Below are positions 1-64,000 of a stretch of DNA of 64,000 bases, piece after piece (positions within the stretch are counted from its first letter, which is position 1; every line of letters begins with the position of its first letter). A model generated the notes under the pieces. It was not told where the DNA came from, did not search any database, and saw only the letters and a program-made list of their open reading frames with translations. Source of the stretch: Streptosporangiales bacterium (lineage in GTDB: Bacteria > Actinomycetota > Actinomycetes > Streptosporangiales > WHST01); assembly GCA_009379955.1 (NCBI GenBank), contig WHST01000009.1, positions 1 through 64,000 on the forward strand. The letters run 5' to 3'. A program made the position numbers and the translations under genes.

Positions 1-95
1 CGCGAGGCACCGCCCGCAGCGACGCACCACCATCCACCCACGACCAAGCTCAGCGGCATCCAGCCGGTGAGCCAGCCCACCATGCCCAAGCTCAC
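1..95 (-). CDS. Possible N-terminal fragment of a membrane protein (cut by window edge)
   Basis: An open frame enters the window from a GTG at 95 (in-frame ATG at 83) and runs off the left edge. The visible residues are hydrophobic and rich in Trp, Gly and Leu, like a first transmembrane segment. A purine-rich GAGGTG lies about 9 nt before the ATG, and a TATGAG hexamer lies further upstream on the same strand. Too little is visible to name a family, and it may not be a gene. Confidence 0.25.
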   Translation of the reverse strand, partial: MSLGMVGWLTGWMPLSLVVGGWWCVAAGGAS

Positions 96-131
96 CTCAA
101 GCCCGGACTTGACTTCGACCTCATAGGTTGG

Positions 132-1226
132 TCAGGCGGCGTCGGAGCGTTCGCCGAGCCAGGGCTCGAACCCGTCGTCCGTGGCGGACCAGTACCGCTG
201 CCCCCGCGCGACCTCGGTGTCGGTCAGCACGCAGTCGGCGAACGCGGCACGCACCGGCACGGCGTCGTCGAGCCCGGTGATCACCAGCCGGGTGCTCGGC
301 GCCGTGCCACCCCAGCCACCGGCGGTGCCGATGCTCAACTGGCCGCCCGCGCCGTCCCACTGGCACACCGATCCCGGCCTGGTGGGGAGCCAGAACCGTC
401 CCCGGCCGCGCAGGCGACCCATCGCCAGCGCGGACAGGTTCGTCCGCAACCGGTCGGGGTGCAGCGGCCGGTCCGACCGCAGGTCGAGGGTCCACGGTGG
501 ACGGGTCGCCTCCCCCGGCGCCGCCGGTCGCACCCTGGGGTGGACCCGGCGCGGGTCGATCCGCGCCGCCGCGACCGCCGGGTCGTGCCTGCGGCGGAAG
601 AGTGCCCCGACGTCGTACGACTCGACCCCCGCCGACACGGTCATGCGGTCACCGGCCAGATGGGCGATCACGTCGACCGAGCCGGGGCCGGCGCCGGGGC
701 TCAGGACCGCCGCCACCACGTCGGCGTGGTCGAGCTGTCCGGCCAGCGTCTCGCCGACCGATCTCCTGTCGGTGGTCGCGAGGTGCAGCCCGCGGTCGGC
801 CAGCAGGTCGTCGCCGAACACGTCGTCGAGGAGGGTGGCCGCGTCGACGACGCCGAGCACACAGGCCACGACCGTCGCGTCACCGGCGGAGGCGATGCCG
901 CCGACCGCGACGGACGGGTCGGTCGCGAGCGGCAGGGCGAGCACGATGCCGCGCCACCTGCCGCTCCTCGCGAGGCGACGCAGGGAAGGGACGATGTCCT
1001 CGCGCAGGGCGCAGGTCAGGCACGGATGGTCGAGATGGACGACCTCGTCCTCGACGAGGCCGGCCGCGGAGTAGGCAGTGCGCCGCATCTCACCCGTCGC
1101 GGCCGCTCGCGTGAGGTCGTGGCTCAGCACGACGACGTCGGGGCTCTCACAGGTGGCGCAGAACGACACCGCGTCGCGGAGCACGGGGTCGACGGCCGCG
1201 ACGACGACCACGGGAACCTGCCTCAC
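132..1226 (-). CDS. CobW/COG0523-family protein lacking the P-loop
   Basis: About 364 aa. The C-terminal half is a recognisable CobW_C domain: a PLHPDRL stretch, then RGRGRFWLPTRPG, then a segment ending in WGG. The middle carries CLTC, the place where COG0523 GTPases have their metal-binding CxCC. The N-terminus, VPVVVVAAVDPVLRDAV, sits where the family has its GxxGxGKT P-loop, and that motif is absent, so nucleotide binding is doubtful. I chose GTG 1226 because AGGAGG (1233-1238) lies 6 nt upstream; a GTG at 1250 is in frame but has no such site. It is divergent from znuA across a Zur-type box, so a role as a metal chaperone or zinc-sparing factor under zinc starvation is inferred from family and context. 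Confidence 0.8.
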   Translation of the reverse strand: MRQVPVVVVAAVDPVLRDAVSFCATCESPDVVVLSHDLTRAAATGEMRRTAYSAAGLVEDEVVHLDHPCLTCALREDIVPSLRRLARSGRWRGIVLALPLATDPSVAVGGIASAGDATVVACVLGVVDAATLLDDVFGDDLLADRGLHLATTDRRSVGETLAGQLDHADVVAAVLSPGAGPGSVDVIAHLAGDRMTVSAGVESYDVGALFRRRHDPAVAAARIDPRRVHPRVRPAAPGEATRPPWTLDLRSDRPLHPDRLRTNLSALAMGRLRGRGRFWLPTRPGSVCQWDGAGGQLSIGTAGGWGGTAPSTRLVITGLDDAVPVRAAFADCVLTDTEVARGQRYWSATDDGFEPWLGERSDAA

Positions 1227-1287
1227 ACCGAACCTCCTACCACCGGTCACATCGGGTTCGTCCCGGTGACCGATCCTCTCATAAGTT

Positions 1288-1302
1288 TGACAACCGTTTC
1301 CA
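1288..1302. promoter_or_regulatory. Probable Zur operator between the CobW-like gene and znuA
   Basis: TGACAACCGTTTCCA is an imperfect palindrome of the TGAnAACnnTTnTCA type typical of actinobacterial Zur boxes. It lies between two divergent zinc genes, and the zur gene is in the same cluster. It overlaps a TTGACA-like hexamer (1287-1292). Repression by Zn-loaded Zur is inferred. Confidence 0.65.
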
Positions 1303-1357
1303 TTAGCGGGAGGCTTTTCGACGTCGCTCTGTTCGTGTCACTCCCCGAGGAGGACCT

Positions 1358-2362
1358 GTGCCCGGTCCGCATCGCCGCCGCCTCCAGCAAGCTGCCGTGC
1401 TCGCGTCGGCCCTTGTCATGGCGCTGCCGTTCGCGGCGGCGTGCGGATCGGGCCAGTCCGCCACCACCGACACCGGCGGCAGGCTGCGCGTCGTCGCCAC
1501 AACGACCCAAGTGGCCGACTTCGCCCGCAACGTCGGCGGCGACCGCGTCCATGTCACGCAGCTGCTCAAGCCGAACGTCGACCCGCACGACTTCGAGCCC
1601 GCGCCCGCCGACCTGCAGGCCATCAGCAAGGCCGAACTCGTGATCGAGAACGGCGTCGGCCTGGAGGAGTGGCTCCACGAGACCATCGAGTCCGCCGGCT
1701 TCGACGGCGCCACGGTCGACGCGAGCAAGGGCGTGACCCTGCACGAGGGCGGCGCGGAGCACGAGGAGGGAACGCAGGAGCATGAGGAGGGCGGCGAGGA
1801 AGCCGAGCACGAGCACGGCGAGGAGGACCCGCACATCTGGCAGGACCCGCGCAACGCGAAGAAGATGTCGGCGACGATCGCCGCGGCCCTGGAGAAGGCG
1901 GACCCGTCGCACAAGGCCGAGTACCAGGCCGACCTCGAGTCGTACGAGGACAGGCTGGACCGGCTCGACGCCGACATCGCGAAGCAGATCTCGTCCATCC
2001 CGAAGGACCAGCGCAGGCTGGTGACGAACCACGACGCCTTCGGGTACTACGTCGAGCGCTACGACCTCACGTTCGTCGGCTCGATCATCCCGAGCTTCGA
2101 CACCTCCGCCGAGCTCTCCGGCAAGGAACTCGACACGCTCGTCGGCAAGATCAAGGCCCAGCACGTCAAGGCGGTGTTCTCCGAGGCGAGCCTGCCGCCG
2201 AAGACCGCGGAGACGATCGGCACCCGCGCGGGCGTCACCGTCGTGGCGGGCGAGGACGCCCTCTACGGCGACACCCTGGGACCTGCGGGCTCCGACGCCG
2301 CCACGTACATTGCGATGATGGAGCACAACACCAAGACGATCGTCGGAGCGTTGCGTGGCTGA
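1358..2362 (+). CDS. znuA: Zinc ABC transporter substrate-binding lipoprotein
   Basis: 334 aa, cluster A-I metal-binding protein (ZnuA/TroA fold), catching zinc outside the membrane for the adjacent transporter. A basic N-terminus and hydrophobic segment end in an AAAC lipobox (lipidated Cys about residue 29). A His/Glu-rich loop at about residues 130-155 (repeated HEE, EHEHGEEDPH) is the mark of zinc rather than manganese members. Metal-ligand motifs are visible: the early VDPHDFEP, the DPHIWQDP after the loop, and TNHDAFGYY. Start GTG 1358 follows GAGGAGG at 1347-1353. Its stop overlaps the start of the ATPase gene by 8 nt, so the two are translationally coupled. Confidence 0.9.
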   Translation: MPGPHRRRLQQAAVLASALVMALPFAAACGSGQSATTDTGGRLRVVATTTQVADFARNVGGDRVHVTQLLKPNVDPHDFEPAPADLQAISKAELVIENGVGLEEWLHETIESAGFDGATVDASKGVTLHEGGAEHEEGTQEHEEGGEEAEHEHGEEDPHIWQDPRNAKKMSATIAAALEKADPSHKAEYQADLESYEDRLDRLDADIAKQISSIPKDQRRLVTNHDAFGYYVERYDLTFVGSIIPSFDTSAELSGKELDTLVGKIKAQHVKAVFSEASLPPKTAETIGTRAGVTVVAGEDALYGDTLGPAGSDAATYIAMMEHNTKTIVGALRG

Positions 2363-3119
2363 GGCCGAGACCGCACTGTCGCTCGACGACGCGTACCTGG
2401 CGTACGGAGCCACCCCCGTCGTCGAGCGCGTGCACGGCCGGATCGGCGTGGGCGAGTCGGTCGCCCTCATCGGTCCGAACGGTGCCGGCAAGTCCACCCT
2501 GCTCAAGGGCATCCTCGGCCTGGTACCTCTCGTCAGCGGCAGCATCACCGTTCTCGGCACGACCCCGGCCAGGGCCCGCGGGCGGGTCGGATACGTCCCG
2601 CAGGCGGACACGCTCGACGCGGAGTTCCCCGTCACGGCCGCACAGGTGGTCCTGATGGGCAGGTACCGGTCGATCGGCTGGCTGCGCAGGCCCGGACGGC
2701 GCGACCGTGCCCTCGCACTCGACGCTCTCGACCGCGTCGGGCTGCGCGACCGTGCCGCCGACCGGTTCGGCTCACTGTCCGGTGGCCAGCGCCAACGGGT
2801 GCTCCTCGCCCGCGCCATCGTCGGCCGGCCCCGGCTGCTGCTGCTCGACGAGCCGACCGGCGGGCTCGACGCCGTCAGCCAGGCGGCCCTGCTCGACGCG
2901 CTCGCCGAGCTGAAGGACGACGGCGTCACGGTCGTCGTCTCCACCCATGACCTGTCGCTCGCCCACCTCGCCTGCGACGAGGTCTGCCTGCTCAACAAGC
3001 ACCAGTTCGCGTTCGGACCGGTGAAGTCGACCCTCACGCCCGACAACCTGCGCGCGACGTACGGCGGTCACGCCCTCGAGCTGCGCGGTGACCAGGTCAT
3101 CGTGGCGCAGGGCGGCTGA
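2355..3119 (+). CDS. znuC: Zinc ABC transporter ATP-binding protein
   Basis: 254 aa ATPase energising zinc import. It has Walker A GPNGAGKST near residue 40, the signature [14 protein letters not shown], Walker B LLLLDEPTGGLD and the switch histidine in STHD. Length and motif order are normal for metal-type ABC ATPases. The GTG start lies inside the end of znuA, and the downstream permease begins 14 nt after its stop. Confidence 0.9.
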   Translation: MAEAETALSLDDAYLAYGATPVVERVHGRIGVGESVALIGPNGAGKSTLLKGILGLVPLVSGSITVLGTTPARARGRVGYVPQADTLDAEFPVTAAQVVLMGRYRSIGWLRRPGRRDRALALDALDRVGLRDRAADRFGSLSGGQRQRVLLARAIVGRPRLLLLDEPTGGLDAVSQAALLDALAELKDDGVTVVVSTHDLSLAHLACDEVCLLNKHQFAFGPVKSTLTPDNLRATYGGHALELRGDQVIVAQGG

Positions 3120-3133
3120 GCGTTGCCGCACCG

Positions 3134-4060
3134 ATGAACCCCGGCCTGCTCTACCAGACCCTCATCGAACCGTTCCAGCTGCCGTACATGGCACGGGCGC
3201 TCGTCGAGCTCGTCCTGCTCGGCGTGCTGGCCGGCACCGTCGGGGTGTTCGTGCTCGTCCGCCGTCTCGCGTTCGTGTCCGACGCGCTGACGCACACCGT
3301 CTTCCCCGGCGTGGTGATCGGCTACCTGCTCGCCGGCGACAACGGCATCTTCGTCGGCGCGCTCGTCGCCGGCGCCGCCACCGCGGTCGCGCTCACGCTG
3401 CTCACCCGGAACCGCAGGGTGACCGAGGACGCGGCGATCGCCGTCCTGCTGACGAGCATGTTCAGCATCGGCGTCGTCGTGGTCTCGCGACGCAGCTCGT
3501 ACACCGCCGACCTCACCGCGTTCCTCTTCGGCCGGCTGCTCACCGTCTCGGTCACGGAGATCGTGCAGACGGCCGTCGTCGGCGTGGTCGTGGCCGCCGC
3601 CCTCCTGGTCGCCGGCAAGGAGCTTGTCCTCCGCGCGTTCGACCCGGAGGGGGCCCGCGCCCAGGGGTACCGCGTCGGCGTGCTCGACCTCGTGCTCAAC
3701 GTCCTCGTCGCGCTCGTCGTCGTCGCGGCCGTCCGCGCCGTCGGGTCGGTCCTCGTCATCGCGCTCCTCATCGTGCCCGCTGCCGCGGCCAGGCTCCTCA
3801 CCCACCGGCTCGGCGTCCTCGGCCTCCTCGCGGCCGTCATCGGGGCGGTCGGCGGGTGGCTGGGCCTCGTCGCCAGCTGGAACGCCTCGATCTACGGCGG
3901 GGTGCGGCTGGGCTCGGGAGCCACGGTCGTGGTCGCGATCGTCGCGATCTACCTGGTGATCCTCGGCATCTCCCTGGTCGGCCGTCGGGTGCTGCGCCGC
4001 CGTTCGGTGACCCGCGCCGACGAGCCCGTCGCGGCCCCGCTGGTGGGGGCGGGGAGGTAG
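3134..4060 (+). CDS. znuB: Zinc ABC transporter permease (first of two)
   Basis: 308 aa ABC-3 family membrane protein with about eight or nine hydrophobic segments. It has the typical GVFVLVRRLAFVSDALTHTV stretch near the N-terminus and a VIALLIVPAAAARLL segment that matches the coupling region. The ATG at 3134 is the only good start close to the ATPase stop. It is followed after 3 nt by a second ABC-3 permease, so the channel is probably a heterodimer, as in TroCD/MntCD-type systems. Confidence 0.88.
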   Translation: MNPGLLYQTLIEPFQLPYMARALVELVLLGVLAGTVGVFVLVRRLAFVSDALTHTVFPGVVIGYLLAGDNGIFVGALVAGAATAVALTLLTRNRRVTEDAAIAVLLTSMFSIGVVVVSRRSSYTADLTAFLFGRLLTVSVTEIVQTAVVGVVVAAALLVAGKELVLRAFDPEGARAQGYRVGVLDLVLNVLVALVVVAAVRAVGSVLVIALLIVPAAAARLLTHRLGVLGLLAAVIGAVGGWLGLVASWNASIYGGVRLGSGATVVVAIVAIYLVILGISLVGRRVLRRRSVTRADEPVAAPLVGAGR

Positions 4061-4063
4061 CCG

Positions 4064-4894
4064 GTGCTCGACAGTTCGCTCACCTACCCGGTCGTCGAGG
4101 TCGTCCTCGTGGCACTGCTCGCATCGGCCGTCGGCGTCCACGTGGTGCTGCGTCGCCGGGCGTTCTTCACCATGGCGATGACGCACGCGACGTTCCCCGG
4201 CGTGGTCCTCGCGTCGATGCTCGGGCTCAACCTGTACCTCGGCGGGGGCCTGTTCGGCCTGCTCGTCGTCGCAGGCATCGCCGCGCTCGACCGGCGCAGG
4301 GATCAGGACTCGACCGCGACGACGGGGGTCGTCCTCTCGGCCGGCTTCGCCCTGGGCGTCCTGCTCGTCTCGACCCAGCCGGGGTTCACCAGGGACCTGT
4401 CCGGCTACCTCGTCGGCTCGATCCTGACCGTGCAGGCGTCCGATGTCGTCATCACGTCGGTCATCTGCGTCGCGGTGCTCGGGACGCTCGCTGCAACCGG
4501 CCGGGTGCTGCTGTTCGCGGCGTTCGACCCGCTGGGCGCCACGGCCGCCGGCTACCGGGTCGGGCTGCTCGACGCCGTGTTCCTCGTCGTGGTCGAGCTG
4601 ACCGTCGTGACCTCGGTGCCCGCCGTGGGCACGATGCTGGCGGTCGCCCTGATCGTCGGGCCCGCTGCGGCGGCGCGGCTGTGGACCACCAGCACGCTGA
4701 CCATGACCCTCAGCGCCGCCGTCATCGGCGTAGGGTCGGGACTCACGGGCCTGCTGCTCTCCGAGTACGTTCGGGTGCCGGCGGGCGCCGCGATCACCCT
4801 CATCGCCACGGGCGCGCTCGGCGTCTCCCTGCTCGCGGCGGGGGCGCGCCGAGTCCTGGGTCGTCCGCGACCGGCGGCGACGGTCGAGAGATAG
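4064..4894 (+). CDS. Metal ABC transporter permease (second of two)
   Basis: 276 aa, same ABC-3 fold as its neighbour. It has the N-terminal VVLRRRAFFTMAMTHATFPG motif (the equivalent of the RRLAFVSDALTHTVFPG of the first permease) and LIVGPAAAARLW in the coupling region. GTG 4064 follows GGGGAGG at the end of the previous gene. The two permeases are clearly paralogous but divergent, consistent with two half-channels rather than a recent duplication. Confidence 0.87.
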   Translation: MLDSSLTYPVVEVVLVALLASAVGVHVVLRRRAFFTMAMTHATFPGVVLASMLGLNLYLGGGLFGLLVVAGIAALDRRRDQDSTATTGVVLSAGFALGVLLVSTQPGFTRDLSGYLVGSILTVQASDVVITSVICVAVLGTLAATGRVLLFAAFDPLGATAAGYRVGLLDAVFLVVVELTVVTSVPAVGTMLAVALIVGPAAAARLWTTSTLTMTLSAAVIGVGSGLTGLLLSEYVRVPAGAAITLIATGALGVSLLAAGARRVLGRPRPAATVER

Positions 4895-4931
4895 TGGGAG
4901 CCGCACGACTATGAGCTATGGGAGGACGGCC

Positions 4932-5354
4932 GTGCCAACAGCATCGCGGAACGCCGACCCCGAGTCGCGCACCCGCCGCAGGACCCGGCAGGGCTCGCTC
5001 GTCACCGAGGCCCTCGGCAGGGCCGACGAGTTCCAGAGCGCGCAGGAGGTCTTCGCCACGCTGCGCGCCAACGGGCACAACATCGGCCTGACGACGGTGT
5101 ACCGCCACCTCACCGACCTCGCGGAACGCGGAGCGGTCGACGTCCTGCGGTCGGCGGACGGCGAGAACTGGTACCGCCAGTGCGAGATCGAGGCCCACCA
5201 CCATCACCTCGTCTGCCGGTCATGCGGCCGTACGGTCGAGATCAAGTCGAGCTCGGTCGAGAAGTGGGCCCAGCGGGTCGCCGAGGCCGAGGGCTTCTCC
5301 GAGGTCAGCCACACGGTCGAGGTCTTCGGCCTGTGCAGCGCCTGCAGCCGATGA
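4932..5354 (+). CDS. zur: Fur-family zinc uptake regulator Zur
   Basis: About 140 aa Fur/Zur-type repressor. An N-terminal winged helix (residues about 15-80, including GLTTVYRHLTDLAE) is followed by a dimerisation domain with the HHHHLVCRSC segment and a C-terminal CSAC. The two CxxC pairs form the structural zinc site of the family. GTG 4932 is preferred because GGGAGG (4920-4925) lies 6 nt upstream; ATG 4911 is in frame but has no ribosome site. Position at the end of the znu operon and the Zur-type box at 1288-1302 make zinc the likely ligand. Confidence 0.88.
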   Translation: MPTASRNADPESRTRRRTRQGSLVTEALGRADEFQSAQEVFATLRANGHNIGLTTVYRHLTDLAERGAVDVLRSADGENWYRQCEIEAHHHHLVCRSCGRTVEIKSSSVEKWAQRVAEAEGFSEVSHTVEVFGLCSACSR

Positions 5355-5382
5355 CGACAGGCGTCGTACGACACGTCGGCTA

Positions 5383-5409
5383 TTGACAACGAATCTCGAT
5401 CTCTATACT
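5383..5409 (+). promoter_or_regulatory. Promoter of the zinc-linked permease pair, with a weak Zur-like box
   Basis: TTGACA at 5383-5388 and TATACT at 5404-5409, spacer 15 nt. Transcription would begin close to 5417, the GTG of the next gene, so the message is probably leaderless. TGACAACGAATCTCG (5384-5398) shares its first seven bases with the box upstream of znuA and covers the -35, so Zur control is plausible but the right half is degenerate. Confidence 0.5.
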
Positions 5410-5416
5410 GACGCGG

Positions 5417-6409
5417 GTGTCGACACGCACGCTGCCCGAGGAACGGGTCACCACCACCCGCCGCTGGCCGGTCGTCCTGGCCGCGGCAGTGGTCCTCGTC
5501 GCGGTCGTCGTCCGTCTCACCGGCACGAAGGTCGGCTTCCTCGATGTCCCGGCCGTGCAGGCGTGGACGACGGTGTTCGTCGCGATCGTCATCCAGGCGA
5601 CACCCTTCCTCGTGTTCGGGGTGATGGTGAGCGCGCTGATCGCGGTCCTGGTCCCACCGAGCTTCTTCACCTACGCGCTGCCGCGCAACCAGGCGCTCGC
5701 GGTCCCCGTCGCCAGCCTCGCGGGCGCGGTCCTGCCCGGCTGCGAGTGCGCGTCGGTCCCGATCGCCCGTCGCCTCGTCTCCCGAGGAGTTCCGCCGGCG
5801 GCGGCACTGGCATTCCTCCTGTCGGCTCCGGCGATCAATCCCATCGTCATCGTGGCGACGGCCGTGGCCTTCCCCGGTCGACCCGAGATGGTGCTCGCCA
5901 GGCTCGTGGCGTCGGTGGCCGTGTCGATGACCGTCGGATTCATCTGGATCAAGCTGGGCCGCCCCGCGTGGACGATGGTCAAGCAGCGCCCGGAATCGGT
6001 CGGACGCACCCGGCTGGAACGGTTCGCGTACGAGACCAGACACGACTTCCTCCAGGCCGGCGGGTTCCTCGTGATCGGGGCGATGGCCGCCGCCGCGCTC
6101 AACGTCCTCGTACCCCAGAGCATCCTGACCTCCATCGCCTCCTCACCGTGGCTCAGCGTCCTGGCGTTGGGCCTCCTCGCGGTGCTGCTCGCGGTGTGCT
6201 CAGAGGCCGACGCGTTCATCGCCGCGAGCCTCACCTCGTTCTCCCCCACCGCCCAGCTCGCCTTCATGGTCGTCGGACCGATGGTCGACGTGAAGCTGAT
6301 CGCCATGCAGGCGGGCACCTTCGGCCGCGCCTTCGCCCTGCGGTTCGCGCCGCTGGTGTTCGTGACGGGGATGGTCGCCACCGCGGTGGTCGGCCTGGTG
6401 CTGCTGTGA
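5417..6409 (+). CDS. Permease of the COG0701/DUF318 family
   Basis: 330 aa polytopic membrane protein. The family signature is visible as PGCECASVPIARRL followed by a SAPAINP segment, with a second half carrying EADAFIAASL. About eight to ten membrane segments are predicted by eye. COG0701 members occur in metal and metalloid handling, often paired with the COG3689/TIGR03943 protein, which is the next gene here. Substrate and direction of transport are not established by the sequence; zinc-responsive expression is inferred from position and the promoter box. No ribosome site precedes GTG 5417. Confidence 0.8.
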   Translation: MSTRTLPEERVTTTRRWPVVLAAAVVLVAVVVRLTGTKVGFLDVPAVQAWTTVFVAIVIQATPFLVFGVMVSALIAVLVPPSFFTYALPRNQALAVPVASLAGAVLPGCECASVPIARRLVSRGVPPAAALAFLLSAPAINPIVIVATAVAFPGRPEMVLARLVASVAVSMTVGFIWIKLGRPAWTMVKQRPESVGRTRLERFAYETRHDFLQAGGFLVIGAMAAAALNVLVPQSILTSIASSPWLSVLALGLLAVLLAVCSEADAFIAASLTSFSPTAQLAFMVVGPMVDVKLIAMQAGTFGRAFALRFAPLVFVTGMVATAVVGLVLL

Positions 6410-6422
6410 ACGGGAGGACGTC

Positions 6423-7205
6423 GTGAACCGCAACGCGCAGAGCCTGCTGCTCGTCGCCGCCGGCGGGGTGCTCATCTGGATCACCGTCGACGGCACGTAC
6501 GTGCGCTACGTCAGGGAGTCGGCGCTCCCGTGGATCCTCTCGTCGGCGATCGCCCTCGTCGTGATCGGGCTCGTGCTGCTGTGGGCCGACAACGAGGCGA
6601 AGCTGGCGGCCAGGGTCCTCGGCGAGGCTGAGCTGGCGAGACGCGCCGCACCGGTACACGAGCACGCCGACGACGACCACGGGCACGGCCGGATGAGCGG
6701 CATGGTCCCGTGGTTGCTCGTCGTCCCGCTGCTCGCCCTGTTCCTCGTGCAGCCGCGCGAGCTCGGCGCGTACACCGCGGAGCGCACCAGCAGCAAGAGC
6801 GTCGAGAAGCCCGCCGACGAGTACGCGTACGGGCCGCTCGTGGGCAACGACCCGGTCGAGGTCCCGCTGATCGAGCTCAACCAGCGTGCCGTCTACGGCG
6901 GGGAGAAGACTCTCACCGGCCGCACCCTCCTGGTCAGCGGCTTCGTCACGAAGCGAGCGGACAGCGAGACCGGCGAGTTCTACGTCAACCGGCTGTTCAT
7001 CGCGTGCTGCGCCGCCGATGCCCTCCCGGTGCGCGTGCACATCACCGGAGCGCCGCAGGCGTACAAGACGGAGACCTGGGTCCAGATCACCGGCCGCTAC
7101 GTCGGCAACGAGTCGTTCCCCGACCCAAACCTCGACCCGTTGCCCACGATCGAGGTCGACAGCATCAAGCGCATCGCCGTGCCGGACGAGCCGTACGCGA
7201 CCTGA
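6423..7205 (+). CDS. TIGR03943/COG3689 (DUF1980) permease-partner protein
   Basis: 260 aa. Two hydrophobic segments at the N-terminus are separated by a His/Asp-rich loop (HEHADDDHGHG, about residues 78-88), followed by a soluble C-terminal domain containing the family hallmark RLFIACCAADA with paired cysteines. GTG 6423 lies 8 nt after GGGAGGA, 13 nt downstream of the permease stop, so both are one operon. The His-rich loop and Cys pair suggest metal contact. The pairing is conserved in many bacteria, but the mechanism is not known to me. Confidence 0.8.
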   Translation: MNRNAQSLLLVAAGGVLIWITVDGTYVRYVRESALPWILSSAIALVVIGLVLLWADNEAKLAARVLGEAELARRAAPVHEHADDDHGHGRMSGMVPWLLVVPLLALFLVQPRELGAYTAERTSSKSVEKPADEYAYGPLVGNDPVEVPLIELNQRAVYGGEKTLTGRTLLVSGFVTKRADSETGEFYVNRLFIACCAADALPVRVHITGAPQAYKTETWVQITGRYVGNESFPDPNLDPLPTIEVDSIKRIAVPDEPYAT

Positions 7206-7252
7206 GCAGCTTCGGAGAAGGCAACGGCCACGACCGCTGCGACACTGAACCG

Positions 7253-8439
7253 ATGGACATCAAGAAGCTGCGGGCCTGGTGGGCGCACCGGCAGGGACTC
7301 GACGGCACCCTCCTCGGCGCTGATCCGGGCGAGGTGCTCGCCCGGACGGGATGGGCGCGGTCGGTCGGCGGCGTCAATCCATACCTCACCCTGTTCAGCC
7401 GCGCCGGCACCGGCCGCGACGACGTCGACCGAGCCGTAGCCGATCTCGCCGTCCACGAGCTCCCGCGGCCCGCGGCTGTACGTACGTCGTCCCGGCGGCG
7501 CACTTCGCCCTCGCGCTCACGGCGGGTGCCGGCTTCGCCGGTGTCGACGTGGCCAAGGTGGAGAAGCTCGGCGTGCCGCGCGAGGAGATCGACCGGCTCT
7601 GCGACGCGGTGGTCCGCGCGCTCACCGGCGAAGGCCCGCTCGACCCGCGCGGGCTGCGCGAGGTGCTCGGCGACGCCGTCCGCAGCCTCGGTGACGAGGG
7701 GAGGAAGAAGGGCGTCACGACGACGCTGCCCGTCGCCCTCGGCCTGCTCCAGGCGCACGGCGATATCAGGCGCGTCCCGCTCGAGGGGCGCCTCGACCGG
7801 CAACGGTTCGCCTACGCGCACTGGTCGCCGTCCCCGCGCGCCGACTTCACGCTCTCCGCGGCGGAGGCGCGCACCGAGCTCGCCCGCCTCTACTGGACGT
7901 GGACGGGTGGCGCGACGCTGAAGCAGTTCCGCTGGTTCTCCGCCTACACCGCGGCCTTCGTCCAGGCGGCCGTCGGGCCGCTCGGTCTCGTCCCGCTCGT
8001 CGACACCGACGTGCTCGCCCTCCCCGACGATGCAAAGGCGTACGAGGAGTTCACGCCACCGGCGACGCCGCACTACGCGGTGGTCGCCTGGATCGACGGC
8101 ATCTCGCTGCTGCGTCGCGACCTCGCCTCGCTGCTCGACGAGGGCGACACCGCGCGCGACCTCGGCTCGATCGACAAGCGAGCGCTCGGCGCGCTGTCCG
8201 ACCTACCCGCACAGGGCATCGTCGACCGCGGACGCCTGGTCGGCCTGTGGGACTTCGATCCCGACACCGGCGAGATCGCCTGGACGTCGTTCGCTCCCGC
8301 CGACGACTCCCTGCGTGCCGAGGTCGCGCGCACCGAGGCGTACGTGCGCGACCAGCTGGGCGACGCCCGCGGCGGCAGCCTCGACACGCCGTCGTCGCGG
8401 CGGCCCCGCCTCGACGCCCTGCGCGCGATGGGGCACTGA
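7253..8439 (+). pseudogene. Winged-helix DNA-binding (AlkZ/YcaQ-like) protein, frameshifted
   Basis: The protein starts at ATG 7253 (MDIKKLRAWWAHRQGLDG...) and reads in that frame to about 7465, where the reading must move to the frame ending at 8439. At the junction the DNA reads ctcccg|cggcccgcggc. Insertion of one G after 7465 restores ELPAARGCTYVVPA, the continuation expected for the family, and one product of about 395 aa, which is full length. It resembles the HTH_42 family that includes the DNA glycosylase AlkZ. As written the product would be about 70 aa of real sequence followed by nonsense. Both halves keep high third-position GC, so the lesion is recent or a sequencing error. Confidence 0.7.
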
Positions 8440-8444
8440 CCGGC

Positions 8445-9578
8445 TCAGTACACCGGCACCTGCACGGCGGCGCCACCCGCGAGTGCGGACCGGTGCGCGC
8501 AGATCCCCGGTGCCGTCCAGCGGGCCGCGGTGCGCGCGTCGACCAGGGGCGCCCGGTCCTCGACGATGCTGCGGACGAACTCGTGCGCCAGGAACGGGTG
8601 GGAGCCACCGTGGGCCGCGCCGACGCTCGCCGGTGCGGGCATGCCGGCGAGCTGGACCTCGCACGGCCGGGTGAACCGGGTGAGCGGTGCGGGCAGCCGG
8701 TCGGGACGGTCGGGCGGGTCGAGCTCCCGGGCCGCTACCTGGTTGCCCCTGCTCCCCTCCGCCGGGCCGGTCATGTCGTACAGGGTCAGGGGCCCTTCGT
8801 TGTCCGGCGGCCACTCGACGCCGAGGTGCTCGCCGTAGAGGGCGAAACCCTCGACGTAGCTGCGCGCGGTCTGGAAGAACGACATCGTGACGTCGACGAG
8901 GACGTCGCTGTCGCGCAGGCTGAACAACCCGACCTCGGTGGGGTACGGGTTGTCGAACCCGCCCGTCGCGCGGCGCTCGGCGAGGCGGCCGGCGCCCTGG
9001 CAGCGCACCGACTCCACGCTCGTTCCCAGCAACGCCAGCACGGGCGAGAGCGCGTGGGTGACGTAGTGCATCGGCGGGAAACCCTGCCAGTAGGCGGGGA
9101 AGCCGTCGAGGTTCTGGATGTGGAAGCCGCGGTACAACGTCAGCGAGCCGAAGTCACCGCGGCGATACATGTCCTCGACCGCGAGGTACTCGCGTGCGAA
9201 GACGGTGGTCTCCATCATCATGTAGTGCCGCCCGCTGGCCCGCTGCGCCGCGATGACCCGGTCGCAGTCGTCCAGGCTGGTCGCCATCGGCACCGCGCTG
9301 GCGACGTGCTTGCCGGCGCTCAGCGCCGCGACGACCATGTCGGCGTGCAGGTGGACGGGCGCCAGGACGTGCACCGCGTCGACCGCCGCGTCCGCGAGCA
9401 CACCGGCCAGGTCCGCGTGCCCGTCCGCGAGTCCGTAACGCCGGGCCACCGTGCGTCGCCGCGCCTCGTCGGGCTCGACGAGCACCACCTCGGCGACGTC
9501 CGGGTGGGACAGGTAGAGGGGGACGAAGTCCTCGCCGAAGCCGAGGCCGACGACGGCGATCGTGAGGCCACCGGTCAT
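8445..9578 (-). CDS. Gfo/Idh/MocA-family dehydrogenase
   Basis: About 377 aa. An N-terminal Rossmann fold (IAVVGLGFGEDF) is followed by the mixed alpha/beta C-terminal domain of sugar and cyclitol dehydrogenases. ATG 9578 has GGAGG 7 nt upstream. The usual EKP motif, whose Lys is catalytic in classical members, reads AVPMA here (residues about 95-99), which marks a subfamily that may not be a standard dehydrogenase; the later HYVTHALSPVLALLG segment supplies the helix with histidines. It is the last gene of the ABC-importer operon starting at 15104, so the substrate is probably a sugar or polyol. Confidence 0.8.
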   Translation of the reverse strand: MTGGLTIAVVGLGFGEDFVPLYLSHPDVAEVVLVEPDEARRRTVARRYGLADGHADLAGVLADAAVDAVHVLAPVHLHADMVVAALSAGKHVASAVPMATSLDDCDRVIAAQRASGRHYMMMETTVFAREYLAVEDMYRRGDFGSLTLYRGFHIQNLDGFPAYWQGFPPMHYVTHALSPVLALLGTSVESVRCQGAGRLAERRATGGFDNPYPTEVGLFSLRDSDVLVDVTMSFFQTARSYVEGFALYGEHLGVEWPPDNEGPLTLYDMTGPAEGSRGNQVAARELDPPDRPDRLPAPLTRFTRPCEVQLAGMPAPASVGAAHGGSHPFLAHEFVRSIVEDRAPLVDARTAARWTAPGICAHRSALAGGAAVQVPVY

Positions 9579-9684
9579 GGGTCGACCTCCGAAACGAGCA
9601 TCGCAGCGAGAACGGAACCCGGCAGCGGCGAGCCGACCGCACGTGAGCGAGGAGCGGAGCGGAGGAGGTCGGCGGGACACAGCG

Positions 9685-9999
9685 TCATGACAGGGGCACC
9701 TCTTCCTCCTCACCGGACAGGAACTCGACGGTGCCGGTGACGAACTTGTCGAGGTCCGCCCGGGCGGCCTCGCCCTCGGGCGAGGCGAGGATCGCGTCCA
9801 TGGCGGCACGCGACTCCGCGTACAGCTCGGCGACCAGCAGGTAGGGACCTGGGTCGTCCCCGTCCCTGTCGATCCAGGACAGGTTCCACCCGGTGAGCCC
9901 GCGCATCCTGCGCGCCAGCGGGATGTGCACGCGGGAGTAGTAGTCGCGGAAGTGCTCCGGGTCGTGGGGCATGCCGTAGAGGATCGTCAGGCGGTACAC
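9685..9999 (-). CDS. EthD-family protein
   Basis: 104 aa, dimeric alpha+beta barrel type. YRLTILYGMPHDPEHFRDYY followed by HIPLARRM is the N-terminal EthD pattern. GTG 9999 follows AGGAGA at a normal distance. EthD-like proteins act as small monooxygenases or as accessory factors. In this operon it sits between the dehydrogenase and the TIM-barrel gene, so an accessory catabolic role is likely but unproven. Confidence 0.75.
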   Translation of the reverse strand: MYRLTILYGMPHDPEHFRDYYSRVHIPLARRMRGLTGWNLSWIDRDGDDPGPYLLVAELYAESRAAMDAILASPEGEAARADLDKFVTGTVEFLSGEEEEVPLS

Positions 10000-10007
10000 G
10001 GGGTCTC

Positions 10008-10850
10008 CTAGTGTCGCGGGGGGACGGCGATGCGGGTGTACGAGGACATGTGCTCGACCATGGCGACCTCGGTGGGGAGCCGTTCCATGCTGGACGCTCC
10101 GAGGAAGCCGTCCAGTCCCGGCACGTCGGCGATGACCTGCGCCGCCTCCTCGGGACCGAAGATCGGACCGCCGTGGCACACGACCATTACGTCGGGGTTC
10201 ACGTCGCGCGCGGCCGTCGCGAGCTCGGCGCACTTCGTCTTCGCCTCCGCCAGGGAGAGGGCGGTCTGCGCACCGATCATCCCCGCCGTCGTGAGACCCA
10301 TGTGCGGGACGACGATGTCGGCTCCGGCGCCGGCCATGGCGGCGGCCTCGTCGGGGTTGGCGACGTAGGTGGCGGTGAACAGGTCGAGCTCGTGGGCCGC
10401 CGCGATCATCGCGACCTCCTTGTCGAACCCGAGACCGGTCTCCTCGAGGTTCGCGCGGATGATGCCGTCGAACAGGCAGACCGTCGGGTAGTTTTGGACG
10501 CCGGCGAAGCCCGCGTCGCGGACCCCGCGCAGGAACGCCGGCATGAGCCGGAACGGGTCCGTGCCGCAGACGCCCGCCAGCACGGGGATGCGGTCGGCGA
10601 CCGGCAGGATCTCCGCCCCCATCTCCATCACGATGGCGTTGGCGTCGCCGTAGGGCATGAGCCCGGCCATCGAGCTGCGGCCCGCCATGCGGTAACGGCC
10701 GGAGTTGTACACGACGATGAAGTCGAGGCCGGCGGCCTGCGAGCACTTCGCGGACAGGCCGGTGCCCGCGCCGCCCCCGATGATCGCGTGTCCGCCCCCG
10801 GCCTTCGCCCGCAGGCGCGCCACCATGTCGGATCGAGATTCCATGCTCAT
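10008..10850 (-). CDS. TIM-barrel protein of the phosphoenolpyruvate hydrolase-like family
   Basis: 280 aa single-domain TIM barrel. Characteristic pieces are IIGGGAGTGLSAK at the N-terminus, VLAGVCGTDPF, and VVCHGGPIFGPEEA near the end. The family was named for PEP hydrolase activity but most members are uncharacterised. ATG 10850 overlaps the stop of the UPF0261 gene (ATGA); ATG 10844 has better spacing to GAGGA and is the alternative. UPF0261 plus this barrel correspond to the two domains fused in the tomato Tm-1 protein, which argues that the two gene products form a complex or act in consecutive steps. Confidence 0.8.
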   Translation of the reverse strand: MSMESRSDMVARLRAKAGGGHAIIGGGAGTGLSAKCSQAAGLDFIVVYNSGRYRMAGRSSMAGLMPYGDANAIVMEMGAEILPVADRIPVLAGVCGTDPFRLMPAFLRGVRDAGFAGVQNYPTVCLFDGIIRANLEETGLGFDKEVAMIAAAHELDLFTATYVANPDEAAAMAGAGADIVVPHMGLTTAGMIGAQTALSLAEAKTKCAELATAARDVNPDVMVVCHGGPIFGPEEAAQVIADVPGLDGFLGASSMERLPTEVAMVEHMSSYTRIAVPPRH

Positions 10851-12085
10851 GTCCTCTTCCGGCTGTCCAGTGCACGGTTCAGTGCGCGGGTGATGGCGTG
10901 GGCGAACGCGGGATCGTTGATGCCGCGGTCGTGGACGTGCAGCGGGACGCGCGGGTCGAGCGCCGAGCGCAGTGCGTCGACGAGCGCCCGGTCCGCCTCG
11001 GGATCGTGGAAGGGACCGCCGGGCGTCGAGATCTGGGAGAAACCCCGCGCCGGGACGTGGACCTCGGTGAACGCCGTCGCCTCGTTGAGCCTGGTCGCGA
11101 TGATGCTCCCCAGCTCGGCGCACTCCGTGGGACTGGTGCGCATGAGGGTGACGGCGGGGTTGTGCTCGAGGAACCTGCGACCGGCGAACCGCTCGGGGAC
11201 GGTGTCGCGTGGCCCGAAGTTGACCATGTCCAGCGCCCCGACGCTGACCACCTGGGGCACGCCGCAGGCGGCGGCCGCGGTGAGCCGGTCCCGACCCGCC
11301 GAACAGACGCCGCCGACGAGCTCGTCGGCCAGCTCGGTGGTGGTCACGTCGGCGACCGCGGCGACGTCGCCGGAGCGGATCAGGCGTTCCAGCGTCCGGC
11401 CGCCGGTGCCGTTCGCGTGGAACACGTGCACCTCGACGCCGTCCTCCGCCAGCCCCCGCTGGATCGACGTGACGCAGGGCGTCGTCACGCCGAACATCGA
11501 GCAGCCCACCGAGCGCACACCGGGCGGAGGAGCAGGCACGGGCGGTGCCGCCACGATGCCGGCCATCGCGTCGGCCGCCCTGGAGAGCACCGGTCGGCTG
11601 ATCGAGTCGAGACCGGCGAGGTCGACGACCGGGTACATCATGATCAGGTCCGACGCCTGCAGGTACGGGCGCGTGTCGCCCGCCACGATGGTGGAGACCA
11701 GCAGCTTCGGAAAGCCGATCGGCAGTGCCGTGGCGAGCACGCTCATCACGAACCCGGCGTTGGACCCGCCGAGCACCATGACCCCCGACACCTCCCGGTC
11801 GCGGTGCATGCGCCGCACGATGCCCGCCGCTCCGGTGGCCATGACCGTCATCGCGTCACCGCGATCGCCGGCCGCGACCAGGGCGTCCAGGTCGGCGTCG
11901 CCGGCGCGGGCGACGGTGCGGCGGTCCACGTCCGCCAGGACACCGGCGTCTCCCAGTACCCCGGTGTCGATCAGCAGGGCCGGCACGCCGTGCGTCGCGA
12001 GCCGGTCGCGGACGAAGGCGTACTCCTCGTGCTTGGTGTCCAGCGCGCCGACGAGCGCGACCGGAGTGGTTGTCAGCTCCACCAT
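10847..12085 (-). CDS. Tm-1-like ATP-binding (UPF0261) protein
   Basis: 412 aa. The family opening VALVGALDTKHEEYAFVRD and the glycine-rich VMVLGGSNAGFVMS are clear, as is the C-terminal HVHDRGINDPAFA. UPF0261 proteins bind ATP in the plant homologue; the reaction in bacteria is not known. It is translated just downstream of the importer permeases (3-nt gap) and coupled to the TIM-barrel gene by an ATGA overlap. Length is normal for the family. Confidence 0.85.
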   Translation of the reverse strand: MVELTTTPVALVGALDTKHEEYAFVRDRLATHGVPALLIDTGVLGDAGVLADVDRRTVARAGDADLDALVAAGDRGDAMTVMATGAAGIVRRMHRDREVSGVMVLGGSNAGFVMSVLATALPIGFPKLLVSTIVAGDTRPYLQASDLIMMYPVVDLAGLDSISRPVLSRAADAMAGIVAAPPVPAPPPGVRSVGCSMFGVTTPCVTSIQRGLAEDGVEVHVFHANGTGGRTLERLIRSGDVAAVADVTTTELADELVGGVCSAGRDRLTAAAACGVPQVVSVGALDMVNFGPRDTVPERFAGRRFLEHNPAVTLMRTSPTECAELGSIIATRLNEATAFTEVHVPARGFSQISTPGGPFHDPEADRALVDALRSALDPRVPLHVHDRGINDPAFAHAITRALNRALDSRKRT

Positions 12086-12088
12086 GGC

Positions 12089-12916
12089 CTACTTGACCGC
12101 GCCCAGGGAGAGGCCGTTGATGAGCCGCTTCTGCGAGACGACGAACACGACCAGCAACGGCAGGGCGGTCAGCACGGCCAGTGCCATCAGGGTGTTCCAG
12201 TTGGCCGCGTAGGTGGCGTTCTGCGAGGCGAGCAGGGCGCTGACGGGGAGGACGACATCCTGCGGGAGGAAGTTGATCGCGTAGACGAACTCGCCCCAGG
12301 CGGTGATGAAGATGACGCTCATCACGGTGAAGATGCCGTTCGACAGCATGGGCACGGTGATGGACCAGAACGCCCGCAGCCGGCTGGCGCCGTCGAGCGC
12401 CGCAGCCTCGTACAGCACCGAGGGGATCGCCAGCACGAACGGGCGCAGCAGCATCACGGCGAACGGCAGCAGCAGCGCGATGTCGACCAGGATCAGGGCG
12501 GGGAGCGTGCCGAGGATGCGCCACCTGGCGAGGACGCTGTAGAGGGGGATGACCGTCATCGGCTGCGGGATCATCTGCAGCACCAGGAACGCGGCGAGCA
12601 CGACGGCGATCACCCGGCTCCACCCGACCGAGAGCCTGCGCCCGAGCGCGAACGCCGCGGGCACCGCGAGGACGAGGACCACCGCCGTGACCAGCACGGC
12701 GATCTGCACCGACGTCAGGATGGCCCCGACGCCGGACCTGATGACCTCCGCGTAGGTGGCCAGGGTGGGCGTGAACACCAGCGCGTTCGGGTCGCGCAGC
12801 ACCTGGGCGTTGGTCTTCAGCGAGGTGAGCACGATCCAGGCCAGCGGCAGCAGGTAGACCAGGCCGAGGACCACGGTCAGCACCGCGAACAGCCATCGCG
12901 TCGAGCGCCCGATCAT
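12089..12916 (-). CDS. Carbohydrate ABC transporter permease (MalG type)
   Basis: 275 aa, six membrane segments, binding-protein-dependent inner-membrane component. The EAA-loop motif reads EAAALDGASRLRAFWSITVP, typical of CUT1 sugar transporters. ATG 12916 overlaps the stop of the upstream permease by ATGA and has GGGAGG 7 nt upstream. No ATPase gene lies in this operon, so it probably uses a shared MsiK-type ATPase encoded elsewhere, as is usual for CUT1 systems in actinobacteria. Confidence 0.87.
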   Translation of the reverse strand: MIGRSTRWLFAVLTVVLGLVYLLPLAWIVLTSLKTNAQVLRDPNALVFTPTLATYAEVIRSGVGAILTSVQIAVLVTAVVLVLAVPAAFALGRRLSVGWSRVIAVVLAAFLVLQMIPQPMTVIPLYSVLARWRILGTLPALILVDIALLLPFAVMLLRPFVLAIPSVLYEAAALDGASRLRAFWSITVPMLSNGIFTVMSVIFITAWGEFVYAINFLPQDVVLPVSALLASQNATYAANWNTLMALAVLTALPLLVVFVVSQKRLINGLSLGAVK

Positions 12917-13845
12917 TCGTTCGCCTCCCGTCGGAGCGCGCGGATGTACGGGACGCTGAGCACGACGACGATCGCCATCGACACCACGGCGACGGTCGCG
13001 CCGGTGCTCATGTCGAAGTTCGAGAAGGCCGTGTAGTACGACAGTACGGGCAGCGTGTTGGTCGTGGTGCCGGGACCGCCCTGGGTCATGACGTAGAAGA
13101 AGTCGAAGCTCTTGAACGCGTAGAGCACGGTGAGGATGCCGAGGATCCACATGGTGCTGCGTAGCAGGGGCAGCACGATCGACACCTGGGTGCGCCAGTA
13201 GCCGGCCCCGTCGATGGCGGCGGCCTCGATCAGGTCACGGGGAACGGCGAGCATGCCACCGCGCAGGATGAGCGCGGAGAACGGCAGCGCGGCCCACGCG
13301 ATGACCGCGGTGACGGTCCACAGCGCCAGGGTCGGCGAGCTCAGCCACGAGACCGGCGGGAGACCGACCGCCTGGAGCATCGCGTTGACGCCACCGGAGT
13401 CGTCCAGCAGGAACTTCCAGACGCTGCCGCTGACCAGCGGCGGCAGTGCCCAGACGAACGTCAGCAGTCCGAGCACGACGCCGGTGAGCCTGCCCCGCGT
13501 CGACAGGATCGACGCCACGACGAACCCCACCACCAGGTTGGACGCGAGCAACGCCCCGCTGACGCCGACGGTGCGACCGACCGCCGCCCACAGAGCGGGG
13601 TTCGCGAATACCTCGGCGAAGTTCCGCCAGCCGACGAAGTGCCAGTCCCCGACGATGTTGCTCGGACCCACGTCGCTGAACGCCATCTCGAACAGCACGA
13701 CCACCGGGTAGGCGGCGAAGACGCCCAGCAGCACCACCGCAGGCAGGAGGTAGCCGACCGGGCTCCGAGAGAGGAACCCCCGCGCAGACGCGCCTCCGGG
13801 CGACGCCCGGCGAACCGCGGACCGTGCGGGCGCGGAGACCGACAT
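12913..13845 (-). CDS. Carbohydrate ABC transporter permease (MalF type)
   Basis: 310 aa with a charged N-terminal tail and six membrane segments. The EAA loop is EAAAIDGAGYWRTQVSIVLP. It pairs with the MalG-type gene directly downstream. ATG 13845 shares one base with the stop of the binding-protein gene, so all three are coupled. The substrate is set by the binding protein and is not visible from the permease sequence. Confidence 0.87.
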   Translation of the reverse strand: MSVSAPARSAVRRASPGGASARGFLSRSPVGYLLPAVVLLGVFAAYPVVVLFEMAFSDVGPSNIVGDWHFVGWRNFAEVFANPALWAAVGRTVGVSGALLASNLVVGFVVASILSTRGRLTGVVLGLLTFVWALPPLVSGSVWKFLLDDSGGVNAMLQAVGLPPVSWLSSPTLALWTVTAVIAWAALPFSALILRGGMLAVPRDLIEAAAIDGAGYWRTQVSIVLPLLRSTMWILGILTVLYAFKSFDFFYVMTQGGPGTTTNTLPVLSYYTAFSNFDMSTGATVAVVSMAIVVVLSVPYIRALRREANE

Positions 13846-15104
13846 CAGCAGTCCCCGCCGCCCTTCTTCCGCGCCGCGGCGATGTCGTCTGTCGCCTTCT
13901 TCGCGCCCTCGCTCGCCGTGTCCTGGCCGGAGATCACCGCGCTCACGGCCTTGCCGAGCGATGTCTGCATGTTCGCCGTGTTCGGGTTGTTCGGCCAGTT
14001 GGCCGAGTCCTGCGCGGCGGCGACGAACGGCTGCACGAACTCGTCGTCCTTGATCTCCTGTGCGTCGGCCACGTCCGCGCGTACCGGGATCGACCCCGCC
14101 GTGGTGTACACGCTCTTGCCGCCCTCGGGTGACAGCACCGCCTGCTCCAGGAACTTCCACGCCAGGTCCGGGTGCTCCGACTTCGACCCGATGGCGAACC
14201 CCTCGCCGCCCGGGTAGACCTGACTCTCGCCTCCCGGCGGCGCGGGGAACCGCTCGGTCCCGTACTCGAACGAGGCCTCCTTGACGTTGCCCAGCTGCCA
14301 GTTGCCGTTGAACGCGAACGCGTACTTCCCCGTCATGAACTGCTGCCAGGCGGCGTTCTGGTCCCAGGTCGCCGCGGCCTTGGGGATGTAGCCCTTACCC
14401 GCCCACTCACCCAGCCGCTCGTACGCCGTGGACACCTTGTCCTGCGAGCCCGCCCAGTTGCAGTAGTCCACGCCCTGGCCGAGCAGCTGGGGCGCGAACA
14501 GCCACGCCCCCTCGACGGTGGGTGCGCCGGACAGGGCCAGGCCCTTGTACCTGCCGCCGGCCTCGACCTTCGCCATCGCCTTCCCCAACGCGTCCAGCGT
14601 GGTGGGCGGCTCGATGCCGTACTGCTTCAGGATGTCCTCGTTGTAGTACATGCCCAGCAGGTTGGTGTACGACATGAGGTTGTGGACCCTGCCGTCGGTC
14701 TTCCAGACGGCGCTCTCCGGGAACTGGCCCTTGTCGGCGTAGTCGTTCCAGTACGGGGTGAGGTCCAACATCGCCTTGCCGCCGACCAGCGTCGGGTAGT
14801 CGACGACGATGTTGTTGATGAACAGGTCGGGCGTCTTCCCGGTCGCCACCGACGCGAGCAGCTTCTGGTCCTGCTGCGAGCCGACGACCTGCACCAGGTT
14901 GATCTCGACGTCCGGGTTGTCCTTCTCGAACGCCGCCACCCGGCTCTTGAGCCACGTCAGCTGCGTGCCCGAGTAGTACTGCCAGAAGGTCAGCGTGACC
15001 TTGCCGCCGTCCGTCGAGGACTCCGAGATCGTGCAGCCGCAGATCACCAGGAGGAGCGCGACGGCGAGTGCGAGGATCCTCGGGCGCCCGGTGCGGTTCG
15101 TCAT
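13845..15104 (-). CDS. Extracellular solute-binding lipoprotein of a sugar-type ABC importer
   Basis: 419 aa, SBP_bac_1 class. The signal peptide (LALAVALLLVICGC) ends in a lipobox with the modified Cys about residue 23. The mature start contains the family motif LTFWQYYSGTQ. It is first gene of a seven-gene minus-strand operon driven by a clear promoter at 15146-15174 and divergent from a ROK repressor, whose ligand is therefore probably the imported sugar or a breakdown product. Confidence 0.88.
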   Translation of the reverse strand: MTNRTGRPRILALAVALLLVICGCTISESSTDGGKVTLTFWQYYSGTQLTWLKSRVAAFEKDNPDVEINLVQVVGSQQDQKLLASVATGKTPDLFINNIVVDYPTLVGGKAMLDLTPYWNDYADKGQFPESAVWKTDGRVHNLMSYTNLLGMYYNEDILKQYGIEPPTTLDALGKAMAKVEAGGRYKGLALSGAPTVEGAWLFAPQLLGQGVDYCNWAGSQDKVSTAYERLGEWAGKGYIPKAAATWDQNAAWQQFMTGKYAFAFNGNWQLGNVKEASFEYGTERFPAPPGGESQVYPGGEGFAIGSKSEHPDLAWKFLEQAVLSPEGGKSVYTTAGSIPVRADVADAQEIKDDEFVQPFVAAAQDSANWPNNPNTANMQTSLGKAVSAVISGQDTASEGAKKATDDIAAARKKGGGDC

Positions 15105-15145
15105 GGCTCCTGCGCTCCTCGACGTCGGGGAAGCTTGGCACGGTG

Positions 15146-15174
15146 AGGCTAGACGAATTAACGTCGACGGTCAA
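15146..15174 (-). promoter_or_regulatory. Promoter of the sugar-type ABC operon with a candidate ROK operator
   Basis: On the minus strand TTGACC (15169-15174) and TAGCCT (15146-15151) are separated by 17 nt. The spacer and -35 contain a GTCGAC-centred imperfect palindrome (about 15157-15174) that would suit the divergent ROK repressor. Confidence 0.6.
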
Positions 15175-15245
15175 CGTATTACTGGAACCCGATCGAACAA
15201 AAGCGGTACCATGGCCCCGCACGGGTTCGGGAAGAGGAGGTACGG

Positions 15246-16475
15246 GTGACGCAGGCCGGCAGGATCGACGCGGCCCGCTCCCCCGGCGTCGTCGAGGGGG
15301 CCGGTGAGATCCTGCAGCTCATCCGTGCCGACCGGGCGCGGACCACGTCCGGCCTGGCCACGACCATGGGCGTCGCCCGCTCCACCGTGATCCAGCGCCT
15401 GGACTTCCTCACCGCGCACGACCTGATCGCCAGCGAGACCGTCACCAACGGCGGCCGCGGCCGCCCGGCCGCCCGCTACGCGTTCAACCCGCGGTCGGCG
15501 ATCGTCCTCGCCGCCCATGTCGGTCTCACCGGCTGCCGCCTCGCCGTCACCGACCTCGACGGCGAGGTGCTGGCGGAGGGCTTCCTCGACGTCGACCTGG
15601 CCACCGGAGCCGACGGACTGCTGACCGGTCTCCAGGACAGCTTCGACCGCCTCGTGGTCGAGGCCGGCGCGGACCCCGGCCGGGTCGCCGGCGTCGGCGT
15701 CGGGGTGCCGCGCGGCGTCGAGCTGCTCGGCTACCTGCGTTCCCTCGGGCTGAGCGGCAAGGACTGGGACCGCAGCCACTTCCACCGGTCCCTGCTGGCC
15801 CGGTACGGCGCCCCGGTCTTCATCGACACCGATGTCAACCTGCTCGCTCTGGCGGAACGGCGCAAGTCCTGGCCTGACGCCGAGGTCTTCGTCTGCGCCA
15901 AGCTCGGCACGCTGATCGACGCCGCTCTGGTCGTGAACGGCGTTCCCGTCCGCGGAGCGAGCCGGCTCGCCGGCGAGCTCGGTCACGTCAAGGTCAGTGG
16001 TCCGCCCGAGCCGTGCACGTGTGGCAGTGTCGGCTGCCTCGATGCGGTGGCGAGCGGTTCGGCCCTGGTACGGCAGCTGACGGCCGCGGGCTTCGACGTC
16101 CACCACGTCTCCCAGGTCGTGCAGTGGGCGGGCGACGGCGTTCCTGAGGCGGTCCGGGCGTTGCGCGAGGCCGGCCGTTACATCGGTGAGGCGCTGTCGG
16201 CGGTGGTGAACCTGCTGAACCCGGACGCGATCGCGGTGTGGGGATACCTCGCCGAGGCCGAGGCGCTGCTGTTCTCCGGGATCCGCGAGGGCCTGTACTC
16301 GGGTGCGCTGCCGGGATCGAGCGAGCCGCTCACCCTGGTCAGCGCCTCCCTCGGCGACCTCGCCGGCGTCCACGGCGCCGCGATGCTCGTCATCGACGAG
16401 GTCCTCGCGCCCGCCTCGCTCGACCGGATGATCGTCGCCGGCTCGTGGGCGCCGGTCCCGTCCGCCGGCACGTAG
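15246..16475 (+). CDS. ROK-family transcriptional regulator
   Basis: 409 aa. An N-terminal winged helix (about residues 20-75, with TSGLATTMGVARSTVIQRLD) is fused to a ROK sugar-kinase-like domain. The structural zinc motif CTCGSVGCLD is present near residue 258. GTG 15246 follows AGAGGAGG. Divergent orientation to the importer operon and the palindromic promoter between them indicate it represses that operon until a sugar ligand binds. A thiolase gene follows 19 nt downstream, probably in the same transcript. Confidence 0.87.
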   Translation: MTQAGRIDAARSPGVVEGAGEILQLIRADRARTTSGLATTMGVARSTVIQRLDFLTAHDLIASETVTNGGRGRPAARYAFNPRSAIVLAAHVGLTGCRLAVTDLDGEVLAEGFLDVDLATGADGLLTGLQDSFDRLVVEAGADPGRVAGVGVGVPRGVELLGYLRSLGLSGKDWDRSHFHRSLLARYGAPVFIDTDVNLLALAERRKSWPDAEVFVCAKLGTLIDAALVVNGVPVRGASRLAGELGHVKVSGPPEPCTCGSVGCLDAVASGSALVRQLTAAGFDVHHVSQVVQWAGDGVPEAVRALREAGRYIGEALSAVVNLLNPDAIAVWGYLAEAEALLFSGIREGLYSGALPGSSEPLTLVSASLGDLAGVHGAAMLVIDEVLAPASLDRMIVAGSWAPVPSAGT

Positions 16476-16494
16476 TCAGGAAGGGTGCAGCACG

Positions 16495-17682
16495 GTGGGA
16501 TCTGTCATCGTCGGCGGGGCGCGTACCCCGATCGGGAAGCTGCTCGGCGTCTTCGCCTCGCTCACCGCCGTCGACCTCGGCGCGATCGCCGTCGACGCCG
16601 CGTTGCGCCGGGCCCGGATCGCCCCTGACCAGGTCGACCAGGTCGTGCTCGGTCACGTACTGCCGGCCGGCTGCGGTCAGCTCCCCGCCCGGCAGGCCGC
16701 CGCGCAGGCGGGAATCCCGCTCACCGTCCCGGCAATGGCCGTCAGCAAGGTGTGCCTGGCCGGGCTCAACGCGGTCGCGACGGCCGACATGATGATCGGC
16801 TCGGGCCTGGCCGACGTGGTGGTGGCCGGCGGCATGGAGTCGATGACCCAGGCCCCGCATCTCCTGCGCGGCTCGCGGCAGGGCACCAGGTTCGGCGACG
16901 CCACCATGATCGACCACGTCGCCCACGACGCCCTGTGGGACGCGTTCACCGATCAGTCGATGGGTGCCCTCACCGAGCACCACGACACGGGCGACGCCGC
17001 GGTGAGCCGTGCCGACGCGGACGCGTTCTCGGTGCGCTCCCATCGGCTCGCCGCGTCGTCCTCCGACATACTCGGCGCGGAGATCGTGCCGGTCACGGTG
17101 CCGCACCAGCACGGCGACGACCGTGAGATCGGCACCGACGAGGGCATCCGCGCCGACACCACCGTCGAGGCGCTGGGCCGGCTGCGTCCGGCCTTCACCA
17201 CCGGCGGCGGCATCACGGCCGGGTCGTCCAGTCAGCTCTCCGACGGCGCCGCGGCCATGGTGGTCATGAGTGAGGACGCCGCGGTCCGGCACGGCTGCAC
17301 GCCGCTCGCCCGCATCGGCGCGTACGGCACTGTCGCCGGTCCTGACTCCTCGCTGCAACTGCAGCCGGCCCGGGCGATCCTGGCGGCCTGCCGGCGCGCG
17401 CACCTCGACCCCGCGGAGCTGGATCTGATCGAGATCAACGAGGCGTTCGCCTCCGTCGCCCTCGCCAGCGCGCGGCAGCTCGGGCTGACCAGGCACCAGA
17501 TCGAGGAGCGGGTCAACATCCACGGCGGCGCCATCGCGCTCGGCCACCCGCCCGGCATGTCCGGCGCCAGGCTGGTGCTGCACCTGGCGCTGGAGCTGCA
17601 CCGCCGTGGCCGCGGCACCGGCGTGGCGAGCCTGTGCGGCGGAGGAGGGCAGGGCGACGCACTCGTGCTCGAAGCCGTCTGA
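16495..17682 (+). CDS. Thiolase (acetyl-CoA acyltransferase family)
   Basis: 395 aa, full length. Nucleophilic Cys at about residue 87 (AVSKVCLAGL), His in NIHGGAIALGHPPGMSGAR and second catalytic Cys in SLCGGGGQGDA are all present. The GHPPG sequence differs from the more common GHPIG or GHPLG. It either condenses two acetyl-CoA or cleaves a 3-ketoacyl-CoA. GTG 16495 has AGGAAGG about 9 nt upstream. The linkage to a sugar-responsive regulator is by position only. Confidence 0.88.
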   Translation: MGSVIVGGARTPIGKLLGVFASLTAVDLGAIAVDAALRRARIAPDQVDQVVLGHVLPAGCGQLPARQAAAQAGIPLTVPAMAVSKVCLAGLNAVATADMMIGSGLADVVVAGGMESMTQAPHLLRGSRQGTRFGDATMIDHVAHDALWDAFTDQSMGALTEHHDTGDAAVSRADADAFSVRSHRLAASSSDILGAEIVPVTVPHQHGDDREIGTDEGIRADTTVEALGRLRPAFTTGGGITAGSSSQLSDGAAAMVVMSEDAAVRHGCTPLARIGAYGTVAGPDSSLQLQPARAILAACRRAHLDPAELDLIEINEAFASVALASARQLGLTRHQIEERVNIHGGAIALGHPPGMSGARLVLHLALELHRRGRGTGVASLCGGGGQGDALVLEAV

Positions 17683-17722
17683 CCGGTGAAATGACCGGGC
17701 ACGCCCCGACGTTGTGCTGACC

Positions 17723-18157
17723 ATGACGACTCAGCGTTTCGATCCCAGCCTCTCCGATGTCATGGCCGGGCAACATCTCGGCGTGCTCGCCACGATCAAG
17801 CGGGACGGCCGGCCCCAGCTCTCGGTGCTCAGCTACACCTTCGACCCCGACACCGCGCTGCTGCGGGTGTCCACGATCGAGAGCCTGGCCAAGGTGGCCA
17901 ACCTGCGACGCGACCCGCGCGCGTCGTTCCAGGTCACCAACGAGAAGGCGTGGGGCTATGTCGTGGCGGAGGGTGAGGCGGAGCTGAGCGCGGTCTCGGA
18001 GAGCCCCGACGACGCGACGGTCGAGGAGCTCGTCGAGGTGTACCGCGCGATCCAAGGCGAGCACCCCGACTGGGAGGACTACCGTGCGGTCATGGTCAAG
18101 GACCGCAGGCTGGTGCTGCGCGTACGAGTCGACCGTCTCTACGGCGCCGTGGCCTGA
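17723..18157 (+). CDS. PPOX-class (probably F420-dependent) oxidoreductase
   Basis: About 144 aa split-barrel flavin/deazaflavin-binding protein, pyridoxamine-phosphate-oxidase-like. The pattern HLGVLATIKRDGRPQLSVL, then a central RRDPRASFQVT strand, matches the family often annotated as F420-dependent in actinobacteria. ATG 17723 is preferred; GTG 17714 is in frame three codons earlier and neither has a strong ribosome site. Substrate not predictable. Confidence 0.8.
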   Translation: MTTQRFDPSLSDVMAGQHLGVLATIKRDGRPQLSVLSYTFDPDTALLRVSTIESLAKVANLRRDPRASFQVTNEKAWGYVVAEGEAELSAVSESPDDATVEELVEVYRAIQGEHPDWEDYRAVMVKDRRLVLRVRVDRLYGAVA

Positions 18158-18176
18158 CCCGAGTACCTCCGGAGGC

Positions 18177-18560
18177 TCAGGAGCGCTTGATCTCCTGGAG
18201 CGACCAGCCGTTGCCGTCGGGGTCGGCGAAGAAGGCGAATCGCGAGCCCGGGGCGCCTTCGGGTCCCAGCTGCTGTACCGGGGTGATCTCGACTCCGCGG
18301 CCCGCGAGCAGCTCCCGCGCCGCATCGATGTCGTCGACGACGAGCTGGGGGCCCTTCGTCGTGCCGGGGTCGCCGAGCGGCATGCCCTCGCCGATCACCA
18401 CGGAACACGGCGAGCCGGGCGGCGTCATCTGCACGACGCGCATGCCGGGACCGGGGCTGATGTCGTGGTCGAGGACGAACCCGACCTGCTCGGTGTAGAA
18501 CGCCTTCGCGGTGTCGACGCTCGACACCGGGATGCCGATGACTTCGAGCTTGAAATCCAT
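18177..18560 (-). CDS. VOC/glyoxalase-family protein
   Basis: 127 aa with two beta-alpha-beta-beta-beta modules. VIGIPVSSVDTAKAFYTEQV opens the first and FAFFADPDGNGWSLQEI closes the second; the latter carries the usual metal-ligand Glu region. ATG 18560 follows GGAAGAGG. Members are dioxygenases, glyoxalases or antibiotic-binding proteins, and nothing here selects between them. Confidence 0.83.
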   Translation of the reverse strand: MDFKLEVIGIPVSSVDTAKAFYTEQVGFVLDHDISPGPGMRVVQMTPPGSPCSVVIGEGMPLGDPGTTKGPQLVVDDIDAARELLAGRGVEITPVQQLGPEGAPGSRFAFFADPDGNGWSLQEIKRS

Positions 18561-18675
18561 GCCGCCTCTTCCCGCACAGAACAGAGCCGTCGCACGAAGT
18601 ATGCGGCCGGGAAGGGCCCCTGGACGCGCAGACCCAGGATCCTTGACGATACCGGAACAGAGTTCGACTGCCTCC

Positions 18676-19368
18676 TCAGGTAACGCTGCGCCTGAGGATC
18701 TGCTCGTAGATCGACGGATCGTCCTGGACGATCCGTGGATATCCCACGCCCCAGTCGCCTTCCCACTCCACGCGCATGCCGGGGTTGGGGTAATCGGTAC
18801 CGTCGGGCAGGAACACGTGAGGGCTGCAGATGACCTCGTCGCTCCTGGATGCGCGCGTCTGCTCGGCGACGGCCGCTCTGGCGGTACCGGTCTCGAGAGC
18901 CTCGGCGATCGCGGCGACGTCCACGCCGGGGGTGTTGGCCGCGACGTCGAGGATTACCGCGCGGTTGGTGATGCAGCGGGACTCGACCCAGAAGGCTCGC
19001 CGCAGGCCGAGATCGAGGGACTCGCTCGCCCTGGTCGACTGTGCCTTCGCCGCCTGGACGGCCTCCAGCGCCGGCAGTGTGGAGCTCGGATAGAGCCAGT
19101 CCTTGTCCTGCCACAACTGCCACCCGGCCGCCGGCTCGCAGTTGCCGACACTGGGGACCTCGCTGTCTGAACCCGGGCGGGACCCCGGGTTCCCGTTGAG
19201 GAGCTCCATCGGAAAGGCCCGGTGATCCAAGGTGACCTGGTCCTCCAACCCGAGTCGTCGACGAGCCTGGTGGAGCCGGAAGACGGCGACGTGGCCAAAG
19301 GCGCACCACGTGTCGCTGAAGACCACGATCGTCCCGGGGGCGGGGGTGAGTGCGGATGCCATCGTCAC
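18676..19368 (-). CDS. DsbA-family thioredoxin-fold protein
   Basis: About 230 aa with a thioredoxin fold carrying the long helical insertion of DsbA/FrnE-type proteins. The active-site region reads VFSDTWCAFGH, so the first Cys is present but the second Cys of a CxxC is replaced by Gly, which points to isomerase/transferase-like rather than disulfide chemistry. No signal peptide, so it is cytoplasmic. GTG 19368 overlaps the previous stop (GTGA); ATG 19362 is the alternative. It is co-transcribed with the ICL/PEPM-family enzyme. Confidence 0.75.
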   Translation of the reverse strand: MTMASALTPAPGTIVVFSDTWCAFGHVAVFRLHQARRRLGLEDQVTLDHRAFPMELLNGNPGSRPGSDSEVPSVGNCEPAAGWQLWQDKDWLYPSSTLPALEAVQAAKAQSTRASESLDLGLRRAFWVESRCITNRAVILDVAANTPGVDVAAIAEALETGTARAAVAEQTRASRSDEVICSPHVFLPDGTDYPNPGMRVEWEGDWGVGYPRIVQDDPSIYEQILRRSVT

Positions 19369-20213
19369 GCTCTCGTCGTCGCGGATTGCGGTGAGCCGGT
19401 GTGGAGCTCGGCCGGTGAGGCCCCCACGGGCAGGTGGTCGAAGGAACCGCCGCCCACCATCACGCGGGCCCAGTCCTGGACCTGTCCGTAGGCGGACATC
19501 GCCAGCTGCGGTCCCGAGCTGATGCGACGTGCGCCGAGCGCCGCGAGCTCGGCGACGGGGCGCGAGCCCGCGCCGACCATGATGTTGAGCGGAGCATCGA
19601 TGCCGGCGGCGAGCGCCCGGATCGTGTCCGGATCCGTCACCCCGGGGACGAACACGCCGTGCGCATCCGCCGCCACGTAGGCGCGTGCTCGCTCGACTGT
19701 GTCCGCCAGGAGCGCGGGTGAGGACTCTGAGCCGTCCGCGAGCAGGAAGGTGTCGACGCGGGCATTGACGAACAGGGAAACCGACGAGTCTGCGAGCCGG
19801 GCTGTCACGGTCCGGAGCACGTCCGCGTGCGCTTCGACAGGGAGCAACCTTCCCGCACGGGAATCCTCGATGTTGACTCCGACGGCTCCGGCGCTGATGA
19901 CCGCGTCTATGGTCGCTGCCACCCCTCCTGGGCCATCGACGTACCCGTCCTCGATGTCGACTGTGACGGGGATCGACACCGACGACACGATACGAGCCAC
20001 GGCGTCGAGCGCCGTGGCTCGGTCCAGTCCTCCCGCGTCGGCCACACCACGACTCCACGCGACTCCCGCGCTCGTGGTCGCGACTGCCGAGGCGCCGGCT
20101 CGTTCGATCATCCGGGCGCTGGGTGGGTCCCAGGCGTTGGGCAGGACGAGCAGCTCGTCGTGGAGGTGGTGAAACTGCTGTGCACGGGCTTGCTGGTTGC
20201 TGGGCGTACTCAC
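19365..20213 (-). CDS. Isocitrate lyase/PEP mutase superfamily enzyme
   Basis: About 282 aa (beta/alpha)8 barrel. The family markers are VLPNAWDPPSARMIERAGA at the N-terminus, the DIEDGYVDGPGG metal-binding segment, GVNIEDS and LFVNARVDTF. The KKCGH loop of true isocitrate lyase is absent, as is normal for the small C-C-lyase members that cleave or rearrange oxaloacetate-like or phosphonate substrates. GTG 20213 lies 9 nt after AGGAG. Divergent from an ArsR-like gene across a palindrome, so probably its target. Confidence 0.83.
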   Translation of the reverse strand: MSTPSNQQARAQQFHHLHDELLVLPNAWDPPSARMIERAGASAVATTSAGVAWSRGVADAGGLDRATALDAVARIVSSVSIPVTVDIEDGYVDGPGGVAATIDAVISAGAVGVNIEDSRAGRLLPVEAHADVLRTVTARLADSSVSLFVNARVDTFLLADGSESSPALLADTVERARAYVAADAHGVFVPGVTDPDTIRALAAGIDAPLNIMVGAGSRPVAELAALGARRISSGPQLAMSAYGQVQDWARVMVGGGSFDHLPVGASPAELHTGSPQSATTRA

Positions 20214-20285
20214 GTTCGGTGTCTCCTGCGGGACGGAATCGGTGGCAGCCCCGACTCTCGACGACCGGACGAGCCGGCGCACAAT

Positions 20286-20305
20286 GGTTCGGAATTCTCC
20301 GAACC
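20286..20305. promoter_or_regulatory. Perfect inverted repeat, probable operator of the ArsR-like regulator
   Basis: GGTTCGGA-ATTC-TCCGAACC: two perfect 8-bp arms around a 4-bp centre. It lies between the divergent ICL/PEPM operon and the regulator gene, covering likely promoter positions for both. Winged-helix ArsR-type dimers bind sites of this size. Confidence 0.6.
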
Positions 20306-20323
20306 CACGTCTCGAGGTGGCCC

Positions 20324-21331
20324 ATCACGCGCACCATCGGCTTCACGTCACGAGACGCAGCCCAGGTGCGCTTCGGGCTGTCGTGCCTGTGGGAGGTGCT
20401 GGCCAGCCTTCGGGTACTCCGCGAGCCCTCGAGCCATAGCGTGCATCTGCCCTGGGTCCGCCAGGTCCGGCCGCAGGTCGAGGTGCACCTGGCCGGGGCG
20501 GCCGATGCAGAGGTCAGGAGAGCATTCAACCTGCTCGGCGATCTCGTGGGCTCAGGAGTGCACGGCCACTACGCGCCCGACCTGCTGACCCCGCCCCCCA
20601 CCTCGCTCGAACCGTCGATCGAGACGGAGCTGCACGCCCTGATCCAGACACCCTCCGACGTTGTCCACGAGCAGCTTGCCCATCTGCGAGACCGTTGGAC
20701 CCCACGACTCCAGGAGTTCGCCGACGATCCCGCTCGCCGACTGGAGAGGCTCGCGGACGTCATCGCGCGGTATTGGCACACCTGCCTCGTGCCGTACTGG
20801 CCGCGGATCATCGCGATGGCGGACGCCGAGGTCTTTCTGCGAAGCCAGCAGCAGGCGGTGGACGGGACTGCGGCCCTCCTCAACGATCTCCACGACCGGG
20901 TGCGCTGGAACGGCGAGAGCCTTACGGTGGCGGGAACGGCGTGCCTGGGCGCGCACGACCTCGAAGGCGGCGGCCTGTGCCTGGTCCCCAGTGTGTTCGT
21001 CTGGCCCTCGGTACTGGTGGTCGCCGACTCCCCTACCGCACAGGTAGCCTTTCCCTGCCGCGGTGTCGGCACGCTCTGGCATGGCGGCTCGCCGACTCCA
21101 CGCGCGCTCGAGCGGGTGATCGGTCGTTCGAAGGCCAGGCTGCTCACAGTCCTGCACACACCGTTGTCGACGACGGACGCCGCGGCCCGACTGGGCCTGT
21201 CCGTGAGCGCGACGTCCGAACACCTGACCGCCCTCAGAGCTGCGGGGTTGGTGCAAACGCGCCGGTCTGGTCGCCTCAGCCTCAATGTCAGGACGGCCGT
21301 GGCCGATGCCCTCGTCGCCGGATCCGGGTAG
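20324..21331 (+). CDS. ArsR-like winged-helix regulator (DUF5937 plus HTH), start uncertain
   Basis: About 335 aa. The N-terminal domain (FTSRDAAQVRFGLSCLWEV...) is the DUF5937 type found before ArsR-like HTH domains; the C-terminal 70 residues form the winged helix (PLSTTDAAARLGLSVSATSE). No ATG, GTG or TTG lies in frame where homologues begin. The codon there is ATC at 20324, preceded by GAGGTGG with normal spacing. The first standard start upstream is GTG 20219, which would put it six bases from the divergent gene and run translation through the operator. A rare ATC start or a base error is therefore suspected. Likely represses itself and the divergent ICL/PEPM-DsbA pair. Confidence 0.7.
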   Translation: MTRTIGFTSRDAAQVRFGLSCLWEVLASLRVLREPSSHSVHLPWVRQVRPQVEVHLAGAADAEVRRAFNLLGDLVGSGVHGHYAPDLLTPPPTSLEPSIETELHALIQTPSDVVHEQLAHLRDRWTPRLQEFADDPARRLERLADVIARYWHTCLVPYWPRIIAMADAEVFLRSQQQAVDGTAALLNDLHDRVRWNGESLTVAGTACLGAHDLEGGGLCLVPSVFVWPSVLVVADSPTAQVAFPCRGVGTLWHGGSPTPRALERVIGRSKARLLTVLHTPLSTTDAAARLGLSVSATSEHLTALRAAGLVQTRRSGRLSLNVRTAVADALVAGSG

Positions 21332-21356
21332 TGTCTCCCGGCTGAGCCGCGACCCC

Positions 21357-22715
21357 TCAGACAGGGGCCATGTCGACGAAGCGGCTGTAGTGACCCTGGA
21401 ACGCGACAGTGACCGTCTTGGTGGGGCCGTTGCGGTGCTTGGCGACGATGACGTCGGCCTCGCCGGCGCGGGGCGACTCGCGCTCGTAGAGATCCTCTCG
21501 GTGCAACAACAGGACCATGTCGGCGTCCTGTTCGAGTGAACCGCTTTCGCGGAGGTCGGAGAGCTGGGGCTTCTTGTCGTTGCGCTGCTCGGGCCCGCGG
21601 TTGAGCTGGCTGAGCGCGATGACCGGGACGTCGAGCTCCTTGGCCAGCAGCTTCATCGACCGGGAGATCTCGGAGACCTCCTGCTGGCGGCTCTCCACCC
21701 GGCGCGGGCTCTGCATGAGCTGCATGTAGTCGACGATGACCATGCGCAGGTCGTGCTGCTGCTTGAGCCGCCGCGCCTTCGCCCGGATCTCCATCATGGT
21801 GAGGTTGGGCGAGTCGTCGATGTAGAGCGGCGCCTCGCTCACCTCGCTCATCCGCCTGGCGAGGCGGGTCCAGTCGTCGTCGGACAGCGTGCCGGATCGC
21901 ATCGAGTGCAGCGCGACCTTGGCCTCCGCGGACAGCAGGCGCATGGTGATCTCGCTGCGGCTCATCTCCAGGCTGAACACGACGGCGGCCAGGCCGTTCT
22001 TGACCGCGGCCGCGCGGGCGAAATCCAGCGCGATGGTCGATTTGCCCACCGCCGGTCTGGCCGCGACGATGATCATCTGCCCCGGGTGCAGGCCGTTGGT
22101 GAGCTGGTCGAGCTCGGAGAAGCCGGTGGGCACGCCGAAGATCGCGCCGCCGCGACTGCCGATCGCCTCGATCTCGTCGAGCGTCGTCGGGAGCACCTCG
22201 CCGAGCCTGAGGTAGTCGTCGCCGGTGCGCCGCTCGGTGACCGCGTAGACCTCGGCCTGCGCGCGGTCGACGATGTCGTCGACCTCGGCGTCGGCCGCGT
22301 AGCCCATCTGCGTGATGCGGCTGCCGGCCTCGACGAGCCGGCGCAGGATCGCGCGCTCGTGGACGATGCGAGCGTAGAAGCCTGCGTTTGCCGCGACCGG
22401 GACCAGGGACATCAGCGTGTGCAGGTAGTCGGCGCCGCCCACCCGGGCGATCTCGCCGCGCTTGGTGAGCTCGGCGGCGACCGTCACGGCGTCGGCGGGC
22501 TCGCCCCGGCCGTAGAGGTCGATGACGACGTCGAAGAGGACCTGGTGGGCGGGGCGGTAGAAGTCACCGGGGCGGAGCACCTCGACGACGTCGGCGATCG
22601 CGTCCTTGCTCAGCAACATGCCGCCGACCACGCACTGCTCCGCGTAGAGATCCTGCGGCGGCGTGCGGCCGAAGTCGGCGTTGTTGCCGACGGGCTGCAA
22701 CTCCGCGACGCTCAC
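21357..22715 (-). CDS. dnaB: Replicative DNA helicase DnaB
   Basis: About 452 aa, full-length intein-free DnaB. The N-terminal primase-interacting helical domain begins RTPPQDLYAEQCVVGGMLLS. The RecA-like motor has Walker A ARPAVGKST, Walker B MVIVDYMQLM and the late GPTKTVTVAF segment. GTG 22715 follows AGGGGGAA; GTG 22727 is possible but has no ribosome site. It forms the hexameric ring that unwinds the fork and loads primase. DnaA-box-like sequences lie just upstream. Confidence 0.95.
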   Translation of the reverse strand: MSVAELQPVGNNADFGRTPPQDLYAEQCVVGGMLLSKDAIADVVEVLRPGDFYRPAHQVLFDVVIDLYGRGEPADAVTVAAELTKRGEIARVGGADYLHTLMSLVPVAANAGFYARIVHERAILRRLVEAGSRITQMGYAADAEVDDIVDRAQAEVYAVTERRTGDDYLRLGEVLPTTLDEIEAIGSRGGAIFGVPTGFSELDQLTNGLHPGQMIIVAARPAVGKSTIALDFARAAAVKNGLAAVVFSLEMSRSEITMRLLSAEAKVALHSMRSGTLSDDDWTRLARRMSEVSEAPLYIDDSPNLTMMEIRAKARRLKQQHDLRMVIVDYMQLMQSPRRVESRQQEVSEISRSMKLLAKELDVPVIALSQLNRGPEQRNDKKPQLSDLRESGSLEQDADMVLLLHREDLYERESPRAGEADVIVAKHRNGPTKTVTVAFQGHYSRFVDMAPV

Positions 22716-23132
22716 GTTCCCCCTCACCCAGACAGCGCTTGCGATGCGACCCTACGGTCACTCGTATAGCACGCGGTGCTGACAGCGCCGCGTGCCACGA
22801 ACTCGTCGAGATCTCCCCTGCCCGGCTCCGCCGAACGCCGGAACGGACGACACTAGGCCCTGGTGGTGCGCCAGGAGAAGCTCGCCGTCCACAGGTGTTG
22901 TGCACAGCTGTGTGGACGGGGCGTCGTGTCGCTGTGCACGACCTGGGGACGACCAGGGGCGAACGGACGGGTTCGCCGACACCATTGGGTGAACGGTGCA
23001 GGCCACGGGCAGATCCGGCTGTCCACCCGCTGTGGACGGAAGGTTTTTCCGCCGATCCCACGGCCGCGCATGCCAGCTCGCGCGGTGTCATGCGCCCACT
23101 GGATCCGTGACGGGAGGCGACCGTCCGACGCA
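22716..23132. other. Intergenic region upstream of dnaB with DnaA-box-like sequences
   Basis: More than 400 bp without a convincing gene. CCGTCCACA occurs at 22885-22893 and, inverted, at 22911-22919 and 23031-23039. It fits the degenerate actinobacterial DnaA-box form (Y Y N TCCACA). TTGTGCACA at 22898-22906, one base off TTGTCCACA, lies between the first two, so 22885-22919 forms a symmetrical group. The small open frames here lack ribosome sites and recognisable products. Confidence 0.5.
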
Positions 23133-23167
23133 GGACACTAGGGTCCTGCGGACACTAGGGTCGAGGC
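23133..23167 (+). promoter_or_regulatory. Duplicated -10 region of the MATE exporter gene
   Basis: GGACACTAGGGTC occurs twice (23133-23145 and 23150-23162), 17 nt apart. Each copy contains TAGGGT, an acceptable -10. The second ends 6 nt before GTG 23168, which has no ribosome site, so transcription probably starts at the start codon. Confidence 0.45.
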
Positions 23168-24511
23168 GTGCCCCGCGGTTCGGTTCGGTCCCGTCTACCG
23201 GAGCTGCGACACCGTCACGATCGTGAGATCCTCCGGCTCGCCGTTCCCGCGCTGGGCGCCCTCGTGGCGGAGCCACTGTTCCTGCTCGGCGACTCCGCTG
23301 TCGTCGGACGCCTCGGCACCGCACCGCTCGGCGGACTGGGCGCCGCCGGCAGTCTCCTCACCACGGTCGTCAGCCTCTGCGTGTTCCTCGCGTACGGCAC
23401 CACCGCCGCCGTGTCCCGACGGATGGGCGCGGGCGACGCCGCCGGAGCCGTCCGCCAGGGCGTCGACGGGCTCTGGCTCGCCGTCGGCCTCGGCGTCCTG
23501 CTCGCCGTGGTGGGTCAGCCACTCGTCCCGTTCGCCGTCGACGCGCTCGGCGCCACCGCGGACGTCGCGCCGTACGCGGTCACGTACCTGCGCATCGGCC
23601 TGCTCGGCCTCCCGGGGATGCTCGTCGTCCTCGCCGGCACCGGGGTACTGCGCGGCCTGCTCGACACGCGCACGCCGCTCGTCGTGGCCGTCACGGCGGC
23701 CGTGGCCAACCTCGGGCTCAACGTCGTCCTGGTCCTCGGCCTCGGGCTGGGCATCGCCGGGTCCGCGGTCGGCACGGTGCTCGCGCAGACGGGCTCCGCC
23801 GTGGTGTATGTCATCGTCGTCGTGCGGGGAGCCCGCAGGCACGGGGTGCCGCTGTCGCCCGATCGGCGAGGGATCGCCACGTCCGCGACGGCTGGCTTCG
23901 GCCTGCTCGTCCGGACGGCCCTGCTGCGGGTCACCCTGCTCGCCGCGACCACCGTCGCCGCGCGGCTCGGCACGGAGTCCCTCGCGGCGTACCAGGTGTC
24001 GTACGTGGTCTGGTCGCTGCTCGCCCTGGCGCTCGACGCGATCGCCATCGCGGGACAGGCCCTCACCGGCAGGTTCCTCGGCGCGGGCGATGTCGCGGGC
24101 GCCCGCGACGCCACCCACCGGATGGTCGAGTGGGGTCTCGCGGTCGGCGTGACGGTCGGCCTGCTGGTACTGGCCGTGCACACCGTGCTGCCCCACGGCT
24201 TCAGCGCCGACCCGTCGGTCCGGGGGCTCATCGCGGTGTCGCTGCTCGTCGTCGCGGCGCAGCAGCCGCTCGCCGGAGTCGTCTTCGCCCTCGACGGCAT
24301 CCTCATCGGCGCGGGCGACAACACCTACCTGGCGCTCGCGAGCCTGCTGACGACCGCCGTCTTCCTCCCCGCGGCCGCCGCCGTCCTGCTCACCGAGGCC
24401 ACGCTGCCCTGGCTGTGGGGGGCGATCGCCGTGTGGATGGTGGCACGGTGCGTCACGCTCGTCGTACGGGTCCGTGGCGACCGGTGGCTCGTCACCGGCG
24501 CCACCCGCTGA
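23168..24511 (+). CDS. MATE-family efflux transporter (DinF-like)
   Basis: 447 aa with about 12 hydrophobic segments in two homologous halves. The N-terminus LRLAVPALGALVAEPLFLLG followed by DSAVVGRLGTAPL is the DinF-type MATE signature; the matching second-half segment is around residues 235-290. It would export cationic or toxic organic compounds using an ion gradient. Divergent from dnaB. No ribosome site; leaderless start proposed. Confidence 0.9.
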   Translation: MPRGSVRSRLPELRHRHDREILRLAVPALGALVAEPLFLLGDSAVVGRLGTAPLGGLGAAGSLLTTVVSLCVFLAYGTTAAVSRRMGAGDAAGAVRQGVDGLWLAVGLGVLLAVVGQPLVPFAVDALGATADVAPYAVTYLRIGLLGLPGMLVVLAGTGVLRGLLDTRTPLVVAVTAAVANLGLNVVLVLGLGLGIAGSAVGTVLAQTGSAVVYVIVVVRGARRHGVPLSPDRRGIATSATAGFGLLVRTALLRVTLLAATTVAARLGTESLAAYQVSYVVWSLLALALDAIAIAGQALTGRFLGAGDVAGARDATHRMVEWGLAVGVTVGLLVLAVHTVLPHGFSADPSVRGLIAVSLLVVAAQQPLAGVVFALDGILIGAGDNTYLALASLLTTAVFLPAAAAVLLTEATLPWLWGAIAVWMVARCVTLVVRVRGDRWLVTGATR

Positions 24512-24525
24512 CGTCACCGACCTCC

Positions 24526-24531
24526 TAGGAT
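24526..24531 (+). promoter_or_regulatory. Likely -10 box of the PucR-family gene
   Basis: TAGGAT ends 8 nt before ATG 24540. There is no purine-rich ribosome site before that start, so a leaderless message is likely. Confidence 0.35.
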
Positions 24532-24539
24532 CGCTCGCG

Positions 24540-26213
24540 ATGGGCACACAAGCGAGGTCGCGGCTCTCCCGGCTGCTCGATGATCTCGGTCGCACGCTGC
24601 TCGACGTCGTCGCGTCCCCCGGTGACCTCGACGGCAAGGTCACCGGCGTGGCGATCTACGACCCGGTCGACGAGCTCACGATCGAGCCGGGCGAACTGGT
24701 GCTCGGCGTCGGGGTGCACGGCACAGCGGCGATCCTCGACCTGCTGCGGCGGCTCGGCGCCGCCCGCGCCGTGGGCCTCGTCGTCAAGCACCCGGTGACG
24801 CCCGACCCGGCGGTCGTCGCCGCGGTCGCGGACACCGGCGTGGCGCTGCTCGGCCTCACCCGCGCCGCCTCCTGGTCGCACGTGGCGACGATCCTCCGCG
24901 CATCGCCCCTCGCGAGCCGTGACGTCGCCGGCGGGACGGACGACCTCGCCGGCGCCCCCGCGGGAGACCTGTTCGCGCTCGCGAACGCGGTGGGCGCCCT
25001 GCTCGACGCACCGGTCACGATCGAGGACCTCGCGTCGCGGGTGCTCGCGTTCTCCGGGCGGCAGGACGAGACCGACTCCGGACGGGTCGAGACCATCCTC
25101 GGCCGGCAGGTACCCGACCGGCACCTGCAGATGCTCGAGGAGCGCGGGGCGTTCCGGCGGATCTTCCAGGGGGACGCGCCGGTGTACCTCGAGCCGCTCA
25201 CCGAGGAGATGCTGCCGCGCGTCGCGATCGCCGTCCGCGCGGGGGACGAGCTGCTCGGGTCGATGTGGGCCGCGGTACGGGGGCCGCTGTCCGCCGAACG
25301 GATGGCGGCGTTCGCCGACTCGGCCAAGGTCGTGGCGTTGCACATGCTGCGTGCCAGGGCGGGAGCCGACGTGGAGCGCCGGCTGAGTGCCGACCTGCTG
25401 GCGACCGTCCTGGAGGGCGGTCCTGGTGCGGCCGAGGCGGCGAACCGGCTCGGGCTCGCCGACGGCCGGCACTGCGTGATGGCGGCGCAGGTCGTCGCGG
25501 GCGACGTCGCCGGCACCGAGGCGGCGACCCAACGGCTGCGCGACGCCCTCGCCCTGCACTTCGCCGCGGTGCATCCGCGCTCGGCCGCCGCCCTCGTCGG
25601 TGGCGTCACCTACGTCGTGCTGTCCGTGGGCGCCGGCGACGAGGACGGCACCAGGACCGTCATCCGGCTGGCCGAGGACTTCCTCGCCCGCGTGGGCCCG
25701 CGCACCGACGCGGTCATCGGCGTGGGACGGGTCACCAGCGCCCTCGCCGACGTCGCGCACTCGCGCCGCGACGCCGACCGGGCGCTGCGGGTGCTTCAGT
25801 CGCAAGACCGCCGGAGGCAGCTGGCACAGTCGCAAGACCGCCGGAGGCAGCTGGCACCGGCCGACCGTCGCGACCGCCGCATCGCGTGCTTCGGCGACGT
25901 CCAGGTCGAGTCGCTGCTGCTCCGCCTCGCCGACCTCGTCGTCGACGACGGAGAGCTGTACCTCGGCCGGCTCGGCGCGCTCGTGGAGTACGACGACAAG
26001 CACGACATCGGCTTCGTCGACACCCTGCTCGCCTACCTCGACGCGTTCGGCAACGTCGCCGACGCGGCCGCCGCGGTGCACGTGCACCCCAACACGTTCC
26101 GGTACCGGCTGCGCCGGCTGTGCGAGATCAGCGGCCTCGACCTCGACGACCCGGACGCCCGGCTCGCGGCCACCCTGCAGCTCCGCCTGCACCGCCTCGC
26201 CGGGCCCCGCTGA
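24540..26213 (+). CDS. PucR/CdaR-family transcriptional regulator
   Basis: 557 aa. An N-terminal PucR ligand domain (VTGVAIYDPVDELTIEPGEL, residues about 28-140) is followed by a degenerate GGDEF-like central domain and a C-terminal PucR HTH (VHVHPNTFRYRLRRLCEISG). Such proteins sense metabolites such as purines, amino acids or polyols. Between the last two parts is an unusual polar insertion built from two copies of QSQDRRRQLA encoded by a perfect 30-bp tandem repeat. It is convergent with the D-amino-acid-type operon at 26311 and could control it, but this is only positional. Confidence 0.85.
   Translation: MGTQARSRLSRLLDDLGRTLLDVVASPGDLDGKVTGVAIYDPVDELTIEPGELVLGVGVHGTAAILDLLRRLGAARAVGLVVKHPVTPDPAVVAAVADTGVALLGLTRAASWSHVATILRASPLASRDVAGGTDDLAGAPAGDLFALANAVGALLDAPVTIEDLASRVLAFSGRQDETDSGRVETILGRQVPDRHLQMLEERGAFRRIFQGDAPVYLEPLTEEMLPRVAIAVRAGDELLGSMWAAVRGPLSAERMAAFADSAKVVALHMLRARAGADVERRLSADLLATVLEGGPGAAEAANRLGLADGRHCVMAAQVVAGDVAGTEAATQRLRDALALHFAAVHPRSAAALVGGVTYVVLSVGAGDEDGTRTVIRLAEDFLARVGPRTDAVIGVGRVTSALADVAHSRRDADRALRVLQSQDRRRQLAQSQDRRRQLAPADRRDRRIACFGDVQVESLLLRLADLVVDDGELYLGRLGALVEYDDKHDIGFVDTLLAYLDAFGNVADAAAAVHVHPNTFRYRLRRLCEISGLDLDDPDARLAATLQLRLHRLAGPR
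25797..25856 (+). repeat. Perfect 30-bp tandem duplication inside the PucR gene
   Basis: Two identical, adjacent 30-bp units (25797-25826 and 25827-25856), in frame, each coding QSQDRRRQLA. Identity at synonymous sites indicates a recent duplication. Confidence 0.95.
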
Positions 26214-26224
26214 GCCGGGACCAG

Positions 26225-26308
26225 CACCACCGCTGGGGACCCCGGTAGGGGCCAGGACCACCGCCGGGGACCCCGGCAGGGGCCAGGACCACCGCTGGGG
26301 ACCCCAGG
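26225..26308. repeat. Three tandem 31-bp GC-rich units between convergent genes
   Basis: Units 26225-26255, 26256-26286 and a partial 26287-26308, each holding a GGGGACCCC palindrome. They fill the gap between two convergent stops, where they could act as a two-way transcription barrier. No T-run follows. Confidence 0.75.
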
Positions 26309-26310
26309 CG

Positions 26311-27420
26311 TTAGGGGAACGGGATCCACTCCTTGGCGGTGGTGATCTCGTCGAGGAACTCGAGGTCGACGTCCACGCCGAGGCCGGGGCCCGTGGGCAC
26401 GGCGACGTGGCCGCCGTCGAGGACGAACGGCGCGGTGACGTCGCGGGCGTAGTAGCGGGCCGACGCGCTGGTGTCGCCCGGCAGGGTGAAGCCGGGCAGC
26501 GCCGCCAGCGCGACGTTCGCGGCTCGACCGATGCCGGTCTCGAGCATGCCGCCGCACCAGACGGGTACGCCGTGTGCGGCGCAGACGTCGTGGACGCGCC
26601 TGGCCTCCAGGTAGCCGCCGACGCGTCCCGGCTTGACGTTCACGATCGAGCAGGCGCCCAGGGCGATCGCGTCGGCGGCCGAGCGGGCCGAGGTGATCGA
26701 CTCGTCGAGGCAGACCGGGGTCTCGATGAGCTCGGCGAGGACCGCGTGGCCGCGGACGTCGTCCTCGGGCAGCGGCTGCTCGATGAGGACGAGGTCGAAG
26801 TCGTCGAGTCGCGCCAGGTGCCTGGCGTCCCCGACCCGGTACGCGGTGTTGGCGTCGACCTGCAGCAGCAGGTCGTCGCCGAAGCGCTCCCGCACCGCCC
26901 GCACCGGCTCGATGTCCCAGCCCGGCTTGATCTTCAGCTTGATGCGCACGTAGCCCTCGGCCAGGTACGCACCGACCGCGTCGAGCAGCTCACCGGTCGA
27001 CGCCATGATGCCGACCGACACGCCCGCGGGGACCGACGGTGCCACCGCACCCAGGTAGCCGCCGAACGACATGCCCGCCGCGCGCAGCTCGGCGTCGAGC
27101 ACCGCCATCTCCAGCGCCGCCTTGGCCATCGGGTGCCCGTGGAACGGCGCGAGCACCTCGGCGACCTGCGGCGCGTCGACGGGTCCCGCCGCGGCGAGCG
27201 CGGGGAGCAGGAAGCGGCGCAGCACGTCGACGGCCCCCTCGACGTACTCCGGCGAGTACACCGGCTCCGACAACGCCACGCACTCGCCCCACCCCTCGCC
27301 CTCGGTGGTGGCGACGCGCAGCAGCAGGATGTCGCGGTCGGTCTGGCTGCCGAACGACGTCTCGAACGGGGCGACCAGCGGCAGCCCCACCCGTCGCAGC
27401 TCCACGCCGGTGATCTTCAT
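26311..27420 (-). CDS. N-succinylamino-acid racemase / o-succinylbenzoate synthase-type enolase-superfamily enzyme
   Basis: 369 aa, full length. The catalytic lysine pair lies in YVRIKLKIKPGWD (KxK), the metal ligands in LLQVDANTAY, LIEQPL and CLDESI, and the second catalytic Lys in NVKPGRVGGY. The tail WCGGMLETGIGRA is diagnostic of the OSBS/NSAR group. OSBS makes menaquinone precursors, but here the gene is coupled by ATGA overlaps to a GNAT and an M20 hydrolase with no men genes nearby. That is the arrangement of the known D- to L-amino-acid pathway in which NSAR epimerises N-succinyl-D-amino acids. NSAR is therefore the preferred call, based on context. Confidence 0.85.
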   Translation of the reverse strand: MKITGVELRRVGLPLVAPFETSFGSQTDRDILLLRVATTEGEGWGECVALSEPVYSPEYVEGAVDVLRRFLLPALAAAGPVDAPQVAEVLAPFHGHPMAKAALEMAVLDAELRAAGMSFGGYLGAVAPSVPAGVSVGIMASTGELLDAVGAYLAEGYVRIKLKIKPGWDIEPVRAVRERFGDDLLLQVDANTAYRVGDARHLARLDDFDLVLIEQPLPEDDVRGHAVLAELIETPVCLDESITSARSAADAIALGACSIVNVKPGRVGGYLEARRVHDVCAAHGVPVWCGGMLETGIGRAANVALAALPGFTLPGDTSASARYYARDVTAPFVLDGGHVAVPTGPGLGVDVDLEFLDEITTAKEWIPFP

Positions 27421-28319
27421 CGCGACTCCCTCTTCGTGGTCAGCACGTACCATCCGGCACGCGTCATGCCGGCGACCCGGCGGCCGTCCGCCAGTGCGCC
27501 GAGGAACACCTCGCGCACCGCGTACCGCCACTCCTGGGCAGCTGCGGGATCGGTACGGCGGAGCCCTTCGATGTCCGCGGGCGCCGCGCACAGCACGGTG
27601 TCCGACGGTGCCGGCGAGTGCGGCCGCGGCCGCCCGTCCTGGTCGGTGTCGAGAAGCACCGCGCCACCCGCGACGCGGACGTCCGGCGGGTCCACGGGAC
27701 GCCCGGCCGCCGCCGCGACCACGTGCGGGGCGCGCAGCGGCCAGCTGACCAGCAGGCGGTCGCTGCCCTGGCCCGCGTTGACCCCGTCTTCCATGTCGCC
27801 GTAGAAGTCGACGAGGTACGACGCGACGTGGGCGCCGAGCTTGGTGAGGTTGAAATACGCGTTGCGGCGCACGAGCGGGTCGAACGTCCACGCGATCGTG
27901 TCGATGCCGCGCTCCAGTGCCCACGCCCGCTGGTGCAGCTTCAGCGCCGACCCCACCCGCCGACCCTGGACCCGCGGCGCGACGCCGGTGATGTGCGAGT
28001 GCAGCTCGGCCCAGGCCCCGCCGCCCGGGTGGTGGGCGAGGAAGGCGGCGGTGACCCCCACGAGACCGCCGTCGAGGAACGCGCCCGCGACGTACGCGCC
28101 CGCATGGGCGAGGGCACGTAGCACGTCGCCGGAGACCGGTGGGCTGCTCGGATCGGTGCGCCACACGTGGCTGAGCAGCCGTTCGGCCTCGCGGTGCTCG
28201 GGCGGCTCGGTCAGCTCCCTGACGGTGAGACCGCCGGCACGCGCGACGGCGTCGGCCGCGGCGTGCGCCTCGGCGAGCTCGGGCCGGGTCAGCGTCGGGT
28301 CCTGCGCCGTGCCGCTCAT
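27417..28319 (-). CDS. GNAT-superfamily protein (COG3375-like), probable D-amino-acid N-acyltransferase
   Basis: 300 aa. A GNAT fold is visible in the first 200 residues: LVGVTAAFLAHH strand, then HITGVAPRVQGRRVGSALKL with the acyl-CoA loop, then DPLVRRNAYFNLTKLGA. This DPL-RNA-FN-KLG pattern is that of COG3375 proteins found next to NSAR genes. Role inferred: N-succinylation of D-amino acids with succinyl-CoA, giving the racemase substrate. Coupled by ATGA overlaps to both neighbours. About 100 C-terminal residues are poorly conserved in my reading. Confidence 0.75.
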   Translation of the reverse strand: MSGTAQDPTLTRPELAEAHAAADAVARAGGLTVRELTEPPEHREAERLLSHVWRTDPSSPPVSGDVLRALAHAGAYVAGAFLDGGLVGVTAAFLAHHPGGGAWAELHSHITGVAPRVQGRRVGSALKLHQRAWALERGIDTIAWTFDPLVRRNAYFNLTKLGAHVASYLVDFYGDMEDGVNAGQGSDRLLVSWPLRAPHVVAAAAGRPVDPPDVRVAGGAVLLDTDQDGRPRPHSPAPSDTVLCAAPADIEGLRRTDPAAAQEWRYAVREVFLGALADGRRVAGMTRAGWYVLTTKRESR

Positions 28320-29413
28320 CCGCGCCCGCCTCCGACGATCCGGTCGGCGAGCCGTGACACCAGGCGCATCCGCTCGCCCAGCTCGGCGACATCGGCCCAC
28401 TCGTGGTGCGTATGCGCGCCGTCGCCGACGGCACCGAGGCCGTCGAGCGTGTCGACGCCGAGCGCGGCGGTGAAGTTGCCGTCGGAACCGCCACCGACGT
28501 GTGCACCTTCGAGCGGCGGTGCTCCGAGCTCCGTGGCCACCTCCTGAGCGAGGGCGAACAGCCGCGCGGACGCCTCGGCGGCGAGCGGCGGGCGGTTGAT
28601 CCCGCCGAGCAGCTCGACGCCGACGCCGGGGACGGCGCTCGGCAACGCGCGCATCGCGGCGTCGACGCGTTCCTGCTCCGCGACCGTCGCCGCCCTGGCG
28701 TCGACCAGCAGCGACGCCCGGTCGGGAACGGTGTTGGACGTCGTGCCCGCGGAGGCGACCGTCGGCGTGACCGTGGTGCCCGCGCCCGGGTCGGCGAGCG
28801 CGGCGACCGCGATCACGGCGTGGGCGAGGCCGAGGCACGCGTTGGCGCCCTTCTCCGGTTCCAGGCCCGCGTGGGCGGCACGACCGGTGAGCACCAGCTC
28901 GTAGTTCGAGACGCCCTTGCGCACGGTCTTGAGCCGGCCCTCACTGCTCGCCTCGAGCACGAGGACGGCCGCGGCACCGCGTGCGGCGTCCTCGATGACG
29001 GGCCGGCTGCCGGGCGAGCCGAGCTCCTCGTCGGAGGTGACGAGCAGGCCGATCCGGCCGCGGTGCTCCGCGCCCGCCATCGCGTGGAGCGCCTGCACGA
29101 GGCCGGCCTTCATGTCGAACACGCCTGGCCCGTACACGCGTCCGCCGTCGACGCGGTACGGCACCGCCGCCAGCGTGCCCAGCGGGTGGACGGTGTCGAG
29201 GTGGCCGAGCAGCAGCACGACGGGGTCGGGCGGCCCGAACCGCAGCACCGGCTTGCCGCCGACCTCGCTGCGCGACGGCGCCGCGCCCAGCCGCGCCGTA
29301 CCGATCTCGGCCAGCACGTCGGCGCACCGGTGGAGTGTCTCGACGTCCGAGGACGGCGACTCGCAGCAGATCAGCCGTTCGAGGTCTTCGAGCATCCCCC
29401 TGAGGTCTGTCAT
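28316..29413 (-). CDS. M20-family metallohydrolase (probable N-acyl-L-amino-acid hydrolase)
   Basis: 365 aa, di-zinc peptidase/deacylase fold similar to carboxypeptidase G2. Metal ligands and base are visible: GHLDTVH, GVFDMKAG, SDEELGS with the catalytic Glu, then a C-terminal HVGGGSDGNF and late HTHHEW. No signal peptide, so it acts in the cytoplasm. In the NSAR pathway an M20 enzyme removes the acyl group from the L-isomer and makes the conversion irreversible; position between GNAT and the binding protein fits that. ATGA overlaps at both ends. Confidence 0.83.
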   Translation of the reverse strand: MTDLRGMLEDLERLICCESPSSDVETLHRCADVLAEIGTARLGAAPSRSEVGGKPVLRFGPPDPVVLLLGHLDTVHPLGTLAAVPYRVDGGRVYGPGVFDMKAGLVQALHAMAGAEHRGRIGLLVTSDEELGSPGSRPVIEDAARGAAAVLVLEASSEGRLKTVRKGVSNYELVLTGRAAHAGLEPEKGANACLGLAHAVIAVAALADPGAGTTVTPTVASAGTTSNTVPDRASLLVDARAATVAEQERVDAAMRALPSAVPGVGVELLGGINRPPLAAEASARLFALAQEVATELGAPPLEGAHVGGGSDGNFTAALGVDTLDGLGAVGDGAHTHHEWADVAELGERMRLVSRLADRIVGGGRG

Positions 29414-31146
29414 GACTCGCCCAGCAGTCCCCACTGCTCGGTGTTGTACGTCGGGAACGACAGGCTGTTGTCGCGGATGTTGCCGAGCTTCGCATCGTAC
29501 GCGAGGAACGACCTGTTCTGGTACAGCGGCAGCACCGCGTAGTCGGAGGAGACGATGTCGTCGGCCTCCTGCAGGCTCTTCGCCGCCGCCTCGGCGGTGG
29601 GGGCGGACAGTGCCGCGTTGAGCAGGTCGTCGACCTTCGGGTTGCCGTAGTTGCCGAGGTTGAACCGGCAGAAGGTCACGCCCTTCGGGCAGCCCAGGTA
29701 GTACGGGACGTTGGTGGTCGCGGCGAACGGCGACGACGTGATCGTGCCGACGGTGATCGCCCAGTTGCCCTCCTGCACGGCGTCGACCGTGTTGGCGACC
29801 GTGGCGATCTGCACGTCGACGCCTACCGGCGCGAGCGCTGCCTTGACCAGCTGTGCCTCGCTCGTCCGCAGCTTGTCGCCCGCCTGCACCGCGAAGCGCA
29901 GTGTCGGCACGGCCTTGCCGTCCGGGTCGACGACCTTCTCACCGACCCCTGTGTACCCGGCGTCGGTCAGGGTCTGCTTGGCCTTCTCGACGTCGCCGAT
30001 GCCGTACTCGTACTTGCTCACCGCGTCCTCGTATCCGGGCGCGCCGGGCAGGAACATGTGGCCCTTCAACGGTTTCGCGCTCTCGTCGAACTGGCCGATC
30101 GTCTTGTCGATGACCTGCGGGACGCTCACGGCCTGGAAGATCGCCTTGCGCAGCGCCTTGTCCTTCATCGGTGCCGCGTTGAGGTTCAGCCAGATGTTGT
30201 GGACCGACGCGCCGGGCGTGACCTGGTACTTGACGTTCGGCAGCTCCTCGATCTGCTCGACGATGTCGACCTGTGGGTGCGGGTAGATGGCGTCGACCTC
30301 CTGGTTGGCCAGGGAGGTCGGCTGCTGCGCCACGTCGGTGATCAGGCGGAAGACGAGCTTCTCCAGATGCGGCTTCGCGCCGTACCACTTCTCGTTGCGC
30401 ACCATCACGACCGACCCGTCGGAGGTGTACTCCTTGATCCGGAACGGGCCACCGGAGACCTTGGGGACGTTCTTGGCGAAGCCCTCGTTGAAGCTCTTCT
30501 CCAGACCCGCTGCGGTGTCGGTCGGCCCGTACTTCTCAGCGACGTGCGCCGGGAGGATGGGCGTGAACAACGCCTGCCAGTCGACGTACGGCTTGTCGAA
30601 CTCGACGGTGACGGTCCTGCCCTCGTCCGTGCCCTTCACCGACGCGATGCGGTCGTAGCCGGCGGTGTTGGACGCCTGGCACTTCGGGCACTCGCGCGGG
30701 TCGAGGGCGCGCCAGGTGTAGGTGAAGTCGTCTGCCGTGATCGGCTCGCCGTCTGACCAGGTCGCCTTCGGGTCGATGGTGTATCGCAACGTCTGCGGAG
30801 AGTCGCCCACCTTCTTCGCGCTGGTCACGAGGGTGGAGTTGAGCTTCGGCGTGTTGTCGGGCTCGATCGGGAAGACGCTGGGCAGCAGGACGCTCGCGAT
30901 GTCGAGGACGGAGTACGTCGAGCCGCCGGTGTTCAGCACGTTCCAGTTCGAGATCGGGTAGGTGATGGTGTACGTCGCCGTCCCGCCCTCGCCGACCTCC
31001 TTCACCGTGTTCGCCGTGTTCACGTCGCCGGTGACCTTGCCGTCGTCGGACGTCGCACCACCACCGGCGCAGCCGGCGAGCAGCAGGCCTGTCGTGCACA
31101 CGAGGCTGACCGTCAAGGTCAGTCCGGTCTTGAAGCGTCGGGCCAT
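29410..31146 (-). CDS. Oligopeptide/dipeptide-type ABC substrate-binding lipoprotein (SBP family 5)
   Basis: 578 aa. The signal sequence ends in LLLAGC (lipidated Cys about residue 25). A typical SBP_bac_5 body includes WSDGEPITADDFTYTW early and LAYDAKLGNIRDN at the end. A CPKC pair in the insert after DPRE (about residue 160) could make a disulfide. Start ATG 31146 with GGAG upstream. It delivers peptides to the DppBCDF-like transporter encoded divergently from 34896. Membership in the salvage operon suggests peptides with D-residues or acyl groups, which is inference. Confidence 0.87.
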   Translation of the reverse strand: MARRFKTGLTLTVSLVCTTGLLLAGCAGGGATSDDGKVTGDVNTANTVKEVGEGGTATYTITYPISNWNVLNTGGSTYSVLDIASVLLPSVFPIEPDNTPKLNSTLVTSAKKVGDSPQTLRYTIDPKATWSDGEPITADDFTYTWRALDPRECPKCQASNTAGYDRIASVKGTDEGRTVTVEFDKPYVDWQALFTPILPAHVAEKYGPTDTAAGLEKSFNEGFAKNVPKVSGGPFRIKEYTSDGSVVMVRNEKWYGAKPHLEKLVFRLITDVAQQPTSLANQEVDAIYPHPQVDIVEQIEELPNVKYQVTPGASVHNIWLNLNAAPMKDKALRKAIFQAVSVPQVIDKTIGQFDESAKPLKGHMFLPGAPGYEDAVSKYEYGIGDVEKAKQTLTDAGYTGVGEKVVDPDGKAVPTLRFAVQAGDKLRTSEAQLVKAALAPVGVDVQIATVANTVDAVQEGNWAITVGTITSSPFAATTNVPYYLGCPKGVTFCRFNLGNYGNPKVDDLLNAALSAPTAEAAAKSLQEADDIVSSDYAVLPLYQNRSFLAYDAKLGNIRDNSLSFPTYNTEQWGLLGES

Positions 31147-31187
31147 GGTCGGGCTCCAGTGGTGTCGGTCGTCGGAAGTCGAAGGGG

Positions 31188-33023
31188 TCACGGACGTTCG
31201 CCGCGCAGCTGCGCGACGGCCTGCGCCGCCGCCCAGCCGATCACCGCGTCGAGGTGCGGGGCGTTGGGTGCGGGGTCGTCGGCCCTGGTGAAGACGCCGA
31301 CGGCGTACCGGCCGCCGTCGGGGTACTCGACCACGCCGACCTCGTTGCGGACCAGCGGCAGGGTTCCGGTCTTGCCACTCACCACCACGTCGTCACCGGG
31401 GAACCCGCTCGTGAGCCGGTGCGGCCAGATCTGGTTGCCCATCCAGTGCCGTACCAGCGCGCACGCCTCGGGCGGCGCCGCCTCGTCGCGCCAGATGAGC
31501 GCCAGCAGCCGGGTGATCTCCTCGGGCGTGGTGCGGCAGGTGTCGTCGGGGTTCAGTGCCCGGAGCGCCCGCAGACGGGCGAGCGGGACGGCGGCGAGCT
31601 CCCGCTCGTCGTCGCGGTAGCTGATGTCGAGGTCGTCCTCGATGCTGCCGAGGATCTCGCTGCAGTTCTGCGGAACGGCGGTCGCGACGAGCCCGAGCTC
31701 CGCGAGGAGTGACGCGACCCGGTCCTTGCCGACCCTGCCAAGGACGAGGTCGGTCGCCACGTTGTCACTGATGACCATCATCAGCAGGGCGAGGTCGCGG
31801 TACGACATCACGACGTCGTCGCGGTGCGGGGCGAGGCCGAACGGCGACGGTACCTCGTCGTCCTCGCCGACGGTGATCCGCTCGGTCAGGTCGACGTCGC
31901 CGGCCACCGACTGCCGAGCCAGCTCGACGGCGACGGGCACCTTGAACACCGACGCCGTCACCACGGGCGTGGACTCGCCGACGCCGACCGCCTTGCCGCT
32001 GTCGACGTCGCGCGCGTGCAGCCAGATCTCGACGCCGAGCTCGCTCACGCGCTCGCGGATCTCCCCGGGTGTCGACGCGGTGGCGGAGGCGAGCACCCGC
32101 CTGCGGGCGAGCGAGTCGAACGGGCCGGCCGACCGCACGTGGTCGACGGCGAGCCTGGCCACTGTCCCGATGCATGCGTCGACGTCGGGCCTGCGGTACT
32201 CGTGGTCGGCGGTACGCAGGAACACCGCGACCGCGTAGCGGCCGGTGCTGTCCTCGACGACGCCGACCTCGTTGCGCCAGAACGGCAGCGTGCCGGTCTT
32301 GCCGGACACCCGCACCCCGGTCTCGGTGAAGCCGCTGCGCAGCCGGTGCGGCCACGCCTGCAGGCCGAGGACGCGGCGCATGTCCGCACACGCCCGCGGA
32401 GCCGCGGCCGTGTCGTCCCAGATCGCGGCCAGCAGGCGGGTGATCTCGCGCGGGGTGCCGGCCTGCAGGGTGCGCTCCGGGTCGATCGCCCGGGCGTCGC
32501 GCAGCCGCGCGAGGTCGACGTCGCCGCCCTCGCCGTCCGGCGCGTCCTCGGCGAGCATCCGGTAGATGTCGTCACAGGTGCCGTCGACCCGTGTCGTGGT
32601 CAGGCCGAGCTCGCGGAGGGTGGCGTTGATCGCGTCGGTGCCGAGGAGGTCGACGAGCACGTCGGTGGCGGCGTTGTCGCTGACGCTCATCATCCAGTAC
32701 GCGAGGTCGCGCAGCGACAGCTCGACGGGGTCGGCCATGACCGACAGGCCGGTCGGGCCATCGGAGCGCCCCTCGACGGGCACGTCGATACGCGTGGCAG
32801 GGTCAAGGCGCCCGTCACCGAACCGGCGGAACAGCTCGACGAGCACCGGGATCTTGAACACGCTGGCGAGCACGACGAGCCCGTCGTCGCCATAACCGAC
32901 CTCGGTGCCGGCGTCGAGGTCGACCGCGTGCACCCAGCCCTGCGCACCGACAGCGTCGAGCGCCTCCTCGACGGCGGCCGCGAACGGCGCGGCCTCGGTG
33001 ACGGATCCCGAAGGGGCTGCCAC
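31188..33023 (-). CDS. Tandem two-domain class A beta-lactamase-fold serine hydrolase
   Basis: 611 aa holding two complete class-A-like domains in one chain. Domain 1 has S54-VF-K57, S115-D-N and K242-T-G; domain 2 has S358-VF-K361, S419-D-N and K551-T-G. Both therefore keep the nucleophile, the SDN and the KTG motifs, and the domains share many other blocks (ASVFK, WPHRL, SGKTGTLP, RNEVGVVE). Each alone is the usual size of a PF13354 serine hydrolase. There is no signal peptide, unlike secreted beta-lactamases. GTG 33023 follows GGGAGG at 5 nt and sits 2 nt after the deacylase stop. Placement with D-amino-acid genes suggests D-stereospecific peptidase, amidase or esterase activity. Antibiotic resistance is not supported. 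Confidence 0.85.
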   Translation of the reverse strand: MAAPSGSVTEAAPFAAAVEEALDAVGAQGWVHAVDLDAGTEVGYGDDGLVVLASVFKIPVLVELFRRFGDGRLDPATRIDVPVEGRSDGPTGLSVMADPVELSLRDLAYWMMSVSDNAATDVLVDLLGTDAINATLRELGLTTTRVDGTCDDIYRMLAEDAPDGEGGDVDLARLRDARAIDPERTLQAGTPREITRLLAAIWDDTAAAPRACADMRRVLGLQAWPHRLRSGFTETGVRVSGKTGTLPFWRNEVGVVEDSTGRYAVAVFLRTADHEYRRPDVDACIGTVARLAVDHVRSAGPFDSLARRRVLASATASTPGEIRERVSELGVEIWLHARDVDSGKAVGVGESTPVVTASVFKVPVAVELARQSVAGDVDLTERITVGEDDEVPSPFGLAPHRDDVVMSYRDLALLMMVISDNVATDLVLGRVGKDRVASLLAELGLVATAVPQNCSEILGSIEDDLDISYRDDERELAAVPLARLRALRALNPDDTCRTTPEEITRLLALIWRDEAAPPEACALVRHWMGNQIWPHRLTSGFPGDDVVVSGKTGTLPLVRNEVGVVEYPDGGRYAVGVFTRADDPAPNAPHLDAVIGWAAAQAVAQLRGERP

Positions 33024-33025
33024 GG

Positions 33026-34627
33026 CTACCTCCCACGTTTCAACGCACGACCGGCCAACCGGCCGGTCGGCGTACCGTCGGCGAACGCGGTCTCGCCGTT
33101 GACCACCACGTGCCGGACGCCGGACGCGTATCGGTGCGCGTTCTCGTACGTCGCGTGGTCGGCGATCGTGTCGGGGTCGAACACGACGACGTCGGCGAGC
33201 TTGCCCGGCGCGAGCAGGCCGCGGTCGCGCAGGCCGAGGTTGCCGGCGGGCAGGCTCGTCATCCTGCGTACCGCCTCGCCGAGGGAGAGCACGGACTGCT
33301 CGCGCACGTACCTGCCGAGGATGCGGGCGAACGTGCCGTACGTCCGCGGGTGCGCGGCGGCGTCGGTGTACGGCTCCTCGGCGGCCAGGGAGGCGGCGTC
33401 GGACCCGACCGAGACCCACGGGTTGCGCAGCGCGGTGCGCAGCACGTCCTCGTCCATCATGAAGTACATCGCGTCGATCGACGGCTCCTGCTCCACCAGC
33501 TCGAGGAGCGTCTCCACCGGATCGGCGCCGTTCCCGTCGGCCACGGACTGCAGGCTGCGGCCGCGGTGCGCGGCCGCGGGCCCGTTCGGGTCGGGGAGCA
33601 GCAGCACGCCCCCGGCGCCCCCCGAGGCGAGGAACAGGTTCTCCCAGCGCTCGGACGGGGTGACCACGGCCTCGCGGATCCGCGCCCGTTCGGCCGGGTC
33701 GCGTAGCCGGGCCGCGAGCGCCGCGTAGCCGCCCTCGTGGAAGTCCGGCGGGATCGAGGCGGCCAGACCGGTCTGGCCGGCGATGTACGGGTAGACGTCG
33801 GCGGTCACGACCTGGCCGGTGGCCCGTGCGGCCTCGACGCGCGCGACCGCCTTCTCCATCTTGGGCCAGTTCTGCCGTCCCGCGGCCTTGAGGTGGTAGA
33901 TCTCCGCGTGCAACCCGGCCCGCCGACCGATCTCGATCAGCTCGTCGACCGCGTCGAGGAAGTGGTCGCCCTCGCTGCGCATGTGCGAGATGTACATGCC
34001 GTCGTGCCTCGCCACGACCTCGCACAGCGCGACGAGCTCGTCGGTGGACGCGAAGCAGCCCGGCGGGTAGATGAGGGCCGAGCCGAGCCCGAGCGCACCG
34101 TCGGCCATCTCCTCGTCGAGGATGCCGCGGACGCGCGACAGCTCGGCGTCGGTCATCGGCCTGTTGTCCGCTCCCGCGCCGAGCATGCGCATGTTGTGCG
34201 CACCGACGAAGCTCGCCACGTTCTGCGCGACGCCCTTGCCCGCCAGGTGGGACAGGAAGTCCGTAAGGCGATCCCAGTCCAGCGACGGGTGGTCGGCGTC
34301 GAGGCCGGGTTCGAGCAGCGCCCTCGTCTCGTCGGTGAACGGCCCGATCGAGGTGCCCTCGCCGAAGACCTCGGTGGTGACGCCCTGGTAGAGGTCCGAC
34401 AGGCCGCGGCCGTCGCGCTCCAGGCTGAAGTACGCGTGGCTCAGCACGTTGACGAACCCGGGCGCGACCACCAGCCCCGTCGCGTCGAGCACCGCCGCGT
34501 CGTGCACGTCGTCGCCGGGACCGACGGCGGTGATCCGGTCGCCGTCGACGAGCACGTCGGCCACGCGGCCGTCCCCGCCGCCGCCGTCATGGACCGTTCC
34601 ACCGCGGATCACCAGGGTCGTCGACAT
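33026..34627 (-). CDS. N-acyl-D-amino-acid deacylase (amidohydrolase) family protein
   Basis: 533 aa amidohydrolase. The strand-1 segment of the barrel reads APGFVNVLSHAYFSL where classical D-aminoacylases have an HxH zinc motif, so the first His is gone. The VTTEVFGEGTS segment also lacks the metal-bridging Cys found in the classical enzyme. Later metal ligands remain: YISHMRSEG, IYHLKAAG and SVGSDAAS. It belongs to a recognisable side branch of the family. Start ATG 34627. First gene of the minus-strand operon, probably freeing D-amino acids from N-acyl or peptide linkage. Confidence 0.83.
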   Translation of the reverse strand: MSTTLVIRGGTVHDGGGGDGRVADVLVDGDRITAVGPGDDVHDAAVLDATGLVVAPGFVNVLSHAYFSLERDGRGLSDLYQGVTTEVFGEGTSIGPFTDETRALLEPGLDADHPSLDWDRLTDFLSHLAGKGVAQNVASFVGAHNMRMLGAGADNRPMTDAELSRVRGILDEEMADGALGLGSALIYPPGCFASTDELVALCEVVARHDGMYISHMRSEGDHFLDAVDELIEIGRRAGLHAEIYHLKAAGRQNWPKMEKAVARVEAARATGQVVTADVYPYIAGQTGLAASIPPDFHEGGYAALAARLRDPAERARIREAVVTPSERWENLFLASGGAGGVLLLPDPNGPAAAHRGRSLQSVADGNGADPVETLLELVEQEPSIDAMYFMMDEDVLRTALRNPWVSVGSDAASLAAEEPYTDAAAHPRTYGTFARILGRYVREQSVLSLGEAVRRMTSLPAGNLGLRDRGLLAPGKLADVVVFDPDTIADHATYENAHRYASGVRHVVVNGETAFADGTPTGRLAGRALKRGR

Positions 34628-34712
34628 GAGAGCATCATGGGGCCGCCGGGGTCGGTCCGCTTCGGCCGTCCGCACAACTGGGCGGCCGGTTCTTCGTGTG
34701 AGACGCCGACGA

Positions 34713-34776
34713 CGTGACGGTCACGCTCGCGCACGCTGCCGGTACGACTGTGCACGCTGGTACAACGGTGCACGCT
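34713..34776. promoter_or_regulatory. Operator-like palindrome and tandem 18-bp repeat in the divergent control region
   Basis: CGTGACGGTCACG (34713-34725) is a perfect palindrome around a central G. It is followed by two adjacent 18-bp units, GGTACGACTGTGCACGCT (34741-34758) and GGTACAACGGTGCACGCT (34759-34776), differing at two bases. They sit between the deacylase operon and the divergent permease operon and probably bind a regulator, but no regulator gene is adjacent. Confidence 0.5.
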
Positions 34777-34801
34777 GCCGGTAACAGCGACGGGAGACCA
34801 G

Positions 34802-34888
34802 GTGGAGAGCACCCCCACAATGCGCACCCTGCTGAAGGCGTCGCTCGCCGGCGTGACCGGCGCCGCCGCGGTGAGGGAGATCTGGTAG
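34802..34888 (+). CDS. Possible 28-residue leader peptide upstream of the permease genes
   Basis: GTG 34802 is preceded by GGGAG at 5 nt, and an in-frame ATG lies at 34820. The frame ends in TAG 8 nt before the permease start, which itself has no well-placed ribosome site (GAGGGAGA is 15 nt away). Translation of the permease could therefore depend on this small frame. The peptide (…MRTLLKASLAGVTGAAAV…) is mildly hydrophobic. No homologue known to me. Confidence 0.4.
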   Translation: MESTPTMRTLLKASLAGVTGAAAVREIW

Positions 34889-34895
34889 CCGACCC

Positions 34896-35876
34896 GTGCT
34901 CACCTTCACGCTGCGCCGACTCCTCGTCGCCATCCCGGTCATCGTGGCGTCGACGTTCGTCGTCTTCCTCCTGGTGACGCTGTCCGGTGACCCGCTCGCC
35001 AACCTCAAGGGCCGCAACCCGCCGCCGTCGCCGCAGGTGATCAGGGTCGAGGAGCACCGCCTCCACCTCGACGAGCCGCTGCTGCAGCGCTACTGGACCT
35101 GGATCACCGGCGTCGTGCGAGGCGACTTCGGTCCCTCGGTGCGCACCAACCTGGACATCGGCCACGAGATCACCACCAGGTTCGGCGTCACCATCCGGCT
35201 GATCGCCCTCGCCATCGTGCTGGCACTGGTGCTCGCCGTCGTCGTCGGCGTCGTCAGCGCGGTGAAGCAGTACTCGGGCGTCGACTACGGATTCACGTTC
35301 GCCGCGTTCCTCTTCCTGTCGATGCCGTCGTTCTGGTTCGCGATCCTGCTCAAACAGGCGGGGATCTCACTCAACTCCCTCCTCGGCGACCAGGTCGTGT
35401 ACACGATCGGGGAGAAGTCCGTCCTCGTCGAGGGCGGCCCGTGGGCTCATCTCGTCGACGCGCTTGGCCACATGGTGCTGCCGACGATCTCGCTGGCGCT
35501 GATCTCCTTCGGGGCGTGGAGCAGGTTCCAGCGCGCGTCGATGCTCGAGGTCCTGAACAGCGACTACGTCCTGTTCGCCAGGGCCAAGGGCCTCTCCAGG
35601 AGCCGCGTGATCGTGAAGCACGCGCTGCGCACCGCGCTGATCCCGATGACCACCGTGACGGCACTCGACTTCGCGACGCTGATCTCGGGCGCGGTGATCA
35701 CCGAGACCGTGTTCCAGTGGCGCGGGCTCGGCGACTTCCTCGTCACGTCGGTCGAGCAGCGCGACGTCTACGCGGTGCTCGGTTGGCTGCTCGTCGTCGC
35801 CGTCGCCGTCATCGTGTTCAACCTGATCGCCGACCTGCTGTACGCCCTGCTCGACCCGCGGATCCGCTATGACTGA
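34896..35876 (+). CDS. Peptide-type ABC transporter permease (DppB-like)
   Basis: 326 aa with six membrane segments and the N-terminal RRLLVAIPVIVASTFVVFLL helix typical of DppB/OppB. The EAA-type loop appears as YVLFARAKGLSRSRVIVKHA. The GTG start lies 8 nt after a short upstream frame. It works with the DppC-like partner that overlaps it by 8 nt and with the divergent binding protein at 29410-31146. Confidence 0.88.
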   Translation: MLTFTLRRLLVAIPVIVASTFVVFLLVTLSGDPLANLKGRNPPPSPQVIRVEEHRLHLDEPLLQRYWTWITGVVRGDFGPSVRTNLDIGHEITTRFGVTIRLIALAIVLALVLAVVVGVVSAVKQYSGVDYGFTFAAFLFLSMPSFWFAILLKQAGISLNSLLGDQVVYTIGEKSVLVEGGPWAHLVDALGHMVLPTISLALISFGAWSRFQRASMLEVLNSDYVLFARAKGLSRSRVIVKHALRTALIPMTTVTALDFATLISGAVITETVFQWRGLGDFLVTSVEQRDVYAVLGWLLVVAVAVIVFNLIADLLYALLDPRIRYD

Positions 35877-36786
35877 CCGCACCGAGGCGGTGGCCGGCCG
35901 TACACCACGACCGGCCGCGCGAGAGACAGGTGTACGCCAGCGCAGTCAGGGCGAGCTGGTGCTGCGGCGCTTCCTGCGGCACAAGGCGGCGGTGGTCAGC
36001 CTCGTGCTCTTCCTCGCCGTCGTCCTGCTCGCGTTCGTCGGCGGGGCGCTCTGGCGCTACGACTACACCGACATCACGTCCGCGGCCTCGGTGCCGCCGT
36101 CGCCGCAGCACCCGTTCGGCACCGACAACCTCGGCCACGACACGTTCGCCCAGGTGCTCCGCGGCACCCAACGGTCGATCGAGATCGCCCTGCTCATCGC
36201 GCTCCTCGCCGGGTTCGTCGGCACGCTGTGGGGCGCGGTCTCCGGCTACTACCGCGGCATCACCGACAGCGTGATGATGCGGATCGCCGACCTCGTCCTC
36301 ACCCTGCCGCTGCTCGCCGTCGCCGCCGTGCTGACCCGCGCCACGTCGGGCTCGTGGTGGTTCGTCGCGCTGGTCATCGCGGCGCTGCAGTGGGCGTACG
36401 TGTCCCGCGTGGTGCGCGGCGTCGTGCTGTCGCTGCGGGAGAAGGAGTTCGTCGAGGCGTGCCGTGCCCTCGGCGCCACCGACCGCTGGATCATCTTCCG
36501 GCACCTGATCCCGAACGCGCTCGGTCCGATCATCGTCAACGTCACGATCCTCGTGGCCGTCGCCATCCTGGTCGAGACCGCGTTGTCGTTCCTCGGCCTC
36601 GGCGTCCAGCCGCCCGACACGTCGCTCGGCCTGCTGGTCAGCGAGGCCGACACCGCGGTGAGTACTCGCCCGTGGCTGTTCTACTTCCCCGGCGCGTTCA
36701 TCGTCGTGATCGCGCTGACCATCAACTTCATCGGCGACGGCCTGCGCGACGCGTTCGACCCGACCCAGACGAAGGTGCGCGCATGA
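35869..36786 (+). CDS. Peptide-type ABC transporter permease (DppC-like)
   Basis: 305 aa. A soluble N-terminal tail is followed by the [20 protein letters not shown] motif (OppC_N/C junction) and six membrane segments. The coupling loop reads [23 protein letters not shown] 35869 overlaps the end of the DppB-like gene; its stop overlaps the ATPase start by ATGA. Confidence 0.88.
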
Positions 36787-37820
36787 GCACCGACCCTGTC
36801 CTGGAGGTGACCGACCTCACCGTCTCGTTCCCGACCGAGGACGGGCTCGTCCGTGCCGTCCGCGGTGTCAGCTACGACCTGCGGCAGGGCGAGGTGCTCG
36901 GGATCGTCGGGGAGTCCGGCTCCGGCAAGTCGGTCACGTCCATGGCGGTCATGGGGCTGCTGCCGGCGTCGGCGAAGGTCGGCGGGTCGGTACGGTTTCG
37001 CGGCCGGGAGCTGCTCGGTGCGTCCGACCGGGAGATGCGGAGCGTCAGGGGCGGCCGGATCGCGATGGTCTTCCAGGACCCGATGACCTCGCTCAACCCG
37101 GTCTACCCGGTCGGCGACCAGATCGCCGAGGCCGTGCGGGCGCACAACGACATCAGCGCCGCGGCCGCACGCGAGCGCGCGGTCGAGCTGCTCGCGATGA
37201 TGCAGATTCCCCGTCCCAGGGAACGCGCGCGCGACTACCCGCACGAGTTCTCCGGCGGCATGCGGCAGCGGGTCGTCATCGCCACCGCGATGGCCAACGA
37301 CCCCGACGTCATCATCGCCGACGAGCCGACCACCGCGCTCGACGTCACGGTGCAGGCGCAGGTGCTGCAGGCACTGGAGACCGCACGGAGCGAGACCGAC
37401 GCCGCCATGGTGCTGATCACCCACGACCTCGGCGTCGTCGCCGGCTCCGCCGACCGCGTGCTCGTCATGTACGCAGGCCGGCCGGTCGAGCTCGGCGCCG
37501 TCGACGACATCTACTACGAGCCCCGGATGCCGTACACGCTCGGGCTGATCGGCAGCCTCCCCCGGCTCGACCGGCGAGGCGACCGGCTCGTCCCGATCAC
37601 CGGCTCGCCGCCGTCGCTGCTCGACCTGCCGCCCGGCTGCCCGTTCGCGCCGCGCTGCCCGATGCGGCAGGACGTCTGCGACGACGAGCCCGAGCTGCGT
37701 CCCACGGCGTCCGACGGCCACCTCGCGGCCTGCCACTTCTCCGCCGACCTGGCAGGTCGGCGACCCGACGAGGTGTTCGCCGTGACGTCCGTCGACGACG
37801 ACACGGGAGGCGCGCCGTGA
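36783..37820 (+). CDS. Peptide-type ABC transporter ATP-binding protein (DppD-like)
   Basis: 345 aa. Walker A GESGSGKS, signature [14 protein letters not shown], Walker [14 protein letters not shown] and switch LITHD are all present. The C-terminal oligopeptide/dipeptide extension has the Cys-rich [17 protein letters not shown] region that holds an iron-sulfur cluster in characterised homologues. ATGA overlap with DppC and a 4-nt overlap with the next ATPase. Confidence 0.9.
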
Positions 37821-38843
37821 CCGAGCCCGTCGCGCCGCTGCTGTCGGTACGCCACCTCGTCAAGCACTTCCCCGTCCGCGGCAAGGGCCTGCTCAGGCAG
37901 ACCACCGGCGACGTCCACGCCGTGTGCGGGGTCTCGTTCGACCTGCACGCCGGCGAGACCCTCGGACTGGTCGGCGAGTCCGGCTGCGGCAAGACGACCA
38001 CCGGACGCGCCGTGCTCAACCTGCAGCGGCCGACGTCCGGCCAGGTGCTGTTCCAGGGCCACGAGCTCGGTGCCACCGGTGCCAGGGACATGCGCCGGAT
38101 GCGGCAGCGGATGCAGATCGTGTTCCAGGACCCGTACGCCTCCCTCGACCCCCGGGTGACGGTCACCAACGCGATCGCCGAACCGTTGCGCATCCACGGC
38201 ACGTACGCGCAGGGCGGGCAGGACCGGGTGCGCGAGCTGCTGCGCACCGTCGGGCTCAACCCCGAGCACGGCAACAGGTACCCCGCACGAGTTCTCCGGC
38301 GGCCAGCGGCAGCGCGTCGGCGTCGCCCGCGCGCTCGCGCTGCGCCCTGAGCTCGTCGTGCTGGACGAGCCGGTGTCGGCGCTCGACGTGTCGATCCAGG
38401 CGGGCGTCGTCAACCTGCTCGAAGACCTCCAGGAGCAACTCGGCCTCGCCTACCTGTTCGTCGCCCACGACCTCTCCGTCGTCCGGCACATCGCGCACCG
38501 GGTCGCGGTGATGTACCTCGGCCGGATCGTCGAGATCGGCGACCGCGACGAGCTGTTCGACCGGCCCGCACACCCGTACACCCAGGCCCTGATCTCGGCC
38601 ATCCCGGTGCCCGACCCCCGGCGCGAGCGGGCCAGGGCGCGGCAGCGGATCGTGATCGGCGGCGACGTGCCCAACCCGGTCAGGCCGCCGAGCGGTTGCC
38701 GGTTCCGCACCAGGTGCCCGAAGTTCGGGCAGCTCACCGAGGACGAGCAGCAGGCGTGCGTCGAGGAGGTACCCGAGCTCGTGGACCGCGGGCAGGGCCA
38801 CCCGTCGGCTTGCCACTACGCGGAGGTCGTCCCCGTCATCTGA
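37817..38843 (+). pseudogene. Peptide-type ABC transporter ATP-binding protein (DppF-like), frameshifted
   Basis: GTG 37817 opens a normal DppF: Walker A GESGCGKTTT, then QIVFQDPYASLDPR. At 38281-38284 the DNA reads taccccgcacgag; the expected sequence is tac ccg cac gag (YPHE). One extra C in the CCCC run throws the frame, so the signature [14 protein letters not shown], Walker [13 protein letters not shown] and the [11 protein letters not shown] tail lie in the +1 frame ending at 38843. As written the protein is about 177 aa and lacks the signature and Walker B. The rest of the gene shows no decay, so sequencing error is a serious alternative. Confidence 0.8.
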
Positions 38844-39109
38844 CGTAGACCTATCATTACCTACTAAGACACTCGGATTTATCTTGAATGACCGCCGTCG
38901 CGCTGTTACGCTCGGTGGCGTGCTGGTTCTGGTGACGCGTCGACTACATGCGGCTCAGCAGCATGGTCTGTCCCTCTCTCACTGAGCCACCGGCCATCGG
39001 GCCATCAGCCCGGGCTCGTTCGATACCCCGCGGCGCCGACCGTTCCGCTGCCGGGACGCCGCGATGCACCACGTCCTCCCCTTGCCCTGCTCCACGTGAA
39101 AGGCACCCC

Positions 39110-40189
39110 GTGAAGAAGCACCTCCTGACGGCCCCGGTCGCCGGCCTGTTCCTCGCCGGTCTGACCGCGGTCCTTGCGGCACCAGCCGCCTCCGCCCACC
39201 CAGGTCATGAGCACCCGAGCACGCCCGCCACCCCGGTGGACGGTCTGGTCAGCGCGCTGCCGAAGGACCCGTCCGCGATCGTGACGGGCGCGGTCCCCGA
39301 CCCGGCCGGCCTCCTCGCCGGACAGATTCCCGACTCCCCGACCGGCGTGCCCCAGCACGGCGAGGGCGGGGTGCCCGTGCCACCCGCCGACCCCACGGCG
39401 GCGCCGTCGTTCTTCCTGGCCCACCTCGACACCTACCACGTCGGCCAGCCGCTGCTCGGCTTCGTCGCACCGCTGGAGAACCCGCAGGGCTGGGCCGACA
39501 AGCACCTCATCCCCACGGTGCTCGAGACCGGAGCGAGGGCGGTGAAGCCGGTGAACCCGGCGCCGCCGGTCGACGGCGACACCTGGCAGGACAACAGCGC
39601 GAACCCCGGTCCGATCGGCGGTGAGGTCCCGCACGGGGACAGCAGCCTGACGCTGGTACCCGTCGAGCCGACCGCCGGCGCGGAGTTCTTCGTCCGGCAC
39701 CTGAACACCTACCACTTCGGCAAGCCGCTGGTGGGCTTCGGGCCCGCGATCAACGACCCGCAGACCTGGGCCGACAAGCACCTCATCCCGACCGCGCTCG
39801 AGGTGGGCTACCGCACGCTGAAGCCGGTCAACCCCGCGCCGACCGTGCGCGCGGACCCGCTCTACCCGGACGCGCAGTCGCCCGGCGGCCACGACGGCGG
39901 CAGCACTCACCGATCGCAGGCGACGAGCGCGAAGCATGCCGACGCCGACGCGACGTCCGCACGAACCGGGTCCGTGGCGGACGCGGCAGACACCACGCGG
40001 GCCGTGCAGGAGACTGCAACCGCGTCCTCGACGGCGACCAAGGTGACGGGGGACACCGCCGAGCGGTCGGAGCCCCGGGATCAGGCCACGACCGGAGCGT
40101 CCGACCCGCTCGGCGATGCGACGAGGACCCTGAAGGACCTCACGCAGCTGCCGATCGGACCCGCGGAGTCCGGGCAGGGCGGCGAGTAG
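39110..40189 (+). CDS. Secreted protein of unknown family with two internal repeats
   Basis: 359 aa. GTG 39110 follows GAAAGG at 6 nt. A clear signal peptide (KK, then a hydrophobic core, then APAASA before HPGHEH) predicts export and a His-rich mature N-terminus. Two repeats of about 52 residues lie at about 101-152 and 193-244. The shared frame is FF-x-x-HL-[DN]-TYH-x-G-x-PL-x-GF, then P-Q-x-WADKHLIPT-x-LE, then KPVNPAP. The C-terminal 100 residues are Ala/Thr/Ser-rich and low complexity, like a linker, with no sorting signal or final membrane helix. I recognise no family. Not obviously linked to the transporter upstream (266 bp gap). Confidence 0.75.
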   Translation: MKKHLLTAPVAGLFLAGLTAVLAAPAASAHPGHEHPSTPATPVDGLVSALPKDPSAIVTGAVPDPAGLLAGQIPDSPTGVPQHGEGGVPVPPADPTAAPSFFLAHLDTYHVGQPLLGFVAPLENPQGWADKHLIPTVLETGARAVKPVNPAPPVDGDTWQDNSANPGPIGGEVPHGDSSLTLVPVEPTAGAEFFVRHLNTYHFGKPLVGFGPAINDPQTWADKHLIPTALEVGYRTLKPVNPAPTVRADPLYPDAQSPGGHDGGSTHRSQATSAKHADADATSARTGSVADAADTTRAVQETATASSTATKVTGDTAERSEPRDQATTGASDPLGDATRTLKDLTQLPIGPAESGQGGE

Positions 40190-40220
40190 CCCCCGGAGTC
40201 CACACGGCACCTTGCGAGCC

Positions 40221-40263
40221 GACGCCGTGTACGCGCCACGCACCCCGGCGCGTGCACGGCGTC
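40221..40263. terminator. Strong hairpin between convergent genes
   Basis: GACGCCGTGTACGCGCC pairs with GGCGCGTGCACGGCGTC (17 positions, one mismatch) around a 9-nt loop. It lies between the stops at 40189 and 40277. There is no T-run, as is common for high-GC bidirectional terminators. Confidence 0.65.
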
Positions 40264-40276
40264 TTCGCGTCCGGCG

Positions 40277-41302
40277 TCAGGCGCGGGACGCCTCGGCCAG
40301 GCCACGCAGCAGGTCGAGCTCCTTCTCCCTGCTGAGCCCCGCGCGACGCTCCCTGGTCAGGCCGCGCTCACGTTCGAAGGCCAACGCGTCGACGAGCGTC
40401 TCCACCAGCGGGCGACGCCGCAGCCCCGCGGCCACCGCGGCAGCGTCGGACCGCGCGCTGTGGCCGGCGTACTCGGCGCCGTGCAGCCACAGCGGCAGGG
40501 ACTCCGGCCCCATGTAGAAGTCGACGCCCTGGTCGACCAGCCAGTCGGGGTCGGCGAGGACAAGGCCACCGTCGTGTCCGGCGACCTTGCGCGCCGCGGC
40601 GAGCACCTCGCCGAACGGCGTCTTCTCCCCGCTGACGTTGAACGTGCCGGTCAGGCCGTTCTCCGCGCCCGTGACGAGCCACTCGGCGAAGTCCCTGACG
40701 TCCGTCGACTGGGTGGGCTGCTCGGGGACGTCGGGGGCGAGCACGGCGGCCTCGAGGTCGGCGCCCGCGCCGGACTCGGCCGCGAGAGCGAAGCGTCCCG
40801 GCCAGTACCCGAACCGGTCGCTACGGTCTCCCGGCCCGGAGAGCAGCCCGACGCGGGAGACGTGCAGCTTCTCGCCGACGGCCTCCGCGCACGCCCGCTC
40901 GCAGGCGGACTTCGCCTGGCCGTAGACCGTCCAGTCGGCGACGTCACCATCGAGCGGCTCGTGCGGCTCGGCGCTCTCGTCGGCACCGGGGACGTCGTCA
41001 CGCGCGTAGACCGAGCACGACGAGACGTACGTCCAGTGCCGGGTGCGCTCGCCCAGCGCGTCGAGCGCCGACCGCACCAGGCCCGGCTGCCACGAGACGT
41101 CGACGACCTCGTCCCACGACTCGTCGCGGACGTCGTCGTACGCCGCGGACTCGCCCCGGTCCGCCGACACCCACCGCACGCCGGGCGGCGGGTCGCCGCT
41201 CTCGCCGCGCGCGAGGCACGTGACCTCGTGTCCGTGGGCACGCGCCGTCTTCGCCAGCTCGCCACCCAGCCACGCCGTTCCGCCGAGCACCAGGACTCTC
41301 AT
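40277..41302 (-). CDS. NAD-dependent epimerase/dehydratase family protein
   Basis: 341 aa extended SDR. The N-terminal MRVLVLGGTAWLGGELAKTA is the dinucleotide-binding motif (GGTxxLGG), TYVSSCSVYA carries the catalytic Ser region and VYGQAKSACE the Tyr and Lys of YxxxK. Members of this branch act as reductases or sugar-nucleotide epimerases; the substrate cannot be told. ATG 41302 is the natural start. Single-gene unit. Confidence 0.82.
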   Translation of the reverse strand: MRVLVLGGTAWLGGELAKTARAHGHEVTCLARGESGDPPPGVRWVSADRGESAAYDDVRDESWDEVVDVSWQPGLVRSALDALGERTRHWTYVSSCSVYARDDVPGADESAEPHEPLDGDVADWTVYGQAKSACERACAEAVGEKLHVSRVGLLSGPGDRSDRFGYWPGRFALAAESGAGADLEAAVLAPDVPEQPTQSTDVRDFAEWLVTGAENGLTGTFNVSGEKTPFGEVLAAARKVAGHDGGLVLADPDWLVDQGVDFYMGPESLPLWLHGAEYAGHSARSDAAAVAAGLRRRPLVETLVDALAFERERGLTRERRAGLSREKELDLLRGLAEASRA

Positions 41303-41408
41303 GCCGGCGAGCCAACCAGGAGTCGGGGAGCGTTGTCAGCGGCTTTCGCGGAGAGCGGAGCGTCCGAGCGGCCGCCCTGTCAGAACGTCAGGGGTCATGG
41401 CCCGCTGA

Positions 41409-41591
41409 GGATCTGCCGGGTCAGCAGGCGAGCTCGGCGCGGCCGAGTTCTGCCCCGACGCCAGGGTGGCGGCGGCCGAGGTGGAGCTCCACGCCGGCCG
41501 CCCGCACACCTGGCTCGACCGCCTGCCGTCGCTGCTCGCCGCACAGGAGGCCGCCGAGGTGGCCGAGGCCGAGCGCCGACTGGGCTCATGA
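41409..41591 (+). pseudogene. Possible 3' remnant of a lost gene
   Basis: From about 41438 the frame reads AAEFCPDARVAAAEVELHAG followed by an Ala/Glu-rich helix ending in TGA at 41589-41591. Its third positions are almost all G or C, like the real genes around it, whereas upstream of 41438 that bias fades and a stop closes the frame. A perfect palindrome begins two bases after the stop. This looks like the end of a truncated gene. Family not recognised. Confidence 0.35.
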
Positions 41592-41592
41592 C

Positions 41593-41622
41593 GCTCGCTT
41601 AAGCGAGCCGCAAGCGAGCCGC
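41593..41622. terminator. Palindrome followed by two 11-bp direct repeats
   Basis: GCTCGCTTAAGCGAGC (41593-41608) is a perfect 16-bp palindrome. AAGCGAGCCGC is repeated at 41601-41611 and 41612-41622. Probably a terminator for the frame ending at 41591. Confidence 0.4.
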
Positions 41623-41700
41623 AAGCGGCCCCGGGTTGACTCGCCTTCGTGCCACCGGCGCGGCAACATCCCGCCCAGTCGCAATGGTGGTGCACCGGGT

Positions 41701-41738
41701 GCCCGCGGTACCTCTCGCACGCACGAGGGGCCGCGGGC
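41701..41738. other. Long hairpin upstream of the GNAT gene
   Basis: GCCCGCGG (41701-41708) pairs with CCGCGGGC (41731-41738), with an inner CCTC/GAGG stem. It could shape a leader or end transcription from upstream. Confidence 0.4.
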
Positions 41739-41788
41739 ATACCCGTTTCCGGAGGCGACGCAGCTGGCTCGCATGGCATGATCACGGC

Positions 41789-42208
41789 GTGGACATCAGA
41801 CACGCGTCCTCGGTCGAGGAGATCGTCGCGGCCGAGCACCTGCTCGACGGACCGGCCGAGCCGGCCGCCACGGAACGCTTCGTCGCCGACCCCCTCCACC
41901 ACATGCTCATCGCCTACGTCGACGACCGGCCGGCCGGCATGGTGACCGGCGTCGAGATGACCCACCCGGACAAGGGCACCGAGATGTTCCTGTACGAGCT
42001 CGGCGTCGACGAGGCGTACCGGCGCAAGGGCATCGGCTCGGCCCTCGCCGCGGAGCTGGCGCAGCTCGCCCGCGACCGTGGCTGCTACTTCCAATGGGTG
42101 CTCGTCGACAACGACAACGAGGCCGCCCTCGCCACCTACCGCCGCGCCGGCGTGACGGAGGAGGCACCCCAGACGATGCTGGGCTGGGACTTCGCCGGTC
42201 AGGGGTAG
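41789..42208 (+). CDS. GNAT-family N-acetyltransferase
   Basis: 139 aa single GNAT domain. Motif A is YELGVDEAYRRKGIGSAL and the following helix/strand QWVLVDNDNEAALATYRRAG is complete. The overall shape resembles the AAC(3)-I type of small acetyltransferases, but that alone does not show aminoglycoside activity. GTG 41789 has no ribosome site; CATGAT ends 6 nt before it. Its end overlaps the convergent gene by 10 bp. Confidence 0.8.
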   Translation: MDIRHASSVEEIVAAEHLLDGPAEPAATERFVADPLHHMLIAYVDDRPAGMVTGVEMTHPDKGTEMFLYELGVDEAYRRKGIGSALAAELAQLARDRGCYFQWVLVDNDNEAALATYRRAGVTEEAPQTMLGWDFAGQG

Positions 42209-43260
42209 TCGCGCAGGATCGTCACGCGTCCGTCGGGGCCCGAGCCCCAGCACGCGCGGTCGGCCGTGCACTGCACGCCGTCGAGGCTGCCCTCGTCGAA
42301 CGTCCGCCAGGTGCGGCCGCCGTCGACGCTGACGTCGCTGCCGGTGGGTCCGACGGCGAACGCCACCCGCGCGCCGAGCCAGGCCGCGCCCGAGCGGTAC
42401 TCGGTGGGTGCGCCCGCGCCGACCAGCTCGAACGACCGGCCACCGTCGCGGGTCGTGGCGAACGCGTCGGGTGCCGACTCCGGTGTCGTGTAGTCGCCGC
42501 CGACGGCGAGGCCGTGACGGCGGCCGCGGAACGCCAGCGCGTAGATGCCCGCGCTGGGACCGCTGGGCACCGGGGTGTCGGTCACCGACCAGGTGCGACC
42601 GCGGTCGCGGGTGTGGAACACGCGCGAGCGCTCGCCGCCGCCGGTCGCGATCCACGCGTCCCGCGGTCCCGACGAGACCAGGCAGGTGCCGCTCGCCGCG
42701 AACCCGAACTCCCCCGGCAGGGCGTCGGGCATGCCAGCCGGGTCGGCCACGCGCCAGGAGCGCCCGCCGTCCGAGGTGCGGATGAGCCGGATCCTGCCGT
42801 CGACCGGGTCGCTCATCGCGAGACCGTGCCGCTCGTCGAAGAACGTCATGCAGTCGTAGAACGCGGCCGGGTCGTCGTTGACGAAGCTCTCCTGCCAGTG
42901 CCGCCCGCCGTCGCGCGTGACGTACACCCGCGACGCGTCCCCCTCACCGATCGTGAGCGCCACCGCGTGCCTGGCGCCGAACGCCTCGATGTCGCGGAAC
43001 TCGAGCTCCTCCGCCCCCAGCGGCGAGACGTCCTCCCAGTGCCGGCCGCCGTCGAAGGTGCGCAGCACCGTACCGCCGCTGCCGGCGACCCAGCCCACGT
43101 ACCTGTTGACCGCGGCGAGACCGCGGAACTGCTCGGTGGTGCCGGTCGGCCGTTCCTGCCAGCTCGGCAGCGCGGGCGCGGCCTGGGCCGCGGAGCCCGT
43201 CCCGACCGTCGTGGCGAGGACCATCGCGGCGGCCGCCAGGCCCAGGGCTCGTCGTCTCAT
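42199..43260 (-). CDS. Secreted Ycf48/BNR-like beta-propeller protein
   Basis: 353 aa. A signal peptide (RRRALGLAAAAMVLATTVG...AQAAP) precedes a propeller of repeated blades, each with a TxDGGRxW or RDRGRTW Asp-box (about residues 66-74, 114-122, 163-171, 219-227, 270-276, 309-318). Ycf48-like proteins act as assembly factors in phototrophs, but bacterial homologues like this are mostly uncharacterised extracellular proteins annotated as oxidoreductases without evidence. ATG 43260. Confidence 0.8.
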   Translation of the reverse strand: MRRRALGLAAAAMVLATTVGTGSAAQAAPALPSWQERPTGTTEQFRGLAAVNRYVGWVAGSGGTVLRTFDGGRHWEDVSPLGAEELEFRDIEAFGARHAVALTIGEGDASRVYVTRDGGRHWQESFVNDDPAAFYDCMTFFDERHGLAMSDPVDGRIRLIRTSDGGRSWRVADPAGMPDALPGEFGFAASGTCLVSSGPRDAWIATGGGERSRVFHTRDRGRTWSVTDTPVPSGPSAGIYALAFRGRRHGLAVGGDYTTPESAPDAFATTRDGGRSFELVGAGAPTEYRSGAAWLGARVAFAVGPTGSDVSVDGGRTWRTFDEGSLDGVQCTADRACWGSGPDGRVTILRDYP

Positions 43261-43367
43261 GACGGTGCACGGTAGCGCCGAAGCGTACGCACGGGGAAGG
43301 CCGAAGCGTAAGCACAGGAAGGCAGTGGCACGCCGGGAAACGGGTCACGGTGTGCGACCGTGGTCGC

Positions 43368-44816
43368 GTGCACCGGATACTCCTCGACGGGCGGTCCCTG
43401 CGCGTCCCCGACGTCGAACGCCTCGCCCGGCGCGACGCCGAGGCCGAGGTGGCGCCCGAGTCCCGCGCGCTCGTCGCGTCCGCGCGGGCGACCGTCCTCG
43501 CGGTGGCGCGGCAGCGACCCGTCTACGGCCTGTCGACCGGCGTCGGCGCCAACCGCGAGGTCGAGGTCGACACCGACGACATCGGCGGTCACGGCATGCG
43601 GGTGCTCCGCAGCCATGCCGCCTGCACCGGACCGACGGAGGCCGACGACGTCGTCCGCGCCACGCTCGCCATCAGGCTCAACCAGATCCTCGCCGGCGGG
43701 TCGGGCATCCGTCCCGAGGTCGTGGACGCGCTCGCCACCGCGCTGGCGACCGACTCGCTCCCGGTCCTGCACCGCTACGGCGCGCTCGGCACCGGCGACC
43801 TCTCGCCTCTCGCGGAGCTCGGGCTCACGCTGGCCGGTGAGCTGCCCTGGCGTACCGGCGGAGTGCCGCCGCTGCGGTTCGTCGCGGGCGAGGCGCTCGC
43901 CTTCATGAGCAGCAGCGCTCTTACCCTCGCCACCGCGGTACTGGCCAGTGGCATGGCCGCGCGTCTCATTCGGGCGGGCCACGTCGTCGCCGCCCTGTCG
44001 TTCCTCGCCCTCCAGGGCAACGCGGAGGCGTACGCACCCGCCGTGCACGAGGCCCGGCCGCACCGCGGATCGGTCGAGGTGGCGGCGGAGCTGCGGCGGC
44101 TGCTCGGCCCGCCGCGCGAGAGCAGCCGCATCCAGGACCCGTTCGCGCTGCGCGCCATCCCGCAGGTCAACGGCGCCGCGGTCGAGACTCTCGACCGGGT
44201 ACGCGAGGTGCTCGACGTCGAGATCAACTCCGCAGTCGAGAACCCACTCGTCGTCGCCGCGGACGGCGTGCCGGCCGAGGTGCTCCACCACGGTCAGTTC
44301 CACGCCACCGAGGTCGCGTCCGCGCTCGACTCCGCCCGCCTCGCGATCGCGGCCACGTGCGCGCTGTCCACCGGCCGGCTCGGCGCGCTGCTCGAACCCG
44401 ACCTCACCGGCCTGAGCGTCTTCCTCTCCTCGGGACCCGCGGGCAGCTCGGGCCTGCTCGTGCTCGAGTACGTGGCCCACGACGTGCTCGCCGAGATCCA
44501 GCACGAGGCCATGCCGGTCACGACCGGCACCGCCGTCATCTCCCGCGGGCTGGAGGACCACGCGAGTTTCGCCACGCAGGCCGCCCGCTACACCGCCGCC
44601 CTCGCCGAGCACGTGCCAACGGTGCTCGGCTGCGAGCTGGTGGCGGCGGTCCGCGCGCTGCGCTCGGCGCCGGAACGCGTGTCCGGCGCTCCCGTGCAGG
44701 AGGCGTACGCGATCGCCGACGCCGCCCTGCCCGCGGGTGCCGCCGACCGGCCGCCGGGCGACGACATCGCCGCCGCCGTCGCCCTGCTCCCCCGCCTGGC
44801 TGCGGCCGTCGGGTGA
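43368..44816 (+). CDS. Aromatic amino acid lyase (HAL/PAL-like) with altered MIO triad
   Basis: About 482 aa, full length for histidine ammonia-lyase. Counting from GTG 43368, Y53 (PVYGLSTGVG) matches the catalytic Tyr53 of Pseudomonas HAL. The position of the self-cyclising Ala-Ser-Gly reads G141-T142-G143 in ALGTGDLSPLAE, so the serine is Thr and the alanine Gly. The PYSLR motif reads PFALR, replacing the conserved Tyr with Phe, and the Asn of ALINGT is not conserved (AFMSSSA). The later LEDHASFA keeps the Glu. It is probably a divergent lyase or aminomutase rather than a true HutH, and no other hut gene is present. GTG 43350 is an alternative start. Glycerate kinase follows 19 bp later. 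Confidence 0.8.
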   Translation: MHRILLDGRSLRVPDVERLARRDAEAEVAPESRALVASARATVLAVARQRPVYGLSTGVGANREVEVDTDDIGGHGMRVLRSHAACTGPTEADDVVRATLAIRLNQILAGGSGIRPEVVDALATALATDSLPVLHRYGALGTGDLSPLAELGLTLAGELPWRTGGVPPLRFVAGEALAFMSSSALTLATAVLASGMAARLIRAGHVVAALSFLALQGNAEAYAPAVHEARPHRGSVEVAAELRRLLGPPRESSRIQDPFALRAIPQVNGAAVETLDRVREVLDVEINSAVENPLVVAADGVPAEVLHHGQFHATEVASALDSARLAIAATCALSTGRLGALLEPDLTGLSVFLSSGPAGSSGLLVLEYVAHDVLAEIQHEAMPVTTGTAVISRGLEDHASFATQAARYTAALAEHVPTVLGCELVAAVRALRSAPERVSGAPVQEAYAIADAALPAGAADRPPGDDIAAAVALLPRLAAAVG

Positions 44817-44835
44817 GCCGGGCAGACTGATCCCC

Positions 44836-45831
44836 ATGCATCTCGTCGCCGCGCCGGACAAGTTCCGCGGGACGGCCACGGCCGCGCAGGTGGCGGCGGC
44901 CATGTGCGCCGCCGCGGTCGACGCAGGCTGGACCTGCGCCGACCTGCCGCTGGCCGACGGCGGTGAGGGCACCGTCGACGCCTTCGGCGGACCCGACCGC
45001 GAGACCACCGTCACCGGCCCGCTCGGCCGTCCGGTCGTCGCGTCCTGGCGGTACGGCGACGGCACCGCCGTGGTCGAGATGGCCGTGGCGTCCGGGCTCC
45101 AGCTGGCGGGCGGCCGCGAGCACAACGACCCCCTCGCCGCCACGACCCGCGGCACCGGCGAGCTGATCGCCGCGGCGCTCGACGCCGGCGCGCACCGCGT
45201 GATCGTCGGCATCGGCGGGTCGGCGACGACCGACGGCGGACTCGGTGCGGTCGAGGTGCTTGCGCCGTACGCACCGCTCGACGGCAGTGCCGGGGCGGCG
45301 GTGCTCGTGGCCTGCGACGTGACCACGACGTTCGCCGACGCCGCCCCCATCTTCGGCCCGCAGAAGGGCGCGGACGGGCAGCAGATCATCGTCCTGCACG
45401 AACGTCTCGAGCGGCTCGCCGAGCGATACCTGGCGGAGTACGGCGTCGACGTCCGTGCGTTGCCCGGCGCCGGCGGCGCAGGCGGGCTCGGCGGCGGCCT
45501 GGCCGCGCTCGGCGCTCGGCTCGCCCCCGGCTTCGACCTGATCTCGCAGGAGCGCGGGTTGCCCGGTGCCGCGGCCGCGGCCGACCTGGTCGTCACGGGC
45601 GAGGGCCTCCTCGACGCGCAGTCGCTCGCCGGCAAGGTCGTCGGCGGCGTGGCCGAGGTGGCCGGGATCGACCGCACCGCGGCCGTCGTCGGTGACCGCG
45701 TCGACGGCGTGCCGGTGCCGTTCCCCGTGCTGAGCCTGGTCGAGACCTACGGACGCGAGCGCGCGTTCGCCGACACCCTCGCCTGCGTGCACGACGCGAC
45801 CGCCCACCTGCTGGAGGAGCGGACCGCATGA
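44836..45831 (+). CDS. Glycerate kinase (GlxK/GarK family)
   Basis: 331 aa. The family opening MHLVAAPDKFRGTATAAQVA, LPLADGGEGTVDAF, the IVGIGGSATTDGGLGA loop and IFGPQKGAD are all present, as is VVTGEGLLDAQSLAGK near the end. It phosphorylates D-glycerate, feeding glyoxylate or sugar-acid catabolism into glycolysis. Slightly shorter than the usual 370-380 aa, the shortening lying in the middle (AFGGPDRETT). ATG 44836; its stop overlaps the next gene by ATGA. Confidence 0.88.
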   Translation: MHLVAAPDKFRGTATAAQVAAAMCAAAVDAGWTCADLPLADGGEGTVDAFGGPDRETTVTGPLGRPVVASWRYGDGTAVVEMAVASGLQLAGGREHNDPLAATTRGTGELIAAALDAGAHRVIVGIGGSATTDGGLGAVEVLAPYAPLDGSAGAAVLVACDVTTTFADAAPIFGPQKGADGQQIIVLHERLERLAERYLAEYGVDVRALPGAGGAGGLGGGLAALGARLAPGFDLISQERGLPGAAAAADLVVTGEGLLDAQSLAGKVVGGVAEVAGIDRTAAVVGDRVDGVPVPFPVLSLVETYGRERAFADTLACVHDATAHLLEERTA

Positions 45832-46707
45832 CCGACACCGCGACAGAGGCATTCGCCACGCATCGCGGCATCCTCGTCGGCGTCGCCTACCGCGTGCTCG
45901 GCCGGATCGCCGACGCCGAGGACGTCGTGCAGGAGGCCTGGCTGCGGTGGAGTCGCGTCGACCACGACGCGGTCGACGACCCGCGTGGCTACCTCGTCAC
46001 GGTGGTGACGAGGCTCGCGATCGACCGGCTGCGCCAGGTCCAGGCACGACGGGAGACGTACGTCGGCGAGTGGCTGCCCGAGCCACTGGAGACCCAGCCG
46101 CTCGAGACCGACGCGGCCGTGGGCGTCGAGCGGCAGGAGTCGATCTCGCTCGCGCTGCTCCTGGTGCTGGAGACGCTGTCACCGCTGGAACGCGTCGTGT
46201 TCGTGCTGCGGGAGGCGTTCCACTACCCGTACGCCGAGATCGCCGAGATCGTGGAGCGCGGCGAGCCGGCGGTCCGGCAGCTCGCGAACCGCGCCCGCGA
46301 CCACGTCGAGGCACGCAGGCCCAGGTTCGACAGCGAGCGCCAGGTGCGGCAGCGCGCGACCGAACGGTTCGTCGCCGCTGCCGGCGGCGGCGACGTCACG
46401 GCGCTGCTGCAGCTGCTGGCACCCGAGGTCGCGCTGCACAGCGACGGCGGCGGCCGCGCGAAGGCGCCGCTGCCCACGATCGTCGGTGCCGACAAGGTCG
46501 CCCGCTTCCTCTCGGCGATCGCGGCCGATCCCCCGTACGACGACCTCGAGATGCGCCTCGCCGACGTCAACGGCGGCCCCGCCATCGTCGCGTCGAGCGG
46601 CGGTGAGCCCGTCACGGTCTTCGCCCTCGACGTCACCGACGGGCTCATCCGCACCGTCTACCTGATGGCCAAACCCGGACAAGCTCACCGGCGTTCGCCC
46701 CTCCTGA
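45828..46707 (+). CDS. sigJ: ECF sigma factor of the SigJ (ECF41) type, 3' end frameshifted
   Basis: Sigma region 2 (FATHRGILVGVAYRVLGRIA, residues about 9-28 onward) and region 4 (LSPLERVVFVLREAF, about 124-138) are followed by the SnoaL-like C-terminal domain of ECF41 factors, which regulates activity. The normal end is MANPDKLTGVRPS and a stop at 46705-46707, but the DNA reads ATGGCCAAACCCGGACAAG. One extra A (46671-46673) or C (46674-46676) shifts the frame, and the frame as written runs to 47468, through the next gene in the wrong phase. I give the corrected end. ECF41 genes usually neighbour an oxidoreductase or carboxymuconolactone decarboxylase gene, here an FAD enzyme. Confidence 0.78.
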
Positions 46708-46794
46708 CCAGCGTGACCGGGGTCACGCCGGCTCCATGTCACAGCCGTCCCGGCGAGCCCGTCGTTCAGGCGATCGGACACGGAGGGAACTGGC

Positions 46795-47979
46795 ATGTCG
46801 GACATCACGGTGGTAGGCGGCGGGCTCGCGGGTCTGGTCGCGGCGATCACGGCGGCCGAGGCAGGAGCGGGCGTGCGGCTGTACGAGTCGCACGGCACGC
46901 TGGGCGGACGGGCGCGCTCGCTCGACGGGTCGTACGTCGCCAACGACGGCACCCGGGTCTTCTACGCCGACGGCCCGCACTGGGCCTGGCTGCAGGAGCG
47001 GGGGCTCGCCGGCCCCGCGGCGCAGCTCGGCCTCGCGGAGTTCCGGCGGAGCGCCTTCCGGTACGGGGGCGGCATGGTCAAGGTGCCGCCGATGGCTCTG
47101 CTGCGGGCGGCGGCGAGGCGCCGGCTACGGGCGCCGGTCGACCGCGACTTCCACGGCTGGGCGTGCGAGCACTTCGGCGAGCGCTCCGCCCGCGCGGTCG
47201 AGGCGTTCCTCGGCGTGGTGACGTACGACGCCGACCCGGGACGGCTGTCGGCGGCGTTCGCGTGGGAGCGGTTCCTCCGGGTGACGACGCCCGGCCTGCC
47301 GTTGCCGCGGTACGTCATCGGCGGCTGGCAGTCGGTCGTCGACCGACTCGCCGCCCATGCGACGCGGCTCGGCGTGCGTATCGAGGTCGGCACCAGGGTC
47401 GACACCCTCCCCGAACCGCCCGTGGTGATCGCGACGCAGCTCGTCTCGGCCCGGCAGCTGCTCGGTGACGACGACCTCGCGTGGGAGAGCGGGCACAGCG
47501 CTCTGCTCGACGTCGGTCTCGTCGCCGACCGGAAGGACCCGTTCCTCGTCTGGGACCTCGACGAGGGCGGCTTCGTCGAGCGCTACTCCAGCCCCGACCC
47601 GTCGCTCGCGCCGCCGGGGCACTCGCTGGTGCAGGCGCAGCTGCCGGTACGTCCCGGCGAACGCAACGCCGACGCGCACGCCAGGCTCGAGCGCCTCTTC
47701 GACCAGGCGTACGCGGGGTGGCGGGAGCGGACGACCTGGCGCAGGGACGCCACGGCGCGGGGCCGTACCGGCGCGCTCGACCTCCCCGGACGCACCTGGC
47801 GCGACCGGCCGGCGGTCGACAGGGGCGACGGCGTGTTCGTCGCCGGCGACCAGATGGCTGCGCCCGGCCTGCTCAGCGAGGTGTCGTTCACCAGTGCCGT
47901 CGAGGCGGCCCGTGGCGCGGCCGCGCTCGTCGTGTCTACCCCTGGAGCGCGGCCACGAGCGCCTCGGTCCGCCCGGTGA
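46795..47979 (+). CDS. FAD-dependent oxidoreductase (amine oxidase/phytoene desaturase-like)
   Basis: 394 aa. DITVVGGGLAGLVAAITAAE is the N-terminal FAD-binding motif, and the C-terminal DGVFVAGDQMAAPGLLSEVS is the second FAD segment, where the flavin isoalloxazine binds. ATG 46795 follows GGAGGGA. It lies directly behind the SigJ-type gene and is its likely target or partner. Substrate not predictable. Its last 44 bp overlap the convergent SnoaL gene. Confidence 0.82.
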   Translation: MSDITVVGGGLAGLVAAITAAEAGAGVRLYESHGTLGGRARSLDGSYVANDGTRVFYADGPHWAWLQERGLAGPAAQLGLAEFRRSAFRYGGGMVKVPPMALLRAAARRRLRAPVDRDFHGWACEHFGERSARAVEAFLGVVTYDADPGRLSAAFAWERFLRVTTPGLPLPRYVIGGWQSVVDRLAAHATRLGVRIEVGTRVDTLPEPPVVIATQLVSARQLLGDDDLAWESGHSALLDVGLVADRKDPFLVWDLDEGGFVERYSSPDPSLAPPGHSLVQAQLPVRPGERNADAHARLERLFDQAYAGWRERTTWRRDATARGRTGALDLPGRTWRDRPAVDRGDGVFVAGDQMAAPGLLSEVSFTSAVEAARGAAALVVSTPGARPRAPRSAR

Positions 47980-48394
47980 CCCGGGCGAGCGTGAGCGGGT
48001 CCATGTAGTCGCGGTACGACACGATCTCACCGTCGCGCACGCGCATCACGCCCACGGCGGTGACGCGGTAGGGGCCGTTCGTCGCGTGCGAGGTGCCGCG
48101 GTGCTCGATCTCGACCACGACGACCTCCGGGTCGGTGGTCTCGTGCAGCTCCATCGTGACCTCGTCGATCTCCAGCCGACCCCGGGTGGCCGCCGCGGCG
48201 GCGTAGAACTCGCGGATCGCGTCGCGCCCCTCCAGGCGCTCGGGCATGCCGGGCATGGCGAACGGGTACTCCAGGACCCCGTCCGCCGCGAACATGTCGA
48301 CGAAGGTGCTCCCGGAGGCGCCCTCCACCATGCGGCGCACCTGCTCCGCGACCTCGCGGGGGGTGCGAGTCGTGATCGTCTCCTGCGTGGGCAT
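47936..48394 (-). CDS. SnoaL-like nuclear transport factor 2-fold protein
   Basis: 152 aa. The NTF2-like pattern EQVRRMVEGASGSTFVDMFA, then LEYPFAMPGMPERLEGRDAI, then REFY, is typical of SnoaL-type proteins (ketosteroid isomerase fold). ATG 48394 follows GAGGAGGT at 6 nt. Divergent from a TetR gene 110 bp away, so probably its target. Members are cyclases, isomerases or of unknown activity. Confidence 0.8.
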   Translation of the reverse strand: MPTQETITTRTPREVAEQVRRMVEGASGSTFVDMFAADGVLEYPFAMPGMPERLEGRDAIREFYAAAAATRGRLEIDEVTMELHETTDPEVVVVEIEHRGTSHATNGPYRVTAVGVMRVRDGEIVSYRDYMDPLTLARVTGRTEALVAALQG

Positions 48395-48427
48395 GCGGGG
48401 ACCTCCTCGGTCGTGGCGGGACGGGCC

Positions 48428-48504
48428 TAGAATCGGAACGCTGGACCCGTTTGAACGATACGGAACGCACGCCCCCGTTTGTCTACCCGTCCGAGGGAGC
48501 CGAC
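48428..48504. promoter_or_regulatory. Divergent control region of the TetR and SnoaL genes
   Basis: TAGAAT (48428-48433) is a good -10 for the TetR gene. GAGGGA (48493-48498) is its ribosome site. CGTTTGAACG (about 48448-48457) is a short imperfect palindrome that may be part of an operator. Confidence 0.35.
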
Positions 48505-49071
48505 GTGACCGACCGGCCGCTGCGCGCCGACGCCAGGCGCAACCGCGCGCGGGTGCTGGCGGCGGCGGAGGAGGCGTTCGCCGCCGAGGGGGCAACGGTG
48601 CCGCTCGACGAGATCGCGCGGCGCGCGGGCGTCGGCGCGGGCACCGTCTACCGCCACTTCCCCACGAAGGAGGCGCTGTTCGAGGCGGTGATCCTGCACC
48701 GCGTGCAGGATCTCACCGAGCACGCTCGCGCGGACGCCGCGGCCGAGGAGGCGGGCACGGCGTTCTTCTCGTTCCTGCGCCGGCTGGCCGAGACCGCCGC
48801 CGCCAAGCACGACGTGACCGACGCGCTGACCGGCGCGGGCTTCGACGTCACCTCCGTGCTCGCGAAGGCACAGGCGGACATGCGCGACGCCCTGGGTGCA
48901 CTGCTCGACCGCGCGCAGCGTGCCGGCGACGTTCGCGACGACATCGCCATCGACGACCTGATGATCCTGCTGAAGGGCAGCCTGCTGGCGCTGCGCGGCA
49001 GCGACGCCGACGACGCCGCGCGTGACCGTGTCTACGCCGTCCTGGCCGACGGCCTGCGCACCAGGCCATGA
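48505..49071 (+). CDS. TetR-family transcriptional regulator
   Basis: 188 aa. N-terminal HTH with RADARRNRARVLAAAEEAF and IARRAGVGAGTVYRHFPTKE, followed by an all-helical ligand domain of the SbtR-like type (QADMRDALGALLDRAQRAG). GTG 48505 is chosen for its ribosome site; a TTG at 48451 is in frame but unlikely. It probably controls the divergent SnoaL gene. Confidence 0.85.
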   Translation: MTDRPLRADARRNRARVLAAAEEAFAAEGATVPLDEIARRAGVGAGTVYRHFPTKEALFEAVILHRVQDLTEHARADAAAEEAGTAFFSFLRRLAETAAAKHDVTDALTGAGFDVTSVLAKAQADMRDALGALLDRAQRAGDVRDDIAIDDLMILLKGSLLALRGSDADDAARDRVYAVLADGLRTRP

Positions 49072-49150
49072 CCACGACGTGTGGCCTTGAACCCGGCCGG
49101 CGGACGCGGCATCGGATCCCGCGAATCATCACCGTCGCCGAGGAGGACCG

Positions 49151-49648
49151 ATGACCACCGGGCCCGCGCCCCACGGAGCGCCACCGTACGGCCAGCCGCC
49201 AACTCCCTACGCGCACTGGGGGCTGCGCGTCGCGTCGCTCGCCATCGACGTCGCCCTCTTCTACGTCCCGATGCTCCTGCTGGTCCTCCTCTTCGGAGTG
49301 CTGGGCCTGATCGACGAGAACGGCGACCCGGCAGGCGTCGTCGCGAACGGCCTCGTGAGCGTCGTCGGCCTGCTGACGCTCGGGTTCGCCGTGGTCAACA
49401 GGCTCGTCCTCGACGGCCGCAACGGCCAGTCGATCGGTCGGCGGATCACCAGGACCCGACTCGTCTCGCTGCAGACCGGCCGGCCGATCGGGGTCGGGCG
49501 TGCGCTGCTGCGCCAGCTCTGCCACCTCGTCGACACCGCGACGTTCTACGTCGGCTACCTGCTCCCGCTGTTCACCAGGGAACGGCAGACGATCGCGGAC
49601 ATGGTGCTGAAGACCGTCGTCGTGCGTACGACCGCCGGAGGCAGGTGA
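49151..49648 (+). CDS. RDD-family membrane protein
   Basis: 165 aa. A Pro-rich N-terminus precedes three membrane segments: WGLRVASLAIDVALFYVPML with the Arg and Asp that name the family, a second around residues 67-85, and the NGQSIGRRITRTRLV loop. ATG 49151 follows GAGGAGG. RDD proteins are implicated in transport, but the activity is unknown. Confidence 0.82.
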   Translation: MTTGPAPHGAPPYGQPPTPYAHWGLRVASLAIDVALFYVPMLLLVLLFGVLGLIDENGDPAGVVANGLVSVVGLLTLGFAVVNRLVLDGRNGQSIGRRITRTRLVSLQTGRPIGVGRALLRQLCHLVDTATFYVGYLLPLFTRERQTIADMVLKTVVVRTTAGGR

Positions 49649-49652
49649 CACC

Positions 49653-49871
49653 GTGGACGCACGTGGCCGGCTCGACGACGACCCGTTCGACTACCAGGTG
49701 ACCAAGACCGGGCAGGTACTTGTCAGCCGCGGTGGCCGGCGGATCGCGGTGATCGCGGGTGCGAAGGCGGCGAAGCTCGTCGCGCAACTCGACCGTGGCG
49801 ACGACCGTGCGAGGCAGCTCGCCCTGGCCAAGGCGACCGGCAACTACCGGCACGGCAACGAGCGGCGTTGA
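49653..49871 (+). CDS. Small conserved actinobacterial protein
   Basis: 72 aa, no signal or membrane segment. The pattern DDPFDYQVTKTGQVLVSRGG followed by AGAKAAKLV and ATGNYRHGN occurs, to my recollection, as a stand-alone small hypothetical protein in many actinobacteria. GTG 49653, 4 nt after the RDD gene stop, so co-transcribed. Confidence 0.75.
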   Translation: MDARGRLDDDPFDYQVTKTGQVLVSRGGRRIAVIAGAKAAKLVAQLDRGDDRARQLALAKATGNYRHGNERR

Positions 49872-49892
49872 CGCGAAGGCCTGCACGAGTGC

Positions 49893-51185
49893 TCACGGGC
49901 GGGGCGACGTACCCCGCAGCCGGAGCCGCCGGTACGCGAGCGCGGCGAGGCTCACGCTGACGGGGAACAGCAGGTGCCAGCCGGTCGCCAGCAGGAGCAC
50001 GACGACCAGGCCGAGTGCCAGGAACGCCATGCGCCTGCCGGCCGAGCGCCGGGGGAGCAACCGGATCGCCGCGAGCGTTCCCGCCGAGTAGATCGTCGCC
50101 AGGCAGGCCGCGCCGAGATGCACGATGCGCTCGACACCAGCACCGGTCACCGCCAGACCGGCGAAGCAGACCAGCCCGCCGACGGTCAGCACGGCGAGGC
50201 TGCGACGCGGTATCTCTCCCGAGCGGCTGCCCACCGCGAGCGCCCGCGGGAGCGCGCCGTCGCGTCCGAGCGCCGCCCCGAGCTTCGCCCCGCCCGCGAG
50301 GTACGCGTTCATCATCCCGCAGGTCAGGACCACGGCGACGGCGGCCGCGGCGGGTGGCGCGACGCCGTCGACCGCCACGGCGAGCAGCCGGGAGAGTGGT
50401 GCCTCCGACGATCCCGCACCCGCGCCGAGCACGAGGACGACGGTCGTCGCGGTGCCGAGGTAGAGCACGCCGACGACGACCACTGCCACGACGGTCGCGC
50501 GACGGATGTCCACGGCGGGGTCGTGGAACTCCCCGGCGAGGTGCGTGACCGCCTCCCACCCGGCGAAGGCCCAGAGCAGCAGCGAGCCGGCGACGACCAC
50601 GGCCCACCAGCCATGCGGCGCGAACGGGGTGAGGTGGGCCGCGCTCGCGTGCGGGGCGGCGAGCACCAGCACGGCCACCAGCGCCACCGCGAGGACGGCC
50701 ATGAGCCACAGTTGCACCCGGCCCGACACCCGCAGCCCGAACGCGTTGGTCCCCGCGACCGCCACGAACAGGGCCGCCGAGGCGAGCAGCACCGTCGTGC
50801 GACCACCACCCAGGACCTCCTCGACGTACGCGCCTGCGAACAGTGCGGCCCCCGGCACCCCGAGCGGCAGTGCGAGGTAGAACAGCCAGCCCGTCATGGC
50901 GTAGGCATCGGGACCGAACGCCCTGCCCACGTAGGTCGCCACGCCGCCGGCGTCCGGATGGCGCGCGGCGAGCGCGGCGAACGTGCCGGCGAGCGGCACC
51001 GACAGGACCACCATGCCCACCCACGCGATCAGCGACGCCGGGCCGGCCGTGCGCGCCGCGAGGCTGGGCAGCGCGATGACGCCTGTGCCGAGGACGGCAC
51101 CGACGTAGAGCGCCGCCCCCTGGGTGACGGTGACCCGCCCCCGCGGAGCCGGGTCGGGGGCGACATCTCGCACGGCGTTCACCAC
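49893..51185 (-). CDS. APC-family amino-acid permease (YjeH-like)
   Basis: 430 aa with about 12 membrane segments. The helix-1 glycine motif GAVLGTGVIALPSLAA is that of the APC superfamily, and the early ALAARHPDAGGVATYVGRAF is typical. Probably an amino-acid exporter or exchanger. GTG 51185 has no ideal ribosome site; a GTG four codons in is possible. Monocistronic. Confidence 0.85.
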   Translation of the reverse strand: MVNAVRDVAPDPAPRGRVTVTQGAALYVGAVLGTGVIALPSLAARTAGPASLIAWVGMVVLSVPLAGTFAALAARHPDAGGVATYVGRAFGPDAYAMTGWLFYLALPLGVPGAALFAGAYVEEVLGGGRTTVLLASAALFVAVAGTNAFGLRVSGRVQLWLMAVLAVALVAVLVLAAPHASAAHLTPFAPHGWWAVVVAGSLLLWAFAGWEAVTHLAGEFHDPAVDIRRATVVAVVVVGVLYLGTATTVVLVLGAGAGSSEAPLSRLLAVAVDGVAPPAAAAVAVVLTCGMMNAYLAGGAKLGAALGRDGALPRALAVGSRSGEIPRRSLAVLTVGGLVCFAGLAVTGAGVERIVHLGAACLATIYSAGTLAAIRLLPRRSAGRRMAFLALGLVVVLLLATGWHLLFPVSVSLAALAYRRLRLRGTSPRP

Positions 51186-51378
51186 CGCACGATGTCACCT
51201 GGCTGAGACAGGTCATCAGCGATAGCCGATCGATACAGGACCAGTCGGGTCGCCGACCATCATGCGAGGAGACCGGCTTCGAAATGGTTCGACGAGGATG
51301 TCGAGATCGGTGACGGTCCGTTCGACGCATGAGTAACCGACCGCTTCACCCGACCGGTCCCGCCCGAGAGGAAGACCC

Positions 51379-52074
51379 ATGACAGCTACGCAGGACGACC
51401 GAGCCGTCCCGACCGCCGCACCGGCCACGCGGGCCGTCCACGTGACCCGCTCACTGCTGGGCTACGGCGTGATCGCCGGCCCGATCTACCTCGTCACGTA
51501 CCTCGTCCAGGGCCTCACCAGGGACGGGTTCGACTTCGGCCTGCACGCCGCGAGCCTGCTCACGGCCGGCAGCCTCGGCTGGATCCAGGTCGTGAACTTC
51601 GTCCTCACCGGCGCGATGATCGTCGCCGCGGCCGTGGGGCTGCGCCGCGCGATGCCCACCGGCCGCGGCCGCATCTGGGGCCCGTTGCTGCTCGGCCTGT
51701 ACGGACTCGGCATGGTCGCCGCCGGCGTCTTCCCGGCCGACCCGGCGTTCGGCTTCCTCGCGGGTACACCCGACGGCCCCGGGACCGTGAGCTGGCACAG
51801 CCTCGCGCACCTGTCCGCGGGCGGTGTCGGGTTCCTCGGCCTCGTCGCGGCGTGCCTGGTCCTCGCCCGCCGCTTCGCCGGCCTCGGCGAGCGCGGCATG
51901 GCGGTGTTCTCGGTGGTCACCGGCGTGGTCTTCCTCGCCGCGTTCGCCGGCATCGCCTCGGGATCCGCAGGCCCGGTGACCACCCTGCCGTTCGTCGGCG
52001 CCGTGGCGCTCTCGTTCGTCTGGCTCGCCACCGTGTCGGGCCGCCTGTACCGCAGGCTCGCCGCGGACTGCTGA
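51379..52074 (+). CDS. DUF998-family membrane protein
   Basis: 231 aa with six or seven hydrophobic segments. GVIAGPIYLVTYLVQGLTRD and the DPAFGFLAGTPDGPG...HLSAGGVGF arrangement match DUF998. ATG 51379 follows GAGAGGAAG. Function unknown. A strong terminator follows at 52089. Confidence 0.82.
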   Translation: MTATQDDRAVPTAAPATRAVHVTRSLLGYGVIAGPIYLVTYLVQGLTRDGFDFGLHAASLLTAGSLGWIQVVNFVLTGAMIVAAAVGLRRAMPTGRGRIWGPLLLGLYGLGMVAAGVFPADPAFGFLAGTPDGPGTVSWHSLAHLSAGGVGFLGLVAACLVLARRFAGLGERGMAVFSVVTGVVFLAAFAGIASGSAGPVTTLPFVGAVALSFVWLATVSGRLYRRLAADC

Positions 52075-52088
52075 CCGACAGGCGGCTC

Positions 52089-52117
52089 AGCCCGGACCGG
52101 TCACGCCGGTCCGGGCT
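52089..52117. terminator. Perfect 12-bp-stem terminator
   Basis: AGCCCGGACCGG / CCGGTCCGGGCT with a 5-nt loop, between the convergent DUF998 and DUF1707 genes. It would work for both. Confidence 0.8.
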
Positions 52118-52127
52118 GTTCGCCGGG

Positions 52128-52640
52128 TCACCGGTGCTGTCCGCGCAGCACTCCGAACCGGTCGAGCAGGAACAGCGTCAGCGCGATGCCGATCAGCGGG
52201 ATCACGAAGAACGGGAAGAACCCGTGCGCGATCGCGCACACGCTGAAGATCGCCGCGAGCACGAGGAACGGCACCGGCAGCCAGCGCAGTCCCTTCCCGC
52301 CGCGAAACGGCGGCCTGCCGCCCTTCTGCGCGCCCCAGGCCGCGGCCCACGGCGGCGCACCCTGCTGCGCCCACGGCGGCTTTCCGCCCTGCGCCCAGGG
52401 CGGACCCCACGGGGTGCCCTCCTGGCTGTCGTCCTGCTGGCCGCCGGGCAGGTCGGCGAACAGCGCGTCGACGTCCGCCTTCGTGCGGGCCTCGTACGCC
52501 TGCTGGCTGCGCTCGGCGTGCTCCTCCTCCGTGAGCCGGCCCGCGGCGTAGTGCTCGCCGAGCCGGTTGACGGCCTCCTCACGCTCGGCGTCGCCGATGC
52601 GTATGCCCGGGCGTCCCGGCTGTTCTGAGTTCTCGGTCAT
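52128..52640 (-). CDS. DUF1707 domain membrane protein
   Basis: 170 aa. The N-terminal DUF1707 domain reads RIGDAEREEAVNRLGEHYAA then GRLTEEEHAERSQQAYEART. A Pro/Gln/Trp-rich linker with repeated PPWAQ-like units follows, then two membrane helices near the C-terminus. ATG 52640 follows GAGGAGA. DUF1707 proteins are very common in actinobacteria, and the function is unknown. Confidence 0.83.
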   Translation of the reverse strand: MTENSEQPGRPGIRIGDAEREEAVNRLGEHYAAGRLTEEEHAERSQQAYEARTKADVDALFADLPGGQQDDSQEGTPWGPPWAQGGKPPWAQQGAPPWAAAWGAQKGGRPPFRGGKGLRWLPVPFLVLAAIFSVCAIAHGFFPFFVIPLIGIALTLFLLDRFGVLRGQHR

Positions 52641-52761
52641 GACGATCTCCTCGATGTCTGGTCTCACTCGACATCTCGATCGTCTGCCGGATCGGGGCTC
52701 GCGTCGTCGGACGGCGGGCGGCATCGCGTGTACGCCGTTCGACGCAGTGCCGCTGAAAGAC

Positions 52762-53424
52762 CTACGACCAGCCGGGGCGGACCAGGCCCGTCTCGTACGC
52801 CATGACGACGAGCTGGGCGCGGTCGCGGGCGTGCAGCTTCACCATCGCCCGGCTCACGTGGGTCTTCGCCGTCGCCGGGCTCAGCACCAGCCGCCCGGCG
52901 ATCTCCTCGTTGGACAGGCCCTCGCCGACGAGGGCGACGACCTCGCGTTCGCGGTCGGTGAGGACGTCGAGCTCCCTCGTCTTCGTGGGCTCCTTGGCGC
53001 GCGCCGCGAACTCCGCGATGAGCCGGCGCGTGATCCCGGGCGACAGCAACGCGTCGCCCTCTGCGACGGCGTGGATCGCGTAGATGAGCTCGGTCGGCTC
53101 GGTGTGCTTGACCAGGAAGCCACTCGCGCCGACCCGCAGCGCCTCGAACACGTACTCGTCGAGGTCGAACGTGGTGAGGATGACGACCCTGGTGCCGGAC
53201 AGCCGGGGATCGGACACGATCGCCTGCGTCGCCTCGAGCCCGTCCATGCCCGGCATGCGGATGTCCATCAGGACGACGTCGGGCGCGTGCTCGCGGACGA
53301 GCCGGACGGCCTCCTTGCCGTCGGCGGCCTCGGCGACGACCTCGACGTCGGCCTGCGCGTCGAGCAGCGCCCGGAAGCCGCCGCGCACCAGAGCCTGGTC
53401 GTCCGCGATGATCACGCGGATCAT
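52762..53424 (-). CDS. NarL/LuxR-type response regulator
   Basis: 220 aa. The receiver domain has acidic pocket IADDQ, phospho-acceptor Asp in VVLMDIRMPGMDG (about residue 54) and the Lys in GFLVKHTEPTEL. The C-terminal LuxR HTH reads LTDREREVVALVGEGLSNEE. ATG 53424 overlaps the kinase stop by ATGA, so this is a cognate pair. Target genes unknown. Confidence 0.92.
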   Translation of the reverse strand: MIRVIIADDQALVRGGFRALLDAQADVEVVAEAADGKEAVRLVREHAPDVVLMDIRMPGMDGLEATQAIVSDPRLSGTRVVILTTFDLDEYVFEALRVGASGFLVKHTEPTELIYAIHAVAEGDALLSPGITRRLIAEFAARAKEPTKTRELDVLTDREREVVALVGEGLSNEEIAGRLVLSPATAKTHVSRAMVKLHARDRAQLVVMAYETGLVRPGWS

Positions 53425-54689
53425 CCGCGTCCCCCTTCACCGGCCGGCGCCGGGTCGACCGGGATGGTCGCCTGGACGCGGAACCCGTCGCCGTCGACGG
53501 GACCGGCCTCGAACGAGCCGCCGAGGGCCGACACCCGGCGACGCATGCCCTCGATGCCGCTCCCCGTCCCCGGCAGCCTCGAGAACCCGCGGCCCACGCC
53601 GTCGTCGGCGATCGTCACTGTCAGCACGCGGTCACCGTAGCCGATCCCGATGGACACGGCCGACGCCTCGGCGTGCTTCAGCACGTTGGTCAGCGACTCC
53701 TGGACGATCCGGAACACCGCGAGCTCGACCGCCGCGGACAGCTCGCGCTGCCGTCCCTCGTACGCGATCCTCGCGTCGAGTCCCGCGACGACCGCGCGGT
53801 CGACGAGCAGCTGCAGGCCACCGATCCGCGGCGTCGGGGACCGCGGCGCGGCGTCCCCGACCCGCAGCACGTCGAGGACCGACCGCAGCACGTCGAGGAC
53901 CGACCGCAGCTCGCCGAGCGCCTCCGCGCTCGCCTGCTTGATCGCGGCGAGCGCGGACCTCGCCTGTTCGGGCCTCTCGTCCATCAGGTGCAGGCCGACG
54001 CCCGCCTGGACGTTGATCATCGAGATGTTGTGGGCGAGGACGTCGTGCAGCTCCTGGGCGATCACCAGGCGCTGCTCCGTCGCGCGCCTGCGCTGCGCCT
54101 CCTCCCGTGTGCGGACGGACTCGATCCCGCGCTCGCGCCTGATCCTCATCACCTCGGCCACGCCGAGCGCGAAGAGCGTCCAGACGACGTGGGTGGTGAC
54201 GGCCGTGAGGGACGGCGGGGCGCCCGGGTCGCGCAGGTAGGCGATCAGCAGGAACGCCGTCACCCCCACGGTCGCGCCGACCCACCCGACCAGCCGGTGC
54301 CCGGCGTTGACGGCGACGACCAGCGCGACGAAGAAGAACAGGAAGACCGGACCCACGTAGCCGAACGCCGAGAACGCCAGGGTCGCGACGAGTGTCACGG
54401 CCAGACCGGCGACCGGGAGACGGCGCCGGACGATCGGGAACGGCCCGGTGAGGGCCAGCAGGACGGGCCCCGCCAGCAACAGCACCAGGCCGAGCGGATC
54501 CATGTCCCTGGCGAACGGCGCGTGGAAGCCCGCGCCGAACGACGCGCCCGTCGACACGACGGTGAGCAGCACGAGGAAGACCCACCACCGCGCCGGCCGT
54601 GCCCAGGTCGATCCGCGGTGCCGGTCGAGCTCGTCCTCGTGCGCGAACAACACAGCCGAACCGTACGGCCAAAGGCGCACCGCCGTCAT
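53421..54689 (-). CDS. NarL-type sensor histidine kinase
   Basis: 422 aa. Four or five membrane helices (residues about 35-180) with little extracellular sequence lead into HisKA_3 with the phospho-acceptor His215 in AQELHDVLAHNISM. A HATPase domain follows, with DDGVGRGF and GSGIEGMRRRV. The second helix of the dimerisation domain contains RSVLDVL twice in succession (about residues 262-275), one heptad more than expected. ATG 54689 is assumed; no strong ribosome site. It phosphorylates the overlapping response regulator. Confidence 0.88.
   Translation of the reverse strand: MTAVRLWPYGSAVLFAHEDELDRHRGSTWARPARWWVFLVLLTVVSTGASFGAGFHAPFARDMDPLGLVLLLAGPVLLALTGPFPIVRRRLPVAGLAVTLVATLAFSAFGYVGPVFLFFFVALVVAVNAGHRLVGWVGATVGVTAFLLIAYLRDPGAPPSLTAVTTHVVWTLFALGVAEVMRIRRERGIESVRTREEAQRRRATEQRLVIAQELHDVLAHNISMINVQAGVGLHLMDERPEQARSALAAIKQASAEALGELRSVLDVLRSVLDVLRVGDAAPRSPTPRIGGLQLLVDRAVVAGLDARIAYEGRQRELSAAVELAVFRIVQESLTNVLKHAEASAVSIGIGYGDRVLTVTIADDGVGRGFSRLPGTGSGIEGMRRRVSALGGSFEAGPVDGDGFRVQATIPVDPAPAGEGGRG
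53863..53904 (-). repeat. Perfect 21-bp tandem duplication in the histidine kinase gene
   Basis: Units 53863-53883 and 53884-53904 are identical and in frame. Each codes for the seven residues RSVLDVL, exactly one coiled-coil heptad. Confidence 0.95.
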
Positions 54690-54743
54690 CGACACCCGAG
54701 GGGCTTCCCGTCTACTCCCCTGGTGGTATGCGGGGTGGAGCGC

Positions 54744-55169
54744 ATGATGGGAGCCGTGCAGCAGCGGAACACGACCCTCGCCGGCGCGCTCGTCGCCGCC
54801 GCCGCGGTCGGCTACGCGGCTCTCGCGTCCGGTCTGACCGTCCGCACCTGGCCCGCGGAGGTCGCCGTGCTCGTGCCCGCGGCGGTCATCACCGCACTCG
54901 CGCTCGCCCGTCCACCTGGCTCCGTCTCCGTGGCCGAGCCCGTTCGCCGGGCGGCGGTCGTCTGGGGCGTGCTGGTCGGTGCGGGGCTGCTGTGGGAGGC
55001 GTGGGCGTTCTTCCACCAGCCCGCCTGGAACGTCGCGTCGATCACGCACCCGTCGCTCTCGTCGCTCCTCGAGCCCGCGCTCGATGTCCGGCCCGGTCGG
55101 TTCGTCGCGTGGCTGCTGTGGCTCGCCGCGGGCTGGGGACTGACACGACGAAGCGGGCAGGGCCGATGA
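54744..55169 (+). CDS. Small membrane protein of unknown function
   Basis: 141 aa with about four hydrophobic segments (ALVAAAAVGYAALASGL, VAVLVPAAVITALAL, AAVVWGVLVGAGLLW, FVAWLLWLAAGWGL). ATG 54744, or ATG 54747 with better spacing from GGAG. No family recognised. Overlaps the next gene by ATGA, so the two products are made together. Divergent from the histidine kinase. Confidence 0.65.
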   Translation: MMGAVQQRNTTLAGALVAAAAVGYAALASGLTVRTWPAEVAVLVPAAVITALALARPPGSVSVAEPVRRAAVVWGVLVGAGLLWEAWAFFHQPAWNVASITHPSLSSLLEPALDVRPGRFVAWLLWLAAGWGLTRRSGQGR

Positions 55170-55375
55170 TCTGGCGACCGATCATGATCAGCGGCTTCGT
55201 GGTGCTCTTCGCGCTCGCCGCCATCGCCGTTGTCGTGGCGTGGCGACGACGCGACCGGTTGGCGACGCTGCCCACCGTGCTGCGTGCGGCGATGTCACGG
55301 CACCTGGTCGTCCGCGTCGTGGTCGTGCTGGCGTGGGCGTGGCTCGGCTGGCACTTCCTCGCCCGCACCGGCTGA
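55166..55375 (+). CDS. Small two-helix membrane protein (DUF6186-like)
   Basis: 69 aa with two membrane segments separated by a basic loop (WRRRDRLATLPTVLRAAMSR) and the end AWAWLGWHFLART. The pattern resembles small DUF6186 proteins of actinobacteria. Coupled to the upstream membrane protein. Its last 81 bp overlap the end of the convergent exporter gene, which is unusual. Confidence 0.6.
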   Translation: MIWRPIMISGFVVLFALAAIAVVVAWRRRDRLATLPTVLRAAMSRHLVVRVVVVLAWAWLGWHFLARTG

Positions 55376-56221
55376 GCGTTCCCGGTGGACGGCGACGGCG
55401 ACCACCACGAGGAGGATCCCCACCACCTCCTGCGGCGTGGGGATCTGCGCGAGGACGACTGCGCCGATCACCGCCGCGGTCGCCGGCAGCAGGCTCAGCA
55501 GCAGCGCGAACGTCGACCGCGGCAGCCTGGCCATCGCCAGCTGGTCGAAGACGTACGGGATCACCGACGACGTCACGCCGACCGCGACACCGGCCGCGAG
55601 CAGCCAGGGCGAGGTGAACGCCGACAGCGCACCGGAGAGACCCACCGGCGTGATCGCCACCGCCGCGACCGCCATCGACGCGGCGAGCCTGTCGACCCCG
55701 CCGCTCGCGCCACCGGCGGCGGCGCGATGGCCGAGCACCACGTACCCGGCGAACAGCGCGCAGTTGGTGAACCCGAACACGAAGCCCAGCGGAGCGTCGA
55801 CAAGGCGCACGTCGGCGAGGAGGACCACCCCGAGCACCGCCACGACGAGGGCGAGCAGGTTGCGACGCGTGCGCACGCCCACCGCCGCGAGGGCGATCGG
55901 GCCGAGGAACTCCAGCGCTCCCACGGTGCCGAGCGGGAGCCTGGCGATCGCCAGGTAGAAGCAGGCGTTCATCGCGGCCAGGGTGGTCCCGAGCCCGAGG
56001 ACGAGCAGGCGCCCGCGCGGCGACATCGCCCGTACCGTCCGCCACGGCCGGCGCCACGCGGCGAGGACGACCGCGGCGGTCGCGACCCGCAGCCACGCGA
56101 CGCCCAGCTCGTCGACCGCCGCGAACAGCAGCACGGCGAACGACGGGCCGAGGTAGTGGAAGACGGCGCTGCCGACGAAGTACGCGTGCGGCGGCACCCG
56201 GCGCGGGCGCGTGGATGACAC
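55295..56221 (-). CDS. EamA/RhtA-type exporter
   Basis: 308 aa with ten membrane segments in two EamA halves. WLRVATAAVVLAAWRRPWRT, AIARLPLGTVGALEFLGPIA and the second-half ARLPRSTFALLLSLLPATAA are characteristic of RhtA-like homoserine/threonine exporters. GTG 56221. Divergent from an Lrp-family gene, the usual arrangement for Lrp-controlled amino-acid exporters. A polar tail of about 25 residues after the last helix is encoded opposite the DUF6186-like gene. Confidence 0.83.
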   Translation of the reverse strand: MSSTRPRRVPPHAYFVGSAVFHYLGPSFAVLLFAAVDELGVAWLRVATAAVVLAAWRRPWRTVRAMSPRGRLLVLGLGTTLAAMNACFYLAIARLPLGTVGALEFLGPIALAAVGVRTRRNLLALVVAVLGVVLLADVRLVDAPLGFVFGFTNCALFAGYVVLGHRAAAGGASGGVDRLAASMAVAAVAITPVGLSGALSAFTSPWLLAAGVAVGVTSSVIPYVFDQLAMARLPRSTFALLLSLLPATAAVIGAVVLAQIPTPQEVVGILLVVVAVAVHRERSAGAGEEVPAEPRPRQHDHDADDQVP

Positions 56222-56283
56222 GCGACCATGCTTGCCAAGGCCATAACCTTTCGGAACGGCAGATCGACGGCATCGGAGGAGAG

Positions 56284-56814
56284 ATGGCGAAGGATCGACG
56301 ACGCAGCGAGGCATCGGTCCGTGACATCGACGGTTCGCTGCTCGACAACGATGTCAACGTCCGGCTGCTCGAGGCGCTGCACGCCGACCCGCGCATCGCG
56401 ATGTCCGCGCTGGGGCGTGCGGTCGGGCTGTCCCCGCCCGCCGTGACCGAGCGGGTGCAGCGGCTCGTCAGGGCCGGCGTGATCGCCGGGTTCTCGATGG
56501 AGGTCGACCCGGCCGCGGTCGGGCTGCCGGTCGCCGCGTACGTCCGCGTCCGCCCGGGGCCAGGTCAGCTCCGCAGGATCGCGGACCTCGCCCGCGAGAC
56601 ACCCCAGGTCGTCGAGTGCCACCGGATCACCGGCGAGGACTGCTTCCTGCTGAAGGTGCAGGTCGGTGCGGTCGACGAGCTCGAGGAGGTGCTCGACAGG
56701 TTCCTGCTGTACGGACAGACGACGACCTCGATCGTCCAGTCCACGCCCGTCCCGCGCCGACCGCTCCCGCTTCGGTGCGACGAGGGTCACGCCCCGAACC
56801 CGTACGGAGCGTGA
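56284..56814 (+). CDS. Lrp/AsnC-family transcriptional regulator
   Basis: 176 aa. HTH domain (LLEALHADPRIAMSALGRAV then GLSPPAVTERVQRL) is followed by the RAM ligand-binding domain with ECHRITGEDCFLLKVQV. ATG 56284 follows GGAGGAGAG. It likely controls the divergent EamA exporter in response to an amino acid. Confidence 0.88.
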   Translation: MAKDRRRSEASVRDIDGSLLDNDVNVRLLEALHADPRIAMSALGRAVGLSPPAVTERVQRLVRAGVIAGFSMEVDPAAVGLPVAAYVRVRPGPGQLRRIADLARETPQVVECHRITGEDCFLLKVQVGAVDELEEVLDRFLLYGQTTTSIVQSTPVPRRPLPLRCDEGHAPNPYGA

Positions 56815-56856
56815 CCGTCCCGATCGCAACGGCACCTGGAGTCCTCTCGACGTCAA

Positions 56857-56862
56857 TAGGAT
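56857..56862 (+). promoter_or_regulatory. Likely -10 box giving a leaderless transcript
   Basis: TAGGAT ends 6 nt before GTG 56869, which has no ribosome site. Confidence 0.4.
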
Positions 56863-56868
56863 CGCGAA

Positions 56869-58542
56869 GTGCCCCAGCTCTCCCTTCGGCGATCACTGCG
56901 CCCCGGACATCTCATCGTGTGCGGCAGCACGCCGCTGGCCTTCCGGCTCGTCGAGGAGCTCAGCAAGAGGTACGCCGAGAACGTCACCCTCGTCATGCCG
57001 CCGACGAAGCGCACCGACCGGCGCCGGCTGGCCCTGCCGAGCAGTGTCCGGGTCGTCGAGGCCGTGACCGTCGACACGGATGCGCTGCGCGCGGCGAACA
57101 TCGAGTCCGCCCGTGCCATCGCGGTGGTCAACCAGGACGACGTCGGCAACATCCACATCGGCATGCGGGCACGCGATCTCAACCACGACGTGCGGCTGGT
57201 CCTGCACTTCTTCAACATCAAGCTCGGCCGCCAGGTCGGCGCCATGTTCGGCGACTGCGTCGCCATGTCGGACTCCGGGGTCGCCGCGCCGTCGTTCGTC
57301 GCCGCGGCGATCGACGACACGATGACGGTGAACCACGTGCGCCTCCCCGGCCGCACCGTGTACGCGTCGCGGCGTTCGCGGGTCAAGCGGCACCGCATCA
57401 TCTGCGCACTCGCCGACAGCTCGACGGCGGATCGACCGAACATGCTGCCGGACACGGAGTCCGAGAGCGATATCGTGCTCGCGATCGCCGACGGTCACTC
57501 GACCCGATGGGCGGAGATCCGCCGGCGCGTCCACGGCTTCGGTCTACACCTGCGCACGCTGATCAGCGGGCGCCTCCGAGCCGCCCTCCTCGTCATGTTG
57601 GCACTGCTCGTGCTCGGCACGGTCATGTTCGCCACCGACCCGCAGTACACGATCTGGGACGCCGTCTACCTGACGCTGCTCGACGCGGCCGGCGCGACCG
57701 ACCCCAACAGAGACCTGACCAAGCTCACCAAGCTCACCCAGATCCTCATCACCGTCGTCGGCATCTCGATCATCCCGCTGCTGACGGCGGCCGTCGTCGA
57801 CGGCGTGGTGAGCGCCAGACTCCAGCCGTTCACCACCCGCCGCCGCATGCCGTACCACGGCCACGTGGTGGTCGTCGGTCTCGGGAACGTCGGCACCAGG
57901 GTCATCAGGCGGCTGCACGACCTGGGCCTGCAGGTCGTCGCCGTCGAGGACAACAAGCATGCCATGGGCGTGCCGGTGGCACGGAGCAAGCAGCTGCGCA
58001 TCCCGGTGATCATCGGCGACGCCACCCGCGAGGAGACACTGCTGGCCGCCGCCGTCGACAACTGTCGCGCGCTCATCGCGGTGACGAGTGACGACATCGC
58101 CAACCTGGAGACGGGGCTGCAGGCCCGCGACCTGCGCAAGGACCTGCGGGTCGTGCTGCGTATCGGCGAGGACGACCTCGCCGGCAGGCTCCAGCGCAAC
58201 TTCGACATCACCGTCTCGCGGAGCGTCTCCTTCCTCGCCGCCCCGGCGTTCGCGGCCGCGATGATCGAGCGTGAGGTCGTCGGCACCATCCCGGTCGGTC
58301 GCCGTGTGCTCCTCGTCGCCGACGTCCCGGTACGGCCGGGGTCGCCGCTGTACGGCCACACGATCGCCGACGTCTACGAGCCCGGCCGGGTACGTGTCAT
58401 CGCGTTGCGTCGCCGCGGCGAGACCGCATACGACTGGTCTCCACCGGACGACCACCAGCTGGCCACCGACGACCAGCTCACCATCGTCGCGACGCGCACC
58501 GGCCTCGGCCAGGTGCTCACCAACAGCATCGCCGACGACTGA
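56869..58542 (+). CDS. Channel-like protein with two TrkA-N (RCK) domains and a degenerate pore
   Basis: 557 aa. An N-terminal TrkA-N-type domain (HLIVCGSTPLAFRLVEEL) precedes two membrane helices (about residues 238-255 and 285-310), then a second, canonical RCK domain (VVVVGLGNVGTRVIRRLHDL, with acidic VEDNK). Between the helices, where a potassium channel has TVGYGD, the sequence is LDAAGATDPNRD. It may not conduct potassium, or the pore may be formed differently. The early GCGxxG-like motif is weak (CGSTPL). Leaderless GTG start. Confidence 0.78.
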   Translation: MPQLSLRRSLRPGHLIVCGSTPLAFRLVEELSKRYAENVTLVMPPTKRTDRRRLALPSSVRVVEAVTVDTDALRAANIESARAIAVVNQDDVGNIHIGMRARDLNHDVRLVLHFFNIKLGRQVGAMFGDCVAMSDSGVAAPSFVAAAIDDTMTVNHVRLPGRTVYASRRSRVKRHRIICALADSSTADRPNMLPDTESESDIVLAIADGHSTRWAEIRRRVHGFGLHLRTLISGRLRAALLVMLALLVLGTVMFATDPQYTIWDAVYLTLLDAAGATDPNRDLTKLTKLTQILITVVGISIIPLLTAAVVDGVVSARLQPFTTRRRMPYHGHVVVVGLGNVGTRVIRRLHDLGLQVVAVEDNKHAMGVPVARSKQLRIPVIIGDATREETLLAAAVDNCRALIAVTSDDIANLETGLQARDLRKDLRVVLRIGEDDLAGRLQRNFDITVSRSVSFLAAPAFAAAMIEREVVGTIPVGRRVLLVADVPVRPGSPLYGHTIADVYEPGRVRVIALRRRGETAYDWSPPDDHQLATDDQLTIVATRTGLGQVLTNSIADD

Positions 58543-58554
58543 CCCGCCGACCCG

Positions 58555-59721
58555 TCAGTCGGGCGGGTCGACGGTCGCCAGCCACCAGGTCTCGGCGATG
58601 TCGGCGGGGTTCCTGAGGTCGGCGCCGGTCAGCACCGTGAACTGGGCGAGCCGGTGCCGCAGCGTGTTCGGATGGACGTGCATCGCGGCAGCCGTCTCGT
58701 CGACCCGGAACCCGTGCCTCAGGTAGCTGACCACCGACTGCCAGACGTCGTCGCCGTACCTACCCTTGTCCCGCAGCGGCGCGAGCAGCCGGTCGGAGAC
58801 GATCTTCGCCATCTCCGGATCCGTCGCGGCGACCGCGGCGAGCCGGAGCTCGTCGAGTGTGTGCAGGCCCGGCCGGTGCAGCTGCGCGGCCGCGGCGAAC
58901 GCCCTGCCGGCGGTCACCCCGGACTCGTAGAGTTCGGCGGCGGGGCGCAGCGGACCGACCCCGAACGTCCCGAGCCGCTCGTCGACGACGACCGCGGCGC
59001 CGAGCAGGCCGACGACGTCGCGGTCGACCACGGCGATGACGGAGCTGCCCGGCGGGAAGCCCTCGCGAAGCGCCGGCGCCGTGACGCCCTCGGCCGCGCG
59101 GCCGCGGACGGCTGCGTAGTGCCCGATGGGATCGAGGCCGAGCTGGACCAGGTGGACGCCGGCCGACTCGGCGCGGACCGGCTGGTCGAGCAGGGCACGC
59201 AGCGCGGCGCCCGTGCGCGCCTCGTCCTCGCGGGCCGAGTCGATCCCGACCTGGTGGTGCGCGGTCGCCGCGGCCACGGTCACCCCGTCGATCCACCGCC
59301 GCACGATCTCGATCATCGGCAGCAGCTCAGTGTCGGTGAACCCGCGGCGGCGTCCCTCCTGAGCGACGATCGTCCAGAACTCCTGCCCGGCGAGGTGGTA
59401 CGCATCGAGGATGGCCGCGAGGCTGAGGCCGCGCCTGGCCCGGTCGGCGATGATCTCCGCGATGCCCCGCAGCTCGTCACTGTCGGGGAGCCGGCCCTGT
59501 TTCGCCGAGCCGAGCCCCGCCGTGACGGTGTGCCGGACGCCGGCGAGCAGGACCTCGTCCGGCAGGGTGCGGTACTCCGGGATGGCCTGGCTGATCACCT
59601 CGGCCAGCCGGGCGACCAGGACCTGGAGCCGCTCCTCGTCGTCGGCCAGGTCGGCGAACAGCTCCCGCATGGCGGCCGGGACAGTGGGTTCCTCCAACAC
59701 GCCGGCCTCCCAGGTGGCCAC
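58555..59721 (-). CDS. PucR-type (CdaR-like) helix-turn-helix regulator
   Basis: 388 aa. An N-terminal sensor-like helical domain (REDEARTG and earlier RARRGLSLAAILDAYHLAGQ, the RsbRD-like fold) precedes a C-terminal PucR HTH (AMHVHPNTLRHRLAQFTVLT). Convergent with the channel-like gene and divergent from an acyl-CoA synthetase gene 233 bp away, which is its probable target. GTG 59721. Confidence 0.8.
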   Translation of the reverse strand: MATWEAGVLEEPTVPAAMRELFADLADDEERLQVLVARLAEVISQAIPEYRTLPDEVLLAGVRHTVTAGLGSAKQGRLPDSDELRGIAEIIADRARRGLSLAAILDAYHLAGQEFWTIVAQEGRRRGFTDTELLPMIEIVRRWIDGVTVAAATAHHQVGIDSAREDEARTGAALRALLDQPVRAESAGVHLVQLGLDPIGHYAAVRGRAAEGVTAPALREGFPPGSSVIAVVDRDVVGLLGAAVVVDERLGTFGVGPLRPAAELYESGVTAGRAFAAAAQLHRPGLHTLDELRLAAVAATDPEMAKIVSDRLLAPLRDKGRYGDDVWQSVVSYLRHGFRVDETAAAMHVHPNTLRHRLAQFTVLTGADLRNPADIAETWWLATVDPPD

Positions 59722-59954
59722 TTCTCCAGACTCCGTGGCACCTCATTGTGGAGTACCCCGATCCATTCGAGAATCACCGGGTCACGCGGGTGTCGACGGG
59801 ACCGCGTGAAGGTCCCGGGGGGACGCGCCCGTGGAAGGCACTTCCCAGGGGGGACCGTGTGGTTCCGCGGGCGCGTTCCCTCGACCGCCGCCGCAGGGCG
59901 AGGGCCGGCCGACTGTGTCGATTGCCCTCGGCGGTCTTGCGACAGGAGGACCTG

Positions 59955-61421
59955 GTGATCCCCACCGCACTGTCCACCCAGCTCGCCGCGCTGGTTGCCG
60001 CCGACCCCGGCCGTCCCGCGGTCACCTGCGGCGACGAGACGCTGACCCGCACCGATCTCGACCGGCGGACCAACGCCCTCGCCCGCGCCTACGCCGCGCG
60101 CGGCGTCGCGGCCGGGTCGATGGTGACGATCGCCCTGCCCAACGGGCTCGAGGGCGTCGAGGCCGCCGTCGCCGCCTGGAAGCTCGGCGCGATCCCGCAG
60201 CCGTTGTCGCCGCGCCTGCCCGCCCACGAGCTCGCCGCGCTGCTCGACCTCGCCCGTCCCTCGCTCGTCGTCGGCGGCGACCCGGCAGCGACCGGCGACC
60301 TGTCGGCCGTCCCCGCGGGGTTCGTACCCGACGTGACCGACGACTCCGCGCTGCCGCCCGCCGTCGGACCGTCGTGGAAGGCGCCGACGTCCGGCGGCAG
60401 CACCGGGCGACCCAAGCTGATCGTCGCCGCGCAGCCGGCGTGCGCGGAGGTGGTACTGGGGTACGCCCAGCTGTTCCGCATGCCGGCCGACGGCGTGCAT
60501 CTGGTGACCGGCCCGATGTACCACAACGCGGGGTTCATGTTCGCGACCTGCGCGCTGTTCAGCGGCAACCACGTCGTGGTGATGCCGCGCTTCGACCCGG
60601 CAGAGACGCTGCGGCTCGTCGACGCCCACCGCGCCGACTGGGTGTTCGTCGTGCCGACGATGATGCACCGCATCTCCCGGCTGCCGGGTGCTGTGCGCGA
60701 GTCGTTCGACCTGTCCAGCCTGCGCCTGCTGCTGCACAGCGCCGCGCCCTGCCCGGCGTGGCTGAAGGAGGACTGGATCGGCTGGATCGGCCCCGACCGC
60801 GTGTACGAGATGTACGCGAGCACCGAGGCGATGGCGGGCTCGATGATCACCGGCGACGAGTGGCTCACCCACCGCGGCAGCGTGGGGCGCATGGTCGTCG
60901 GCGAGGTCAGCATCCGCGATGCAGGCGGCGACGAGGTGCCCCCGGGTGTGACCGGCGAGATCTGGCTCCGCACCGCGGCCGACGCGCCGTCGACGTACCG
61001 CTACGTCGGCGCGCGTGCGCGTACCCAGCCGGGCGGCTGGGAGTCGCAGGGCGACTGCGGCCGAGTCGACGAGGAGGGCTACCTCTACATCGCCGACCGG
61101 CTGCCCGACATGATCCTCGTCGGCGGCGCCAACGTGTACCCCGCCGAGGTCGAGGCCGCGCTCGACGAGCACCCCGCAGTGGAGTCCTCCTGCGTCATCG
61201 GCCTGCCCGACGACGAGTACGGCAGCACCGTGCACGCGATCGTCCAGACCGCCGACCCGCTCGACGCCGACGCGCTGCTCGCCCACCTGCGCGAGCGGCT
61301 GGCCCCGTACAAGCTCCCGCGCACCTTCGAACGCGTCGACCATCCGCTGCGTGACGACGCGGGCAAGGTACGGCGATCGCGGCTGCGGGCCGAACGGCTG
61401 GAGCGACGCCTGGTCGGCTGA
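59955..61421 (+). CDS. Class I adenylate-forming acyl-CoA synthetase
   Basis: 488 aa. Core motifs are in order: A3 P-loop APTSGGSTGRPKLI, A5 YEMYASTEAM, A7 WESQGDCGRVDEEGYLYIAD, A8 RLPDMILVGGANVYPAEVE and A10 DDAGKVRRSRLR with the catalytic Lys. It activates a carboxylic acid as an acyl-adenylate and transfers it to CoA; the substrate is unclear. GTG 59955 follows AGGAGGA. It is probably controlled by the divergent PucR-type gene. Confidence 0.87.
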   Translation: MIPTALSTQLAALVAADPGRPAVTCGDETLTRTDLDRRTNALARAYAARGVAAGSMVTIALPNGLEGVEAAVAAWKLGAIPQPLSPRLPAHELAALLDLARPSLVVGGDPAATGDLSAVPAGFVPDVTDDSALPPAVGPSWKAPTSGGSTGRPKLIVAAQPACAEVVLGYAQLFRMPADGVHLVTGPMYHNAGFMFATCALFSGNHVVVMPRFDPAETLRLVDAHRADWVFVVPTMMHRISRLPGAVRESFDLSSLRLLLHSAAPCPAWLKEDWIGWIGPDRVYEMYASTEAMAGSMITGDEWLTHRGSVGRMVVGEVSIRDAGGDEVPPGVTGEIWLRTAADAPSTYRYVGARARTQPGGWESQGDCGRVDEEGYLYIADRLPDMILVGGANVYPAEVEAALDEHPAVESSCVIGLPDDEYGSTVHAIVQTADPLDADALLAHLRERLAPYKLPRTFERVDHPLRDDAGKVRRSRLRAERLERRLVG

Positions 61422-61459
61422 GAGTCGACCCCACTCTTACGGACAGTCGCCAAACCGGC

Positions 61460-61465
61460 TACAGT
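61460..61465 (+). promoter_or_regulatory. Likely -10 box of the glycosyltransferase gene
   Basis: TACAGT, 7 nt before GTG 61473; no ribosome site is visible, so leaderless. TTACGG (61437-61442) is a weak -35 at a 17-nt spacing. Confidence 0.4.
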
Positions 61466-61472
61466 CCGTCGG

Positions 61473-62738
61473 GTGATGGCACCTCCCGGATCACTCCGGG
61501 TCGCCCACTTCACGGATACCTGGGTGCCCCGCCGCGACGGGGTGGTCACGGCGCTCGAGACGCTGACCACCGCGATGGACCAACTCGGGCACGACAGCCT
61601 CATCGTCGTCCCGCGTCACCACGGCCAGCAGCGAAGCGACGGCCTGCTGCGCCTGCCGTCGGTCCCCTGTGGCATCGCCCAGTTCAGGCTCGGCGCCTGG
61701 CCGCGGCACCGCCACGTGGAACAGGTGGCGCGGTGGCGTCCCGACGTGCTGCACGTGCACACGCCCGGGTTCATCGGACTGCTCGGTGTACACGCGGCGC
61801 GTGCCCTCGGGCTCCCGCTCTTCCTGACGTACCACACCGATCTGCACGCGTACGTCGACGCGTACCGGCTCCCCCCGCACGTGCTCTCCGGCCTGCTGCG
61901 CTGCTACGCCCGCCGGCTCGGCGTCCGCCCACCGCGCACCGACCACAGCTGGTCGCCGAAGGTCTACCGCCACACGGTCGTCGACGCGGCGACCCGGCTC
62001 CTCTACGGGTCGGCAGACACGGTCATCGTCCCCACCGACGCCGTCCTGCAGAGGTCCCGCGTCGCCCCCACGTTCCCCCGGCTGCGGGTCGTCCCCACCG
62101 GTGTCGCCCTGCGCACGGCGCCACCCGGCTCCCGCGCGACGTTCCGCCGCCGACACGGCATCGACGTCGGCGACCCGGTCGTCCTCTACGTCGGCCGGCT
62201 CAACCGCGAGAAGGGCATCGACCTGCTCACCGGCGGGTTCGGCGAGCTGCTGCGCAGCGTGCCCAACGCGCGGCTGCTGCTCGTCGGATCGGCTCACGAC
62301 GGGCGCTGGGTGACCAAGCTGCTCGACCGGGCCGGGATCACCGACCGCACCGTCCGCACCGGGCAGTTGCCGCCCGCCGACGTCGCGCAGGCGTACGCCG
62401 CCTCCGACGTCTTCGCGTTCCCGTCCCGCACCGACACCCAGGGCCTCGTCGTCCAGGAGGCCGCGCTGGCCGGCCTGCCGATCGTGCTCGCCGACCCGTG
62501 CCTGCACAACACGGGCCCGCTGGCCGGCGTCGGCATGCTCACCGACGACCACCCCGTCGCCTACGGTGAGATGCTCGCGCGGCTCGTCCGCGACCCGGGC
62601 ATGGCGCGCTCCGTGGGCCAGGCGGCGAAGGAGCGCGCGGAACGCAACTCCCCGCAGGCGTACGGGCAGACGATGGCCGCGGTCTACGGCGAGAGCGTGG
62701 CACGCCAGACCCTCGTCACGGGCCTGCTCAGCGCCTAG
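61473..62738 (+). CDS. GT4-family glycosyltransferase
   Basis: 421 aa GT-B fold. The acceptor-side N-terminus RVAHFTDTWVPRRDGVVTAL and the donor-side VLYVGRLNREKGIDLLTGGF and FPSRTDTQGLVVQEAALAGL are typical of GT4 enzymes that use UDP- or GDP-sugars on lipids or polysaccharides, such as alpha-mannosyl or glucosyl transferases. The first Glu of the EX7E motif is Asp here. It acts at the inner face of the membrane. Starts at GTG 61473 or ATG 61476. Confidence 0.87.
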   Translation: MMAPPGSLRVAHFTDTWVPRRDGVVTALETLTTAMDQLGHDSLIVVPRHHGQQRSDGLLRLPSVPCGIAQFRLGAWPRHRHVEQVARWRPDVLHVHTPGFIGLLGVHAARALGLPLFLTYHTDLHAYVDAYRLPPHVLSGLLRCYARRLGVRPPRTDHSWSPKVYRHTVVDAATRLLYGSADTVIVPTDAVLQRSRVAPTFPRLRVVPTGVALRTAPPGSRATFRRRHGIDVGDPVVLYVGRLNREKGIDLLTGGFGELLRSVPNARLLLVGSAHDGRWVTKLLDRAGITDRTVRTGQLPPADVAQAYAASDVFAFPSRTDTQGLVVQEAALAGLPIVLADPCLHNTGPLAGVGMLTDDHPVAYGEMLARLVRDPGMARSVGQAAKERAERNSPQAYGQTMAAVYGESVARQTLVTGLLSA

Positions 62739-62797
62739 GCCCCCGTCCGCCCATCGGCCACCGCGGCGTCACCTCCCCGGTCGGAGCCATCGACCGG

Positions 62798-62958
62798 TAG
62801 ACTGCGGGGGACGGCGTCTCGCCGTCGCTCTCGTGGGCGAGCCGCCCACGCGGTCGTTTCTCTCGTTCCGTCCCGGCATCGCGGACCCATTCTGCTGCCG
62901 TCCTACGGGTGATCGAGCCTGACACGGCCCCCCGTACCAGACGGAGCTGTTCACCTTC
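62798..62958 (+). promoter_or_regulatory. Promoter and long 5' leader of the DEAD-box gene, with an attenuator-like hairpin
   Basis: TAGACT (62798-62803) is a likely -10, giving a leader of about 150 nt. CGTGGGC-GAGCC-GCCCACG (62832-62850) is a perfect hairpin followed by a pyrimidine-rich stretch with TTTCTCT, resembling an intrinsic terminator inside the leader. The rest is unstructured by eye. Confidence 0.4.
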
Positions 62959-64000
62959 ATGCCCCAACGCCCCAGCTATGCCCGCACGTCCTCGAACGGC
63001 CGCCCCTCGAAGGGCCGCTCGTCGTCGAACGGGCGTCCCTCGTCGAACGGCAACGGCCGCAGGTCCCATCCCGCTCGCCGTCCCAAGCACGTCGCCCCGT
63101 CGGCCCCGCCGTCGAGGGTGAGCGAGCTCGAGCGCGCACTCGACGCGACGACCACGTCCGTCCCGGCCGACCTGCCCGCCACCTTCGCCGCGTCGGCGTT
63201 GCCGACCCCGCTCGTCGACGAGCTCACCCGCGCCGGCATGACCACCCCGTTCCCGATCCAGGCGCGCACCATCAAGGACGCGCTCGCCGGTCGGGACGTC
63301 CTCGGCCGCGCGCAGACGGGCTCGGGCAAGACGCTGGCCTTCGGCCTGCCGTTGCTCGCCCACGTCGCCGCGGAGCAGCGGCCCGTTCCCGGCCGGCCGC
63401 GCGCGCTCGTCCTCGTCCCCACCCGTGAGCTGGCGCAACAGGTCACCGACACGCTCGCGCCGCTCGGTCGGGTCGTCGGTGTCCGGATCGCCGCGGTCTA
63501 CGGCGGTGCGTCGATGGGGCGGCAGATCACGCTGCTCCGGCGCGGCGCCGGCGTGGTGGTCGCGACGCCGGGACGCCTGATCGACCTCATCGAGCAGGGT
63601 GAGTGCCGGCTCGACGAGGTCACGGTCACCGTCCTCGACGAGGCCGACTACATGGCCGACCTCGGGTTCCTGCCCGCGGTGACACAGCTGCTCGACCTCA
63701 CCGCCACGGGCGGTCAGCGGTTGCTGTTCTCCGCCACGCTCGACCGCGGTGTCGACACCCTCGTCCACCGGTTCCTCACCGACCCGGCAATGCATGCCGT
63801 CGCCGAGGCGGCCGCGCCGATCGAGTCCGTCGACCACCGGGTCTTCTCGTTGCGTCCCGAGCACAAGGTGCCGGTCGCGGCCGAGATCGCGGCCCGTCCC
63901 GGACGCTCGCTGTTCTTCGTCCGCACCAAGCACGGCGCCGACCGGCTCGCCAAGCAGCTGCGTCGCACCGGCGTCGAGGCGTCCGCGATCCACGGCAACC
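62959..64000 (+). CDS. DEAD-box RNA helicase (3' end outside the window)
   Basis: 347 residues visible. A basic Ser/Asn/Gly/Arg-rich N-terminal tail (NGRPSKGRSS and similar, about residues 10-50) precedes the helicase core: Q motif TTPFPIQ, motif I AQTGSGKT, Ia PTRELAQQ, Ib ATPGR, II VLDEADYM, III LFSATL and the start of domain 2 (LFFVRTKHGADRLAK). It remodels RNA structure, and in this group is often cold- or stress-induced. ATG 62959 fits the leader above, though no strong ribosome site is visible. Confidence 0.93.
   Translation, partial: MPQRPSYARTSSNGRPSKGRSSSNGRPSSNGNGRRSHPARRPKHVAPSAPPSRVSELERALDATTTSVPADLPATFAASALPTPLVDELTRAGMTTPFPIQARTIKDALAGRDVLGRAQTGSGKTLAFGLPLLAHVAAEQRPVPGRPRALVLVPTRELAQQVTDTLAPLGRVVGVRIAAVYGGASMGRQITLLRRGAGVVVATPGRLIDLIEQGECRLDEVTVTVLDEADYMADLGFLPAVTQLLDLTATGGQRLLFSATLDRGVDTLVHRFLTDPAMHAVAEAAAPIESVDHRVFSLRPEHKVPVAAEIAARPGRSLFFVRTKHGADRLAKQLRRTGVEASAIHGN

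Follow-up and report, generated by a model that had tools for sequence, protein, structure and literature searches.

What can a protein with the fold of histidine ammonia-lyase (HAL) still catalyze once it lacks the triad that yields the electrophilic MIO group, the textbook hallmark of the superfamily? The question is raised by a gene at 43368..44816 (+) of the window, by which we mean the whole 64,000-nucleotide stretch of Streptosporangiales contig WHST01000009.1 that was analyzed.

The gene product and its MIO site

The gene encodes an MIO-free HAL-like lyase of 482 amino acids, has a GTG start and no internal stop, and could alternatively begin at an in-frame GTG upstream, at 43350. Its product matches Lyase_aromatic (PF00221) over the full length (5.4e-110; 368.7 bits versus a gathering score of 27.3), which assigns it to the aromatic amino acid lyase fold, while it falls below the hutH equivalog TIGR01225 (303 bits versus a cut-off of 539). 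The AlphaFold model has a mean pLDDT of 89.5, and dN/dS values of 0.24 to 0.35 within the genus indicate purifying selection. A long antisense open reading frame at 43257-45677 (-) was rejected as a high-GC shadow frame, since it is the plus-strand frame that shows both the PF00221 match and codon-position bias. The gene adjoining the lyase at 42199-43260 (-) encodes a Ycf48-like protein with BNR repeats, whose start resembles a signal peptide. The same genome encodes a separate, ASG-bearing HAL (L001) as well as a third PF00221 protein (L065:8368-10320 (-), on contig C27 of genome G000), which is 650 amino acids long, has a signal-peptide-like N-terminus, carries GSPG-EGDL at the MIO site, and is missing the YGxxTG motif; it is another MIO-less member, and a very divergent one.

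In an alignment with MIO-bearing HALs and with the close relatives described below (the clade), the MIO site of the window protein falls at G141-T142-G143 (codons 43788..43796, +). An earlier note on this DNA had named these same residues, but its reading of them as a replacement for Ala-Ser-Gly did not survive the gapped alignment. The window protein has two residues (TG) between the conserved GSVG Gly and the GDL Asp, versus three (ASG, CSG, or SSG) in MIO enzymes; as this segment is one residue short, the Gly that opens "GTG" corresponds to the usual pre-triad residue and one residue of the triad is missing, so that the lesion, as read from the alignment, is a one-residue deletion and not a substitution. 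No triad of the Ala-Ser-Gly type is left under either the gapped or the ungapped reading. The alignment thus supports the view, already taken in the earlier note, of a HAL-fold protein unable to make classical MIO, and the loss of classical MIO chemistry is, on sequence grounds, close to certain.

Most of the remaining active site is kept. Tyr53 (43524..43526, +; HAL Tyr53), His83 (43614..43616, +; HAL His83), Arg262 (44151..44153, +; HAL Arg283), and Glu396 (44553..44555, +; HAL Glu414) are retained and, together with Gln256 (HAL Gln277), are invariant across the clade alignment; Phe311 (HAL Phe329) is also retained, as is the Ser-His motif of His83, which serves in substrate selection in HAL (PMC11432326). 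Glu367-Tyr368 (44466..44471, +), with Glu where MIO-bearing HALs mostly have Gln, is invariant in the order-level clade alignment. The earlier note had correctly listed Tyr53 and the later Glu as kept, and the two losses that it pointed out were confirmed as well: the Asn of the ALINGT segment, HAL Asn195, is Ser181 (43908..43910, +), and the catalytic Tyr280 of HAL is Phe259 (44142..44144, +). The latter change is not general, being limited to the window subclade and some other members, while Tyr is kept by most of the clade. Three of the four residues of the HAL-essential set (Tyr53, His83, Asn195, and Glu414) are therefore retained. G. kaustophilus HAL lost its activity when any one of the Tyr, His, Asn, or Glu was mutated (PMC11432326), and the loss of the Asn from the window protein is thus consistent with a changed reaction.

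A clade of MIO-free relatives

A search of 101 related genomes yielded homologues at 42 to 77% identity to the window protein, and G-T-G-D, the motif by which the earlier note had proposed to collect homologues, was invariant in 27/27 aligned clade members of the order. A sample of 396 genomes of the phylum added Streptomyces-like and more distant members; about twelve genomes had scores well above those of HALs. The 35 TG-type rows formed one group in the tree, with support of 99/99, apart from the MIO-bearing HALs. Because the TG form is common to all the aligned order members, to the Streptomyces-like proteins, and to more distant actinobacteria, it is neither a chance occurrence nor a sequencing error. 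The Thr is replaced by Ile in two members (L083 and L087), and L086 has TAD; the Thr hydroxyl is consequently not required by the clade. Locus L112, which carries the gene of L083 with its Ile form, retains the adjoining OpuC ATPase and permease. A single-protein scan of a contig collection returned one locus only, in a metagenome-assembled genome titled Acidothermales, whose protein is that of G002, a member of the same genus as the window. A separate MIO-less lineage was seen in L100 and L104 (genomes G348 and G295), with GSVG-QADL, SRHT for RSHA, and DEGLRPLGYT; these two rows pair in the tree and fall neither in the TG clade nor among the HALs.

Gene neighborhoods

The gene next after the lyase, at 44833..45831 (+), encodes a glycerate kinase (PF02595 match). 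The earlier note had drawn on this adjacency in judging the substrate; the adjacency is real, but the order of lyase, glycerate kinase, and ECF sigma factor is confined to the genus of the window, and the kinase was rejected as a pathway partner, being probably not functionally tied to the lyase. A tblastn comparison of the loci found no OpuC transporter, hut genes, cysteine-dioxygenase-like (CDO-like) cupin, or egtD beside the window copy or its two genus mates, and we infer the substrate of the window copy solely through its relatives. The reported lack of hut genes nearby accordingly holds for the window, but it is a poor guide to the family, in which a urocanase gene accompanies 11 of 42 loci.

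These counts come from a tblastn comparison in which 42 clade loci were set against 22 hutH control loci, covering about 10 kb on each side. An OpuC-type betaine transporter was present at 15/42 clade loci versus 1/22 controls (Fisher p=0.006, a value that overstates independence because loci are related), and a CDO-like cupin at 21/42 versus 0/22, while the urocanase gene was found at 12/22 controls. The binding protein of the lyase-linked transporter belongs to OpuAC/PF04069, and a LacI or RpiR regulator accompanies many of the clade loci. The sole control locus with an OpuC transporter, L130 (genome G054), also has egtD and LacI hits; at L130:3730-9136 the LacI gene adjoins the OpuC transporter genes without an intervening MIO-free lyase, and it looks like a case of lyase loss from an otherwise similar cluster. 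In one branch, a conserved "VDVHQH" protein of about 300 to 330 amino acids (L042:14230-15189 and relatives, 19 loci) is encoded near the lyase; a Pfam search gave no match to it even at E=1.

The neighbors also include genes of ergothioneine and urocanate metabolism, with hut genes other than that for urocanase among them. The product of egtD makes hercynine; in five genomes (G057, G024, G038, G050, and G080), which represent two genera, this gene and the lyase are 3 to 6 kb apart. At L042, egtA, egtB, and egtD are all present near the lyase, as confirmed by curated models. Some lyase-bearing genomes (G185, G229, G218, and G062) are missing egtD, and a substrate of the hercynine or ergothioneine type would have to be scavenged there. 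The hutU gene was present as one copy per genome in 16/16 genomes tested, and in G090, G073, and G063 this sole copy adjoins the MIO-free lyase, the hutH loci being located elsewhere without hutU nearby. The linked HutU of L058 is a canonical urocanase (910 bits versus a cut-off of 375) and scored below the cut-offs of both the thiourocanate hydratase and the S-methyl-thiourocanate hydratase models, so that a role of the linked urocanase as a thiourocanate hydratase was not supported.

Proposed reaction

We lean, with a little more belief than doubt, towards an active MIO-free lyase of the HAL fold that releases trimethylamine from an N-alpha-trimethylated histidine, most likely converting hercynine to urocanate and trimethylamine. 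The evidence in hand consists of the absence of a complete MIO triad, the identity of the clade, the retained catalytic residues, the fold, and the gene context of the relatives; from these we infer the substrate, leaving group, mechanism, and product. The ammonia of histidine is a poor leaving group, hence the need for the electrophilic MIO. A quaternary trimethylammonium, on the other hand, is a good leaving group that could depart without MIO, and we propose that MIO is dispensable for this reason, with the retained Tyr53/Glu396 set providing acid/base catalysis that would suffice. Loss of MIO and of Asn195 would create space for the bulky N(CH3)3 group, while the preserved HAL contacts to the imidazole and carboxylate, along with the Tyr/Glu set, would fit a histidine betaine. 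The urocanate produced could then enter the ordinary Hut pathway. Since the linked urocanase is canonical, the conversion of hercynine to urocanate is our first choice and that of ergothioneine to thiourocanate the second. In one branch, the CDO-like cupin hints at a thiol, for example ergothioneine, as a possible starting compound, which counts against the preferred reading; where the cupin is present, ergothioneine might, speculatively, first be desulfurized to hercynine. It also counts against this reading that OpuC transporters carry many quaternary amines.

The broader proposal, that the clade is a dedicated actinobacterial family of hercynine trimethylamine-lyases working without MIO and connecting the Hut pathway with ergothioneine turnover or the scavenging of betaines, is a tentative one about which we are somewhat doubtful. 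To our knowledge, no such family has been described so far, and literature searches, with subscription papers outside their scope, found no hercynine lyase.

Alternative explanations and significance

Several features would also fit an ergothionase that turns ergothioneine into thiourocanate and trimethylamine, the sulfur being removed later by the CDO-like cupin or another enzyme: the MIO-free enzyme already known in this fold (PMC13405746) is an ergothionase, an ergothionase is among the best structural matches, the OpuC-type transporters are similar to EgtU, which imports ergothioneine, and the CDO-like thiol dioxygenase adjoins half of the clade loci. Yet the genomes have one urocanase each, with the linked copy examined being canonical and under both thiourocanate-hydratase cut-offs, and the clade sequences score nearer HAL than ergothionase 6s7j, and we regard this explanation as unlikely. 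We also think it rather improbable that the protein is a lyase or hydrolase, MIO-free in either case, whose substrate is a different quaternary amine or amino acid derivative imported by the OpuC transporter; the breadth of these transporters and the presence at many loci of a LacI or RpiR regulator and of the VDVHQH protein would agree with it, but the links to hutU/hutF and egtABD point to a histidine skeleton and the HAL Ser-His motif is retained.

The disappearance of two HAL-critical features, MIO and Asn195, might instead mark a paralogue that has lost catalysis and serves a structural or regulatory function, which we consider improbable given the invariance of Tyr53, His83, and Glu396 in the clade alignment, the purifying selection in the genus, and the conserved metabolic neighbors. 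The earlier note had also raised a Thr-derived cofactor, i.e., an ammonia-lyase in which Gly-Thr-Gly forms an MIO analogue (ethylidene-imidazolone). Although Thr occurs in nearly all members and such a ring could form in principle, the Ile forms of L083 and L087, the TAD of L086, the loop shorter by one residue, and the loss of the HAL-essential Asn make this very improbable. That the protein is an ordinary HAL with an unusual MIO triad is scarcely credible: its best family-level similarity is indeed to HAL, but it scores far short of the hutH cut-off, and its genome has a separate ASG-bearing HAL. The earlier suggestion that the substrate is probably not histidine itself is supported.

The clade offers a direct test of whether a better leaving group makes MIO dispensable, as it is spread over several actinobacterial lineages, has lost MIO, keeps most of its other active-site residues, and sits amid betaine-uptake, ergothioneine, and urocanate genes. 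The preferred reading, that of a trimethylamine lyase acting on a histidine betaine, could, if true, supply a missing step from ergothioneine or hercynine to histidine catabolism and, with it, a bacterial source of trimethylamine. It would also put right a likely misannotation of the clade genes as histidine ammonia-lyase. What appears to be new here is the clade, its probable misannotation as HAL, and the predicted role as a histidine-betaine lyase.

Comparison with known enzymes

Contrary to what the earlier note had supposed, MIO-free catalysis in a HAL-type fold is not itself new; it has a precedent in ergothionase, which eliminates trimethylamine from ergothioneine and is described in PMC13405746, citing Maurer 2019, as sharing the fold and being without MIO. 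The Treponema denticola enzyme (PDB 6s7j/6s7q) has a fold in common with the window protein model, which matches HALs as well; 6s7j ranks with the best structural matches and has the highest target-normalized TM-score listed (0.88) and a TMq of 0.90 to 0.91. Across the MIO site, match coordinates give no length difference between ergothionase and the clade, while Pseudomonas putida HAL is one residue longer (56-residue alignment). Clade and ergothionase are alike in having a HAL-type fold without MIO, the absence in the latter being taken from PMC13405746. They differ in sequence (about 23% identity), and their likeness is known from fold scores, match coordinates, and literature statements; furthermore, gene context in the clade indicates a canonical urocanase and not thiourocanate enzymes.

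HutH of P. putida (1b8f) and Thermoplasma (7tqr) shares with the window protein the fold and the equivalents of Tyr53, His83, Gln277, Arg283, Phe329, and Glu414, from which the window protein departs in having no Ala-Ser-Gly, one residue fewer, Ser for Asn195, and a score far below the hutH family cut-off. The MIO-less lyases of Klebsiella plasmids (e.g., OW970024.1) and Neorhizobium resemble the clade in having no MIO triad but carry a different lesion (GSVGYL...) and form their own branch beside the MIO-bearing HALs in the tree. On plasmid OW970024.1 (L070:428-10301), the gene annotated as histidine ammonia-lyase carries GSVGYLIATAHI and no MIO triad, and clusters with an OpuC-type transporter, urocanase, HutD, and a HutF-like amidohydrolase; genes like this one, at 29% identity to the window protein, recur on many Klebsiella plasmids.
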